Assembly: GCA_030062745.1 (NCBI GenBank)
Contig: CP099851.1
Span: 6,946,393-7,010,392 of the forward strand
Source: Capitulum mitella
Taxonomy: Eukaryota > Arthropoda > Thecostraca > Pollicipedomorpha > Pollicipedidae
Direction: 5' to 3'
DNA length: 64,000 bases
The stretch's first letter is position 1. Every line of letters begins with the position of its first letter. The notes below the pieces were generated by a model. The model was not told where the DNA came from, did no database searches, and was given only the letters and a program-made list of their open reading frames with translations. A program made the translations under genes and the position numbers. Shown one piece after another: positions 1 to 64,000 of this stretch.

Positions 1-763
1 CTGCGTTGCTCTATCTCTCTTGGTTCAATAGTCAGTAGAGAGGGGTGTCGTTTTGGGACCCCCCACCGGGCGCGGGTGTAAAAATGGCCCCACCGGACGA
101 GGGTTAAGGCAGTGTAGAACAAATCAGATATGGCAGAGGGACCAGGATGCGTCTCCCGCTAGCGCCACTCACTTTTTCACCATGTCGGCAAAGCTCATTT
201 CAGGCAGGGCCTCCTCTCCTGATCACCTTTTCGTCCCCAGTTACCGTGTCCTCTTTTCTCCTACGTTTCTCCTTCTTCTTCACTCTCGCAGGGCTAAAAA
301 ACGTTGCCAGTGGTCGCTGATTGGATACAAGCTTCTTGGCCATTAACCGGAAGGGAGTAGGTGACATTCGTTCTTTTTATCTGGGCGCCGCTGTGCCAAA
401 TCAGACACCCAAAGAAACGACAACCCGTCGGATTTTGAGTCATCTTATACTCATATTTGGTTGCTGAATATACCTTTTTGGGGTCGTACCAAGAACGACA
501 AGCTTAAACAGGGCTGGTTTTTGTGCTATGCCTATGCCCGCTTTTCCATGGCCGTTGTTTGAAAAAGCAAAGGCAGTTAAAATATAAAATAATAAATCTA
601 TCTGTCTAAAAATATATCTATCCATATAAATCAATCTATATAATCAATCTATATAAAAGCAATCTACCTAGATACATAAATCCATTAAAATATTAAAAAA
701 GTTATTCAATTTCCATAAACGTTGCAAGTAGCAGCAGCCAGCTCCGATCCGTTCTCGATGTTT
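1..763. other. Intergenic, no gene seen
   Basis: No convincing reading frame. Positions 40-107 hold a C/G-rich piece ending in gggTTAA, which resembles the end of a TTAA-flanked element whose other end is missing or outside the window. Positions 580-690 are A/T-rich with loosely repeated ATCTAT-type words. Confidence 0.5.
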
Positions 764-767
764 TTAA

Positions 768-1979
768 CCCGTCCCCCGACTAGGGAGGCAGTTGAACGCC
801 CCCCTGAGGTTTTCCTGGAATTTGCGAGAGTACGAGCAAACTACAGAGCCAAAAAACTTTGTGTACCTTTCGTTTCATCATTTTGACGACTTGTGTCAAA
901 GTTTTCACCTCAGGTCAGGCCAGGTGCCTGATCCAGGTCAGGTCAAACGGACCTATGTCCAAAAAAGTTTAGCGCCCTCTAACTTTTTCAGAAAACAAGA
1001 TATCACAATAATACTTTCAGGGATTAGTCATCTTCATAGATGCAACAAATCTGCTATCTCAGATTTTTCGGGACTTTTTGGGTAATTGACCTAAGGTCAA
1101 GCCCATTTTAAAGACATGTCGTTTTTTCGGAAATTGACGAAATTTTTTCATAACATTTTCAGTGTGGAGTGAAGCAGATATCTAGTTACCGTCATTGGAC
1201 AAAGTATCAATGACTTTCAGCCATTGACCTGGGGTCAGGTCACGAATTACTGTTGTGAGCCAAAATGTCCCACCGTCAAAATCAGCGATGAATTACTCAG
1301 AATGGGTAGAAAATGGCAGAACTGGCCTGCACAGACGTAAATAATACCAAGAACCTCAAAAAGTTCTACCAAAATTGCATGTTTTGGAAATAAATAGGAT
1401 CTCGCGAACAGAGCTCCGCCAGTTGTGTAAATTGGTAACTAATGAATTTTTCCAAAATTTAAGCATGAGAAACCATCAGAAGAACCAATAAGATCAATAA
1501 AATGCATATGGATAGGCTTATGTGGCAAAAATAAAGGAACTCTGAAATTAGTTCCCATTAATTTCTTACTGCGTACGGTTGCGGCTCCCACCGACGGCCG
1601 GCGCGAAAATTGCCGTGTCTTTAATTCAACGTTTCGGCGTATATATTGAAAAACAATCTGAGAAATTATATCTGTATCGGCATTTGTAGACCTTTACTTG
1701 TGCGCTGGTACCTTTACCTATGCGTTACTGGTCATAGCCCTTGAGATCCAGGCCGTTTCTCGGTCTCATGTAGCCGGGTATGAGAGAACATATATAAGAC
1801 GTAAATTGCTTGCATATTACCTGAAACTGAAAATGATATCAGTTTCGAGCTCTATTCGTCACAAGCTTTCCAACGGTGTGCTTATTTTTATCATGCGACA
1901 AACCGTTCGTGAGTTAGAGGGGGCAGCCTACCCCCCGCCAGTCGAGCGTGATCGTCGCCGACCGATTGTCGTGCGCGGG
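768..1979 (+). mobile_element. TTAA-flanked non-autonomous element, family B copy 1 (piggyBac-like)
   Basis: A 1212-bp unit flanked by TTAA at 764-767 and 1980-1983. It starts CCCGTCCCCCGAC, and the reverse complement of its right end starts CCCGCGCACGAC, so the two ends are short imperfect inverted repeats beginning CCCG. The body matches 35209-36415 (opposite orientation), 57251-58470 and 23143-23789. TTAA duplication plus CCC ends is the hallmark of piggyBac superfamily elements. No transposase frame is visible, so I read it as a non-autonomous (MITE-like) copy. It carries AGGTCA motifs at about 912, 935 and 940 and everted TGACCTNNGGTCA sites at 1087 and 1225. Orientation is arbitrary. 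The repeat unit is certain; the superfamily is inferred from the ends. Confidence 0.8.
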
Positions 1980-1983
1980 TTAA

Positions 1984-3190
1984 GAAAAAACTGATGGTGG
2001 GGGGAGCACAAAAAGACCCACCCTTCCAATGCACGTGTCGAGATCGACTGGGGACGTGCTGAGTGGCGTCATCTTGAACGTCACAAAACAGTCGTTTTGT
2101 GTACTTTTGGAAGGCCCCTAAGACCCTCCAAAGCTCATATGAGCGTACGGCCTCCATTAGACCCTCTATTTGCCTCTCAATGTCTCTTTTGCACCTTAAC
2201 CTGCGCACTGATGGGGATGTTTTTTGACCGCATCTGTGGTTTTTCTCAGATATATGGAAAAGGAAGCATATCTGGCCAGAATCTCTGAAAGCACCTTCTC
2301 CGAAGCAATTATGCATCATCACCAAACATCATCGCCATCGGACCATACTGGTGGACGCGACGGCACGATCAACGTTGGTCCGCGCTGGCCGGCTCATCGG
2401 CGGCTGGACAACGAGCCAAGCCGCAGAATTCGGCCGGGAGACTCGGCGCCCCGCCCACCTGGCCCGGCCAGTCCGGCCATGCGTCGACAATGCCGAATCG
2501 ACGGGGAGACGGGGAGGCGCATGCACTTTCTCTTTTCCACGCCAGTGTATGTGGCAATCGCCAGATTAACATGACCAGATCCTGTACTGCCAATGCTCCA
2601 CGCCCCAGTTTTTAACATTTTGGATCCACCTCTGTTGGGGCGAGGTAAGGGTTGTTGTGTAAGCGATTTGTGAAAGAGAGTGAGGAAGGCAACTGGGCAT
2701 TTTCTTTCTTAGAACATGGTAGAAAATAAGACAACTGGCGCCAGCAGTTCGCTAGCAATATGCCATTGACCTCTTTTAACATATGAATTGACCTCAGTAG
2801 GTCACACACATTGTTTTTATACATTATCGCTGTGGCAGTACCGCATGGATGATGCCCACATAATTTAACGCAAATATGTCCGTAAACAACTGGGATTTAT
2901 GTCAGCAGCGTTGTTGGCCTCTGTTAACCTTAGCACTGACCTCAGTCGGTCACACGCATTTTGTATGCGTTGTCGCTACCGTAATGCTGCAAGCTTTCTG
3001 CATGTCAAATTTCATGCGATTATGTCAATAACCAACTCAGGTATGGGTGTGGTCAATCCCCCCCCCACACGCATATCAGTTATCGCACGTTTTGGACGTC
3101 CATCAGCGCGAGGGCTTAAAATGAAACAAGCACAGGACATCGATTTTGGTCATGCAACAAGTAATGACCAATTTGTCAGATTAATGCCAC
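1984..3190. other. Intergenic, no gene seen
   Basis: A GC-rich patch around 2330-2530 gives overlapping open frames on both strands, none resembling a known family. Two similar sentences about 150 bp apart (near 2755-2830 and 2900-2975: GACCTCAGTnGGTCACAC followed by TTTGTATnCGTTGTCGCT-like sequence) suggest an old local duplication. No splice-supported exon seen. Confidence 0.4.
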
Positions 3191-3203
3191 CAGTTGCAGG
3201 GGG

Positions 3204-3271
<68 letters not shown>

Positions 3272-3311
3272 GTGATGCATTATACACACAAACACGCACA
3301 CTCACACAAAA

Positions 3312-3352
<41 letters not shown>

Positions 3353-3386
3353 AGTGTGCGTGTTTGTGTGTGTATAATGCATCACA
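3204..3386. repeat. Mirror-arranged microsatellites forming a long palindrome
   Basis: Order: (AC)n 3204-3224, (AT)n to about 3268, a unique arm at 3271-3308, a second (AT)n at about 3314-3345, then the reverse complement of the unique arm at 3345-3385. The arms agree over about 38 bp apart from a 2-nt indel in the GT run. The whole could fold into a hairpin with an all-AT loop, and the outer (AT)n and (AC)n could extend it. Open frames reading through here encode only alternating Ile-Tyr or Thr-His and are not genes. Confidence 0.9.
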
Positions 3387-3416
3387 TTTTTTATTCCGAG
3401 CATGAAGACAAATTGG

Positions 3417-4456
3417 CCAGGCAACGTTTTCGGGAGGCACCACATGCCATTTTTGGTCTTGTTGAGGGTAAAAGGAAAATGATTGCCACAAATAGCGTTT
3501 TTGAGGTAGAACTTAAAACTTTATATGGATGTATAGCTATATAGCTGGGAAAAGTAGAAAATAGAATTTTGTCCGTCTGAAGTTACTTTACAAGGTCAGG
3601 TCAAGGTCAAAAGTCAAAGTTTGGTTTTATAATAAACATTTTGGCGTCGTTTCTTCAAATGCCAAACCCGGTTCATGTGTCACGTAGAAGAGTGACCTCT
3701 GCCTGTGTGCCAAGTTTCAGCTTGATATCATGTCATGTCACGGAGCTATGATCTGAAATATCAGTGTCCGTACCCTTTATCACAATAGCGGTAAAATAAA
3801 ATTTTTAAAATAGAGTAAATTCAAATGATTGACAACGTTTACGGATAACATTAAATGCACGAAAGATTATTCCAAGTAAAATCAAGGTCACTAGAGGTCA
3901 TTTAAAGTCAAAGGTCACAAGTTGATCTGAAGAGCATGTGACCATGTCGGATCCCCCTTTTTCATGTCCCTGGCGCCGCTTATGCTAATATTATACAAAC
4001 ATTGCAATACGATTTGTACGTCTTTAGCGTGACATGACTAGCAGAAACCAAAAGTGTTTTTTGCCTTTTTTGATCATTCATTTACTGAAAAACTAATCCT
4101 GCCGTTTTTGGAACCCTGTGAACGTCTATGAATTTTCCCCAAATTTCAAATGTGTGTACCAATGGTAGACGTGCTACCCGTAATCTGTCGATTCATGCCA
4201 ATTTCATCGAAATCGGTCCATAAACAACTTAGTTATAAAAAGTCCAAAAGTACCCCATATTTTGGTATTTTGTCCCTGTATCCAACTCTTTCAAAATATT
4301 TGAAATATTCTTTTTTAAAGTGTAGTTTACGTCATGGCAAATTGGTTGTCGTTTGTTGCGATGGAATCGGATGTGTAGTTCTCGAGATCTCAGGGGGGCG
4401 GAATCCGTCCCTCCTGCCGGGAATCGGCCATACCGTCTAGCCCTCCGGAAATAGGG
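3417..4456 (+). mobile_element. Family A element, 5'-truncated copy
   Basis: From CCAGGCAACG at 3417 to the terminal GGAAATAGGG at 4456 this matches the family A element at 27205-28406 in the same orientation. The shared blocks include the AGGTCA cluster near 3596, the clause on the ~4015 region (ATTTGTACnTCTTTAG), and the C/G-rich terminal palindrome near 4395-4440. The left about 150 bp, including the left inverted repeat, is missing; the palindromic microsatellite lies immediately upstream instead. The right flank reads TAAA rather than TTAA, consistent with decay. No coding sequence. Confidence 0.85.
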
Positions 4457-4888
4457 TAAAGACTAATCAGTTCGGGACATTTAGAGCTTATTGTGGAAGG
4501 TCGCAGATCTGCTTTCGTGCGTTCGGTGGTGGCGCCGCGGTTCGAAGGTACGCGATTTCGTCGCTGTTACATACTGTGACCATGCGAAGTGCAAGGCGCT
4601 GTGACTGGAGCCCAGAAGACGAAAGATGAAAGATTTATTGGTACGTTACTAGAAGGTAATCGAACAATGAATGGTTAGGCGGGCACAGTCCTTCACAATG
4701 CTCGTTTTCGGCATTTGCGGACAGTCCAGAATGCTTACTTGCTCCCTTGTGACGCTGAAGTTAATTCATTTCATCAGACCATGCGGTCTCATGACAGAAA
4801 ATACTACAGCAAAATGCCGAGGGATTTTTCTGTCTCTACCCCTCCGCTCTCGCAAACGTTTGGAAACGTTTGAAAAGAACGCCAACAT
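4457..4888. other. Spacer before retroelement fragment
   Basis: No independent gene seen. It may hold unrecognisable upstream sequence of the retrotransposon fragment that follows, but no reverse-transcriptase motif could be read in any plus frame here. Confidence 0.3.
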
Positions 4889-5533
4889 ATGACGTCGACA
4901 TTCAACCTCAGCCATGCTCCGTGGTCCATAGAGCTGGTACGTCGACATGATCGAAGAAAACACTTTTCAGCCCTCACTCGTCGCTGCTTCGGAATGTTGG
5001 CCTCCCTCACCCACCTCAGGCATCACCTTCCGCAGCCCATCCTAACATCTGTCTTTTCGACACTGATTCTTTCACAAATCAGATACCGCATTTCCGTTTA
5101 CGATACGCGTACAAAAACTAACATTGAAAGGACACAAAGTATCAACTTTTCGGCAAAAATAATCTACGACAGAAAAAAGTTCGTTCATGTGTCTGTCCTG
5201 CTGGAGAATTTTGAATGGCTTTCAGCTGGCGACGTTGCCACTTTTCGCGCTCTCTCTCTGGCTCACAAACAGGTCAAGGTCCTCCGGGCAGCCGGAGGAC
5301 CTGGCTGGCAAACTCGTACGAAACAACAGCTGTGCCAAATCGTGCAACAAGAGAGAACTAGAAGTTTTACTGTCCTCCAAGCAACACTGCGACCGGACAC
5401 CACTTCGATTTTAGAGCTCCTAGACAATATAACACCTTGCAGGCAACTCTCATTAACTGCCCTCAGGCGAGTTTTGCGACTGGTCTTAGGCATCATCTTG
5501 TGGACAACCGTTGGATGTCCTGAATGGGTCTGA
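4889..5533 (+). pseudogene. Non-LTR retrotransposon reverse transcriptase, C-terminal fragment
   Basis: A 214-codon frame reads like the thumb and C-terminal part of a LINE reverse transcriptase. It has a segment of the type LxxLRHHLPxPIL (about residues 40-50), then LILSQIRYRISVYD (about 59-72, the usual 'lvlshl.Y.i.vwg' block), then NFSAKIIYDRKKFVHVSVLL (the 'N.aaRii.grrk.dHvs..L' block), then WLSAGD and a region matching the post-RT tail of CR1/Jockey-like elements. The catalytic palm (YADD/FADD) and everything upstream are absent, so the copy is 5'-truncated, as LINE insertions usually are. The ATG at 4889 is only the first Met in the open frame. A host gene is unlikely. The clade is not resolved. 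Confidence 0.7.
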
Positions 5534-6641
5534 ATGCGATACATTCCCTTTTTTACCTTTCGTTTTGCGAATCGGCCCTTACCTTTCATCAGCCCTCTTT
5601 TGATCGCAATGTTGCGATGTTTTGCTCCGTGTGTCTTGCACCTCCATTGACATCTTCATTATTGACGAAAGATCGTGTCTCGCGTTTTTTTACGTGGATG
5701 ACCCCAAAGAAATGCATGATGATGACTGTCTGTCGTCTTTCAGAGAAGTAACATGTTGAACATTGTGTCTGTATTGCTAATATGTCCACGATTTGGAAAC
5801 ACCAATGCCTGCAGACACTGCATATTAGCAAATTCATTGTAAAAACGATCCTTACAATGAACAAACTTGTGACACACTGTCGGTCAAGTAGCCCGACACC
5901 GATTTTGAAAACAGCCCAGAGCGGAAAACGTTCCACGAGCACTATGCCATGACTCACACTTCCATAAAATTCTACGTCATATACACGGTCATTCTGTCTC
6001 CACTTCATAGTGTCCCTCCGCACTCAAACACACGCACTGTCTCTCACTGTCACTCATGCTATGATCTCTTCCTGAGTTCTGAAAGAAGCCATTGGACTTG
6101 ATACATGAGTAAGTCATGTCGATAAAAAGCATCAGAACATATACGGAAGGGAATGAGCTAGGAGGTTTGAACGCCATCGAACAACAGGCGTTCTTAATTA
6201 CACACAAACTTACTTCATGTCAACATAAACGCTCATTAATTCATACACGATTGCCTACCTCAAGGCAGACCAAGCAAGTGGTCACGCAAACCTCATCAGA
6301 TTTTCGTTCGTAAGTACTAAAAAAGTGGCGACAGCCAAGTTCACTGTGCACATCGAAAGATACTTGTCACACCCTTGGGGTAACCAGCCATCAACGGTAT
6401 ACAATCCTCTTGCCCTCTTGAAAGTGGAAATATCACGGGCAGCGATGACTAACATGCTCTCAAATCGGTCCGATATCGACATTAACGAGAACAAACAACA
6501 CAAGCACCTCGTCCGGAGCAGACGTCTATGTCGAACAGCTCCTTGCCGATGCACCAGCCGGCTCCAGGACTTTTCCCAGCAGTGCCCAGGCCTCTGCCAA
6601 TTCATCGACGGTCTCCAGGCCACTCGAATCCATCGCCGGCC
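5534..6641. other. Region between retroelement fragment and protease stop codon
   Basis: Probably contains the 3' UTR of the protease, which reads leftwards from 6642, and decayed 3' sequence of the retroelement. I found no clear AATAAA on the minus strand close to the stop codon. No other gene supported. Confidence 0.35.
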
Positions 6642-6815
6642 TCAGTTCTCGGCGATCGTCTGGCCGATCCAGTCCATGAACGAGTCCACACGGGTGTAGA
6701 TGCCCGGGAACTTAGGGCTGCCGCAGCCGACCGCGAAGGAGACGACGCCCAGCGCCCGCATCCGAACCCCACCGTCCTCCTTCACGAACGCCATCAGCGG
6801 GCCGCCGCTGTCACC
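6642..6815 (-). CDS. Protease exon 7: catalytic Ser and C-terminus
   Basis: The acceptor GCGTTGCAG|GGT. Encodes GDSGGPLMAF, a variable loop, VVSFAVGCG, PGIYTRV and the C-terminal helix SFMDWIGQTIAEN, then TGA. Length and ending are normal for the S1 family. Confidence 0.93.
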   Translation of the reverse strand, partial: GDSGGPLMAFVKEDGGVRMRALGVVSFAVGCGSPKFPGIYTRVDSFMDWIGQTIAEN

Positions 6816-9800
6816 CTGCAACGCACCGCGCTCACGTGACCGCATGAAAAGGCGGCGCTGCCGATCACATGACATGGTTCAAGCGCCGAGCTGATGTGAG
6901 TTTCACTACCTGCAGAGCCGCAAAAGACCATATGCCCCATTAATACACATCCTTCGTACTTAGGCTGGCTTTTCTCTTCCGCTCACGGACTTCTGGGGCG
7001 CTGAATCTATGGTTCAAGGCTCACGGATCACGACTCATGGGTCACGGCACGGCGACGGCCAGCTGGCGGTGTAAGGATGTAGGCTGAAGGCTCCAAGATA
7101 CTAGGCAACATTGTCGGAACTGAGGCTCCGAGTCTTTTCAAGGAAAACACATTTACGGAGCCCGCACTCAACGAACAGCTGACGACTTTCCGCGAACACC
7201 TTCGAAAATCCCCTGAACTCGGCCTCCGCTGTTAAACGCATTTCCATATACAAACATGTATATGCATGTGCAATTGTATATATCTATATGTACATATACG
7301 CACATTCCCATCTTCAGTGACCCAGACTGTCTGTTCTCTCCTGCTCCCCGCCGAGCCTCGACCAGAACTCCTCACCTCGCAGGCGTCGGCGCTGCCCTGG
7401 CACCGGATCTCAGTGGAGCCCGGTTCGCAGCCGGGCAGCGCGCGGTTGCGACCCGTCAGGTTGCCGCTGGCGCACACGTGCAGTCCGTCGTCGACGCGCA
7501 CGCCCACCGTGGCGTAGGTGTCGCGGCAGGTCGCAGGCCTGGTCGTGTTGACGAAGGCGTACTGCATGTAGACGGAGCCGATGCCACCTGCGGGAGAGGC
7601 CGGTGGACGCCGGGTCATAAAGGCGGCTCAGTCCACGTGCGGGACGCCAGACCGCAGGCCGAACGACGCAGTCCTCTGAGGCCGACGCCCGGCGTGCGCC
7701 CGCGGCGTGGCCTCAAGGACAGGTACATATTGCATCTTTTTTCTCTCAGTTTCGCGTACTTTGTTCGGGCTGGTGCACGTTCATCCTGAGCGATTCCAGA
7801 ATGACCCAGAATGCACCAGGAAGAAACTTGTCAGACCTGAAAGAGATTTCCTAATATCTCTTCTCCCACAACTTTGACTGTTTGATCGTGGGGAAATAAA
7901 AAAAAGTCCCCACAATGAACAGTCGTGATGTAATCATATTCAATCGGTATTCTTCCAACTTGCTTAATTACAGGCACAGGAATTCAACTAAACCGGGCAA
8001 GGGGGGGGGGGGTAGACGGGAGCGGGCACGCACATTCATTCAGATAACCAACATCAGAAAAAAACGTTTTAAAACCGTTTTTGCCGATTTAAGGGATACA
8101 TCCGGTTAATACCACGAAAAATACCATGGGGAATCCAGCGCAATTCTGGCCATATTTATTCGCTTCGACTCTCGAAGCCAATAAATATGCAAAGCCAATT
8201 ACTGCAACGTTGGGAACATGGGACTTTTCGAACCGTATCTCCCAAATTCACGCGTCTCACCCGATGCCTGTCCCTCTACGTGGTTTGCTCCCCGCCAAAG
8301 GACGCATGCGATTTTCTAGAATTAGGCTGACGCCGCACTGGCAATGCATACCGTGGTCAATCAGGATAATTTGCTGTTTATAGAAGTTATTGCATGCCTT
8401 ATTTTAGATTCCCCGTAAATCTATACTCTCCTCTGGATTTCCAGACAATTTAATGTTATCCTTAAACAACGTTTTCAGGCGAAATTTACTGCTTTTTTGC
8501 TTTAAACACACAAAGCAATGACTGCTCTTGGGCAACTGATGACAGATAAACCGCTTTTTATCAAATCACTAAGCAAGTACTTACCGAATTCGGTGAGTCC
8601 CCACCCGGCTATGATCGACTCCGTCATGTTCACCGGATCTGTCCCGTTGGGCAAGCAAATTGAGTGCACCACATCTGAAAAGAAAGGAAAACTGAAAGTC
8701 AGATGCGTTATTCAGCATCCAATCCATGCTAATTACGACCATCGGAAAGTGTAACCACCAAGTACGGCAAAGCCCCACCTTTCCGGAAAGACAGGACTGT
8801 GGGGTTCAAGTTAGGTTCCATCTTCACGAGCGGTTTTGTTGCTTCAGCGAGCCAGAAAGCCGGTCACAATATCATCCGACTAATCGCAAAGTACAATAAA
8901 GCCCCCTATGGCAGCGGAATAATGGTGGAGGACAAAATCGTCTCCCCTTGTCTTACAGAGGCACCAGCACCGCGTATTTCAACTACATTACTGCGATCAT
9001 TTGAGAGATCGTGCTTACAAACGTTTACTGAGCGCAAAACATGCCTACCAAACGTGAGTACACTTCAATAATACGGAAAAGTTTTGCACAATGACAATGG
9101 GACATTAAAAGCTTGCCGCTTGTTTCGATCGAAGGAGCATTCGCATATTTTCACTTACTTACTAGTCTGACACTAAACCCAAATGAACGTACGGCCGAAC
9201 CCGATACTTCTAGCAGTATTAATAGGAGTTCTTACTTGAAAACTTAATCGGCGTTTTGACTTTGAGCAGAGCAATATCGTTGATGAGGCCTTTGTTCGGA
9301 GAGAAGAATCCTCTGGAGAACTCTGGATGTCTGATGGCCTTCTCCACCTCGATGTTTTGCGGGGGATTGAAGAAATCATCGTCGACAGGGGTGTCCAGAT
9401 TCAGATCTCCAACACGTGCAGAGATTCTGCGATCATCATCAAAGCACTAAGATTCGCAGATTCAGCGCCAATCCTGTCGCTTCCGCCGTGTCACATCACT
9501 CACGAACAATCGCAGGTTCAGTGATGAGAGATGGGTCATAACGAAACGTTTTTTTTTTTAATCGAGGAGACGGTGGAAACAACAAAGCTATCTTGATTGT
9601 TGCACATCATTGATTAGTGAGTTATTTGAAGTTACGGAGGATTCGACAACATGCGCATGCAGCGCTCGTGCTAGACCGTATCAAGACGCAGGTGAAAACG
9701 AAAGAAAAGCAACAGCACACGAAAGTCACCAGAAATAACATTAACCGACAAAAGGCTACAGTGACAGATCTTAACAAGCGCGACACACGGCCTGACGTGG

Positions 9801-12800
9801 ACGCAGGGTGAGCGAATGCTTCCCCCGGCACCCCTGGCTGCTGCCTCGCGGAGGGTGACTGCTGCGGGCACCACCTGCCCTGCCCTGTGCCCTGTCCTGT
9901 GCCGCGCCGCGCCCTGCCGTGTCCCGGCAGCCGCCACTCACGGTCCGTCCTTCGTGAGGCAGTGGGCGGCCGTCAAGATCCAGCGGCTGTTGATGACGGC
10001 GCCGCCGCACTTGAAGACGGGCTTCGAGCGGTAGCCCAGCGCCGCCATCCAGGGGAAGTCGCCCAACTTCTCCACCGGACGACCGCCCACAATGCGGCCG
10101 AGGTCCAGCTGCGAGACGCCACAGTTCTTCGGCGATACGAACTGCGCCGTCACGCCGTCCGGGCAGCACTGCCGACACAGGCCGCGACGCCGCTCAAAAC
10201 GGGGGCTTCGAAAACATGGTGACGATGCGTAAATTTGCCCGATGAGCATGCAGTTTTGCAGGAATCTGCACAGGAAAGACGCTGAAAGCATGAAAAATAC
10301 AAGTAGAAACTAAATCCGCGATATATCACTTCAACGCCCAGATATTAGTTATTTTTTACCACATACGTCCTTCAAAACAAATTTCTTAGTGTCTCACTGG
10401 ACGTCAGGAAACGGCGGTTTTTTCAAGCCCGCACCAACTAATGTGGCCCATTTCATTTCACACTGGGTGTCAAGATGCAGCAAACAAATCGAAATATGTT
10501 AACATTTCCGTGGAAATGGCAAAAAGAAAAATTGCCAACGGCCACAATGTTCAAAAATCTATTTTCAGTTAGTTGCGCGGATGTAAACATTTCCAAAGGA
10601 TGTCAAAATTGTGGAGGGGAAGATGCATTTTGATTGATTTCTGCTCTGTAAAAACGCAACATCAGGGGTTGAGCACATACAATTTGCTACCCAAATGACG
10701 TCCAAGTGCAATTATTTCCACAACTGGGATGTATCTATTTAATGCTTAGATGACATTTTCTTCTCAACATTGCAAATCTGGGCACCAGCTCGTCACAGGG
10801 TCGGCACCGCAAGAAGAATGCCAAACGGCTACGAACGGTTAAATCGCCGACTGCCTTCCTTACGCGATTTCGACCGGGAAAAAGACATATTATGCTTCGT
10901 TATTTGGTGCGGCAAGTTCATCCAGAAGTTCACCCCGTGCCGTCACGTCGCAAGCCGTCAGCTGCGACTAGGACGGAGCCGGAGGGGAGGGAGCTCGCAA
11001 TTTTTTGTTTATGAAACGGCAACGCTGACAGAGCGCTGCTTGCTCTGCCGACATCCTACAGTGATGTGTCATTGGGATGTAGGAACAATGTTTACTGTCG
11101 CCCACTCACGATGCGCGGAAATGCCAATTAGGCTTCACAGGCATCGTGCAAGAAAACACTGGTACATTAGGCCAGGCGGTTTAGAAATTACGACTTTCGA
11201 AAAAATACATGCACAAGAAAATAGCACATAAATGCGCAAACTTGCGTTTGTACCGCCTTCTACGCTTTACAAAACACAGTAGGTCCAACTGTCAGACTCT
11301 GTGACCGTAATGCTGCAGGTCATGACTCCACCAGCGTAATATCGCGACCTCCCCACACCACGTTACCGATCGTCCCACAACACGTTACTGACCACCCTAC
11401 CATTCGCCACTGACAGCCCCACGACACGCTAATGGCCACCCCGCAACACGGTACTGACCGCCCCAACAACACGGTACTGGCCGTCCCCTCCCCCCGGTGA
11501 CTGGCCAGGGGCAGCTGAACGCCTCAGGCCAAGTTCCTGACCACAACCCTCCGTCCGCACGCTCACCAGCAGACGCGTGGAGCCGTGCCAGCCGCAGAGG
11601 GACGCCTTCAGGTAGGCGATGTTCCTGTTCTTTACGTGTTTGGTGAGCGAGGCGCACTTGGTCACCAGGCCGCAGACGCCCGGCCGGTCCTCGGGAGTCA
11701 GGCAGGAGGAGCCCAGGTCGCTGGCGGCCGGCGTCGGCGACGGCGGCGGAGTCGGTCGCGGCGTCGGCGGCGGCTGCACCACCCTTCGCGATCCGAAGAT
11801 GACTGCCGGAGGAATGGAGGTCCTTAGCTCGTGCATCCGCGACGCGATGACCTTGCGGGCGTCGGTGGGGTGAGGCTTAGCCACGTTCCTTCAAGATCGC
11901 TAAAATTATAATATCCTGAGGAGGCGTTTTGGCGAAAGCGACCTGGCCTTTCCAGCCGGCGATTCCACGTCAATGTCTGCAAATCGGTAACATATGTGAG
12001 CTATTACGGTATCGTTAAAATGCTGGCTGACTTCGGCGCGGCTGGCGATGGAGCGGGTGCCTCTCAATGGAGTTATGCGACGAATATTCGGAATCTGATC
12101 CCATCAAAACAAGACATTCTCAACCATCAGGTATTTCACAAGAAATGAATCTGTGAGCCCGTGAAAAATGAGCAGAAGAAAATCTGCGAGAAATGAATCT
12201 GTGACATCGTAAACTGTGAGCAACTCGAACAACAAGCTTCGTTTTCAAACATGGTGATAAATAAGGGTGTAAAAACTGGGGGAAGGGGGCCCCAGATTTT
12301 GGGAGGCGACATTTATCGTCAACGATATGGCGAATCATGGAAGGAAACGAGGTAAAAATCATCCCCATCTCCACAGAGGTTGCGATGCTTCCGGTGATAA
12401 ACGACGCACGGGCATCAGCACCGCTTAAATCAACGGTAATCTGGAGGTTTCGTAAATGCGAGCAAAAACACAAAACCTTCGAATGTAAAGCCCATACCCG
12501 CCCACGTCAGCAGAAGGAATAAAAAGACACTGATGGGCCCGTATCCAACGTCTGGTACACGTAAACGTTTCAGGCAGACGAGCCCAAGGATTCGCGCAGA
12601 AATCCAGAGCGCAGACACGCGCACAGGAACTCTCGTCTAGTGAGAATCCGACCCGCAGCAACTGGAAGTCGTTTCATGACCAGGTGCATCCCACGTGCGT
12701 CAGCGGTGGTTGGGAATGGCCGCGCTCGGGTTCCACTTTACACACACCTATCCAGAACCCACGCCACAGACTTTCCCAGAACCCACGCCACACACCTACC

Positions 12801-14159
12801 CGGGACCCACGTCACACACCTACCCAGAACCCACGCCACAGAGACCAACCGCGAAACAGCCAACGAGCCGCCAGACAACAAAGAACAGGCTAACAGCAAC
12901 ATGGCAAGGTCGCCGGCGGAGCTGGCGACCATGGGCGGAGTGGTTGCCGTGTGAGTGGGTCCCGTGCAGGGGCTATGACCTTGCCCCAGGCTACCGGCCT
13001 CGGGGCACGGTCCAAAGCCGCCAGCCGCTGCGATCCGCAACCGAAGAACCGATTATGACGTTAACTGCCGGAAGAGGTAAATGGATACCGGTGCCGACAG
13101 AGACTGCGCAGATTGCTTCAACACGACTGGTTGGTTGGTTGGTTATTGGGGCTTAGGGGCGCACCGACTGCAGGGTCATTCGGCGCCCAGAACACCACTG
13201 CGGCGCTGTCAGACGCCCATATGGCCGCACCGTGAAATAAACACAGATTTCTTTGTCGGTCCGCAGTGCATGTTGCTATTTTTGTGCCTCTGGCGAGCTA
13301 AGACGCCCGGCAAGCAGTTGAGCAGGAAACCTTATCAGCATAAGACGGTATCCGTCGAACGCCATGTTGTCGGATAAAAGAGTACGCCAGGGACTAGCAT
13401 TAAGTCACCAGCTGAGTACGTGGAGCGCAACTACATCCTGGGGGCCAAGGTAGGAACTGAAAATTTTACGATCCTCTCCAGTTTCTAAACAAATTCAGAA
13501 TTCGTAGTACAAACATGAATGCAAACATAGGCGCGGGAGCCATGGGGCCAGGGGGCTTCAGCCCCCAACTTTTTTGAAATTTAACATCAGCCCCACGGGC
13601 GTTGACTGGAAAGAACCCACCCAAAATGCTTCTCCCCCCGAACTGAAGAGGAGTTCCCATGCCCCTGAATACAACATCAAAACGAAATATGCGCCCCTTT
13701 TCGTGCAGCACAAAATCCAGTTTTCTGCATTAAACGTCTGGTCTTTGTCTTGACTACGATCTGACATAACCAACCTTGAGCTGGCGATTTTTCGGTCACG
13801 ATGAAGCATGGTAAACGATAACACTGCGTTGCCCCCTGCGACCCGACCGCTATAGCAGACGTTAGTGCTAACAAAGTCCACCAAGGCGCAAACAAGCCAT
13901 GGCCATATGATCAAGACGTCGACGCATCGCCCCAATAATCAAAACGCACGCTGCGACCACCACACATCTCTGGCATGCATCCACAGGCGAGACTGTGGCC
14001 TGCGAACCACACACATACACACAGTTCTCACGCGATGCGTCACAGCGTAAAGCTCAACACTACACTCCCATCACATAAGCACTCACTCTGCGCAGACCCG
14101 GCCGACAGCCAGCTGAGCAGCGCCAGGAAGCAGAAGATGCGCGCGCGGACGGTCGCCAT
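6642..14159 (-). CDS. Clip-domain trypsin-like serine protease, 7 exons, 400 aa
   Basis: Secreted zymogen of the arthropod clip-protease cascades (clotting, melanisation, Toll activation). Coding exons, in gene order: 14159-14087, 11802-11567, 10168-9942, 9426-9236, 8674-8585, 7587-7376, 6815-6642, 1203 nt in total including the stop. All introns are GT-AG, phases 1,0,2,1,1,0. Protein: signal peptide 1-23 or so; Pro-rich 34-49; clip domain with six Cys at 58, 68, 74, 94, 104, 105; activation site LGR128-IVGG; His172 in TAAHC; Asp229 in NDIALL; Ser346 in GDSGGP; Asp340 in the S1 pocket, so cleavage after Arg/Lys. NxT sites at 252, 258, 286, 315. Oddities: an insertion before the active-site loop with two extra Cys (326, 335), and Ala371 where trypsins usually have Gly216. 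The pathway role cannot be assigned from sequence. All other sequence in the span is intron. Confidence 0.93.
7376..7587 (-). CDS. Protease exon 6: pre-active-site region with Cys insertion
   Basis: The acceptor CTCTCCCGCAG|GT. Encodes residues 273-343, from GGIGS to DACE. It contains Cys293/Cys311 (standard pair), then an insertion of about 20 residues with Cys326 and Cys335, then Asp340-Ala-Cys342. It ends TGCGAG|GTGAGG, phase 0, directly before GDSGGP. Confidence 0.9.
8585..8674 (-). CDS. Protease exon 5: ICLP and GWG block
   Basis: A 90-nt exon, too short to stand out as an open frame. The acceptor is CTTTCTTTTCAG|AT. Encodes VVHSICLPNG, two N-glycosylation sequons, and IIAGWGLTEF. It ends TTCG|GTAAGT, phase 1. 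Confidence 0.9.
9236..9426 (-). CDS. Protease exon 4: loops and catalytic Asp
   Basis: The acceptor GATCGCAG|A completes a split Pro codon. Reads VGDLNLD, an acidic loop (VDDDFF), HPEF, then NDIALLKV with catalytic Asp229. It ends TTTTCAA|GTAAGA, phase 1. The acidic calcium-loop-like patch sits where clip proteases often carry one. Confidence 0.9.
9942..10168 (-). CDS. Protease exon 3: clip end, activation site, catalytic His
   Basis: The acceptor GTCGGCAG|TGC opens with the CC pair (104-105), followed by Cys119 (the inter-chain disulfide partner, probably with Cys249), cleavage site LGR|IVGG, FPWMAAL, CGGAVI and LTAAHC with His172. It ends GGACC|GTGAGT, phase 2. Confidence 0.92.
10169..11566 (-). 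other. Protease intron 2
   Basis: 1398-bp intron, GT-AG. Holds the 22-bp minisatellite at 11335-11505 next to the donor side. The rest (10290-11300) shows no exon or recognisable repeat. Confidence 0.8.
11335..11505. repeat. Minisatellite, about 22-bp unit, in protease intron 2
   Basis: About seven imperfect units of the type CCCCACAACACGnTACTGACC, for example at 11363, 11419, 11440 and 11465. Divergence between units suggests age. Confidence 0.75.
11567..11802 (-). CDS. Protease exon 2: Pro-rich stretch and clip domain
   Basis: The acceptor TCCTCCGGCAG|TC restores phase with exon 1 (codon ATC across the junction). It encodes residues 25-103: a Pro-rich segment rich in PTPxP, then clip cysteines 1-4. 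The spacing is C-x9-C-x5-C-x19-C. It ends CTGCTG|GTGAGC, phase 0, exactly before the paired CC that closes the clip domain. The open frame extends further left and right, but those extensions are intron. Confidence 0.9.
12741..12842. repeat. 27-bp minisatellite, about 4 units, in protease intron 1
   Basis: The unit contains CACACCTAnCCAGAACCCA followed by CGC. Since 27 is a multiple of three, all three plus frames stay open and give 9-residue repeats (HTYPEPTPQ-like). This is a translation artefact and not a protein. Confidence 0.85.
13524..13668. repeat. Dispersed repeat D, copy 1 (CpG retained)
   Basis: Matches 30602-30771 over about 150 bp (CATAGGCGCGGGAGCCATG ... AAAATGCTTCTC ... GTTCCCATGCCCCTG). 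This copy still has GCGCGG and ACGGGCG, where the other copy has GCACAG and ATGGGCA. The family is unknown. Confidence 0.8.
14087..14159 (-). CDS. Protease exon 1: signal peptide
   Basis: Starts at ATG 14159 in good context (GTAACCATGG). It encodes 24 residues with a basic start (MATVRAR), a hydrophobic core (IFCFLALLSWL) and a small-residue cleavage region (SAGSAQ). It ends cag-a|GTGAGT, phase 1. A CCCGCAG sits 7 nt upstream of the ATG, so an acceptor for a 5'-UTR intron is possible. Confidence 0.9.
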
Positions 14160-14290
14160 GGTTACACTGCGGGAACACACGCCCCGTCGCCGCTGCGCGG
14201 TGAATGATGCAGCGGCGGCCGGTCCCCGCCTGATGTAGCGCCGCTCGCCGCCCGCTCCCCCCCCCCCCACCTCCCTCGTGACTCAGGGCG
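14160..14290 (-). promoter_or_regulatory. Putative 5' UTR/promoter region of the protease
   Basis: A G+C- and CpG-rich stretch directly upstream of the start codon. I see no TATA box in it. A CCCGCAG close to the ATG may instead mark an acceptor of a 5'-UTR intron, which would put the promoter further right. The position is inferred from the gene only. Confidence 0.3.
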
Positions 14291-15554
14291 GGAAGCCCGG
14301 CAACGGGCGGCTAGTCGGGCTTGTGATTGGTGGCCTGGGGCTGGGGATCGTCGGGCTGGGTTCCGGATTGGGCACCGGAGAGCGGTCATTGACTTGGTCA
14401 TTGACGGCTGGCGGCCGGCGACTGGAAAATGTGATACTAATTGTGGTCGAGATTGTGGACTAGAGAGTGACTACTGGGCACTGAAGATTGTGGCCGGCAG
14501 CTGAAACTGGGATGCCTGTGGCAGGATGCTGGAGACCGGGGCTGGGGCTCCAGCTGTTGGCAGATGATTTGCAGTGGGGAACAAGAGACAAGCGACGGAG
14601 GGGTGGGGACAAGATCGGGATATTTTCCGCCATTATTGGGGGTACACATGCCTGTTTGAGCCCAGTTCTTTCCACGCAGCACCGTGCGTCCAATGTCAAC
14701 TTTTCACACCGTTGCATCAAACATTACAAGCACTTCAAAGTTTCACCCGTGGATGAGGAAATGAGGCTTGCCATGCTCAAAACTGGAGACTTCCTGCGGA
14801 CGGGGCACTGGGATTAGGAGCAAATGCGAAGCAGGGGACCGAAGACGGTGGAAAGACTGGCTAAGAAACCGTGACCCGGCGACCGTAGCCTCGTTATAGG
14901 AGCTTTGTGGGTCTGCTGGACGAGCTCCACGTGTTATGGGATTTCTGTAAAGGATGATCGGGGCCCAGTGGTATGAAAACCGTAACAACTGGTGGCTGCT
15001 GGGGGTCTGCCAGGGTGGGTTGACATCTGCAATTACTGATTCCCAGTCACAATTCAAGCAAGAGAATCGTTCTGAATCATTCCGATGGGGCGTGCAATGA
15101 TGACCAAACAACAATGACCTACTCAGTGGAAACGAGTCTCCATAATGCCTACCGCTCACTTCCAAACAGAGGCCTGGTAGTTCATCGCTCTGCTTTTAAC
15201 GAAAAGCACCCGACGTTGTATTCCTGTCCACGTCTTGTCCGCATGGCTCTGCTGGAACAGGTGCTGACTCCGCATCCGTATGGAGCCGTGTGATTCCTCA
15301 TAACTCGGAAGTGAGACGCCTATGGGAAGTGAGCTGTTTCTCACGAGGCGACGATTCACGAGGTGAACTGTTTCTCACTATGCAGGCTTCTAGAACGCAG
15401 AGCCTGGATACAGGGGCTCTGCTACCGGGGTGAAAGGAGTGCATGTAGACGTGACGGTACCCCGGAGAGTGAGCTTGGAAACATGAATTTACAAGTTTCT
15501 CTGGCGTTCATTATTATTCTGCATTCATTGCGACCTACTTTGCGGAAGGTTTAA
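14291..15554. other. Intergenic, no gene seen
   Basis: 14290-14540 is built of loosely repeated G-rich words (GGGCTGGG, GATTGTGG, GGCnGGCGACTGG). 14540-15554 shows only short unassigned open frames on both strands. Confidence 0.4.
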
Positions 15555-16520
15555 TACGCACAAAAAATTCATTCAGGCCAAATGGGGCATTTTCAGTATT
15601 TTTTTATTAAGCCAGCACCGCCTGGCGTGTTTTTGTATCCGCGACCGCCTGGGGGTGGCAAAAAGGACACCCCATTGTTATCTCAGGATCTAACCGTCGG
15701 ATCTAAACCGGTCTACCACTAGTCGATAGCCGTGAGTCTTGCGATTCAGGAAATACGACGTTAGTCCTTGTCGCCTGGCTGATGACGTCACAGGCCACGT
15801 ACAACGCATAACACGACGTCGGAAAAACTGGCATCAATTTGTACATCATATCATCAGTAATAATGATTCTTGAGTCTTTAAATGGGTATCAAAGGAAAGG
15901 TCACGATCTTCTGCATCAAAAGCAGCCAAAAATGTCAAAAAATGCCGGGTCAGGGTCAGCGTAGTCCAGGTGAAATATTGCTCTTAATTTACATGTCAAA
16001 GATCGATATTTACTCGCAGCCGTTTTGATCCACGTATCAAAAAGGACTGAATTGAGATCTTCTGACAATCATTTTTGCATTACCTGCCTTTCATCCGGTC
16101 AAGGTCATTTGAGGTCAAGTCAGATCAGGTTGCATTAATCTTCCTCACAAAGAGTAATAATTGGGTGGATTCTTAATTGCGTCAAGTATAGAACTGAAAT
16201 GATATTCAAAGACAATCAGATCTGCGCTGTCTGCTCTGTACTGGGTCAAGGTCAAGCCAGGTCAGGACAGATAGTAATTTTTATTTTTTCTGACTAGGAA
16301 CAATAATTCCTCTTTGCTATTAGTGAACGACCTTCCACAGACAAAGTTGCATTGGAATTCGTTTTGCCATCTTCCTGTGACGTGATCTTACATGACCTTA
16401 CGTTGCTAAGATGCGCATATAGATTTGCTTGTCTGGCTTGAACGAAAGGAAAGGTCAGTGGCAACCACTTCTATCACGCACCGTGCAGATCAGTCCAACT
16501 GTCATCATGCATGTGACCTA
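15555..16520. repeat. AGGTCA-rich segment, probable old repeat
   Basis: Contains many AGGTCA/GGTCAAGG words (for example around 16098-16130 and 16245-16268) and style similar to families A and B, but I could not find its ends or a second copy in the window. Near 15650-15690 it has a C/G-rich palindromic patch (CGCCTGGGGGTGGCA ... ACACCCC) like the terminal palindromes of family A. Confidence 0.4.
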
Positions 16521-19238
16521 GCATGGATTTAAACGCTGACGTATCATGGTTGTTTATCCTTTTGGGTACCGTGGCCGATGTAAATCCAAATGATTCATGC
16601 ATTATATTCGCTAATGTTATCAAAAAACGAAGCATGTTCGCGCCACCCCCGAAGAGGCGAAAGCATTCGTACGAGGGTTCACTTATGACGACACATCTCC
16701 ATGGCCTGACCTAGCATGGAAATGATTTTGATGTTAAGATATGTAAAATTAGTTAATGAATAGGTACCGAAAATTTGCTTGGGCTGGCTTTAAAGGTTTA
16801 GAAGTTGTTCAAGAAAAACCGAGGGATGCTCTTGACACTCCCCAGGTGGTGTCGGTTAAATTTAGACATGAACGTAATGCACTGCTTTACGGCAAATTTG
16901 CGCCCCGTTCTCGGGAAGCCGCGGCAGCGCTGATGCCTGGACATAACGATGCCATCTGGCAATGACGCAATCGTCTGACCTCGTCTCTCAGCTCCGTGTC
17001 AGCTCGCGGTGATAGCGCGAGTCGCCGCCTGGCAGGCGGCCAAAGGCGCAGTACCCTCCTGTTGACTGCATAATGACGCTGGGGCAGCTCTGCAGATTCT
17101 TAGAGCCTGTGCTCAAGCCTTTAGGACGTGGCTCGGTTTCTCGCAGGTCTCCATCTGTCATAAGCCGGTCCGCCTCCCGTGGCGTGAATCGCTGCTCATC
17201 GCCAGGATGCCAAATGTGCCTCCAGATCTCTTGAGCAGGCCCGACTGCCTCCGGAACGCCCACGTGTTCATGCTTTCCTCGTCGGAGCCGCTCAGCTCTC
17301 TCCCGGAAGGAACAGAGCGGTGCGATAGTCCGGACCGCTGGCTGTCGTTCAGTCTCCGTATCGCCGCGAGGATCAGCTCTCAGGCGGGATGGGATATCCC
17401 CGGACTGAGTCAGCGCGACCAGCCAGCCACCGGCGGCTGCGCCCGAGCTGGGAACTCCAGGCCTTTGCTCACCAGATCCAGGTAACCTGCCCGTCTGGAA
17501 ACCGGCTGCACCGGCTCCGATCGGCGGCCGATTACCGTTCAGCAGGCGACAGAAGTAACGAAGAGTGAAATAAAAATGGATCCCTTTCGAGTCTGCAGAA
17601 CAGAATAATGCGGATGCGCCTTGAAATGCCACCGAACGGGAAACAATCGTCGGGAGAATCAGCAGGTAACGAATTCATTGATCGGGCCGCCAGACGCTGT
17701 TGGGCTGTGGCGTGGCGTGGGCCAGTTGTCGGTGGCGGCTGCATTTGATGCCGTTTCTGGAAATCATTTCACGGAAGCCAGCTCCGTGGTCGGACAAGAA
17801 CCAGCGGTGGGCCCTGCCGCAGACTGACGAATCCTCGGACCGCGGCGCAGTTCGCTGCAGAGGCAGATTTCACCGTGATACTGCATAGTGAGAGGCTGGC
17901 CTGCAGGGGACCGGACACCCCTGCCCGTTATCTGTGCCCACCATTCGGGCTACAGTGAGCCTTGCGGTGCCGCTTGCATCCGGCCCACTTCAGCGCAGCC
18001 ACACAGGTTTAACAAGAACTCTGAGACACTTGTTTTTTTTTAGTCTGCAATTCATGCATCCGTCCGACTTGTCATCAGTAACTCTTGTCAGACGGACCAG
18101 GGTGAGGCCCGCTGGAACGCCGGCAGTGACTGGATACACGCAAGTTACTCGTAGCCGGGACTGATTAAAGCTGCCCCTGAAGTCCGCTGTGACTTAGTGC
18201 TGCAGTGATTTTGTAAAATGTGGCAAATTGGCCAATTTCACACCTTAATTCCCCTGCTCCGATGTGTCATGGAAATGCCCAACTACATCAAAGAGGCAAG
18301 CAACATTAAAGAGACCTCGGCGTAACATGTGGTATCACCATTACGAGTACAGCGTGGGCAGACGAAAAAGTTATGTCTGGCACCGTGAATCTATTTTTAT
18401 TGCGTTTTGAGGAGTGCCACGACCTACTGGCCATTCTGCGCCGCCTGTAAAGTCTGTGTAAGCTACGTTATTGTTAAGTGTGTGTGTATGAGGAATATCG
18501 AGATTCAACGTCGCAATGGGAAAGAGAGGTGAACACAGGTGACTGGATGACTTTGCGTTTCTGTGTGTGCAGACTAACTATGGGAGCCGCGTTGAGGACC
18601 GACAAATGTGGGGGCTACCGTGAAGCGGAGGCAAGACGCGCAGGAAGGTGAAGGTTATCGTCGCCTTCAGTACTGCCAGTGTCGTTACTTAATCCCTCCT
18701 TGACCCGCCCCATACCTCTGGTCGGATCGTTCTATAGCGTATCAAGCGGGGGGGGGGGGGTGTTTGAGCACCGTAACTCTAGCTTACTTCTGTACGTAGG
18801 AAGAACATGAAACTTACAGCGTAGTAAGAGACTGATGAGTTTAGGTCGAAACTGGTATTTTAGAAAACGGCCATAAATCCAGAAACGTATTAACAAAATT
18901 TCGGAAATGGCGCAGGTTTTGTAATTACATGATAGCTAAGCGACTAGTGAATATTTTGAAACAAATGACACCTTAAACAATAGCTAATAGCACACTAAAT
19001 AAATTCTGTCCAGCAAATTTTCCTCCCACATCAATCCGATGGAGATTAGCATCAAAGTTTCAACGCTCATGTATACCGTGCGGATTTGTAGGGCGCCTGG
19101 ATCTACGGTGGCCTTTCTTTTCCAGCGACTCAATTTACTTCCTGTTATTTAATTAGCTTGTTCCTGCTATTAATAACTTGCTATTTAATTAGTTATTAGT
19201 TAATGTAATAATTATCTAATAGCTGATTAATGCTAATG
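16521..19238. other. Intergenic, unassigned open frames only
   Basis: A 214-codon frame on the minus strand (16988-17632) and a 69-codon frame on the plus strand (16756-16965) are open, but neither resembles a family I know and no splice context supports them. The GC-rich composition around 17000-17800 explains long open frames by chance. A direct repeat of GACCTAGCATGGA occurs at about 16516 and 16703. A G-run sits at about 18747. 19130-19240 is AT-rich. Confidence 0.4.
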
Positions 19239-19242
19239 TTAA

Positions 19243-20760
19243 CCCAAGTCTATGCTCCTACCCGGTAGGCACGATTCTGTGCTGGAGGGGAGAGCAGATT
19301 CTGTTCCTCATGATCTCGTAAAAATGGTTCGGTTTTCTGGGAGAAAACGGCTTACGATGGCCCGTAGCAAGAACAACATTTATAAAGAATATCGAAAATT
19401 CTGAAAAGGGCGATAGGGGGATCAAATTGCGGGTATAAACAGGGGTTAAGTTGTGCAAGCTTTCTGACTTCATTTTACACCGTTTTTTTCTCATTCATAT
19501 CACTCTATCGAAAATTGATATGTTCCTCACATATGTTGGAAAAAGGTCAATTTTAAAAATTTATTAGGGCACGTAAAATGGTATACATTTTTAAGTAATG
19601 CCAATTCATTCTGCAACGTATTTTGAATCCGGCGAGCTTATTTGTGTTCGGAAAACACTTCCCTACATGTTTCATGCTATATCATATACAGATGGCCAAT
19701 GCCCTTCGGCGGATCCAGTCATCAGAAAAATTGGAGTAACGTTCTACGGGAACCAATGATAACTGGCTATCATATTCAAACATCTGGTGACTACTGCTTT
19801 TAATTTTGCTTAAAGTTCGCATATTGACTTCCAATGTGCATCATGTCTTAAAACAGTAGAACCACACCCGTAACCAAGGCACAAAAGGTGGTAATTTTCT
19901 GACCAATGTAGATTTTTAGCCACATACTATGCTTCAGGTGAAATAGTGTGCTTCAAGAAAGCATTTTCTTTGTGTGTCACATGCCATATTATGCAAACAT
20001 GCATATAAATTGTTCCTTTCATAGGCGGATCCAAGTACCAAAGAAACACAGGTCAATAACTTTATGGTGATAGATGTGATTTACTCCGTAAATCAGCCAA
20101 AATTTCTCAGGAATAATAAGAATCATATTGCCGCCTTTCACCTTACTCTAAAGACGCCTCTGATCTTTATTTTCACTGAACTGTATGACATTTGGCCCTA
20201 ATATATGCAGACCTAACAAAACCAATCACACAGACCGAAATATCTGTTTGGGCCACTGGACATATTGGATGGAAGGTGCACCCCAAAGTCGAGACCTGTA
20301 GACGGCCCTGCAGTATATGTAGGCATGTTGTATGCGTAGATTAGGATAAAGATGTCTAAATCACACGTTAGCTTTGTTTCATGGATGCATTTGTACGTTG
20401 ATACCCGTTTTACATGCAGTGAATCCACCATTGACGCCAATTTGTCTTCAGAATACTTCAAAGTAAGGTCGCAAATATTTCGACCACACGCACTGTCCGT
20501 AACGTTATAAAGGAAATCAAGATAATGCATGACCACGTCGAAGTGCGCGACCCCCAGAAAGTGCGATATTCCTCACACATGCTTCTCAGAAACGTCCTTT
20601 GGAACCGCTCTGGAGAAAGCAATTTTTTGAAATGTTGTCACATGTGAACAGCATATTTAGGAAAGGTCACCAAGTTTCGTGAAACATCTTCAAAAAATCC
20701 TGGAATGACGCGCAAAAAACCGAATGGGGGAGGATCTGCCCCTCTGCACGGAACATGGCT
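19243..20760. mobile_element. Family C element, copy 1
   Basis: Closely related in order and sequence to 40490-41906. Shared blocks: GGGCACnTAAAA (19566 and 40692), TAACTGGCTATCATATT (19757 and 40914), ATGCCATATTAT, and a C/G-rich end AATCTGCCCC...GAACGGAA-like (20735 and 41880). TTAA followed by CCC lies at 19239-19245, suggesting a TTAA-type left boundary; the right boundary near 20760 is less clear. No coding capacity. The family resembles A and B in size and in its C/G-rich ends. Confidence 0.6.
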
Positions 20761-20804
20761 TAGTGGTGCGTTGCAGTTTTTTGTTGCATGTTGCAGTTGT
20801 TGCA

Positions 20805-22560
20805 TTATGGTGTTTGATGAAAGTCGTCCTCAGCGACTGGTTGTGTGAACTTCGTGCGACTCGCTGTAAGGACTCGCTGAGGACAACTTCTTGACGCCGA
20901 CTTTTTTGATTTCATGAGTTCCAGGCGATATTCATGGGCTTGACTGTGTGCATGTGCTCGGATGGTTTTTTGCTCAAGTCCTTGATTGCCCTTGGCGAAC
21001 GTGATGTTGGAGGACTTCCTGCAATCGTCCATAGAGAATCTTATTTGGAGGTAAGTGTTCAGGTCTAACGTTCGATTTGCGTTCTGGTCCGTTCGCTCTT
21101 GCCCTGTGATGTTTGCGCGTCCCGGTTTCCAAAGGAGTGAAATCTTTGCGTTAGGGGACGTGTGCTGCTGTATGAAATCGATGATGTAGTGTGATGGGTT
21201 GGCCACGTTGCCGATGACTTGAAGTATTTATTTTGAGTCGGAGCAGACAACTTCGCTAAACCATGTCGCGTCTGACTGTCATACGAATGATTGCTAGGAT
21301 GGCCATGGCTTCTGCCGTAAGGATGGATGTTTTGTCTGGGAGGTGGTTGCCGAGCTCAAAGCCAGTCGATGATCTGACTTTGTCGCCGTTTTCGGATCCT
21401 TCATGAATATGAATGATTTATGGTTGTTGATTGTGGTGTATTCGTTGAACCTGGCTTAGATTTCTGTTTACGTTATGCCTGCTTTGCGTTGTGTGAGTAG
21501 GTACTCAACGGCGGGTGTTGTGTGGATCCAGAATGGCCTGGGGATGGTCTGGGCGCATTGTGTGGTAAAGCAAAGTGAAAATCTGCTAGAGCCGTGCTCA
21601 TTTGAACGTAACATGGTGAGCGTTTGCGTGTTGCACGGCTCTCATCTAGTTTGTCATGTTTCAATCAGAGCTATGCTAAATGGTTCCCTTTGGTTTGGAC
21701 TGCTATGTAGTTAGGTTTGTTCTGGTAATCTGTACTGTGGGAATGCCTACGTCAGCATTCCCACATTCATAGGACCGGTGATGGGCGTGCTGTGTAGGGT
21801 TCTCGTGGCCGTTCTAGTTGTGGCTCTGTATGATTTCCAGTTTCTGTACTCGGGATGGGAAGATAGTATTGAACATGATGTTGCTGTAGTCTAAGACGGG
21901 CCTGATGACGGCTTTGTAGAGCCTGAGCAGTGTCTGTCTCTCTCCACCCCAGTCTGCTCCAGACAGGGAGCGACACATCATCAAGGCTCCTTGATGTGTG
22001 GTTGAAATGTGAGTTTCTCACCCAAGTGGATGCCAGGCTTGGCCTGGATATCTCTCTCGCGGGTGTATGCGACTGTTGCGGACTTTGATCGGACAGGGAG
22101 GAGCCCGGAGTTCTGCACCACTTTGTAAGGTAGTGTAAACCTATCTGTACGATAGTGCCGGCTTTTAAAAAGCAGTGGTCAGTGACCCCAAAGGCATGTC
22201 GTCCGTAAACAGCGAGTAGCGTCGTGTTTTGAAGGTGGAGTCTTCAATCACGTCGTTGATCATGATGAGGAACAGTGCTGGTGAAATGCCACTTCATTAT
22301 GGTTGGCCCTGATCCTGTGCTGCATTGCTGGAGGTGGCATGTCTCATCTGGCCTTTGCTCCTCTGTCCCGAAGGAAGACCAGTAAAAAGTTGTCTGTGGT
22401 GGACTGGTGTTTCCTGAAGCCGCATTGATGCTCCCCAGGTAGGTTTTTGCTTTCGAAGAAAGTGACGCAAGCGTGTGTTGGCCATGCATTTCACAAGTTA
22501 ACTGGCACAGCTAATGAGTGAAATTGGTCTGTAACCGTTTGGTTGGGTGCGGTCCGTGTT
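20805..22560 (-). pseudogene. Decayed non-LTR retrotransposon (reverse transcriptase and RNase H)
   Basis: Read right to left, the minus strand gives in order: NGYRPISL near 22534-22511 (RT 'fRPIsL'), QCGFRKHQSTTD near 22424-22389 (RT 'Q.GFR...ST'), FLIMINDVI near 22265, a catalytic-site remnant FTDD at 22209-22198, then RNase H pieces SILTAEAMAIL near 21340-21310, CSDSK near 21245, and a final segment with ERTDQNA near 21090. Frameshifts and stops separate these blocks, so the copy is dead. RT followed by RNase H in this order fits I-like/related LINE clades. The 5' part (endonuclease, ORF1) is absent or unrecognisable. Confidence 0.75.
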
Positions 22561-23142
22561 CGATTTCACTTGAGGTTTTGCTAGCACCGACAGTTTTGCT
22601 AGCATCGTAAAGGAAGGCTGCTGCGGAAACCTGGGAGATTTTGCGAAATCTTACCTGGGTTTTTAGGATAAAAAGGGTGACAAGAATCCGAGGTGTAACC
22701 CGCCAGTTTTTTCTTTGTCTGGTACGTGCTTGGTAAGAAAGGTATCAGAGTTAAGCACGAGCTGCCTGCACTGGTGGACTGACTCGGCCAAAACAATTTT
22801 AAAACCAGGTGCCTTACAAAATGGACTGCTGGTGTTGGTACCCAACCCATGCTCAGAGACGTGCCTCTCGTCCGTATCAGAGGGGAACACCACAGGTGGA
22901 AAACCGGAACGTCTCGGTATCAAATAAGACAAACACTCCACGTATCAACCGAGCTCGGACACACTGATAGCGACATGTCCCGGAACCCTGATGACCCTTG
23001 CGCATGTCAGCCATGTCCTACCACGTCGTTTACTCGTACACGTCATAGACACAATGGTGACAACACTGGTCCGCTACTGCAGCTCGACTTCCGGAAGAAA
23101 GCCGGAAGCCGAAAGCGGCACCGGCCGATTTCACGAATTATG
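22561..23142. other. Spacer, possibly 5' remnant of the retroelement
   Basis: Minus-strand frames here (22600-22941) are open but shifted and have no motif I can name. They may be decayed upstream retroelement sequence. No host exon seen. Confidence 0.3.
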
Positions 23143-23789
23143 ATGACGAAGCTTTATTCGCAAAAGTCTGTTCATTTCCATATTATGCGATTTTTTTAAC
23201 TTTTTGAGCCTGGTGTTAGTCGCTACTGTGCGAGACAGTTCTGCCGATTTGTAACCCGATTTCAGTTATTCATCGCTGATTTTGATGGCAGTGCATTTTT
23301 ACTCATAAGTTATTCGTAATCCGACCTCAGGTCAGTGGTCGGAGGCCATTGAAACTTTAACCATTGACGGAAACTGGATGTCTGGATCTCCCGCACTCAT
23401 TTTTTTTTTAATCCGTCAGCTCTCAAAAAAACGACGACTTATGTTGAAACCGGGCTTGACCCTAGGTCAATGGCCAGGACATTTGCTTAAAATCCGAGAT
23501 AGCAGATTTGTTGCAATTATCGAAATCGCCAACCCTTAAAACTTTTACTGCGATATCATGTTTTGTGAAAAAGTTACAGGTCGCCGAACTTTTTTGAACA
23601 TAGGTCCACTTGACTTAGCCTAGGTTGACACCTGAGTTGACCTGGGGTAAAAAATTGAATACAAGTTGTAAAAACAAGCATGCAAAACGTACAGAAAGTT
23701 TCGCGGCGCTGCGTTCGTTCGTTCTCTCGCAATCTTGGAAAAACCTCAAGTGGGTCGGTCAACCGCTCACCCTCCCTAATCGGGATGGG
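23143..23789 (-). mobile_element. Family B element, truncated copy
   Basis: Matches 35765-36415 in the same orientation from GCTTTATTCGC at about 23151 to the end CGGGATGGG at 23789, followed by TTAA at 23790-23793. The other half of the element is missing and replaced by unrelated sequence. AGGTCA words are at about 23327 and 23465. Confidence 0.8.
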
Positions 23790-23984
23790 TTAACTATTCA
23801 TAGGTCAAAAATAAACGATGCTTGCGATTTCGGCCAGGCTGATGACAGCCATTTACGTCAAAACCGCAGAAGATTGCGCTAGTAAACACTGGGGTGACTG
23901 AAATATCCCGAGTTTGCCTCGTGAAATATAATTTACACCGCTTACGTGCGACACAGTGCTAACGGCGTCAGACCTCAGCGTCAA

Positions 23985-24240
23985 TTCAGGAGGCACCGTT
24001 TGATGACACCCTGCTCCCGATGTCGTGCTCCCTGGTGTTAGACCCCGGCCTGAAGTTAGGAAACACCATCTGACTACACCTGACGACACCATCTGACGCC
24101 TCGCTCTCTGGTGTCAGACCTCTGCCTAAAATCAGGCGGCACCATCTCACGACACCCTGCTTCTGACAACGTGCTCCCAGGTGTCAGAATTCGGTCTCAG
24201 TAATCTGCCACCCTGCTCCTGACACCGTGCTGTCGGTTGA
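23985..24240. repeat. Tandem repeat, about 70-85-bp unit, 3 copies
   Basis: Units share GGCACCATCTnACGACACC, CCTGCTCCTGACACCGTGCTC and GGTGTCAGACCnCGGCCTnA. The boundaries are blurred by indels. No coding meaning. Confidence 0.75.
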
Positions 24241-26554
24241 CAGGTCGCCGGCGGTGGGTGGTGTCGCTAGAACGCCAACGTGGCCATCAGGACTCGGCCG
24301 CCGATCCGGTCACCTCTGTTGATTTCACTGCCGCCGTCACCCTCCCCCGCCTGTCACGGCCGTATAGGTCTGGACGACAGCCAGCCGCCCAGGCTTCCCT
24401 ACACCAGAAGCTGGGCGTCGGAACGCAATAAATATGCCGGCTGATCGTCACTACAGATCGGCTGATTGTCAAACATCGGTAACCTCAAGACGTCTGAATA
24501 AACAGACAATGCCAGTTGGACATCTGAAAAAAACGCCCGAAACCGGACAACTTACAACAAACAACTTCGCTTGTCTTCTCAACAGACGGAAATGAGGCAA
24601 ACTGAAGTATGCATAAAAATGGACAGACGCGTCCAGAAAAGACATGAGCGTATAATAAACGAAACACATTGACTGAAAACTTGTGCAGGTAAACACAGCA
24701 AACTGGGATTCTGCCTAAGCATCATGGTAGGATCAGCGTAAGGTCGGTTCGAATAGTTCTGCGCCCAGATGTAACACCGGGAAACTCGTTTGTTTGGTAG
24801 GTGGTACCGACAGATGTCAACGGTGGAAACCCAGAGTGCCGAGGACGTCATCAAAGGCGAGAACTCAAACCCAGCACGCATTTCGGAAGATACCGAAGGC
24901 TGGCTCAACAATTTCTTTGACGCTAAAGTGTATTCGCTAAAACATGCCAGAAGCCAATGGAATGCTGTCATGACGTATGCAGCCCTGATAAATGTTGTTC
25001 GATTCAAGCCTGCGTTTATAGATCTTCCAAATATTTCTGCGAAATTACGGACGGGCGTCCATGGCTGAGGTGATATCGGCGGGTGTCTAGACGCTAAACC
25101 GTGAGAAGCATACGAACTATCGTAGCAATTGCACCTGCGTACTATTTTATGCATCAAAAGACGCCTAACTACATGTTTCTGAAATAATAAATATAAAGAA
25201 ATGATGTTAATAAATCTATAATATCACAATCTGATCACAATATTTCCCCCATAAATTACGGAATATGTAGCCGAAGACTTGCTGAGATAGGTAATCGGTA
25301 CATACACCTATCTATGTATTTAACGTAAAATAGGGTTCCATAAAATAGGCTACCATCCCAACCCCATTTTATTCCTGGCGCGATTCAACTGTCCCATTTT
25401 TTATCGACGCAAAAGCCAAACCGTTTGCACTTTCGCGATAAAATCGGGTGACTTCCTACGTACCCGGCTTACACATCACCTCAAAATATGAACATCCTTC
25501 ACTGACCAGGAGCGGCTACAGGATACGTTTCTGGGAGGCATATTATAATTTTTTGTTTGTTTCAGAGGCAACCTGATGGCTTTGCATATCGGTGTTGTCA
25601 GCAAAAATTTTCCCAAATTATTGTGCCAATGCACGGCATTTATGTTAATTTACTGTCGACATGGTATTAAAACTGCCAACAGATTGTTAAGGATGGGAGC
25701 AGAGCACGTCTAAGCGGGTAATGCAGCGTGACATGTGTGTTTTGCGCACCGAAAATAGTTTATATTTCGAGAAGTAAACGTTGGTACATGTCATGACACT
25801 GATAAAGATATCTTTTTTGCACAGCAATCATAAATGAAGTTTGGAGTCAGATAAAGAAATTTGGTGGACTCAGACCTCGACTCAAACACATCAGTCGTTT
25901 GTGTCGTTAATATCAACAGATAATAACATCCTCTTTTGTGTACTGGTTTTGAGTGTTTCGGCCTCTTGGCCATTTCACACCAAAATAATGGCATTTATGA
26001 AACAAAGTAAACGAAAGGTCTTCATACATTCGCGTTCTTTCTGAGGCGGACTCAGAACATTTAAAAAGGAGCGGCAAGAAATAAGAAGGATTGCTTGGTT
26101 TGATCAAAGGAGTATGTCACGTTCAGACAACTGCATTGGCCCCTGTTCTACTTTTACGGACCCATTGATGATCATAATGGATTGTAGCCACAGTTTCTGG
26201 TCAGGGTTTTCAAACTAAGGTATTCAATGAGGTCAAATGGACTGAAAAATAACCTACAAGTTTCTAGATAGCCGTCTCTAATATTCGTCACCCAGAATCC
26301 CATATCATTCCACCAATTGCTTGCAAATATGCTTTGATGCTAACCAAAGGATAAAAATCTAATAGTAGAGTCGAAAAAGCACTTTGACCACCGTGCGCCA
26401 GAGGACGAAAATAGGCTGTGTACCTATTTTTGTCTTCGGATGGCGCCATCGATATTTTTTGCAGATATAAAAATGTATATTAAAACACACTTTCATGTCA
26501 CCCCCATTTCGTCGAAATCGTTCCAGTAGATTTGCTTGGAATGCTTTCTCTTGC
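24241..26554. other. Intergenic, no confident gene
   Basis: A 192-codon minus frame (24579-25157) and an opposing 92-codon plus frame (24790-25068, with an evenly mixed amino-acid make-up) overlap. Neither has a family I recognise or convincing splice sites. 25180-26550 is A/T-rich with no features seen. Confidence 0.35.
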
Positions 26555-26558
26555 TTAA

Positions 26559-28960
26559 CCCTATTCCCGACAGGTGGGGTGAATGCGGCCCCCCACGGGT
26601 TTTTCGCTTGTCAATTCCAGGCTTTTTGACGCAGCTGTACGAAACGCGGTCACTTTTCCTTACTAGTCTTTCTAGGTACTGTGACAAAATTTCGAAATTC
26701 TGTTTTGCTCAGGGGCGGAGCCAGGCAACGTTTTTGGAAGGCACCTCAGGCCATTTTTGTCCCTGTTAAGGGTAAAGGAAAAATGAGTGCCAAAAATAAC
26801 CTTTTTAAGATAGAACTTAGAACTTGATATGGGTGTATAGCTAAATAGCTGGTCCACTTGCAAATATAATTTTGTTTGTCTGAGGTAACTACAAGGTCAG
26901 GTCAAGGTCAAAAGTCAGAATTTGGTTTTGTAGTAATATTCGTTGCTATTTTTTCAAATGCCAAATCCGGAACATATATGACGTAGAAGGGTGCCCTCTA
27001 CTTGTGTAACAAATTTCAGCTTGATATCAGGTCGGGTCACGGAGCTATGACATACAATGTCAGTGCGCTTACCCTATACCACAATAGTCATAAAACGGAA
27101 TTTTTGAAACAGAGTAAATTCACATGATTGAAAAAGTTTACAGACAATATTAAATGCACACGAGATCATTCCCAGTGACCCCAAAGTCACTGGAGGTCAT
27201 TTAACCCTATTCCCGGCAGGGGGGCGGAATCCGCCCCCCCTCGGGTTTTTTGCTTGCCAATTCTAGGCTTTTTAACGCAGCTTCACGAAACTTGGTGACT
27301 TTTCCTAGCTATTCTTTCTACGTGCTGTGACAAAATTTCAAAATTCTATTTTGCTCAGGGGCGGAGCCAGGCAACGTTTTTGGGAGGCACCTCATGCCAT
27401 TTTTGGCCATGTTAAGGGTAAAAGGAAAATGTCTGCCAAAAACAGAGTTTTTAAGACAGAACTTAAAACTTTATATGGATGTATAGCTAAATAGTTGGGC
27501 AATGTGCAGATATAGTTTTGTTCTCCTGAGGTTATTTTACAAGGTCAGGTCAAGGTCAAAAGTCAATTTTTTTTTGCTATAATTTCGGGGCCGTTTTTTC
27601 AAATGCCAAACCTGGAATACATATGGCGTAGAAGGGTGCCTTCTACTTGTGTACCAAGTTTTAGCTTGATATCAGGTCGGGTCACGGAGCTATGACTTAA
27701 AATGTCCGTGCGCGTACCCTATATCGCAATAGCCATAAAACGACATTTTTGAAATAGAGTAAATTCAAATGATTGAAAACGTTGACAGATAATATTAAAT
27801 GCACATGAGATCATTCCAAGTGACCCCAAGGTCACTGGAGGTCATTTAAGGTCAAAGGTCACAAGTTGATCTGAGAAACGTGTGACCATGACAGTTCCCC
27901 CTTTTTCATGTCCCTGGCACCGCCTATGTTAACATTATACAAACATTGTAATGCGATTTGTACTTCTTTAGTATAACATGACTAGCAGAAGCCAAAAACG
28001 GGTGTTTGCCTCTTTTGTTCATCCAGTTGTTAGAAAACTAATCCTCCTATTTTTGAAACCCTGTGAACGCCCATGAATTTTCTCAAAATTTCAGATTTGC
28101 GGATCCATGGTAAAAGCCCTATCCATAATCTCTCGATTCATGCCAGTTTCATCGAAATCGGTTCATAAACAATGGAGTTATAAGAAGTTCAAAAGTACCC
28201 CCCATTTTGATATTTTTGCCCCCCTGTATCCACAAATTTCAAAATTTTGAAAATGTCTTGTTATAAAAATGTAGTTCACGTGACGGCAAATCGATTGCCG
28301 TTTGTTGCGATAAAATCGGACGAGTAGTTCTCGAGATCTCCGGGGGGGCCGAATCCGCCCCCTCTGCCGGGAATCGGCCATGCCGTCTAGCCCTCCGGGA
28401 ATAGGGTTAAGGCCAAAGTTTACAAGTTGATCTGAAGAGCATGTGCCCATGACAGTTTGTCCTTTTTCATGTCCCTGGCACCGCCTATGCCAATAGTATA
28501 CAACCGTTGTAATACGATTTGTACTTCTTTAGCATAACATGACCAGCAGAAACCAAAAAGCTGTTTTTACCTTTTTTGTTCATGCAGTTTTTGAAAAGCT
28601 AATCCTCCCATTTTTGAAACCTTGTGAACACCTATGAATGTTCTGAAAATTTCAAATGTTTGTACAAATGTTAAACGTCCCATCCATAATCTCTCAGTTC
28701 ATGTCAATTTCATCAAAATCGTTCCGTAAACAACGGAGTTATAAGAAGCCCAGAAATATCCCCCTTTTGACTTTTTGCCCTTGTATCCATCCCTTTCAAA
28801 ATTTTGAAAATTCCGTTTTATAGAAATGCAGTTTACGTCACAGCCGTTTGTTGCGATGAAATCGTACGAGTAGTTCTCGAAATCTCGGGGGCGAGGCCGA
28901 ATCCGCTCCTCTCCCCCTTGCTGGGAATCGGCCATACCGTGTAGCCTTCCGAGAATAGGG
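26559..28960 (+). mobile_element. Family A element, outer copy, interrupted by a nested copy
   Basis: TTAA at 26555-26558 is followed by CCCTATTCCCGAC; the right end is TTCCGAGAATAGGG at 28960 followed by TTAA 28961-28964. It is interrupted at 27201-28410 by a second copy of the same element plus its TTAA duplication. Removing the insert leaves about 1196 bp, matching the inner copy's 1202 bp. Non-coding. Contains the C/G-rich terminal palindromes and AGGTCA clusters typical of the family. Confidence 0.88.
27205..28406 (+). mobile_element. Family A element, complete nested copy (piggyBac-like, TTAA duplication)
   Basis: A 1202-bp unit inserted into a TTAA of the outer copy. It is bounded by TTAA 27201-27204 and 28407-28410. 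The termini are CCCTATTCCCGG at the left and CCGGGAATAGGG at the right, a perfect 12-bp inverted repeat, each followed inwards by a C/G-rich hairpin (GGGGGGCGGAATCCGCCCCCC at 27219-27239 or similar, and GGCCGAATCCGCCCCC near 28346). The uninterrupted target GGTCATTTAAGG can be read in the copy itself near 27841. These are the diagnostic features of piggyBac-type transposition. No transposase frame, so it was mobilised in trans. Confidence 0.92.
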
Positions 28961-28964
28961 TTAA

Positions 28965-29441
28965 AATAACTTTCTGCTAATGAACGCCAATGTTTATTGG
29001 TCTGCGTGAGCCTACATTACGTCTCATCGCTGGATGTCTACCGAGTGTAATTTTTAACTGTTTACGTCTTCTGAAACTTTTAGATTTTTTAGGGACTGCA
29101 AACACAATCAACGAAATGTTTCCCGCCCATCTAAGTCTGTTCATCAAATGTCGAACGACTTAGACCTTTGCTTAATGAAACTGGAACCCGTTATTTTGAG
29201 CTACTGATTTCAAGATTTTGATTTAATTTTGAGCTTCTCATGCCGTTTTCAGCGAGTTCAAACAACGACCTGTTCACAGAAAGTCGAAACGTGGTTTATG
29301 ATTGTGTACTTTAAATAAGAAGCCAGTCTGTCTTGGTAACCAAGACCTAACCTGGCATTATGAGTCGGAATTTATTTTTTTGGTGTTGCTCAGAGAAGCC
29401 CAAAGATTCCAACAGTAAAGGGAGCTTTTTTATTTCCTTAG
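28965..29441. other. Intergenic, no gene seen
   Basis: No open frame of note, no repeat match found within the window. Confidence 0.4.
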
Positions 29442-29956
29442 GCCATCATTGTAAAAAAATTGTGTCGGCGACGGCTTTTTTTGCTCTGATTTGCCGTCTC
29501 CCGTTATCATAAACCAACGGTGAAAAAAATTCTACGGCAGAAAAAGACGACACTGAAAAGCCGTCACTGACAGCGATTTGGTTCTCACAAAACTCCAGTT
29601 GCGGCAGCTGGTGGCGCAGGAATGCGCCACAGTTGTAAAAAGACGACACATTCGACAGCAAACAAAAAGCAACGGAGTCGCTGCGTTTTTATGTCGAGGC
29701 ATGGAGACCCGAGATCGTATCCGGTCACGCTTTGAGTTTGTGAGGCCCACCATGCTTTTTGAAGAGGAGGTGGAGTATGAGATCGCTTTTCACGGCCAGG
29801 TTGGGCCAGCGGGACGGCCAAGTGTTTCGCTGGACCGCCAACTGTACCACATCATGCCATGCCTTTGTGCGTCGCTGCTGGACACCTGGACCCTTGAAGT
29901 CACCATAAAGCTTCTGCATCATGTTAGACCAATGTGTTGTGAGATTTCATTTACCG

Positions 29957-31135
29957 CCATTTCCAGAAACACCTTCAATGCCAAAACATGGGTCATTTGA
30001 AGTGGTTGGACCAAGGAATAGTTTTCCAATTCTATTTCATCAACAAGTAGTAAATTTAACTGATTTCATTGCACTAGAACACTGTAATTCTACAACTAGT
30101 CATCTCATGTTAAGTCACTGCTGTATAACCAGGAGCAAGAAAGCATTTTTGGCACAAGTTTCTCCAAAATTAGGGGGTGGTCAAGGAAACATTTTGGGCC
30201 AATTCTTTCCAGTGACCACCAATAGAGTTAATGCTACATTTCATAACAAAGGTGCAGTGTGGGTGCAGCTGTGCCTTCCACCCCACCCACATTCCCTAGA
30301 GTATACCAGTCTGATTTGTGTTTTTGTTAGCTTTCAAAGTATGAATTCAAACTTTGCACAAGCTAGCAGCATGCATATGCAAAGATTGCATTGCATGCTC
30401 AGTCTTGCAATGGAAATACTTGCAAAATCAATGGTGTCAATTTGTATTGTTTTGTGATGGCCCAGATCAAGGCTGCATTGTTTTTTTTTTAGTGTTGAGG
30501 AACACCAGAAAATTTGTGCTCCAAAAATATTTTGTACTCCAAAAGTTTGATCTTGAACTAATGATTCTGTCTCCATTCAGTAAGAAGTAGGGATAATGGC
30601 ACAACCATAGGCACAGGAGTCATGAGGCTAGGGGAGGCTTCAGCCCTCCCTAATTCTTTGGAATTTAACAATGACTCTATGGGCACTGACTAGAAAGAAC
30701 TGGCCCAAAATGCTTCTCAACCCCCCCCCCCCAATGAAGAGAAGTTCCCATGCCCCTGGGCATAACTGAATTACAAGGATGCCAACTTAAACCAGTACTA
30801 AGGTTTGCAAAATTTTGTACTCCAAAACAAAAATTATACTGACACCAAGAAAAAAAAACAAAATTTTGAACCCTGGCCCAGACCCTCAATGCTGATTTGG
30901 CCCAATGTTGGTTAGGCAACCCCAAACTGGTCCCATATGTAACAAAGAAGAAGGGAAACATTAAATATCTCATGGTGCCTGCCAGTCTTGGGCATTATTT
31001 GATGACCATGATTACTGTGCTGCTCAAAATAAAGAACATCTGCTCCATGACCATTCATGATCCAAGTCCAGTTTCAGTTTCAGTTAGATGATATCCATAT
31101 ACCACTGCATACCAGATGAAATGCAAATAACCAAT
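29957..31135. other. 1179-bp CpG-free segment
   Basis: I read every line between the CpG at 29955-29956 and that at 31136-31137 and found no CG dinucleotide, although C and G are common and TG/CA are abundant. Only three CpGs occur between 31136 and 31506. Segments on either side contain CpG at ordinary density. No gene seen. Confidence 0.93.
30602..30771. repeat. Dispersed repeat D, copy 2 (CpG lost)
   Basis: Homologous to 13524-13668. Four of the five CpGs of that copy are TG or CA here. Contains a 12-base C run at 30721. Confidence 0.8.
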
Positions 31136-32416
31136 CGAAAATCATCATTCTTGGAACTTTGGCCTCTGTAACAGAAACTGAGGAGAAATCCCGAGCACTG
31201 AAAATTATTTGGCCACAATCTAAGGAGTTTCTTGGGGGTGGGGGTGGGGTGGAAGTAAGGCACCAGATCTGGTTGGTGGATAAGGCATTGGGTTTGGCAC
31301 CCCAGCGAAAAAATGCCACCTCTGACAATTGGGGACTGCAAATACAAGGTGAAATTTATACATGCTCTGCTGCATATACAACAAGATGCTGACCAATACT
31401 GAAAGATGCCAACAATTAACCATCCTGAAAGTTGCTTTGGATACCAATACCTTTGAAGGGGCCTTGCCCTTAACAATATCTCATTTTTACACATACATGT
31501 ACATGACGCACAACGTATGGAAAGTTTTGGAATGACCACAGAGTCTGATATTACTCTTATATCCAATAACATTTTTCAAGACGTGGAATCCCATGCCTTT
31601 GCTAGAAGCCGAAAAAAAACGGGAAAGCGTAATAAAAACTGAACAAAATCAAACTCTTCACAGCGGGCAACAGTCATACACTTACAACTTCCAATGTCCG
31701 CATGAACGTAAAAAGCTCCGTTTTCTTTGACGATTCGGAGTGCTTCATGTTTTCATGCTGTGCACGAGCTGCGTCGTAAAACCACTCTCGCTAAACAAGA
31801 CTGGAAGCACAAATTTTAATGACGGGAAAACAGCAATGATTTTTGTCTTTAAATGTTTCACATGCCAACACGAATATTTTATGTACGTATTCCAGTCTTC
31901 AAAAGTTCCAGTGAATCAGAATTCTTTTTTTCTTACGTCAACCCTGAAAAAAATAACGATTTGACGTACATGCGTTTTATTCATGATGACCGATTTGGCG
32001 ACCGCCATCTTTTCTCTGTCGTGGATTTTTTTTTGCCGTCGCCGACATTATTCCTTTGTAATAATGGCTTCTTATCATCAAAGTCCGGGAGCCAAATAAG
32101 GTCATTCCAACCTTATTAAATCATGTTTCTGCTTGTGTTGGTTCGCGCGATTGCGTGCCTGTCTCATGGATCGCCCGTCTTCCACTTCAAGACGTTGCGC
32201 TCCATTTAGACTTTGGAACCAAAACATGGCGCAGCTGGTAAGATCTTTGCCGACTGCCCAGCTTTTCCACGCGAAATGCCGGCTCGCATTGATCCGGTCC
32301 GTTCTGCGGAGAGCCGCGGAGCGTTCCTGACATCGACAAGACCGACGGGACGACGACTTCCTCCTATCGGAGGTCGCTGGACCTCCTTCTCATGGTGGAA
32401 CTAGACCTGTCTCCTC

Positions 32417-32608
32417 ATGATGACACTAAGGGAAAGCCTGTGCGCTGACACGGCACGGGTCTCTCTGGACCCGGAGCTGAGTCCTACAGAGCTGCAGCAG
32501 GTCGCAATGGCCCGCCTCCAGTTGGCTTCCTGTCGCAGGTGCGGTTGCCTGGTGCTACAGCACCACGCTGAGACCTGCCTAGCTAGAGTGAGGGACTGTC
32601 GGCAGTGA
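32417..32608 (+). CDS. Small unassigned frame with CxxC...H...C motif
   Basis: 63 codons. The C-terminal half reads ELQQVAMARLQLASCRRCG followed by a short linker, HHAETC and a basic tail, i.e. C-x2-C-x6-H-x4-C, which could bind zinc. It lies between the direct repeats at 32146 and 33822, so it may be a remnant of a mobile-element nucleic-acid-binding protein. No second Cys/His cluster. Chance is possible. Confidence 0.25.
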   Translation: MMTLRESLCADTARVSLDPELSPTELQQVAMARLQLASCRRCGCLVLQHHAETCLARVRDCRQ

Positions 32609-33119
32609 GGCCAGACTGGCAATTTTTCGGCTGTCTACCCGCGTGGTCTGCCGCCGTCACGGAGCCGTCCTGCCAGACGCTGCCGCCCCCCCCCCCCCCG
32701 GCTTGAACCTGTCCCCTGCACAGCCTCCGCGGGCCTGACGTTGCCGGCACCTCCGCCGCCCCGCGGCCTGTCGCCTGCGCAGCCACCGTCGGCGCCGTTG
32801 CCACTACCCGGCCCGTTGCTGGCGCAAACCGCCGCCGCCCAGCCTGAAGCTGCCGGTCCAGTCGCTACTGTCCGGCCTGATGTCAGCGTCGCGGCGGACT
32901 TCGCCGCCTGACCTGCCGCCGTCCAGCATGACGTTACCGCCGCGGCTGCCGTCTCCCGGCCGGACATTACCTGCACGGCCGCCGCCCTGCCTTCTGCGAA
33001 ACCGCCTTCACCGCCCATCACGCCGCTGCTGTCCCTGTCCGACCCGCCGCTACCGCCGTCCGGTACACCTTCGTCGCCGTCCGACACGCCTCCGCCATGG
33101 TCACAGGAACCACCGCGCC

Positions 33120-33370
33120 GCAGCCCGGAGTCCTGCCGCAGCCCGGCACAACTCCGCTGCCGCAGCCCGGCAAGACGCCGCTGCCACAACCCAGCACGCC
33201 TCTGCCGCCAACCGACCGGCCGCCACCGTCGCCTCTGGTGCCGCCTGCGCCGCCGTCGGACCGGCCGCCAACGCCTCTGGTGCCGCCCCCACCGCCTTCC
33301 AACCGGCCGCCAACGCTTCTGGTGCGGCACCCACCGCCGCCCGACCGACCGCCACGGCCCCTGCAGCCGG
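33120..33370. repeat. Pro-rich coding-like minisatellites (24-bp and 42-bp units)
   Basis: Three 24-bp units (CAGCCCGGCA..CTCCGCTGCCG) are followed by three to four 42-bp units containing CCGCCGTCGGACCGGCCGCC and CTCTGGTGCCGCC. Both lengths are multiples of three, so long frames are open on both strands (for example 32635-33330 minus). No start, domain or splice support for a real protein. Confidence 0.7.
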
Positions 33371-33905
33371 CGGACGTGTGCTGACTCGGAATCGGCTGCC
33401 CGTGAGGAGTCATTGCGGCCACCCGGAACTTGATGTCACAGGCATGCCCTCGCCAGGGCGGCCGTCGCCGCGCGCCCTCCTACGGCGCTGGGAGCGCCGA
33501 TGAGAGTGAGGTGCCTTGTGCTGTGCCTCCGGGCTAACCGACTCGGCTGCGTGTGCGCCGCCTTGCCGGGCTGGTCGCCCTCACTGACCGCCTCGGCAAG
33601 TGATCGAAGAAATTTAAGTTGGCGTATTACTCTTCCGTCATCTTTTTCCAGTTTCGTTAGCGTTTGTATATTGATGTCCGCGGTGCATGCGGGGTAGGTG
33701 TACCAGCCCGCCCCGCGGCAGTCGGCATGTGACCCATGCCATCTGGAGCCGAGGTCGGGGTGGCCGGCCGGCGGCGCGTGCATTCTGTTGTGACGTGTCG
33801 TGGCGAGCGCCCCCGTGATTGCACGCCTGTCTCATGGATCGCTCATCACCGAATATAAGACGTTGCGATCCATTTAGGCTTTGGAATCAGAACACGGGCA
33901 TCATG

Positions 33906-35204
33906 CTATTCCTGTTTTGTTACTGGTCCCCAATGCCCGTAGTGTGTGCATCACGAAGTTAGGGCTTTATCGATATATTTCACTAAAATAGTACCTCATT
34001 GACGCCAAATCTTGCAGGGATCATACGCGATTTCAACGAATTCTTGACGTGGGATGTGTTTTCCGTTCGTCGTCAGAAACCCTCCCCCTCATTTTCGTCA
34101 TGAATGCGTTCTATGTATCCCACCCCACGGTCATATGTTCTAACGTGGGATGACGTCCAATGGATGCTGTGATTTGTGCTTTGCTTGCTTCCTGTTTCAA
34201 CCGGCACCGTGCGGACGATGACAGACTCTCCGCAGATCACCACTACGGCTGTGGAAACTGCCGGGCCGGTCGCGATGGTCGACGGAACCGTCACCTCGGA
34301 GGGCGCGCTCTTCAGCGAATACTCTGACGTGCAAGACGGGCTCTCGATGTGGGCCATAACTCATTCGGTGTTGGTGAGCTATAGCGAGCGCCGTGAAACG
34401 GGTGAACCCGCTCCTGCATTTTGTGCAGCGCACCTGTCTCGGTGTACGAGAACCAAAACGCGACGTGTCGCATGCTGGAATAAAAGCTTGCTGGCTTTCT
34501 TTGGCTTGTTGAAATAACTTGAGTGCCCTGTGCGACGGGCAAAAAGCCCGGCGGTGTTCTGATGTAGGGACGCAGGACGTTCTAGACCGGGACAAGTCGT
34601 GCCCGCGGTGTTTTGATCTGGGCACGTGTGGACGTTCTAGACCGGAACAAGTCATGCCGGCGGTGACCATGCCAGTTTTCGTTTTATGTTTGAAGTTACG
34701 TTCTGATGCCCAATGTTTTGATGTAGAATGTCCTAAAATGGCGTCCAATCATGCATATTTTATGAAGGAATGCCGTGCGTTACGATCGGCTATCAAAATG
34801 ACGACTTTCGCCTAAGGGAGCACGAAGTAAAACTCTCCGTTGAGCTCTATGTAGACTACTTATGAGCTTCCACTCAGGTCAATAGCGAGTTCCAGCTGAG
34901 ACCAGCGATTAGATACGGTGATACATGTCCAGTTTCAGGTGAGATCAGACACTTATTTCAGCTGAGTCCAGATACTGGTTTAAGTGAGGCCATTCACTAG
35001 TTTCAGATGAGACAGGCTAGATGGAAAGGTCTCAGTTGTAACCAGCAGAGAGCACCAAAACGTGTTGTCTAAATTGAATAGGGAAAATGGGACCAGTAGA
35101 CGGTATCTGAAAAACCTAGAAATTCCTGTTTTTTTTTCAGTGAAACAGCTGATCGCCGGAAATCATGCTGAAGGTTTCCAGGTGAATCTCGTTGTTAACC
35201 CGCG
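33906..35204. other. Intergenic with two tandem duplications
   Basis: A 55-57-bp unit is repeated twice at 34545-34655 (GCGGTGTTnTGATnTnGG ... GGACGTTCTAGACCGG). A looser unit of about 30 bp (TTTCAGnTGAGnnCAG) recurs at 34880-35030. No gene seen. Confidence 0.55.
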
Positions 35205-35208
35205 CACG

Positions 35209-36415
35209 ACCGTCGGTCAGCGACGATCACGCCCGATTGGGGGGGGGGGCAGTTGGCCGCCCCCCTCTAACTCATGAACAGTTGGTCGCATGATAAAAAA
35301 TAAACACACCGTTGGAGAGCTTGTGACTAGTAGAGCTCAGAACTGGTCTCATTTTTTAGTTTTAGATAATATCTAAGCAATTTAAGTCCTATGTATGTTT
35401 TCTCATAGCCGACTGCATGAAACCGAAAAACGGCCTGAATCTCAAGGGCTGTGACTAATAACGCATATGTAAAGGCACCAGCGCACAAGTAAAGGTCCGC
35501 AAATGCCGATACACATCTAATTTCTCGGACTTGTGCGATATAAACGCCGAAACGTCGAGTTAAAGACCCGGCAATATTCACGCCAGTTGTCGACGGGCGC
35601 CGGGGCCGTGCGCCGTCGGAAATTAACGGGAACTAATTTTAGCGTCCCTTTATTTTCGCAACATAAGCCTATCCATGTAACTTTTTTGGATCCTAGTGGT
35701 TCTTGTGACGGTTTTTCATGCCTAAACTTTGGAAAAATTCATTAGTTACCAATCTACACAATTGGCGGAGCTTTATTCGCGAGAGCCTGTTTATTTGCAA
35801 AATATGCTACTTTTTCAAACTTTTTGAGGTTCCTGGTATTACTTATGTCTGTGCAAGCCAGTTCTGCCATTTGCTACCCATTCTGAGTAATTCATCGCTG
35901 ATTTTGACGGCGGTACATTTTGGCTCACAACAGTTATTCGTGACCTGACCTCAGGTCAATGGCTGCAAGTCATTGATACTTTGCCAAATGATGGTAACTA
36001 GATGTCTGCTTCACTCCACACTAAAAATGTTATGAAATATTTCGTCAATATCCGAAAAAACGACGACATCTCTTAAAAATGTGCTTGACCTTAGGTCAGT
36101 GAGCCGGGAAATTCCGAAAAATCTGAGATAGTAGATTTATTGTATCCATTAAGGTGACTAATCCCTGGAAGTTTATTGTCATATCTTGTTTTGCGAAAAA
36201 GTAACAGGGCGCTAAACGTTTTTGGACATAGGTCCGTTTGACCTGACCTAGGTCAGACACCTGACCTGACCTGAGGTCGAAACTTCGACGCAAGGTGTAA
36301 AAATGTTGAAGCAAAAGGTACACAAAGTTTCGTGTCTCTGTGTTTGTTCGTTCTCTCGCAGTCTCAGAAAAACCTCAGGGGGGTGATCAGCTGCCCCCCC
36401 CCAGTCGGGGCCGGG
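35209..36415 (-). mobile_element. Family B element, copy 2 (TTAA-flanked)
   Basis: 1207 bp between TTAA 35205-35208 and 36416-36419, in the opposite orientation to 768-1979. Ends CCCGCGCACGAC and CCGGGG-CCGGG. AGGTCA cluster with everted and direct arrangements at about 36237-36280 and again near 35945-35960. No coding sequence. Confidence 0.85.
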
Positions 36416-36419
36416 TTAA

Positions 36420-37689
36420 CAGATGCGTTACACTCTAAAATCATCAGAAGACCGCATAAAACCGTGCTGAACTAGGTGCAATTTCAGCAAAACTGAGAGG
36501 AACGTAATAGGGAACTGCTGCCATTTCCTACGGAGAGGGGGAGCAAAGCGAAACTTTTGTAAGGAATCTTCACCCTGGGTTATTTACATCGACTCATTTG
36601 CGCATAGTTTCTGTTGCGTGTGACATGTGGCCTGTCACTGAGTGACAAGTCAGTCAAGCTGCTAGGCAACTGCCACAATCAGTATACACAGCACACATTG
36701 ATCCACGGAATTTCAGAGAATATGTACCATACGTATTGAAACGAAACAGTTTCTATTTCGCTGGGCCACAAAATGCAGCCGGAACAACCCACTGACTACG
36801 GAGCCGATAAGACCGGCGTCCTGTTCGAGTTGCGGGTCCATGCTCCACAGCAGTGGCGGTCGGCTTTTAGTCTCAGCCGAGTCTCAGTGCCTTTCTTGCC
36901 GAGGGCCGTCCGGACTGGCGGCTCTGTTAATGCCTCCTGACCTTGAACTGCCACGTCGGTGTGACGTCATGTCTGGCGCCGGGGGCCGTAATGACGGGTG
37001 AGCTGCTCTCGTTAGGTCTGGCTATGTTTAGACCTGCGGCCTGTCATGACGCGCGACCACCGAATGGTGTCACTTTGACGCATGTTGACGACGCAAAGGC
37101 GCAACCGCCTGAGGTCTGGGAGTCGGCACTGGGAGGTGGAACAACGGTTTGGGTGGTCGTGCTCTGCCGCTCCCTGCCCTCGGCACTACGTAACAGAGAA
37201 CGCTGCAGAATCACGTGATCGAACAGAGGTCAACAGTGAATTACACGGCCATGTCATTCGGCCGTGGTTCATATTTATTTTGTTTCATTGCTTTATTGTA
37301 TTTTGTATTTTTGTATATTTGTAAAATGTGCAAAATTTGTAAAATGTGTAAAATACACTTGTATTTTGCTTTATTGTATTGTATTGTATTGTACGGTCTT
37401 TGTCCACACAACTGATGGTTATTACTCCCAGCGTCAAACATGCAAATCAAAGGATAGACACTTATAAAAATGAAGGCGCCTAGCGGGAAAGAACGCTCAC
37501 GTACACGCTCACACTCGCTAAACAACGTGCTCACAAAGCGTGTGTCTAGATGTGAGGAGCAAACGTCGAACCACGAGTGGTGGCTCTCTGAACAAAGATT
37601 CAACCATGTGTAACGGCGCGTATGTATAAAATGGCGCGATGAAGCTGATCACCAGACAGGGTTAGCAGCCATATCACGAGACGATACGC
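36420..37689. other. Intergenic, A/T-rich low-complexity patch
   Basis: 37280-37395 is built of TTGTATTTTGTA/GTAAAATGTG/TATTGTATTG words. No gene supported; open frames here are low-complexity. Confidence 0.4.
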
Positions 37690-37865
37690 AGGCCGGGAAA
37701 CTGTGCTCGGACCTGGAGATCGTGTCCATACCGGCAGACCGTGTCCGGACCGCGAGGCCGTGTTTAGAACGCGGAACTGCGCCAGTACCAGGAGACCACG
37801 TCCGGACCGCGAGACCGTGGCCAGACCGGAAGACCGCTCCCGGACCGCGAAACCAAGCGCAGACG
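37690..37865. repeat. Minisatellite, about 18-20-bp unit, 9 copies
   Basis: Units of the type GACCGCGAGACCGTGTCCG, diverged, CpG-rich. The minus strand reads through it as RSGHGLAVRT-like repeats, an artefact of the repeat. Confidence 0.75.
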
Positions 37866-40489
37866 TGTGATTCTGAGCGAGCACGTGACTGATGACGGGC
37901 GCCCATGGTCACTCCGATGGTGGCGTGTGCGACTAATGTTGAGCGCGCATGACGTGATGTGCACATGGGAAATCCACCTCGGCCTGCACACGGCCCAGAC
38001 CTCCTGCGGCTGATTTAATCGTGAAAATTCCAACCCCAACCACCTCTGGGGAGTTACCGTTTCCTTGCACTGTTTGTTGAACAGGTTTATTGCTTCATGC
38101 AGGCTTTCCTAGCACTGTGGGAATACCTCCAGTAGGTAACTGCGATTCCGTCTGGCAGCGCCCGAGGCGTTGTTATTACAACTAAGTTTTAACACGGTCA
38201 CTGGTGCGGGAGTGCAAACATTGCCCCACGTCTCATCTTTTTTCATGGCTTTTGCAGTAATAGGCTAGAGCAATGACCTCGTCTTTCTTCTGCTGCTTTC
38301 CCCATCGCATCTTTTGACGTTTAAAGTTTAAAATTGGGCCGCAAATGTTTCCACTACAGCCTTAGTGGAAACTGGTGTTTTCGGGGGAGGGGACGGGGGT
38401 GGGGGGCGACGAGGGGCAGGACGCGCGGCCGACATATGGTCGGTTGCGGATGACCACAAGCATATCGGCCCTTAGCACGGGTAATATGTTGCGTATAGGA
38501 CAATTGCTGCCAGGCAGCCAGCTCCGCAACATTGTATGCAGTTAGCCTGTGCGATAAACTTACAATCCAAAGGCACGGCTAGCCAGCGCCTAGTCAATCG
38601 AAGGCAGCCGAGTTCAGGTACGGAAAATGCAGCATGTTGTAAAGAGGGATGAGAGAATTTAGGAAGGACTTTCACTGCATGATGACTGCAGGTGCATGTG
38701 CAAACAAGGCCTGATCAGTGGACATCATCCACGGTCAGATACTGATAATGTAGCATTCCTTTTTCTTCCATCCAGATGATCTTAATGGTGTTCCTCCAAA
38801 TGATCTCAGTTAAATTTCGTTTGGATGTATTTGATTGACCTCGATTAACTTCGAATGACCTCAGATGGCCTCATTGTGCCATTCGATTTAAGGATATGCT
38901 GTTCTGTTGTACCTGCTAACAGCAAACCCAACTGCTTTCTGCCTCATTTAGACAAAATGTGGCGTTTTCAAATATTGATCTGGGTTTATCCTGCCTGACC
39001 TACTCTAGGCAAATGTCGCTTTGTAATGCACTGACAACACAACTTAACAAACGTTTACAGGTTTTACTAAAATCGTCGAAAGACATTAGATTCGCGTCGA
39101 AAGATTGCATTTACCTAGATTACAATCTGCTGACGACCTGTCTTCAGCCAGGCCATCGTGGAATTCACGCATCGCTCGTTTCGCGGATATCAGCGGTTTC
39201 AGAGAGAACGAACAACTGGTAACACTGTGCCGCCGAAACACTCAAACTGTCGTCTTCAGAGGCCTAGGACTCGTTGACAGAAGCGAAAGAAACCAAAGTC
39301 GCAGGAATGTTGGAAGTGCGGACCACGGAGAAACGAAAGCAAAACTGCAGGCCGAATGCGACCTGCTCGGAATCCGCTGGTGAACTACCAAGTACCCGTC
39401 CGGGCTTTACGTGTGCATTTCCACAAGGAAAATCCATGGTGAGTCCTTGCATCACCATGGCCGTGAAAAGAGACACGGCTGACAAAACATTGGCTTTGCA
39501 AGCGCAATCCGTAGGCTGTAATCCGCAGACCGCGTCATACAAGGGCTTAAAGTGGCTATACGGCATCAGGCAGTGGTCACCGCAGGTATTCAAAGAGCAC
39601 ATTGGGAAACTTCTAAGGGGTGCTTTTAAGGTAAGCTAAGGCGGGTAAGACAGCATTAGTGTTTGAAGTGTCTCTTTACAGGTATGCTATCTCTGCCAGA
39701 AAATCGCTTAAACCTTGAGTTACTTCGGGCATTTTAGCACCAGTTTTGTTTTTTCGGCAAGTACTCTGAACGACGAAAACCAATGGCACCAAGTTTTCAT
39801 AGCCGCTTCCTGAACCATACAGGTACAACACACAAAAACGGTCACAAAACATTATTTTTGTAGTAACAGAAGTTCAGCTAGCACTACATGCCGCCTGCCG
39901 ACCGTTCTCTCCAGCTTAATACGCGCTCGGATGAGAGGTCAATTCCCTCCACAGTTTTTTTTTTAAAATGACTCCGGAACGGACATTGCGCCTAGCTACA
40001 CAATCCTAAGCAGCACAGCTTTTAGTGGAAAAAGAAATCAGGTAAGTTCAAGACGACCGATGCAGAGTTAATCAAAACAGCACCATGACTTCCAGCCATT
40101 TTGGCGATTTACGGCCATTTTCAGGGTTAACTTCGGACTGCTGACAAAGTAGAGTTCCAAAGACAGATTCTAAATTCGTGTATGAGTGCACAGATCGTAA
40201 ACCAAAATGAAAGCAAAAAACGTTGGTTGATATAAAATCCGATTACAAGGTCCGGAATAGGTCAAAAGTAAAAAGGCATTTCTAAGTATAGTCTAATTTC
40301 CTCAGTCACATCACCGGAATATATAAGCAAAGTTATTTTGTCGTTTACCGATGTACCAGGCTTCAGATCGATATCAAATGAAGTCACGGGTAGATGACCG
40401 AAAAAGCGGCGCACGACCATTTCTGTAGAGACAAAAAAGAGTGGTTGCCGGTGTCTTTTTCAAACGACTTTCGATAGTCTTTAATGAGA
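37866..40489. other. Intergenic, no confident gene
   Basis: Plus frame 39274-39639 (121 codons) is open but unrecognised. G-run at 38384-38410. A cluster of TGACCTCnnATnnnC words at 38835-38880. No exon with good splice sites and a known domain. Confidence 0.35.
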
Positions 40490-41906
40490 TCTACATTAAA
40501 AGAAAAATGTCGACAAGTTTGAAAAGGGGATGGGGGGCAAAATAAGGGTGAAATAGAGTTCTACTTGTACGGGTTTTCTGATAACGTTTTGGTACCGATT
40601 TTGTTCTACTTTATGCCGTTTTACCGACAACTGATGGGCCTGTCACAAAGGTTAAGAAACAGTCGACCTTCAAAATTAATAGGCGTATCTAGGGCACATA
40701 AAAAGAGGTACACATTCTGTATACGCTTATGTGTACTAACGTTTCTGGTAAATGTCAATGCATTCTACAACACATTTTGAGTCTGGCGAGTTTATTCACG
40801 TTCGGAAATCATTTCAGTATGTTACGTGCCATATTATATACATATAAGGGATGTCCATAGGCGAATTCACTTACGAGAAAAAGTGGGATAACTTTTTACA
40901 TGGTAAACTATCGGTAACTGGCTATCATATTTTGGCATGTAGTGAATACTATTTCGAACTGTGCTTTAAGTTCTCATTTTGATATAAGCGGGCCACATTT
41001 GAAATAAACGCATCGCATTTTGAAATAGTAGAAACATGGGTGTTGATGGGAAATACAAGAGGGTGCAAATTCTCGGATAATGTAAAGTTTTTGTGATATA
41101 TATTGAATATGATGAGATGATGTGTGTCAATCACACATTTTCATATGCGCCACATGCCATATTATATACACATTACGAGTGTCCATAGGGGATCCAGATT
41201 CCAGAAAGAGAGGAACCAATATACGTATGGTGATAGCTGTTTTATGACGTAAATCGAGTCATAATTCATCAGGAATAAGAGGGAAATACCCATTTTACAT
41301 TACCTTGGATCCGCCTATGATTATCTATTTTCACTGGGAGAGATGAGCTTTTCACCGAGACAGATGACCTTTGATCGGAATAAATGTGGAGCTAACAAAA
41401 CCAATCACAAATGGCAGATGTCTCTCAGGCCACCGAACTCGCTACTGGACGTAATATGCACCCAAAAACTGATATCTGACGCTCCTGGAAGTATATGAAG
41501 GTGGATTATATGTGTTAACATGGATAATGTTGTCCACATAACTGCTTTGTTTTCCCCTTAACATGCCTCTGGACCAGCCATTGACAAATGTTTTTCTTAA
41601 GAATGTTTCAAAGTGTGCCGGTTACAAATATTTCAATCATTTGAACTGTTCGTGATATCAAGGACATCAAAACTGCACATGACCACGTCGAAATGCGCGA
41701 TCTCCAGAAAGCGAGATGCTCCTCAGACATGCCTCCCAAAAATGTGTTCTAGGTCGCCTCTGCAGGACGTTTTTTTTTTTAATTTGCCACAGCATGCCAA
41801 AAGTTAAGCAAAGTCACCAAGTTTCGTAAAACAACTCTAAAAAGCCCGCGAACGACGAGAGAAAAACCGGAGGGGGTAGAATCTGCCCCCTCTGAACGGA
41901 ATGGGG
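40490..41906. mobile_element. Family C element, copy 2
   Basis: Matches 19390-20760 in the same orientation through most of its length. The right end is C/G-rich (AATCTGCCCCCTCTGAACGG), then AATGGGG at 41906 and TGAA, a possibly mutated TTAA. The left boundary is uncertain. No coding sequence. Confidence 0.6.
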
Positions 41907-42754
41907 TGAAATAACTTGGTTGAGCCTGGTAGTCATTTTTCTACAAAAACTTGCTTGCTTTGATACTTCTGGACGATACTTCGGACTTCGAAATATATAT
42001 TATATATATATTTATATATTTATATATATTTATATATTTATATATTTATATATTATATATAAATATAATACTTCGAAAACACCGCCCAAAATATCTAAGT
42101 AAGGTAAACGTTGGGATAAGTAGGTGTCCGGACAATTGGGTCAGATGAGTTTTGCCTTTGGCCTGGCATTCCGTGTCATGTCTGCATACTATTCTGAGGA
42201 AACAGGGGAGCGCAATAAAGCTTTTACATGCAATAGCAGTACAGTGGTGCCGGATGACGGTAGCTGACTTTGTGGAGCACATTATTGCAGTTTTCACTTT
42301 GTCAGATGCTAATTTAGCTCAGTGATCTAGAATGACCTCACGTGGCCTTGGGCTACCTTTGTGGGAAACATTTGGCCTGTGTGGTATGTTCTGAAGTCGA
42401 ATTTGAATTTAGCACCAGAATTTATCCCGAAAGTTCACAAAACATATATTCTGAACGTCTACAAAACAAACACAAAACAACACAAAACAAGGTACATGAC
42501 AGTTATACTTGGTTAGCAAAGCTGTAGCCGTATGGCTAGAGTTGATCTTAAGCAGAAACGTTGCGATCACAGTCCGAAATCGGCCATTGGTCGTTTCAGA
42601 CAACCAGACCGTCTTCTGGATACGGCCAGGTTTCCGGGATAAGGATACACAATAAGCACCGGGATAAGCAGACAGATCATGGGCAGATTTGGTCAAAAGA
42701 AAACGACCACGACGCATTCGGCAGACCACCAAGGCTACTGGTGCGGTTATGAGC
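41907..42754. other. Intergenic with TA microsatellite
   Basis: 41993-42068 is (TATATATATT/TATATATTTA)n. The rest shows no gene. Confidence 0.5.
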
Positions 42755-43086
42755 TGTGGGATGGTCAGGGCTATGTGGCGGCCATGAGATTGAAACAGTC
42801 ATGACTGATTCCAGCTCATGGCCTGAAAACGTTTGTCTTCAGGCCATGGATTTTGTCCCATGGAATGCGGACTCTGTTTTCCTCCATGGTCGCTGCAGGG
42901 ACCTTGGCATGGCCAGGGACTATGAGAAAGTGAAGGGCCCGGCTGAGACAGTCAGAGATAGTCAGGGGCTCTGAGACAGTGAGAAGCCCTGATATGGTCA
43001 GGGACCCAGAGGCAGTGGGGGGCAGTGGTACAGTCATGAGCCTGAGACAGTTGGAGGCACTGGAATGGTCTGAGGCTCTGGGACGG
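42755..43086. repeat. Degenerate 18-bp minisatellite, left block
   Basis: Same unit as 43693-45235 (about YRGTCAGGGGCCCTGRGA). It is separated from the larger block by the inverted-repeat element at 43087-43692, so the two were probably one array. Confidence 0.75.
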
Positions 43087-43692
43087 TAAAGTACGAAACG
43101 GACTGGATGAATCCAGCGGATCTTACAATCCGACGTCTACTTGATAGGATCCGGATTGGACTGAATATTCCTTTATAACATGGATTTGGATCGGGTTTGG
43201 ACTTGAAGTTTCATGAACTTTATTTGTATTTTTTGTCAGTATTTAAGTAACGGAGAAAACATCTTCGCAAACCAAGTTAAAATAAGTCAAAGTGTAGTAC
43301 AAAATTCAGCATTTGACAACAAAGCTCATCTTAACTGTTGCCGGAACTTTCCACTGAAAGGTGTGAACAGAGATGACATGTCTGGAAGAAAACAGACTGC
43401 TTAGGAAAAATGACAATGGCTAACCCTTATTCATATCGAATATTTTCCTCTGATTTTTACTTGTGCTAAAACTTGACAGTTTTTAACCAATTTTTTAGCA
43501 TACGAATTTGCATTAGACTGGACATAGAGGTTTCCCATTCTGTCTTCGGTACGTTTTGGTTTATTATTTCTAGCGGATCGGATCCGGATTGGATCAGCCT
43601 TAGACGCAGTTTAATGATTTGGATTGGATCCGAATTCAGCCTTGCCGGATACGGATAAGATCGGATTGAACTGGATTCATCCGTTTTGTACT
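43087..43692. mobile_element. Inverted-repeat element inserted in the minisatellite
   Basis: Left end AGTACGAAACGGA...GGATGAATCCAG at about 43091; the right end, reverse complemented from 43691, reads AGTACAAAACGGATGAATCCAG. Internal sequence near both ends is full of GGATCGGATTGGATCC words. About 600 bp, no coding capacity. Similar GGATCGGAT words occur at 59240-59340. A target duplication was not resolved because the flanks are repetitive. Confidence 0.6.
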
Positions 43693-45235
43693 CTTTGGGA
43701 CTGTCAGGTGCCCTTAGATATCAATGAAATTCGCGACGGTCAGAAGCCCTGAGACGGCAAGAACCCTTAGACAGTAAAAGGTCTTGGGATGGCCAGAGTC
43801 CTGGGACGGGCAAGCGGCCGTAGGATGGTCAACGGCCCTGGGATGGCCATGGGCTGTGTTATGTTACGTTATTATGGGTCTTGGAACTGTCATGAAGCCT
43901 GAGACAACGGCGTCCCTGGAACGGTCATAGGGCCCTGTGATGACGGGGAGCCTTGGGATGGTCAGGGATGGTCATGATCCATGAGACAGTAACGGGCCCA
44001 CGGGTCGCCAGTGGCCTAGGGAGTCACGAGTCCTGGGATAATGTGGAGCCTGCAACGGCCAGGGTTCTTGGGAGTTTGAAACATTCTGGGGTGTTGGAAT
44101 GACCAGGTCCCCTTGGACAGTCAGGTGGCCAGTGTGATCAGGGGTCCTGGGACAGTCAAGGACCTTCAGATTGTCAGAGGCCCGTGGATGGTCAGGAATT
44201 CCGCGACGCTCAGAAGCCCTAGAACGGTCCGGGCTGTGTGACAGTCAGGGGCCCTGAATGGGGTTTCTTTCCTAAGACCGTTTAGGTTTCGAGGACTTAC
44301 CTCAGAGCACTGGTCATCCAATGGAACTGATCATCACAGGTGTCCCAGAGACCTTTCTGCCTCAGGTGTATCCAATAACGTAGCCCAGGGGAGAGTGACG
44401 GGGGCGGCCGCCCCCTCCTGGAGTCGATTAGGGGACCTGAGGCCGCCAGCGGCGCCGAAACGGTCGGGAGCTCTGGATGGCCAGGGGTTCTGTAACAGCC
44501 AGGTGCCGTGAGGTAGTCAGAAGCCGTGGGATTTTTGAGGGCTTTCGCGGACTGGTAGTGGTCTTGAGACAACCAGGGGCCCTGAGACTGTCATAAGCAT
44601 GAAGCAGCCGGGGCCCTCTAACGGTCAGGGGTCCCGGAACGATCGGGGCCTGAGATGTTCATTATCTACGTGACAGTCAGAACCCCTGATACAACCAGAA
44701 ACCCTGACACAATCAGGGACCCTGGGCGGTACGGAGGAGAAGGTGGAGGTCCTTAGGATGATCGAGGGCCCTGGGACGGCGAAGGGCCCGGGGATGGTCA
44801 GGGGCCCAGGAATGGCCAGGGGTCTAAGGACAGTCATGGACCCTGGTACAATGAGGAGCCTAGGACGTCCAGAGTCCCTAGGATAGGCAAGGGTCTTGTG
44901 GCGGTCAAAGCCGGGGGATGGCCAGGACCCCGGAAAAGCCAAGGGCCAAGGGATGATCAGAAATCTTGGGAGAGTCTTAAGTGCTGAGGCAGTCAGGGGC
45001 GCTGGGACAGTGAGAGGCCCTAGGACAGTCATGAGTCCCAAGCAGGCATGGGCCCTGAGATGGTCAGATTCCCTCAGAAAGTCAGTGGGCCTGGGGCGAC
45101 CAGGGACCTTCAGGCGGGCAGGGACCCAGGGACAGTCGTGGTCTCTGACACAATCAGGGCCCTGCCGCCCTGGAACGGTCAGGAGCCGTTGGACTCAGGG
45201 GTCCTTGGATGGTCAGAAGAGCTGAGACAGTAATG
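43693..45235. repeat. Degenerate 18-bp minisatellite field, right block
   Basis: About 1.5 kb of diverged units close to YGGTCAGGGGCCCTGGGA. The cleanest run is 44750-44860, where consecutive units are exactly 18 bp. Because 18 is a multiple of three, long frames survive (44625-45041 minus reads LTIPGP/FAVPGP hexapeptides). I regard these as artefacts. Many units vary by 1-3 bp, indicating old expansion. Confidence 0.85.
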
Positions 45236-47466
45236 AAATTTAACATGTACTAGCTAAGTAAATAGGTTGAATGCTCTGCTCACAGAGGGCTGAAACAAGT
45301 GTCCGATTTAGTACTGTGCGGTACGAAATCTCACGATCTGCGAACCACACCGAAGGCTTAAAGAGAGGAAAGGGGGAGCCGTGCTCGTCCCATCCCCACA
45401 ACACGTTTTACTGGTTTTCGTGTGATGACGTCTGAAGATGTGGTAAAGCTATTCTGTCACGGTCCGCTTTAGAAACCAGCTTTCGCCTAAACCAGACCAG
45501 AGTGAAATGACACCTGGATTCGAAAATGAATTTTTGTTGCTGATGCTCCGCCTAACTCTGCAGCACCCAGAAACGTGGCTGACTTGCAAACGACGGTACG
45601 CGACGCAGTAATAAAGCAATCACATACATAACGGCGTCTTCCACCTTACCGAAAACCAAATACGCATGGTAACGGCCCCAGAGAATACGGATGTATGACG
45701 GGAAAGGAAAAAAAGTGCGCCGAAGGGAGTAGCCCTCAGAGGACGCGCACGGGTACGAATCGGGAGGCCGACTGTCCACTGCTTGTCGATGTGTTTCTGA
45801 TGTCAGTTCGGTGTCACGATGCGAAGGGTCAGCCGGCAGTGGAAAACAGGAAAATATGCGGAAGCCGAAAAAAACGCATAAAGCTATTAACTGTCAGCGC
45901 GAATGCACAGAATCAAACCATGCTTCTTTGCCTGTTTCTTATGCAACCTAGCACTGACCAGTATTTTCGCGCGCGGCGCGTGAAAGACAACGTGTAAATG
46001 ATATCCACATTATTTCATTGATCATACGTTCTCAAAATTTCAAAATGAAATGAGAATAAAAGTCCGACTTTACTTCAGGGACCCCTGAAAACAAAATGGG
46101 AAAAATTGGGAAAGTCTGACTAATTTAGGGTTGGTTGGGTCCCTAAATTCGAGTTCCTGCCTCCTGGACCGAATCCTGGTTACGTCACTGGATGTAGCAG
46201 GGAGCCTTTTGGGCTTTGGAGACCTCGTTGTTTTCAGGGATAGCCTGAGCTTTGGCAGCCTCCTAACGTGGTATCGAACCTAAAGTGCAGGTTAAACCTA
46301 TCGTCCGAATGCCAAGAACGATTGTTGGTGCCTGAACTCTTCCCAGAACGAAACGAAAATCGGAGCAAGGCCTCTTGTGGCGGCGAAAGGGCTTGCTGTG
46401 GTGATAAGAGGCTTCCTGGAGCGAGGAGGGGCCCTCTAGGGTGGAGAAGAGGTAGCTCTAGCGACAAGTGGGCCGCATAATGTTGCAAGGAGTTTTGACG
46501 TGCTAAACAAGGCCCCGGACAATGTTTGAGGGCATAGATGGGTCTCCTCTGGCATTTCCTGTTCGTAGGAGTTTCCGGGGCAAAAGCGTGGGGGGGACAA
46601 AAAACATTGTTGCACCACGGCCCAGCAAGCAGGGGACACGCCCTCTCCCTCCCCCCGTCCGCGATCCTTGCATGCTCCATTCTGACCAGACCGGTTACTA
46701 TGGGAGCTCATTGTGACTTAAATATAAAACCTTATGGGAATGATCAAGTAAATGCGGAACACATGCTGCAAATATGACAATGTAATATACGTGCGAAGAT
46801 GTGTTTAACATGTTTTTTACCAGCGGGACAGAATTGCTACCTCGAGGGTAAGCTAAAAGGCTAACTACTCACCAGGAGAAAAGAGAAAATAGTAATGAGC
46901 TGTAACCAAAATCTAAACTCAGTGGGTCGTCAGTCATTTACTTTAAGTCAACCGGAATGGATTCTGCCGAAGAATGATTTGCACCAGCGCGTTATGGTCA
47001 TTCTTCTACCAAGCGTAATGCGAACTGTTATCTTCGTCGGTGTTCGGAATGGAGAAATTGCTGGAATGTGTCGTGGTTGCTTTCTTCTGACCAAATATCG
47101 ATTTTTGTTTTTATTTCCGTGTTTGGCAACTCGGTCATATCCAAAACGCTGGTCTGGATGTTGACCAACGGCTGACTTTGGTCTCTGATCCCAACATTAG
47201 CACTGAGCTAAGCCTTAGAAACTGTATCAGATCGGTTACAGTAATTCATGCCCTATAAAAAAAAACTTTCCATAAATTTCATCGCCATGGCCAATGGTTT
47301 TCGCGACACAAGGAAACGTCTGGGCGGCTAAGCAGAATTTGACCCTATGTGACCTCATTGGACATTCAAGTTTACAGTTCAGAAATGCCAAATTTCTACA
47401 GCAACAGAGATCTTTTAGGTCTTCAACAAGTCCTACACATTTGGTGACTCCAGCCCTTTACTTCTT
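45236..47466. other. Intergenic, degenerate G-rich repeats in part
   Basis: 46180-46560 has loosely repeated words (GAGGCnTCCTGGAGCGA, GGCCCTCTAGnGTGGA, GGCCTCTTGTGGCGG) of about 20-25 bp. Elsewhere no gene seen. Confidence 0.4.
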
Positions 47467-47859
47467 TTATGACCTTAGAAGGAGGATTGAATTGACCCGC
47501 ACCTGAGCGTGTTTCATTTGGCCTATCATCCGTGCGGGTATTAATGTCTCTGAAGCGGTAGGCAAATAACCGTCAGTTGTGTGACTGACCTGACCTGCAA
47601 CATCATCAGCGGTCTTCACGTCAAGAAATATGTGACTCCTTAGTTTGGGGAGAGGAGTTATCGATCTGTCCATTGTAGTTTGAATGACTGGGATCGGATG
47701 ATTGGGTCTCGAGATAGGCGGATTAAAAATGCCCCTCAGTAACGGCGGAGGTGTCGGAAATGCCCCTGTCATTTCCAGTGAAGAAAACAGTGGGAATGAT
47801 ACATCCCCACGTTCCGTGGTCCGTAATTCATCAGGGTCTGCAAAGGCGTAAGGTGGCAT
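47467..47859 (-). CDS. Unassigned open frame, 130 codons
   Basis: From ATG at 47859 to TGA at 47467. The composition is protein-like (mixed, with Pro-rich PTPPPLLRG and PISRPNHPIP) and outside recognisable repeats. The frame is also open to a possible acceptor (CATGCCGCAG at about 47895). No domain recognised, no downstream poly(A) signal identified. It may be an exon of a larger gene, a retroelement scrap, or chance. Confidence 0.2.
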   Translation of the reverse strand: MPPYAFADPDELRTTERGDVSFPLFSSLEMTGAFPTPPPLLRGIFNPPISRPNHPIPVIQTTMDRSITPLPKLRSHIFLDVKTADDVAGQVSHTTDGYLPTASETLIPARMIGQMKHAQVRVNSILLLRS

Positions 47860-47913
47860 GTTTATTCTCGTGTTTGGGATCCAGATGCACTCTGCGGCAT
47901 GGATGAAAATCAC

Positions 47914-48370
47914 GTGTTATTTGCACTGATCCGTGTCTGACTCTAACTCGTCGTTAAAAAAAACTTAACCATAGGCTTAGAAAGGCGAGGACAAACATCG
48001 CATCTCCCCTGTCATGGGGGCTGTATGGGGGACAGACTTTGGGAGTTCCCTTCCTTGCGACACCACATGCGGAACGATATTTGCAAAAGAGAGGGTACGC
48101 CCCTTGTGCCTCACCCTCGTTGTATAATTGTGCATTTTTTTAAACCCGTCGTATAACTGAAGTAAATTATACGTCGCATGTCCAAATCAGTGTTGCGTTA
48201 GGCTCCGCATATACCTACAAATTGTTTTTTTGAGCGAAGCGGAGGTACGGCGCTTATCGCTTCATTATAAACAGACCAAGCACCAGTGGGCAAATTAACG
48301 AAGAGATTGAGCGGGAAAAAACTGGATTGACGGATTGCTTCGACAGGGAAAGATCGGGACATCAAAATGA
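47914..48370. other. Region downstream of the membrane-protein gene
   Basis: Probably holds the 3' UTR of the minus-strand gene ending at 48371. No clear poly(A) signal picked out, no other gene. Confidence 0.3.
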
Positions 48371-49177
48371 TCAGCTCAACATGCCGCGGCTCAGGCAAGC
48401 AGGTCGCGATCGCTTCCTGTTATACTGGCCAAACTCTTGGCGTTCAGCTTGTCCTCCGTGAGGGTGCACTGGCGTGATCTCCGACGTCGTGCGGTTGCCA
48501 CTAGATGGCAGTCCGGTAATCAGCGCCATCTTGCCGCGAAGGCGTTGGGCGCGCAGCATGCGGTCGACTCTGCCCGAGACGGTCTGCTGGCGGCGGCGGC
48601 GCGCCGCCGGGTCGTAGCGCGCCAGCGGCGGACAGACGGCACGGCCGGCGCAGAGGCAGGCGGCCAGAGCGGCCATCAGGCCCAGCGTCAGCAGCAGGGT
48701 GATGCCGGCCGCGCCGAAGCTGTCCTTCTCCGGCGGCCGGTCCCCGCCGGCCGGCCGCGACTCCGCGTCGTCCTCGTCCTCGTCCTCGTCCTCGGCGTCC
48801 TCCTGCGCCTCGGTCGCGGCCTCCTCTGCCGCCTCCCGCAGGCTGTCGGCTACACGAGACGCGGCCTGCTCGTCCTGCCCTCTGACGAACAGCTCAGCAA
48901 GCTCCGGTTGGCCAAGCTGACGAAGGGCGTCGCGGAGGTCGGGCGCGGCGCCGCCTCGTCGACTCCATCGGCGGAGCAGCGCGCCGCAGGGCCGGTCCAG
49001 ACGGCTCCCAGCCTTGGTCAGCTGCTGGTACAACTGCACGCACTGGTCCCGGCTCAGTGCATCAGCCACCTCCTGCAGGGAAGCCTCGACCACCGCGGCC
49101 GCTGCCGGTCGGGCAGCCAGCAGCAGGCCGGAGACCGCCAGCGCTAACGCTCCAGGCCACTGCTGAGCGAGTCGCAT
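48371..49177 (-). CDS. Single-pass membrane protein with N-terminal helical (death-fold-like) domain, 268 aa
   Basis: The start is ATG 49177 (an in-frame GTG four codons upstream is less likely). Order: signal peptide 1-26 (core ALALAVSGLLLAA, then ARPAAA); helical domain about 34-98 with pattern LxEVADALSxxxCxxLYQQL, a central C-x-ALLRRWSRR, and DLRDALRQLGxPELAELF; helix 100-125; run of Asp/Glu 126-139; membrane helix 158-177; basic cytoplasmic tail from 191 (ARRRRQQ). The helix pattern, with the W and the final LRxLGxxELAELF, recalls six-helix death-fold domains, placed here outside the cell; this is my inference. Codons are very G+C- and CpG-rich, unlike the surrounding repeats. No intron is needed, but a split C-terminal exon cannot be excluded after about residue 224, where composition changes. 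Confidence 0.65.
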   Translation of the reverse strand: MRLAQQWPGALALAVSGLLLAARPAAAAVVEASLQEVADALSRDQCVQLYQQLTKAGSRLDRPCGALLRRWSRRGGAAPDLRDALRQLGQPELAELFVRGQDEQAASRVADSLREAAEEAATEAQEDAEDEDEDEDDAESRPAGGDRPPEKDSFGAAGITLLLTLGLMAALAACLCAGRAVCPPLARYDPAARRRRQQTVSGRVDRMLRAQRLRGKMALITGLPSSGNRTTSEITPVHPHGGQAERQEFGQYNRKRSRPACLSRGMLS

Positions 49178-49300
49178 GCTCAGACGCACGGCCTCGGCTG
49201 TTTCGATCGACGCTCGGACGCAGGAGAAAGTCCCCTAGGAGGCTTCTGCTGACTGGGGAGTTTCTGGGGAGGCTTCTGCTGACGAAATTTGTTTGGGCCA
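49178..49300 (-). promoter_or_regulatory. Putative 5' flank of the membrane-protein gene with small direct repeat
   Basis: Immediately upstream of the start codon. Two copies of GGAGGCTTCTGCTGAC, at 49238 and 49268, are separated by CTGGGGAGTTTCT-type sequence. No TATA box identified. The role is inferred from position only. Confidence 0.25.
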
Positions 49301-52300
49301 AGGCTGGCTCTGCGCAAACAAGTGACACAATGATTACAAGATATCGGTCCCATTCAGAATGTGCTGCTGAGCTCACGGCTAATAAAAACAAAAGTTAGTT
49401 ACAAAAGTTAAGCCCATATGGAAACTACTGACGTAGGACGTTGAAAAAATGTTTCACATCTCTACACTGAATGATATCATAGTACTAAACCTTAGTTATG
49501 AATGTCGCTTTTTGCTAAAATTGGTACTCTAGGAAACTTTTTGAAAAGTGCTGGAGGCATATTGTTTAGTTCTCTATTTTTTATAATGAGGCAAATATTG
49601 TCAATTATATTTTGCTTTCACGTCTAGGACATATACTGGATTCCGCACCCTGCGAAATTTGTTCACATTTGTTTATTGCAACCGTTAAAACTTGCGCTTT
49701 ATTTCCGTGAATAAATGGGCAGCCCTGGTTGTTTACATTTAGTTCCCGAGAAAAAAAAAACTGTTGTTGCCATGGTTACAAAAGAGCCAGTTGCGCTTCT
49801 ATCCTGGTGCATTTAAGTCGTGGTCGCAGTTTGACATTGAGAGTGGAGCCAATATTTGTTATGTCAAGGGTTTTTTTCTGTCCATTTCGTTTTCCAGCAG
49901 GAAGGTAAGCCCCCATTTTAGACCACACTCCATATTAAACGGAAAACCATTCTATCGTCTTTACCCTTTTTCCTAGATGACGCTACGATCATCAAAGTCT
50001 CGTTTGATGCAATGACAAATTATGGACCGTACAGTTGTAAGATTAAACAACGAAATCAAGAAGAGAACCATGGTATGAAGCCTTGTAAAATCGTTTTAAA
50101 AGTCGTAAGAGGCCTCAAAAGCCATGTGAAACCTTTACACCATTCACTTAGCATGCAACAGAGTTCAAAGATGTTCTGATTACGCCATAGTTTTGCGGCG
50201 CTTTATCTCATTTGCGGCGCCTTATCAGTATTGGCGGTCTCTGGCTGAACCTTTAACCTACATACGGCCTTGTGCTGAACTGCTCGAAGTTCCCGATAAG
50301 CTTTGATGTCCTTTACGTGGATATTAGTTTAATTTTTATCATGAGTGAAGCATCATTGCGTGAAGCAGGCTGGCGCCCCTTCGGAACGGACAAAACCGGA
50401 ACATTCCAGACAACGATTCATAAGTTCTCACAGCTCTGAGGGGCATTGTTGAAGCTTTCCTGAGCATTTTGAGATACCGGCATTTGATATCAAGAGATGC
50501 CTTCTGTTCAAACGTTTAGTTCTGTCTTGTGTACATACTTAAGCCAAGACACGGTGGGTCTGCTGATGAAACGCTGCAGACATCAAGAGTATTACAATCT
50601 AAACTCAGATTATCAGTCTGTCCTGTGTAGCTGTACCAAGGCGAACGATGGCTTGTTCTTGTACGCCTCTTCACAGTACACGTTGCAGTCCCTCCGATGC
50701 ACTGCGATTTTATGTCAGCGCTTGTGATTTTTAACCTTCGGACTGGTGCCTTTAAAACGGGGAACAGTGTGAGCGAAAATTGCATCGCCTCGATGCACGA
50801 ATCTTTCGCAACCAGCAGATGTAGCCGGCAGAGGCGGGCACGACCTGGAGTGCCCTTTGGCGCCGGAGCGGCGTTGCCTGCCGGGTGGGGCGGGAAACCG
50901 TGTCTAGTGTGCGGCCCTCTGGCCGTCGTCCGCTGAACGCGCCCCTGGTCGAGCGGCCCCGGCCGGCCCACGGTCATGGACAGCGGCTACCGCTATCGGC
51001 GTGCCGGCGAACACATGAGAACCGTGGTGTACTGAGACCGCCTGGTCTTGCGCTGCCGCGGTGGTCGAGGTGGGACCCCGGGGCTGGGCGGAGATGCAGG
51101 GCAGCTCGGGAGTGTCTGTTGACGTGAGCCGCTGTTGCTCTGTTATGTAAGCCCAGTACGAGACAAGCTACTTGTTCGCAAGCAAATCGTCGTTCCTCCT
51201 CTCCGTCGCTGGAATCCCACGGACTCTCCTTTCCCCTCCCTGTCTTCGTCGTCTGGGGCCACATGTTCCCGTCCCGCTGGCTCTCCTGGCCCTTCCGGCG
51301 GCGGAAGATGCCCGACAGCGCTCGCTGGCAACGGTCAGCGGACGCACGATGCCAGGGTGCGTGGGTGAGACGACGCTGTCAGTCGCTCGACGCAACATGC
51401 AATTAGTGCCTACCTGTCTCCTTGGTCATTCCATTGCTCTTGAACGACGCGTTTCATTGATTGGTCCTCTGGAATCGCATCGCACGAACAACTACGGGCA
51501 CGTTATTTCGAAGCCATGACAGTGAAGTGACCATCAGGGACCACGCAAGTTTGCGCAATGTCGCATGTGCACGGCAGGATGGTTTGAAAAAAAACTTGGA
51601 CATGACCAGGCCATGAGCGCTTGGTTTCTGGCCTGCACATTAAAAATATCAACGTTGAAAGTTTTTTTTGTCGCATGTTATGAGCATACGCACTCGCAGT
51701 GTTTAAACATAAACACATCGACGCCCGGCGTTGTAGTCTCATTAGGCTGCGCATCGTCGGGCGGCGGACTGGGGAAAACCACCATGTATCGCAAAATAAT
51801 GCTTTCGAATGCCTTATACAATAAATTCGCACGAATTCGGAGTATCTTGGAGGATAACTTTCACCTGTGCAATATTAAGGTAGCTGCTCAGGACGGATTA
51901 GCAGTTACAGCAACACGAACAAACGAGATTCCAGCGTTTCGCCAATGTTGGTTTGGAAATGCAAAGAAGCGTCCTTCGGCTAATTATTAATTATTCATTA
52001 TGGCTAATTATTATACGCAAAACATTCACGCGTCGCACACTAACCAGCAACGCAACGGATTCATGGAGTCGGGGTAACTTAGATTTTAGAAACTCCGACT
52101 CCAGCCAATTCCGACTCCAATTCCACAGCATTAATGACAAAGTCGCTCTTACGAGCCTGAGACTGCATCTTATCAAACGCGGTTGGTTCCGTGTCAATAG
52201 CACGTGCGCCGATCCGCACTGTTCGTGGTGCTATAACCATTAATTCGTTTAAAGTATCAACCAGAAAATTGCACAAGTCAAATGTACAGCCAATACTACC

Positions 52301-53440
52301 CTACTATCGAATTGGTTTCAAAAAGCGCTCGAAAGTACTGCTTTCCGGTACGTGGTCGTTTTCGTCCGCCCGCCGGCCCGGAGAAGGATGAATGTCCCCA
52401 GGTATACATGAGTGGGCCATGCCACTTAAAAATTTTGAGCCCCGTTTTGAACCGCCCTCACGGCAATCGGGGCCATTTCAAAGCTTCACTTGTAGGACAA
52501 AACATCTATGAAAAAGCCTTTTTAGGATCTCCGTGCTGGGCTAAGAAACATGAAATGTATGGTTCGTTATCATGAATACCAGTTTGGACCTAGACTGTGA
52601 CCTTGACCCTTGATGACCTTGGGCCAGTTAGTGCGGCGAATATGACGTCGATCTGCTTCAGACATGTTCCCGTGTACCATGTATCTCGGTCTTGGTCCGC
52701 TTTTTGTTACCTGGAAGCAGCTCAGCTGTGAAGAAAATGGTCAGTTGTGGGTGTTTTACCTCAGCTGTGACATCACCAATGATTCAAAAATGGAGGGATG
52801 TATATGTTACAATATCGTGCTAACAGGTGCTATAGTTGCTGTTTCGATCAGCGAAATCGGAAAGTTGTCGACGTAGGGGTGGGGGGAGGGGGAAGAAGTT
52901 AAACATCCATGTACAATCATGGACAATCATGGACAAAGGACGGAGTATCCTGTGTCCGCGACCGCAGTCTTGGCCTCTATCCAGACTACACCTCACCGAC
53001 CCACCTGTCACTGACCGACAGGTCAAGTCAAACAAAGATACAAAAATACGTGTGAGGGAGTACGTGGGCCCAAAAAAGCAGATTTGACGAATTTCAGGAG
53101 AGATCTGTAACTGAAAAACTGACGAATTTTTGCGATGACAAAATGAGAGAGCTGCACTTTTTGACGACATGGCAAGTGTGTGCTGTCCAACATAACATCT
53201 AAGATACACCTGAGCATGGTTGAATAATAGCAAAAAAATATTAATAATTGGGCGTTCTGCACAGGAATTTCATGCCGTGTGAAACCCTCTGCAGACCGTC
53301 CATTATTGACTTTCGTTGTTGGGGGATGGGCTGTAAGAACTCCTTCCAGTTTTTGTGGCTAAGCAGGAAACGAAAAGGCTCAGATAGACGGAACTTAAGA
53401 TACGTTTCATGCATCATCCTGACAGCTTTTGTTAATTTCT
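49301..53440. other. Intergenic, no confident gene
   Basis: 50810-51400 is GC-rich and gives overlapping open frames on both strands without known domains. 52060-52130 has repeated CCGACTCCAATTCC-type words. 52595-52630 has TGACCTTGACC/TGATGACCTTGGG words. A G-rich patch sits at 52875-52900. No exon supported. Confidence 0.35.
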
Positions 53441-54010
53441 AAACTCACGGACACTTCAGGTCAATGACCAAGGACAAATCAAGAGAGACGATATCCCCAA
53501 AAAATGAAACTGTCATATCATTTTGTGACATGCGTCGATTGCTATAACACGTGGCATATTAATATAACATGACAGAAGAAACAATTCTGCTCTTTTGATT
53601 TTTTTGGAAATTTCCAGGTCACTGACCTTAGGTCAGCTGGACTTTCGGCCTTTTCACGTTTGTTATTGGCATTGTGGGACTGGTTTGGCGTTTTCGAAGT
53701 TTGGATATACATCTTGGTGCTTCTCACGCCATTTGTACATGTATTTATACCTTTGACTTGTGACCGGGGGTCAGGCCACGTTTCATACCAAATTTTTCAG
53801 ACCCGCGAACGAATAAAATTCCCTTGTTGTACAGTCTTGGTGTGCTTACTAGTAGTCATGTATGCTTCGGAAACACTAATATATGACAATAACTCATTAA
53901 CTTATGTTGGCCCAGTGCCATTTGACCTAGGCTGGCCTGGTTTGGCACTTTTGAAACATTATGTTTGTGTTCAAAGCAAACATCCTTTGTATGGCTACAG
54001 ATGACAAAAG
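53441..54010. repeat. AGGTCA-bearing segment, probable dispersed repeat
   Basis: Contains TTCAGGTCAATGACC (53456), CACTGACCTTAGGTCA (53621), and TGACCTAGGCTGG (53924). It resembles families A-C in style but no second copy or ends were found in the window. Confidence 0.35.
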
Positions 54011-57000
54011 CTACACCCATTCCTTCCTTCTATACAGTCTGTACTGACACAACACTCTTATTTTTGGTCGCTAAAACAGAAACACTTGACACCGCTGAAA
54101 TAACTTCCTCTGAAATATCAGGATCTTACATTGCGGCCGCGTCCGCCGCCCGGTGCCTGCGTGATTGTATACGACCTTGGATGACCTCGTCCACTTTGTT
54201 TTCAAAATGTGCGGATTGGATGTGTGGAGGGGCACTGAAAGTGTGGCGTTGAACCGAAGTTACAGCGCAGCGAAGAAGGTGGGGGCATTTAACGCCCCCG
54301 CGTTCTCTCCAGCATCTGACGGGTGAAGCGCGCACAGGGCGCTATGCAATGTTCTGTTCAGTTTCTTAGAAGATATCCATGTGGAGTGACTGTCGCTGAG
54401 CGGCAAGACAGCGTTCTGAAACCAAGATGACCTTTACAACGAAATACGATGCGTTTAGACTGCCCGTGTCCTGGATTTTGAGCCGCGCGTGTGCTACTTA
54501 TTTTATTCGGCTGTGAATTTAACCAGCGACTGCAGCCGGCATGTTTTTCTTTTTGACAATGAATCCGCGGTAGGGCATGCAAGACTTTCTCAAAAGACCT
54601 ATCACAAATAAAATGCACTAAAATCCGACTTCTTTTTGAGTTGATATGGAACACAAAATAACGGCAGGGATGCGCGGAAGAACATTCCCTCGGAATGCGC
54701 GGCTGATGCAGCCGGAGGACGGGGACGAGTCGTAAGGTGACAATGGCGGCCTGAAGGACGTCAGTGGCCGTGAGATGACGAGCCGTTGACGAGCCGCTCA
54801 TGGGCTCAGATGGGTAGCGTCTTGCACGGCCCTGAAAGCCCCTATTGAGGTCGCGATGCACCAAGCCTGCACCGTTTCTCCTCTTCAGGGACGACTGCGT
54901 GGCTGAACATCAGTTACATGCCCGAACTAAGGCGGAACCTTGTTAGCGTTAGCCGGGCGCGCTGCGAATGTTTGTTGATCGATCGCAGTGCAGCGAAGAG
55001 CGGCAGAAAACTGTTCCGCTATTCCGAGCACGCTATGACTGTGACATTTCTGTTTAACCTCGCTCACCCGAGGAGGGTTCTCGGGAACTCCTCCCAGGAA
55101 TAGCTGGACAAAGCGCAGAAACGGCAAGGGAACTGGGAACGTGAAATACGCAGTAGCTTTTGGTACATCGATTTTACGTGTCGTGACAAAATATCAAAAT
55201 TAGGTCATATCACGTCACTGACCAATGTGACTTTCAATGTAGGCATGCAGAAAACATTTAAGCATGTGCCAGTGACTGTCGCACGCTTTCATTCTGAAAT
55301 ATTCTTGAAGGAATTAAATAGCACACTTGTCACTTGTTTCAAAGTAAAGGAGCAGTCGCTTTTACAAGGCATCGCAAAAAAAAAACTACGGGATAGACGC
55401 GAATATCACTACCACTAACTCCAATGTTTGGACGCACGTGGCCAAGACAATGGTGGATGCCTCCTCGCGACATGTTAAGCTCTGTTGAGTGCCATGGGCC
55501 TTGGCCCTAGCCAATTCTTAAGACAGCAAATTATATCATTCCCTAGCTGATTCCATGACATCCATTTTTTTCTGTTGACGTATTGTCGAATATGTCATGA
55601 TTTTGCAAAGAACAGAAGCATGATGTAGACAAATGCGATAACATTGGATACAAAATTTCAGGTCGATATCTCAGCAACTTATGGAGATAGGACTTTCCAA
55701 AGGTCAGCGACCAGACCAGCAGTCGTTTAGCGCCAACGATTTTATGTCGGTTTTGCAGATCTAAGCCGAGCCTGGCAACTGTCTGCCAGGCACGTGATTT
55801 ACTAGACAGGCAGTCGGAACGCTTTTCCAGCGCATGAAAACACAAAACATCACAAAGACACTTAGCTGCAATAAACCAACTGTGGTCTGGGGAAATAATT
55901 TAGCATTACCAAACTCTACTCGACATGGACAGCGCCAATGTGGGTTACGTGGGGTACTGGTACCTCACAGTCGTTTGATTGCGGGGTACAGCATATACTC
56001 AGTACCCTACAATAATCGTAAATTGTGAGACGAAGTACTGTGGTGAGGTATACTATTGATTTTTTAGTTTTGGGATGAGAAGAAAGTTGGGAAGTTTTCT
56101 GCATCCGGAAGCATTTTTGAAGCTCAGTCCTGTAACGAAACTGGCTGAAGCGAGACGATTAGGAGCCCAACTTCGATAGATCTAGAATCTAGTGCACAGT
56201 GTAGCAAAATTTCGTGGCATAAATTTTTCCCGGCAGAATTTAACTTTGGACATATTGTCGCCAAGTTTGCTTTCATTAATCAGATCCTAGAAATTTGGTC
56301 GTTGCTTGGAGGAGGAGGCGAATTTCAAAAGTTGCGTAATTACTTATTTGGATGATTGCAATTTTGCCGTCATTTCGGCTAGATAAGCGAGCAAAAAATT
56401 ATTGTAAAGATCGTGAATCGTAAAACAAAGCGGCTCAAGCCCGGGGAGAAACCCATTTTTTGGAAGGGGGTTTCCTTTCAAGAGCCTATCGTCTGGGCTG
56501 CACCCCTGGTATTACCCTGCCGTAAAAAATCCGTGGCGCTATCCGTGCGACTCGACGCCTTCCACGTTGTCCCAGGAGAGGTTCCGCGGAGCTCGCTTCT
56601 ATATCAGTGCGAGCGTCGCGATGATGTGAAGGCCCGGAGGTGCATTGACCCAAAGGCGCGGTAAAGCTATGACGCAGAGGCGCGGTGTTGCAGGTGACCC
56701 AGAGTCACATAAAAAAGTAACAAAGTAACAGGGGGGCCGGCGACGTGGTGAGAAGCTGCATTCTATTTCAGAGCGCAGCATGATACATTCCTCATGCCGC
56801 CATGTAAAAATTTATTTTCACTTGCCCGTTACCGTGAATATTTTTGCTGATTAATCTGAAGAGAATGAAATAGGAGGTGCAACTTGCACAGCTTTGCAAT
56901 GTCCAAATGTTCAGTGAATTCAAAATCAGCGTGCAGAATCACCACCAGTGCACCATAAATAAGCAATGATAAGATGGCATTTCAGGTAACCTCAATGTAA

Positions 57001-57246
57001 GCAATGATTAGATGGCATTTAAGGTAACCAGTAACCTCCGTTGTTCTTTGTAGCATAACGTAGCTTTATAAAATATGTACGTTTATACAGAAAAGTTTGA
57101 AACATTCATTACCAGCCATACGCGCCTATAACACCTATAACCCAAACTCCAATAAAAAAACTTAGTTTTGCAAGAAGTTCTCATGAAACAGCCCAACTAA
57201 TGATGCCGTGTTTTCATGACGCGACGCCATTATTATTTATTTTTAC
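54011..57246. other. Intergenic, no confident gene
   Basis: The minus frame 54358-54864 (168 codons) is open but unrecognised. 56630-56700 has loosely repeated GGCGCGGTnnnGC words. A tandem duplication of about 36 bp (AAGCAATGATnAGATGGCATTT) is at 56963-57032. Confidence 0.4.
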
Positions 57247-57250
57247 TTAA

Positions 57251-58470
57251 CCAACCCCCAACTGGGGATGGGGGGCGGTTGACCGCTTCCCCAAGGTTTT
57301 TCCGAGATTGCGATAGAACGAACAAACGCAGCGCCACGAAACTTATGTAAACATTTTCCTTGATCATTTTTCACACCCTGTAATAATGTTTTGACTTCAG
57401 GTCAAATAATGTGTCTGATCCAGGTCGGGTCAAATGGACCTATTTACAAAAAACCTTTAGTGCCCTGTAACCTTTTGCAAACATGATATCACAACAGAAC
57501 TTTCAGGAATTAAAAATTTTGATAAATGCAACAAATTTGCTATTTCAGATTTCTTCGGAAATGCCCTGGACATTTATCTAAGCTCAAGCTCCTTTTCAAC
57601 ACATGTTGTTTCTTTCGAAAATTGAGATTTTTTTATAACAGTTTGAGTGTCGGGAGCATCCATTCAAGCATCCATTCGCCGTCAATGGGCAAAGTTTCAG
57701 TGACCTCCAGTCACTGACCTGAGGTCAGGTCACGAATAACTGTTATGAGTCAAAATGCATTGCCATGAAAGCTGGCGATGAATGACTCAGATCGAGCAGA
57801 AAGTGGAAGAACTGGATCGCACGGTTGCGAATAATACCGAAAAGATCAAAAAGTTTACAAAAATCGTAAATTTCGGAAATAAACAGGCTCTCGCGAACAA
57901 AGCTCCACCAGTTGTGTAGACTGAAAACTATTGGTTTTTTTCAACATTTAAACACGAGAAGCCATCACAAGACCCATTAGGATCAAGAAAGAATACGTTG
58001 AAAGGCATATTTCCCGAAAATAAAAGAGCGCCAAAATTAGTTTCCGTTAATTTCATACCGCGCTTGTCTATGGCGCCCGCAAAGCAGCAGTGCGAAAATC
58101 GTGGTGCCTTTAACTCAATGTTATATTGAACAAATCAGAGAAATTAGATGTTTATCGTCATCTGCGGACTTTTACTTGTTCTTTATTGCCTTTATCTGGA
58201 CTTTATTAGTCACAGCCCTTGAGATCCAGGTCGTTTCTCGGTCTCATTCAGGCAGCTATGAGAAAACATATATAGGACGTAAAAGGCTTTAGATATTATC
58301 CAGAGCTAAATATGAGGCCGGTTTTGAACTCTACTTGTTACAAATTTTCCAACGGCGTGTTTATTTTTGTCGTACGACCAACCGTTCGTGAGTTAGATGG
58401 GTGCTGTCAACCGCTACCCTTCCCCACCCAGTTGGGCTTGCAATGGCGCCGACCCACAGTCGGGTGCGGA
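57251..58470 (+). mobile_element. Family B element, copy 3
   Basis: Same orientation as 768-1979, TTAA at 57247-57250. The right flank reads TGAA at 58471-58474, one base from TTAA. The left end CCAACCCCC has also mutated. AGGTCA words near 57398, 57421 and the everted CTGACCTGAGGTCAGGTCA at about 57713-57732. Confidence 0.8.
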
Positions 58471-58474
58471 TGAA

Positions 58475-59640
58475 CTATACAGTAAAAGATATCTCCATTA
58501 CTTGCGCAAAAAAATGTAATTTTTTTCGTCAGTAGTTTATTGGTGACCGCAGATAGAATGTAAAACCGGAGGCGACATACCTGGACGTGCGCAACAAATA
58601 AGCCGACGGAGAACTTTTGCATTTCTTTACTTTACCGGTACATTCCGTGCTATCTCAGGCATATATAAAAAAGTATTTTTAAGAAATATTTTTATAGTTG
58701 GGAGCATGGGACATCTATTTAAACTTTTAAGACTGAAAACATCTATTAAAACTTTAAAACTAAAACTAAAAGTACTAAAACTTTCAAAATGTTTGAATTT
58801 ATGATCCTTCTGACTTATATAATGCGAAGCATATTGTTTTTTTTAACAACTGAATAGCACGAAAAAAGTCATATTTCACACATTTGGCCAAGGTGACGTG
58901 AAAAGGTACCAATTTTAGAATTTCACATTGTCACTACAGAAAGATTCTTATAAGAGATACCTTTCTAAGAAATTTCGCTGCATTCGGCCACTAAATTTTA
59001 GAGTTGGATGGGGGGGATTTGCCCCTCCTTCACCTCAATTTCCATTATTCTCGGATTCACCTTTGCGCACAGGTGAAATAATTTTTTTTAGCTTTTACTT
59101 GTCAGTTTATGTCAGGCCGCATTTTCTTCAGGTCAGCGTGCGACCTTTAACCTCCAATGACGTGAAATTACCTCAAAGTCACGTAAAACGGGCTTGCGTT
59201 TATTCCACAGCGTTTGAAAACAGTTCGGCTGGAAACGATGAATTCGGTCCGTTCCGTCGGTCGGATCCGTTCGGACTGAAACAGTCGGACCGGATATGGA
59301 CAGAGCGAAAAGGGTAAAGTTCAGATCGGATTAAAAAAAAAACGGTCCGCGTTATGCTCTAGCGACTACTCTAGCGCTGACGACTCTAGCGAGTAGTCAG
59401 CCCGTGTAGACCATGCAAGTAGCGTCCCTGGATAAAAACTCTCAGCTACTCCCGACTAAGACGCGTTAAGCCGAGCTGAGCACGGTGCCGGCAGCATGCC
59501 CAGAGTGTCCTCGGCGACTCGGTGTGACGTTCTAGAGCAGTGTCGCGAGGCCATGACCAGAGGTGGTGTCGCAGTGCCGCTGCGGCAGGCGCTCCGTGCT
59601 GCCCGGCTGTGCTGGGTCACTCAGCCAGATGACCTCGCCG
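58475..59640. other. Intergenic, no gene seen
   Basis: 58700-58800 has repeated AAAACTnnAAAACTAAAA words. 59000-59170 has a C/G-rich patch and TCAGGTCA words. 59240-59340 carries GGTCGGATCCGT/GGACTGAAACAG words like those of the element at 43087-43692. Confidence 0.4.
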
Positions 59641-59898
59641 TCAGCTGGTCAGGCCACCGGGTGTGAAGTGACCTGGTATCTCATGATACCTGGTGCCTAA
59701 TTTGTGATACATGGAATCGACAAGAGGAGCCCAGAGTGGATATAACTGAACTGAGATGATGTCTGGTTGATGATTTGATTCGGATTCTTCATGCGCTGCC
59801 ACTGGACTAGGCAGGCAGGACGAAGTGCTGTTATGGTCGTCCTTCGAGACGACAGAGGCTGCCAGAACGACGTCCTGATGAGAACGTGCTACGTCAGG
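59641..59898 (-). CDS. Candidate 3'-terminal exon, 85 codons, unknown protein
   Basis: Preceded by a strong acceptor (CTGTGTTCTTTTCAG|CCT at 59898), then open for 85 codons to TGA. Hydrophilic, Ser/His/Glu-rich (SKDDHNSTSS, HEESESNHQ) with an aromatic C-terminal half (YPLWAPLVDSMYHKLG). No family recognised; matching upstream exons were not identified. Confidence 0.3.
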   Translation of the reverse strand, partial: PDVARSHQDVVLAASVVSKDDHNSTSSCLPSPVAAHEESESNHQPDIISVQLYPLWAPLVDSMYHKLGTRYHEIPGHFTPGGLTS

Positions 59899-62800
59899 CT
59901 GAAAAGAACACAGACCCAGGGTTATGCTCTCTGACATAAAGAAATCTTTCCTTCCTCAGTCCATCCATATGCTGTTCACAGCCTGCTGAAAGCCAGTTGT
60001 CGTCTGCCAAAAGCAATTTATCTCCCTGGCGCTCCTGTCAGTAACAGCTGACAGCCGCCGCGGGCTATATTTTCCTCACAAATACTGGACTGAGTGGTTA
60101 TTTTCCCTCGGACGCCGCCACTGTTGTGTGTTTGGTGTCGTTCTCTCCGGCGTGTTCTGGCCCGAAAAGTTCCCGTGACTGACGCTGGGACAAACGCTTT
60201 TACCAGGGTATCTTACTCTTTTGCCCTACTAAACACCCCAGCAAGTGGATTCAGTTTTGAACGGAGGAGGCAGCAGAGCAGCTGCGCTGCAACCCAAATC
60301 AAGGCCAAAAATGAGAGTGCGTGAGAGCAGGCCCAATACTGTGCTGGCACTGTAATGGACAAATGAGGTTTAACACTTTGCGCAAAAAGAAGATATGTTT
60401 CAAATAATGCAAGAAAACTGTGACGTGTAAAATTTCGAATAAAAATAATAATTAAAAAAAAAAATTTCGAATGATGTGTAAAACACACTGTGTTATTTTC
60501 GTGAGAATTGACATACCAATTATTTTACGTCGATAAAAACTACCTGTCGTGCCATGAGACGGTTGCTTGCATCTTCTGCTAATCCAAGACAGGTTTTTTT
60601 CACGAAACCTACCAGGAAATGTTTGTTTGCAATTGGGGAAGTTAAATGCAAATGCCAGTGCCAACCAGATCGTTTCATGCTCCTGCCAGTGCATGTGACA
60701 GGTGGACTAACGAACTGCGTGCCGACGTTCGATGCTGTAGCCGCCCGTACAAGCTGCCGCCAGCAAGGTGTGCCTCGGCACCGCTCGATCCCTGCCATCG
60801 CCACAAACCGGCATATTTTAACGGCCATAAATGCCGTTTCTCCCATGACATTCATGAGAATGGTCCATGTGCATCCTCAGTAACTGCGAACGTCAGGGTC
60901 GTGTAATTACCAATTTAGAAGAGTTGAAGAACCCAAAAATGCGGCGCATGCATATCACTGGTACATCGTTGATCTGCTGGTACAGCGTTTTTCTGGAAAC
61001 GAAATTCACGTGGGTGCTTATAAAAACATTAATTTTAGTTTATTACAACGATGAAATAGTACATTTGGAAATGGTCCAGCCTCTATAAGTGCCAGCGTTC
61101 ACGAAAGATTGAGAATTTATTCCGGTGTTGTCCACTTTCTCGGTGTCTTTCGGCGTTCAGCGCGCGAGGTCTCGAAGAAGCTTGCACCTCTTTCGAACTC
61201 AGGTCAGCGGCAGCAGTTGAATTCCATTTCACCGGCCGTTTTTTTTTGGGGGGGGGAGGGAGAAGGAGAAGTGATGGCAAGACCTGGAGTGTTACGTGCT
61301 GATGAACCGTTGTGATGGGTGGAAAAAGTTCATAGAGAACAGACAAGGCGAACCACGGTGAGCCTAACCGTCGGAGCTGGCAACTAGCCTCTGGTGGCGC
61401 CATCTTTTCCACTGATCCTTTTAACAGCGCTAACTCTGATAATGAGACGCAGCCATCGACACTTCGAATGTACTGCTGCGATTTCCAAGTCGTTTGATAT
61501 TTGCTTGGTTTTTCCTTTGGATTTGGCTGCGTATGCATAAGCTGCATAATTTTGTTGGCATTTGCTCTAACGAAACTAGAGTATGTTGAAATCCACCGTT
61601 GACCTGACTTTCGACCAATACTGCATCATCAGACGCTGTTGCCAGTTACATAAACTGTTGTCGAATTAGCGTCAGTATTCAAGTGCAAACCGAAAAGAAG
61701 TGATGTATGTATGTATCGGCACCATGGAAAAGGGCATTGACCCCTTGTCCGACACCCAGCACGTTAGTATGCATTTCCTTACTGGGGTAGGGGCTTATTT
61801 GCTCCAAAAATGGCAATGTACCATGATGTAAACTACACTTCTGGGGAAAAAAGCTTTCAGAATCTTGTAAGAGGCGGACACTGAGGGACAACATCGTCAG
61901 AAATGGAAGCATTTTTATTTATGGACCGCTTTCCATGCAGCTAATCAACTTCTGACCTTTGCCCTCAGATAACCTCAGGTGACTTCATAGTCACATGAAA
62001 TGACCTTGGGCTCATTTCATAGTGCCTGAAGACGACTCCAGTCATTTTAATTAATCGCATTTCTTAAGTCCTATTTATGACCATCGTGGTGCAGCGTACA
62101 TGCACGGATATTTTAAGTAATAACTCGGTAACCTGACTTAGTATCGATCTGAAAGTTAAAACACAACTAAAGAACACCGTTAAGTTGTAGGTGTCCCGAA
62201 TTTCTACATTTTGAAAATTACCATACAAATATTTACACAAAAACAATTTTGACCTTTGATCCTGGCATGGCCTTTTGCGTGATCTCAGATCATCAAATAT
62301 GTTTGCGTTCGTTCGTTGATTTACTAATTCTTTCTTAAAAACTCTTCTCTGTAAATCGTTTTTCTTTTACCTACAGCAGTGCCAAAATGACGTGAGTTGC
62401 TTCCTTAAAACTTTGCCTGACTTCATCCCCAGGCAAAAAAAGAAAATCGCAATAAATTCACGTAATGCGTAGCAAGAATAGATAAGAAAAATGACGTGGT
62501 TTCGTGACGCTGATTCAAAAACCATGGACATGACTAGAAAACACAGATGGGGAAGGTTTTCAAGCCCCCTCCTTCCATACTGTAATAGGGTTAAGCTAGA
62601 TGTTAACTCAGATTTTCCTATCAAACCTGGCCATTGAGCCTAATCCGCTAAACCTAGTCGCCTAGGCAAATGCATTGTTCGTGGCGGCGGAATACCTGTG
62701 CTATGCAAAGCGTTGGTTTGCGCTGAGAACATTCACGAACAATTATGGTTTGACTCAGATGAGATCAGATATTTTACTGGACGTGGTATTCGGCACGTGC

Positions 62801-63649
62801 GACTTTTCGTGCACGCGAGTGAAAAGCTAAAGGAACAAGCATACCTTCACGTAACCATACTCAGAGTTAGCCGGCGACGTTCTAATTTGGGTTCTGCACA
62901 TTTTGTTTTGCTGATAAAAAGCGAGTCTGGCTGTTGCAAAAATTATAGGATCTCGTTCGAGCGGAATTTGATTAATTAAAAATGGCGTTATAATTTTGTA
63001 CATCGCCACAAAGCAAAGTTGTCTGCCGACTTCGGTTCGCATTTTTGGGAGGCTTAACATTTTGTTGCGCGGCAGTGCCTTAGTGTTTAACTTCAACGCG
63101 TTAGCACAAATCCAGGTATGCAAAGCTGACGACTTCCAGTGCGCCAATCAGGCTGTTCTGATTCGCTCTTCTGCCCGCAGACCATAAGCTGGATGCAATC
63201 AGCAAACTAAGCAACGGTTCCGTTCGATATGTGAAGATTCATCTCATTAACAAATTTCGTACCGAAACACTTCAGGGCACATCTCAGTGACAAATAAGCC
63301 TCGACAAAAGGCAGCTGAGAGATTTCCCTTGTGACATGGCCGTGGCAATTGCTAACCCGAACTTGTTGCGTACGTCCCGAGAAGTAATTATCAAACTAAA
63401 CAGTGTTAACGTTGCACAGACGGAGAGTTTCCAGAAACCGCGCTTGAGAAGTTGCATCGAAACACTTCAACAAATCTGACACAACAAAGCTGGGGAACTC
63501 CCCGCTGTCCAGTGTTCGATAAGTCGTGTCGGCACCACTGCCAGCGCTGATTCGATGAATCTGTGGTGACGGCAGCCGTGTAGATCACCGGTAAACAAGT
63601 GTTCGATTAAAAATATGGCGAGTTATAGCTGAGCAACACGTTCTCATAC
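59899..63649. other. Mostly unannotated; possible TTAA-element end at 62588
   Basis: 62548-62589 reads GGAAGGTTTTCAAGCCCCCT...AATAGGG and is followed by TTAA, like a family A right terminus, but the body to its left does not clearly match family A. AGGTCA-type words lie at 61950-62020. 61245-61265 is a T-run then G-run. No gene supported. Confidence 0.35.
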
Positions 63650-63872
63650 CTTCATGATGGTTGGCAGAAGAGAAAAGGGTAGGAAAGGGTAACTGTATCG
63701 TGTAAAGCGTCATACATAGCATCATGCAGGCGTCATACATTGTCTGGCTGGTATAAGTGTGATGCTTTTGATCATATCCGGTCAGACATATCTTATGCTC
63801 CAGCTGGAGCATGCATTCGCCCACACTGTCAATGCCATTAAAATTGGACGGTTTCATGTTGTAAATGATATC
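63650..63872 (-). CDS. Candidate internal exon, 74 codons, unknown protein
   Basis: Acceptor GATTCCTTGCAG|GAT at 63872 and donor GAAG|GTATGAG after 63650 frame an open stretch in phase 0 to 1 (DIIYNMKPSNFNGI ... LQLEHKICLTGYDQ ... SSANHHE). A short internal duplication (ATGTATGACGC) is present near 63710-63735. No domain recognised. It may belong to a gene extending beyond the window, or be chance. Confidence 0.25.
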
Positions 63873-64000
63873 CTGCAAGGAATCTCATGTCACCGACTGT
63901 GCTTTCAAATGGGGCGTCAGCACTCGCGGTAAAGCAGCAGGCGGTGCGGTCAATGGAGCCGGTACATTCAAAGTGTTTCTATGGCCGACGCACGCTTAGT
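63873..64000. other. Window edge, nothing recognised
   Basis: Too short to judge; may be intron upstream of the candidate exon at 63650-63872. Confidence 0.3.

Follow-up and report, generated by a model that had tools for sequence, protein, structure and literature searches.

Why does a block of more than a kilobase in the genome of Capitulum mitella contain no CpG dinucleotide at all, when the DNA on either side has them at normal density? Within the 64,000-nucleotide stretch of DNA analysed here (the window), CpGs occur at positions 29955 and 31136 with none between them, and the next follow at 31192, 31306 and 31507. At 40% G+C the 1179-bp block would be expected to hold 47.2 CpGs, a value within the range of 45–50 that the initial annotation had estimated by eye for about this G+C content; the exact positions likewise bear out its count of no CpG across the block and three more up to 31506. 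TG and CA are in excess in the block, at observed/expected ratios of 1.56 and 1.42 where the remainder of the window has 1.15 and 1.12, and GpC is normal (observed/expected 1.10). The second-longest CpG gap of the window measures 212 bp. A scan of the window gave a lowest count of 29 CpGs per 1179-bp stretch outside the element described below.

Ten open reading frames of the window produced no Pfam match above the cut-off, a tRNA search of the window found none, and an Rfam search of the window gave no match at the gathering score. Two other features of the window were recorded. On the minus strand, 48371–49189 is an open frame of 272 amino acids; its start looks signal-like by eye, and its weak match to a Death domain (E 0.0044) falls under the Pfam cut-off. 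A long direct repeat at 26555–28970 consists of two copies separated by approximately 645 bp, and a third copy lies at 3416–4466, at a distance of 23 kb.

The block forms the central part of an element of 2.6 kb (29441–32069) with inverted ends, which was absent from the initial annotation (Table 1). We searched the whole assembly (477 Mb, 16 contigs) with the block and found two further copies, one near full-length on C10 (85% identity) and one in pieces on C5 (88–91%). When the three copies were aligned with their flanks, homology spanned approximately window positions 29436–32076 and the flanks differed; pairwise divergence of the copies is 7–11%. The C5 copy is flanked on both sides by TCTGA, an exact 5-bp duplication. 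The right end of the C10 copy is interrupted by approximately 1.2 kb, and no recognisable target-site duplicate was found at that copy. The left end occurs at seven further loci (L017–L023), which match the left part over varying lengths, the farthest (L018, L019 and L021) ending at element position 383–408. A search of the assembly with the right part matched the three copies only. In the search for a transposase, the open reading frames of the element (four in the window copy, one in C10 and two in C5) gave no Pfam match. With inverted ends and dispersed copies in unlike flanks at three loci, the element is a DNA transposon with terminal inverted repeats, and it appears to be non-autonomous; a comparison of its ends and of the 4–5 bp duplication with known superfamilies led to no assignment. 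Two structural details were seen in passing: the C5 copy carries an extra inverted duplicate of approximately 65 bp (query positions 533–597), and at the right end of L019 the last ~500 bp, near the related element, form a nearly CpG-free stretch that reaches the edge of the sequence examined.

Table 1. Features of the element and of its CpG-poor interior, in window coordinates.
Feature	Position	Strand	Remarks
Left target-site duplication candidate CCTTA	29436..29440		4/5 match with right partner TCTTA
Left terminal inverted repeat GGCCAT...TGTCGGCGACGGC	29441..29475	+	Mirrored at right end; common to relatives at other loci
Transposon-specific left part, CpG-normal	29441..29837		Shared with other family elements at seven loci, L017–L023
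Antisense exon fragment KLYGDFKGPGVQQRRTKAWHDVVQLAV	29833..29913	-	Follows splice-acceptor-like CAG; CTAAC ends 9 nt before exon
CpG-poor interior	29956..31506		3 CpGs against 64.9 expected; CpG-free 29956–31135; CpG-poor in 3/3 copies
Inverted partial repeat D copy	30173..30243	-	Absent from the initial annotation
Repeat E part	30482..30556	+	Continues at about 30766–30872, beyond repeat D
Repeat D copy, 0 CpG	30602..30771	+	Copy at 13522–13667 has 5 CpGs
Third dispersed repeat F	30987..31096	+	Recurs in the assembly
CpG-normal right part	31507..32034		Observed/expected 1.41 over 31507–32072; possible antisense donor-gene promoter/first exon
Right terminal inverted repeat	32035..32069	-	Mirrors left end
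Right target-site duplication candidate TCTTA	32070..32074		Partner of CCTTA at 29436–29440

Contamination or misassembly from a CpG-poor genome, already thought unlikely in the initial annotation, has practically no probability left and was dropped: two more copies lie on different contigs of chromosome size, and three repeat families, represented by four stretches in the block, recur elsewhere in the same assembly.

The repeats inside the block record what happened to its CpGs. A consensus of repeat D was built from eight copies, namely the copy at 13522 and those of seven loci among at least 35 full-length D matches; four of the eight were taken as bare sequence without flanks. The consensus has five CpGs, and all five are TG or CA in the window copy of the element, with transitions at 6 of 77 other C or G bases (Fisher p = 1.7e-5, in a test that sets sites against single bases). 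Measured against the copy near 13522 only, four of five CpGs are TG or CA, as had been noticed before, and the fifth falls in a gapped run of C. The C10 and C5 copies of the element have also lost five of five D consensus CpGs each, as has the D copy within L005, a further CpG-poor block (three transitions at 73 other bases); the eight other D copies compared retain 2–7 CpGs each, one weak copy in L043 being left out of the count. At one ancestral CpG the inverted and direct D copies of the element read TG and CA; at a second the inverted copy reads TT, which is not simple decay. The first part of repeat E has no consensus CpG; its second part has two, one of them TG in all three element copies and the other at a gap. 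Repeat F has a single consensus CpG, which is CA in the window and C10 copies and still CpG in C5. At L011 and L012 the E parts occur without D between them. The D core was also scanned against viral contigs, where nothing was found, and an imperfect palindrome distinct from the inverted D pair lies at 30325–30399.

A shortage of CpG that arose without methylation, whether through chance, through base composition or because CpG was selected against, is hardly credible beside these figures: no CpG against 47 expected, TG and CA in excess, GpC normal, and changes in repeat D that are CpG-specific (5/5 sites against 6/77 bases). We therefore dropped it; the reading of the D changes as a signature of methyl-CpG deamination gains support from the consensus comparison, and methylation was probably the cause of the CpG loss.

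Where the CpGs were lost can be judged from the three copies. CpG counts in the window, C10 and C5 copies are 32, 35 and 30 in the left end, 3, 9 and 14 in the interior, and 30, 18 and 24 in the right end (truncated in C10); confined to gap-free columns, they are 3, 9 and 10 in the interior and 16, 18 and 16 in the right end. Separate decay in each copy would give many sites where one copy reads TG and another CA; in the interior we counted 222 concordant TG/CA sites and only 4 discordant ones. For comparison, double transitions of seven control classes showed one disagreement in the interior and one in the ends. In the ends, two or more copies have CpG at 49 sites (98 bases); seven of these bases carry a transition in the third copy, compared with 37 transitions over the full set of 408 majority C or G bases, and the CpGs of the ends were thus not decaying fast. 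TG-versus-CA sites in the ends number none without a CpG and one where the third copy retains it, a right-end site reading CG, TG and CA in the three copies. Interior sites with CpG in two or more copies number four, none with a transition in the third copy; five more interior sites are CpG in one copy and identical TG or CA in the other two, and each may be a gain or a loss. Judged by these alignments, most of the CpG loss predates the spread of the copies and hence was not made at this locus.

The first option of the initial annotation was a block methylated and decayed at its present insertion, as a silenced element. The window copy does have the fewest interior CpGs (3 against 9 and 14), and at four sites one copy has TG where another has CA. 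The 222 concordant sites in copies at unlike loci and the element ends that kept their CpGs stand against this option; silencing in place is on these grounds very improbable and was set aside. The four discordant sites suggest some later decay, or master copies that had already diverged. A related idea is that the interior continued to attract methylation after moving, a piece of gene body bringing its own methylation signal and the transposon ends staying unmethylated. Its basis is the four interior TG-versus-CA sites against one double change in the seven control dinucleotide classes. Against it, none of the four interior majority-CpG sites shows a transition in the third copy, and the master copies may already have differed from one another when they moved; we hold this idea to be doubtful.

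The element carries a fragment of an exon in antisense orientation. A 52-residue query from the C5 copy matched, in the assembly, all three copies of the element and, weakly, six other places (E 0.02 to 1.9); five of the weak matches span query positions 9/11 to 34/38 and one spans 9 to 41, and one has an internal stop. The best relative (C14:18885227-18885310, locus L059) has 50% amino acid identity at a genome-wide E of 0.02. Its alignment to the exon scores 81, against a maximum of 46 in 5000 shuffles, and identities at the three codon positions number 17, 19 and 12 of 28 between the C10 copy and the C14 relative. The relative starts after CAG, at the same acceptor position as the element exon, and its open frame enters a GTGAGT donor-like site shortly before a stop. 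L059 has 4 CpGs against 19.5 expected, in a locus of 311 bp only. Judged by its splice-like sites, the C14 exon may belong to a host gene, a mobile element being the alternative for a locus of this size. Among the three element copies the exon differs by two silent and two replacement changes, so that no constraint on it is visible. The exon motif resembles Myb/SANT-like domains by eye, an identity that we gave up: Pfam assigned the exon to no family, and PDB matches had E above 1 only.

Similarity to transposon relatives ends at 402–408 in L018 and, with the C5 query, at 402 in L019, stops sooner (383–394) in L021 and sooner still in the remaining relatives; exon similarity begins at 397–403, where similarity to the transposon relatives ends. 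The element has internal sequence that is homologous to a gene-like exon on C14 and absent from related elements. At the other side, a GTAAGT donor-like site is seen by eye on the minus strand of the right part in two copies, window and C5, where C10 reads GGAAGT; the antisense first exon predicted there by eye matched nothing outside the three element copies. Since promoters are usually spared from methylation in invertebrates (PMC8857917), this CpG-normal right part is possibly the promoter and first exon of the donor gene.

Exon and intron could instead be a gene of the transposon itself, for example one for an accessory DNA-binding protein, in a long-lived master copy whose gene body was methylated and whose ends were not; no capture would then have taken place. 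The relatives of the exon are several and divergent, with six weak matches, one of them holding an internal stop, as transposon genes often are, and Pfam names none of the pieces tested. The seven left-end relatives, on the other hand, show no match beyond position 408, where exon similarity has already begun, and on C14 the relative shows splice-like sites in surroundings that are poor in CpG, as those of the sampled genes are. We regard a gene of the transposon's own as unlikely, while giving it some weight.

We favour, at a probability of roughly 70%, capture by an inverted-end transposon of an exon and an intron from a gene that had long been methylated, with the CpG-free block as the transposon's cargo. 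The intron of the donor gene would have been CpG-methylated in the germ line until nearly all its CpGs had become TG or CA. An ancestral element would then have taken up approximately 2 kb of this other gene in antisense orientation, comprising the start of an exon, the splice acceptor and the preceding intron, and perhaps reaching as far as the promoter and first exon of the donor. Unlike that intron, the left part proper to the transposon would not have been methylated in this way. The composite element would subsequently have jumped, leaving at least three copies in the assembly. It is probable that the donor gene belonged to the host and that capture came before jumping; the case is drawn from three copies only, which is few. 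Searches of the assembly with 29957–30170 and 30870–31506 returned at full length the three element copies only, the latter search giving besides 14 short matches of repeat F and no donor. A block copied from a methylated source locus had been the second suggestion of the initial annotation, and the shared TG/CA sites, the exon homology and the junction all speak for it. Most likely, the missing CpGs are a fossil of methylation at the gene of origin and not of silencing at the present site.

Similar blocks occur elsewhere in the genome. We counted CpGs in 1179-bp stretches of 20 random 10-kb regions: 18 regions have no stretch with fewer than 26 CpGs, and the minima of the other two are 0 and 4. 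In random region L032 a CpG-poor block at 5105–7650 contains a SAM_TNK exon, belonging to what we take to be an ACK-type kinase gene; in random region L038 the block at 6902–8581 adjoins USP14 exons. Two loci chosen non-randomly add a prefoldin-2 exon within a CpG-poor part (L007) and the block of L005. TG is in excess at 1.41–1.63 in those blocks and CA at 1.35–1.70, compared with 1.55 and 1.39 in the element interior. CpG-poor blocks in or beside genes therefore appear to be a feature of this genome. The earlier view of the block as the only one of its kind does not survive two similar blocks among 20 random regions. Findings named beforehand as counting against its local reading came out unevenly: copies that lack CpG and comparable blocks elsewhere were both found, and both go against that reading, but the blocks elsewhere do have the TG/CA excess that they were to lack. 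Inside the CpG-poor gene block of L032, at ~6700–6850, we also saw a degenerate CTAACC/AACC-like tract, telomere-type by eye.

The genome has a maintenance methyltransferase, represented by a DNMT1 exon on C2. A second PF00145 locus on C4 is Dnmt2-like by eye, and DNMT3 gave no match in the assembly at the sensitivity of one search. Invertebrate methylation is described as mosaic and directed to gene bodies, with CpG-poor gene bodies, promoters usually spared and DNMT1 present (PMC8857917; PMC11706791).

The few blocks examined suggest that gene bodies in this genome are marked by CpG loss. If so, the absence of CpG is a label of origin, and transposon cargo would be recognisable as gene-body DNA even once its donor is lost. 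The copies of the element allow one to ask whether gene-body methylation follows sequence or place, and the element itself is a candidate case of an animal DNA transposon that has captured part of a gene. We found no literature joining Capitulum mitella and methylation, and the portions covered of the literature on gene-body methylation, on CpG depletion and on the capture of gene fragments held no report of CpG-poor captured cargo.

The Pack-TYPE transposons of plants (PMC8903248) resemble the element in being non-autonomous DNA transposons with picked-up gene DNA; here, in contrast, the genome is that of an animal, and the cargo is mostly intron, antisense and CpG-stripped, with a donor that was not found. 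The element would work like a Pack-TYPE element and is not classed as one, because the search for the donor locus found only element copies or distant relatives. Transduplication by Turmoil-1 of C. elegans (PMC2572040) likewise places gene-derived sequence inside an animal DNA transposon; coding pieces lie within the inverted terminal repeats of Turmoil-1, whereas the space between the ends is occupied here by one exon fragment and an intron poor in CpG. With invertebrate mosaic gene-body methylation (PMC8857917; PMC11706791), the genome shares CpG-poor gene bodies and the presence of DNMT1, but the CpG-poor stretch described here lies within a transposon, away from its probable gene of origin.
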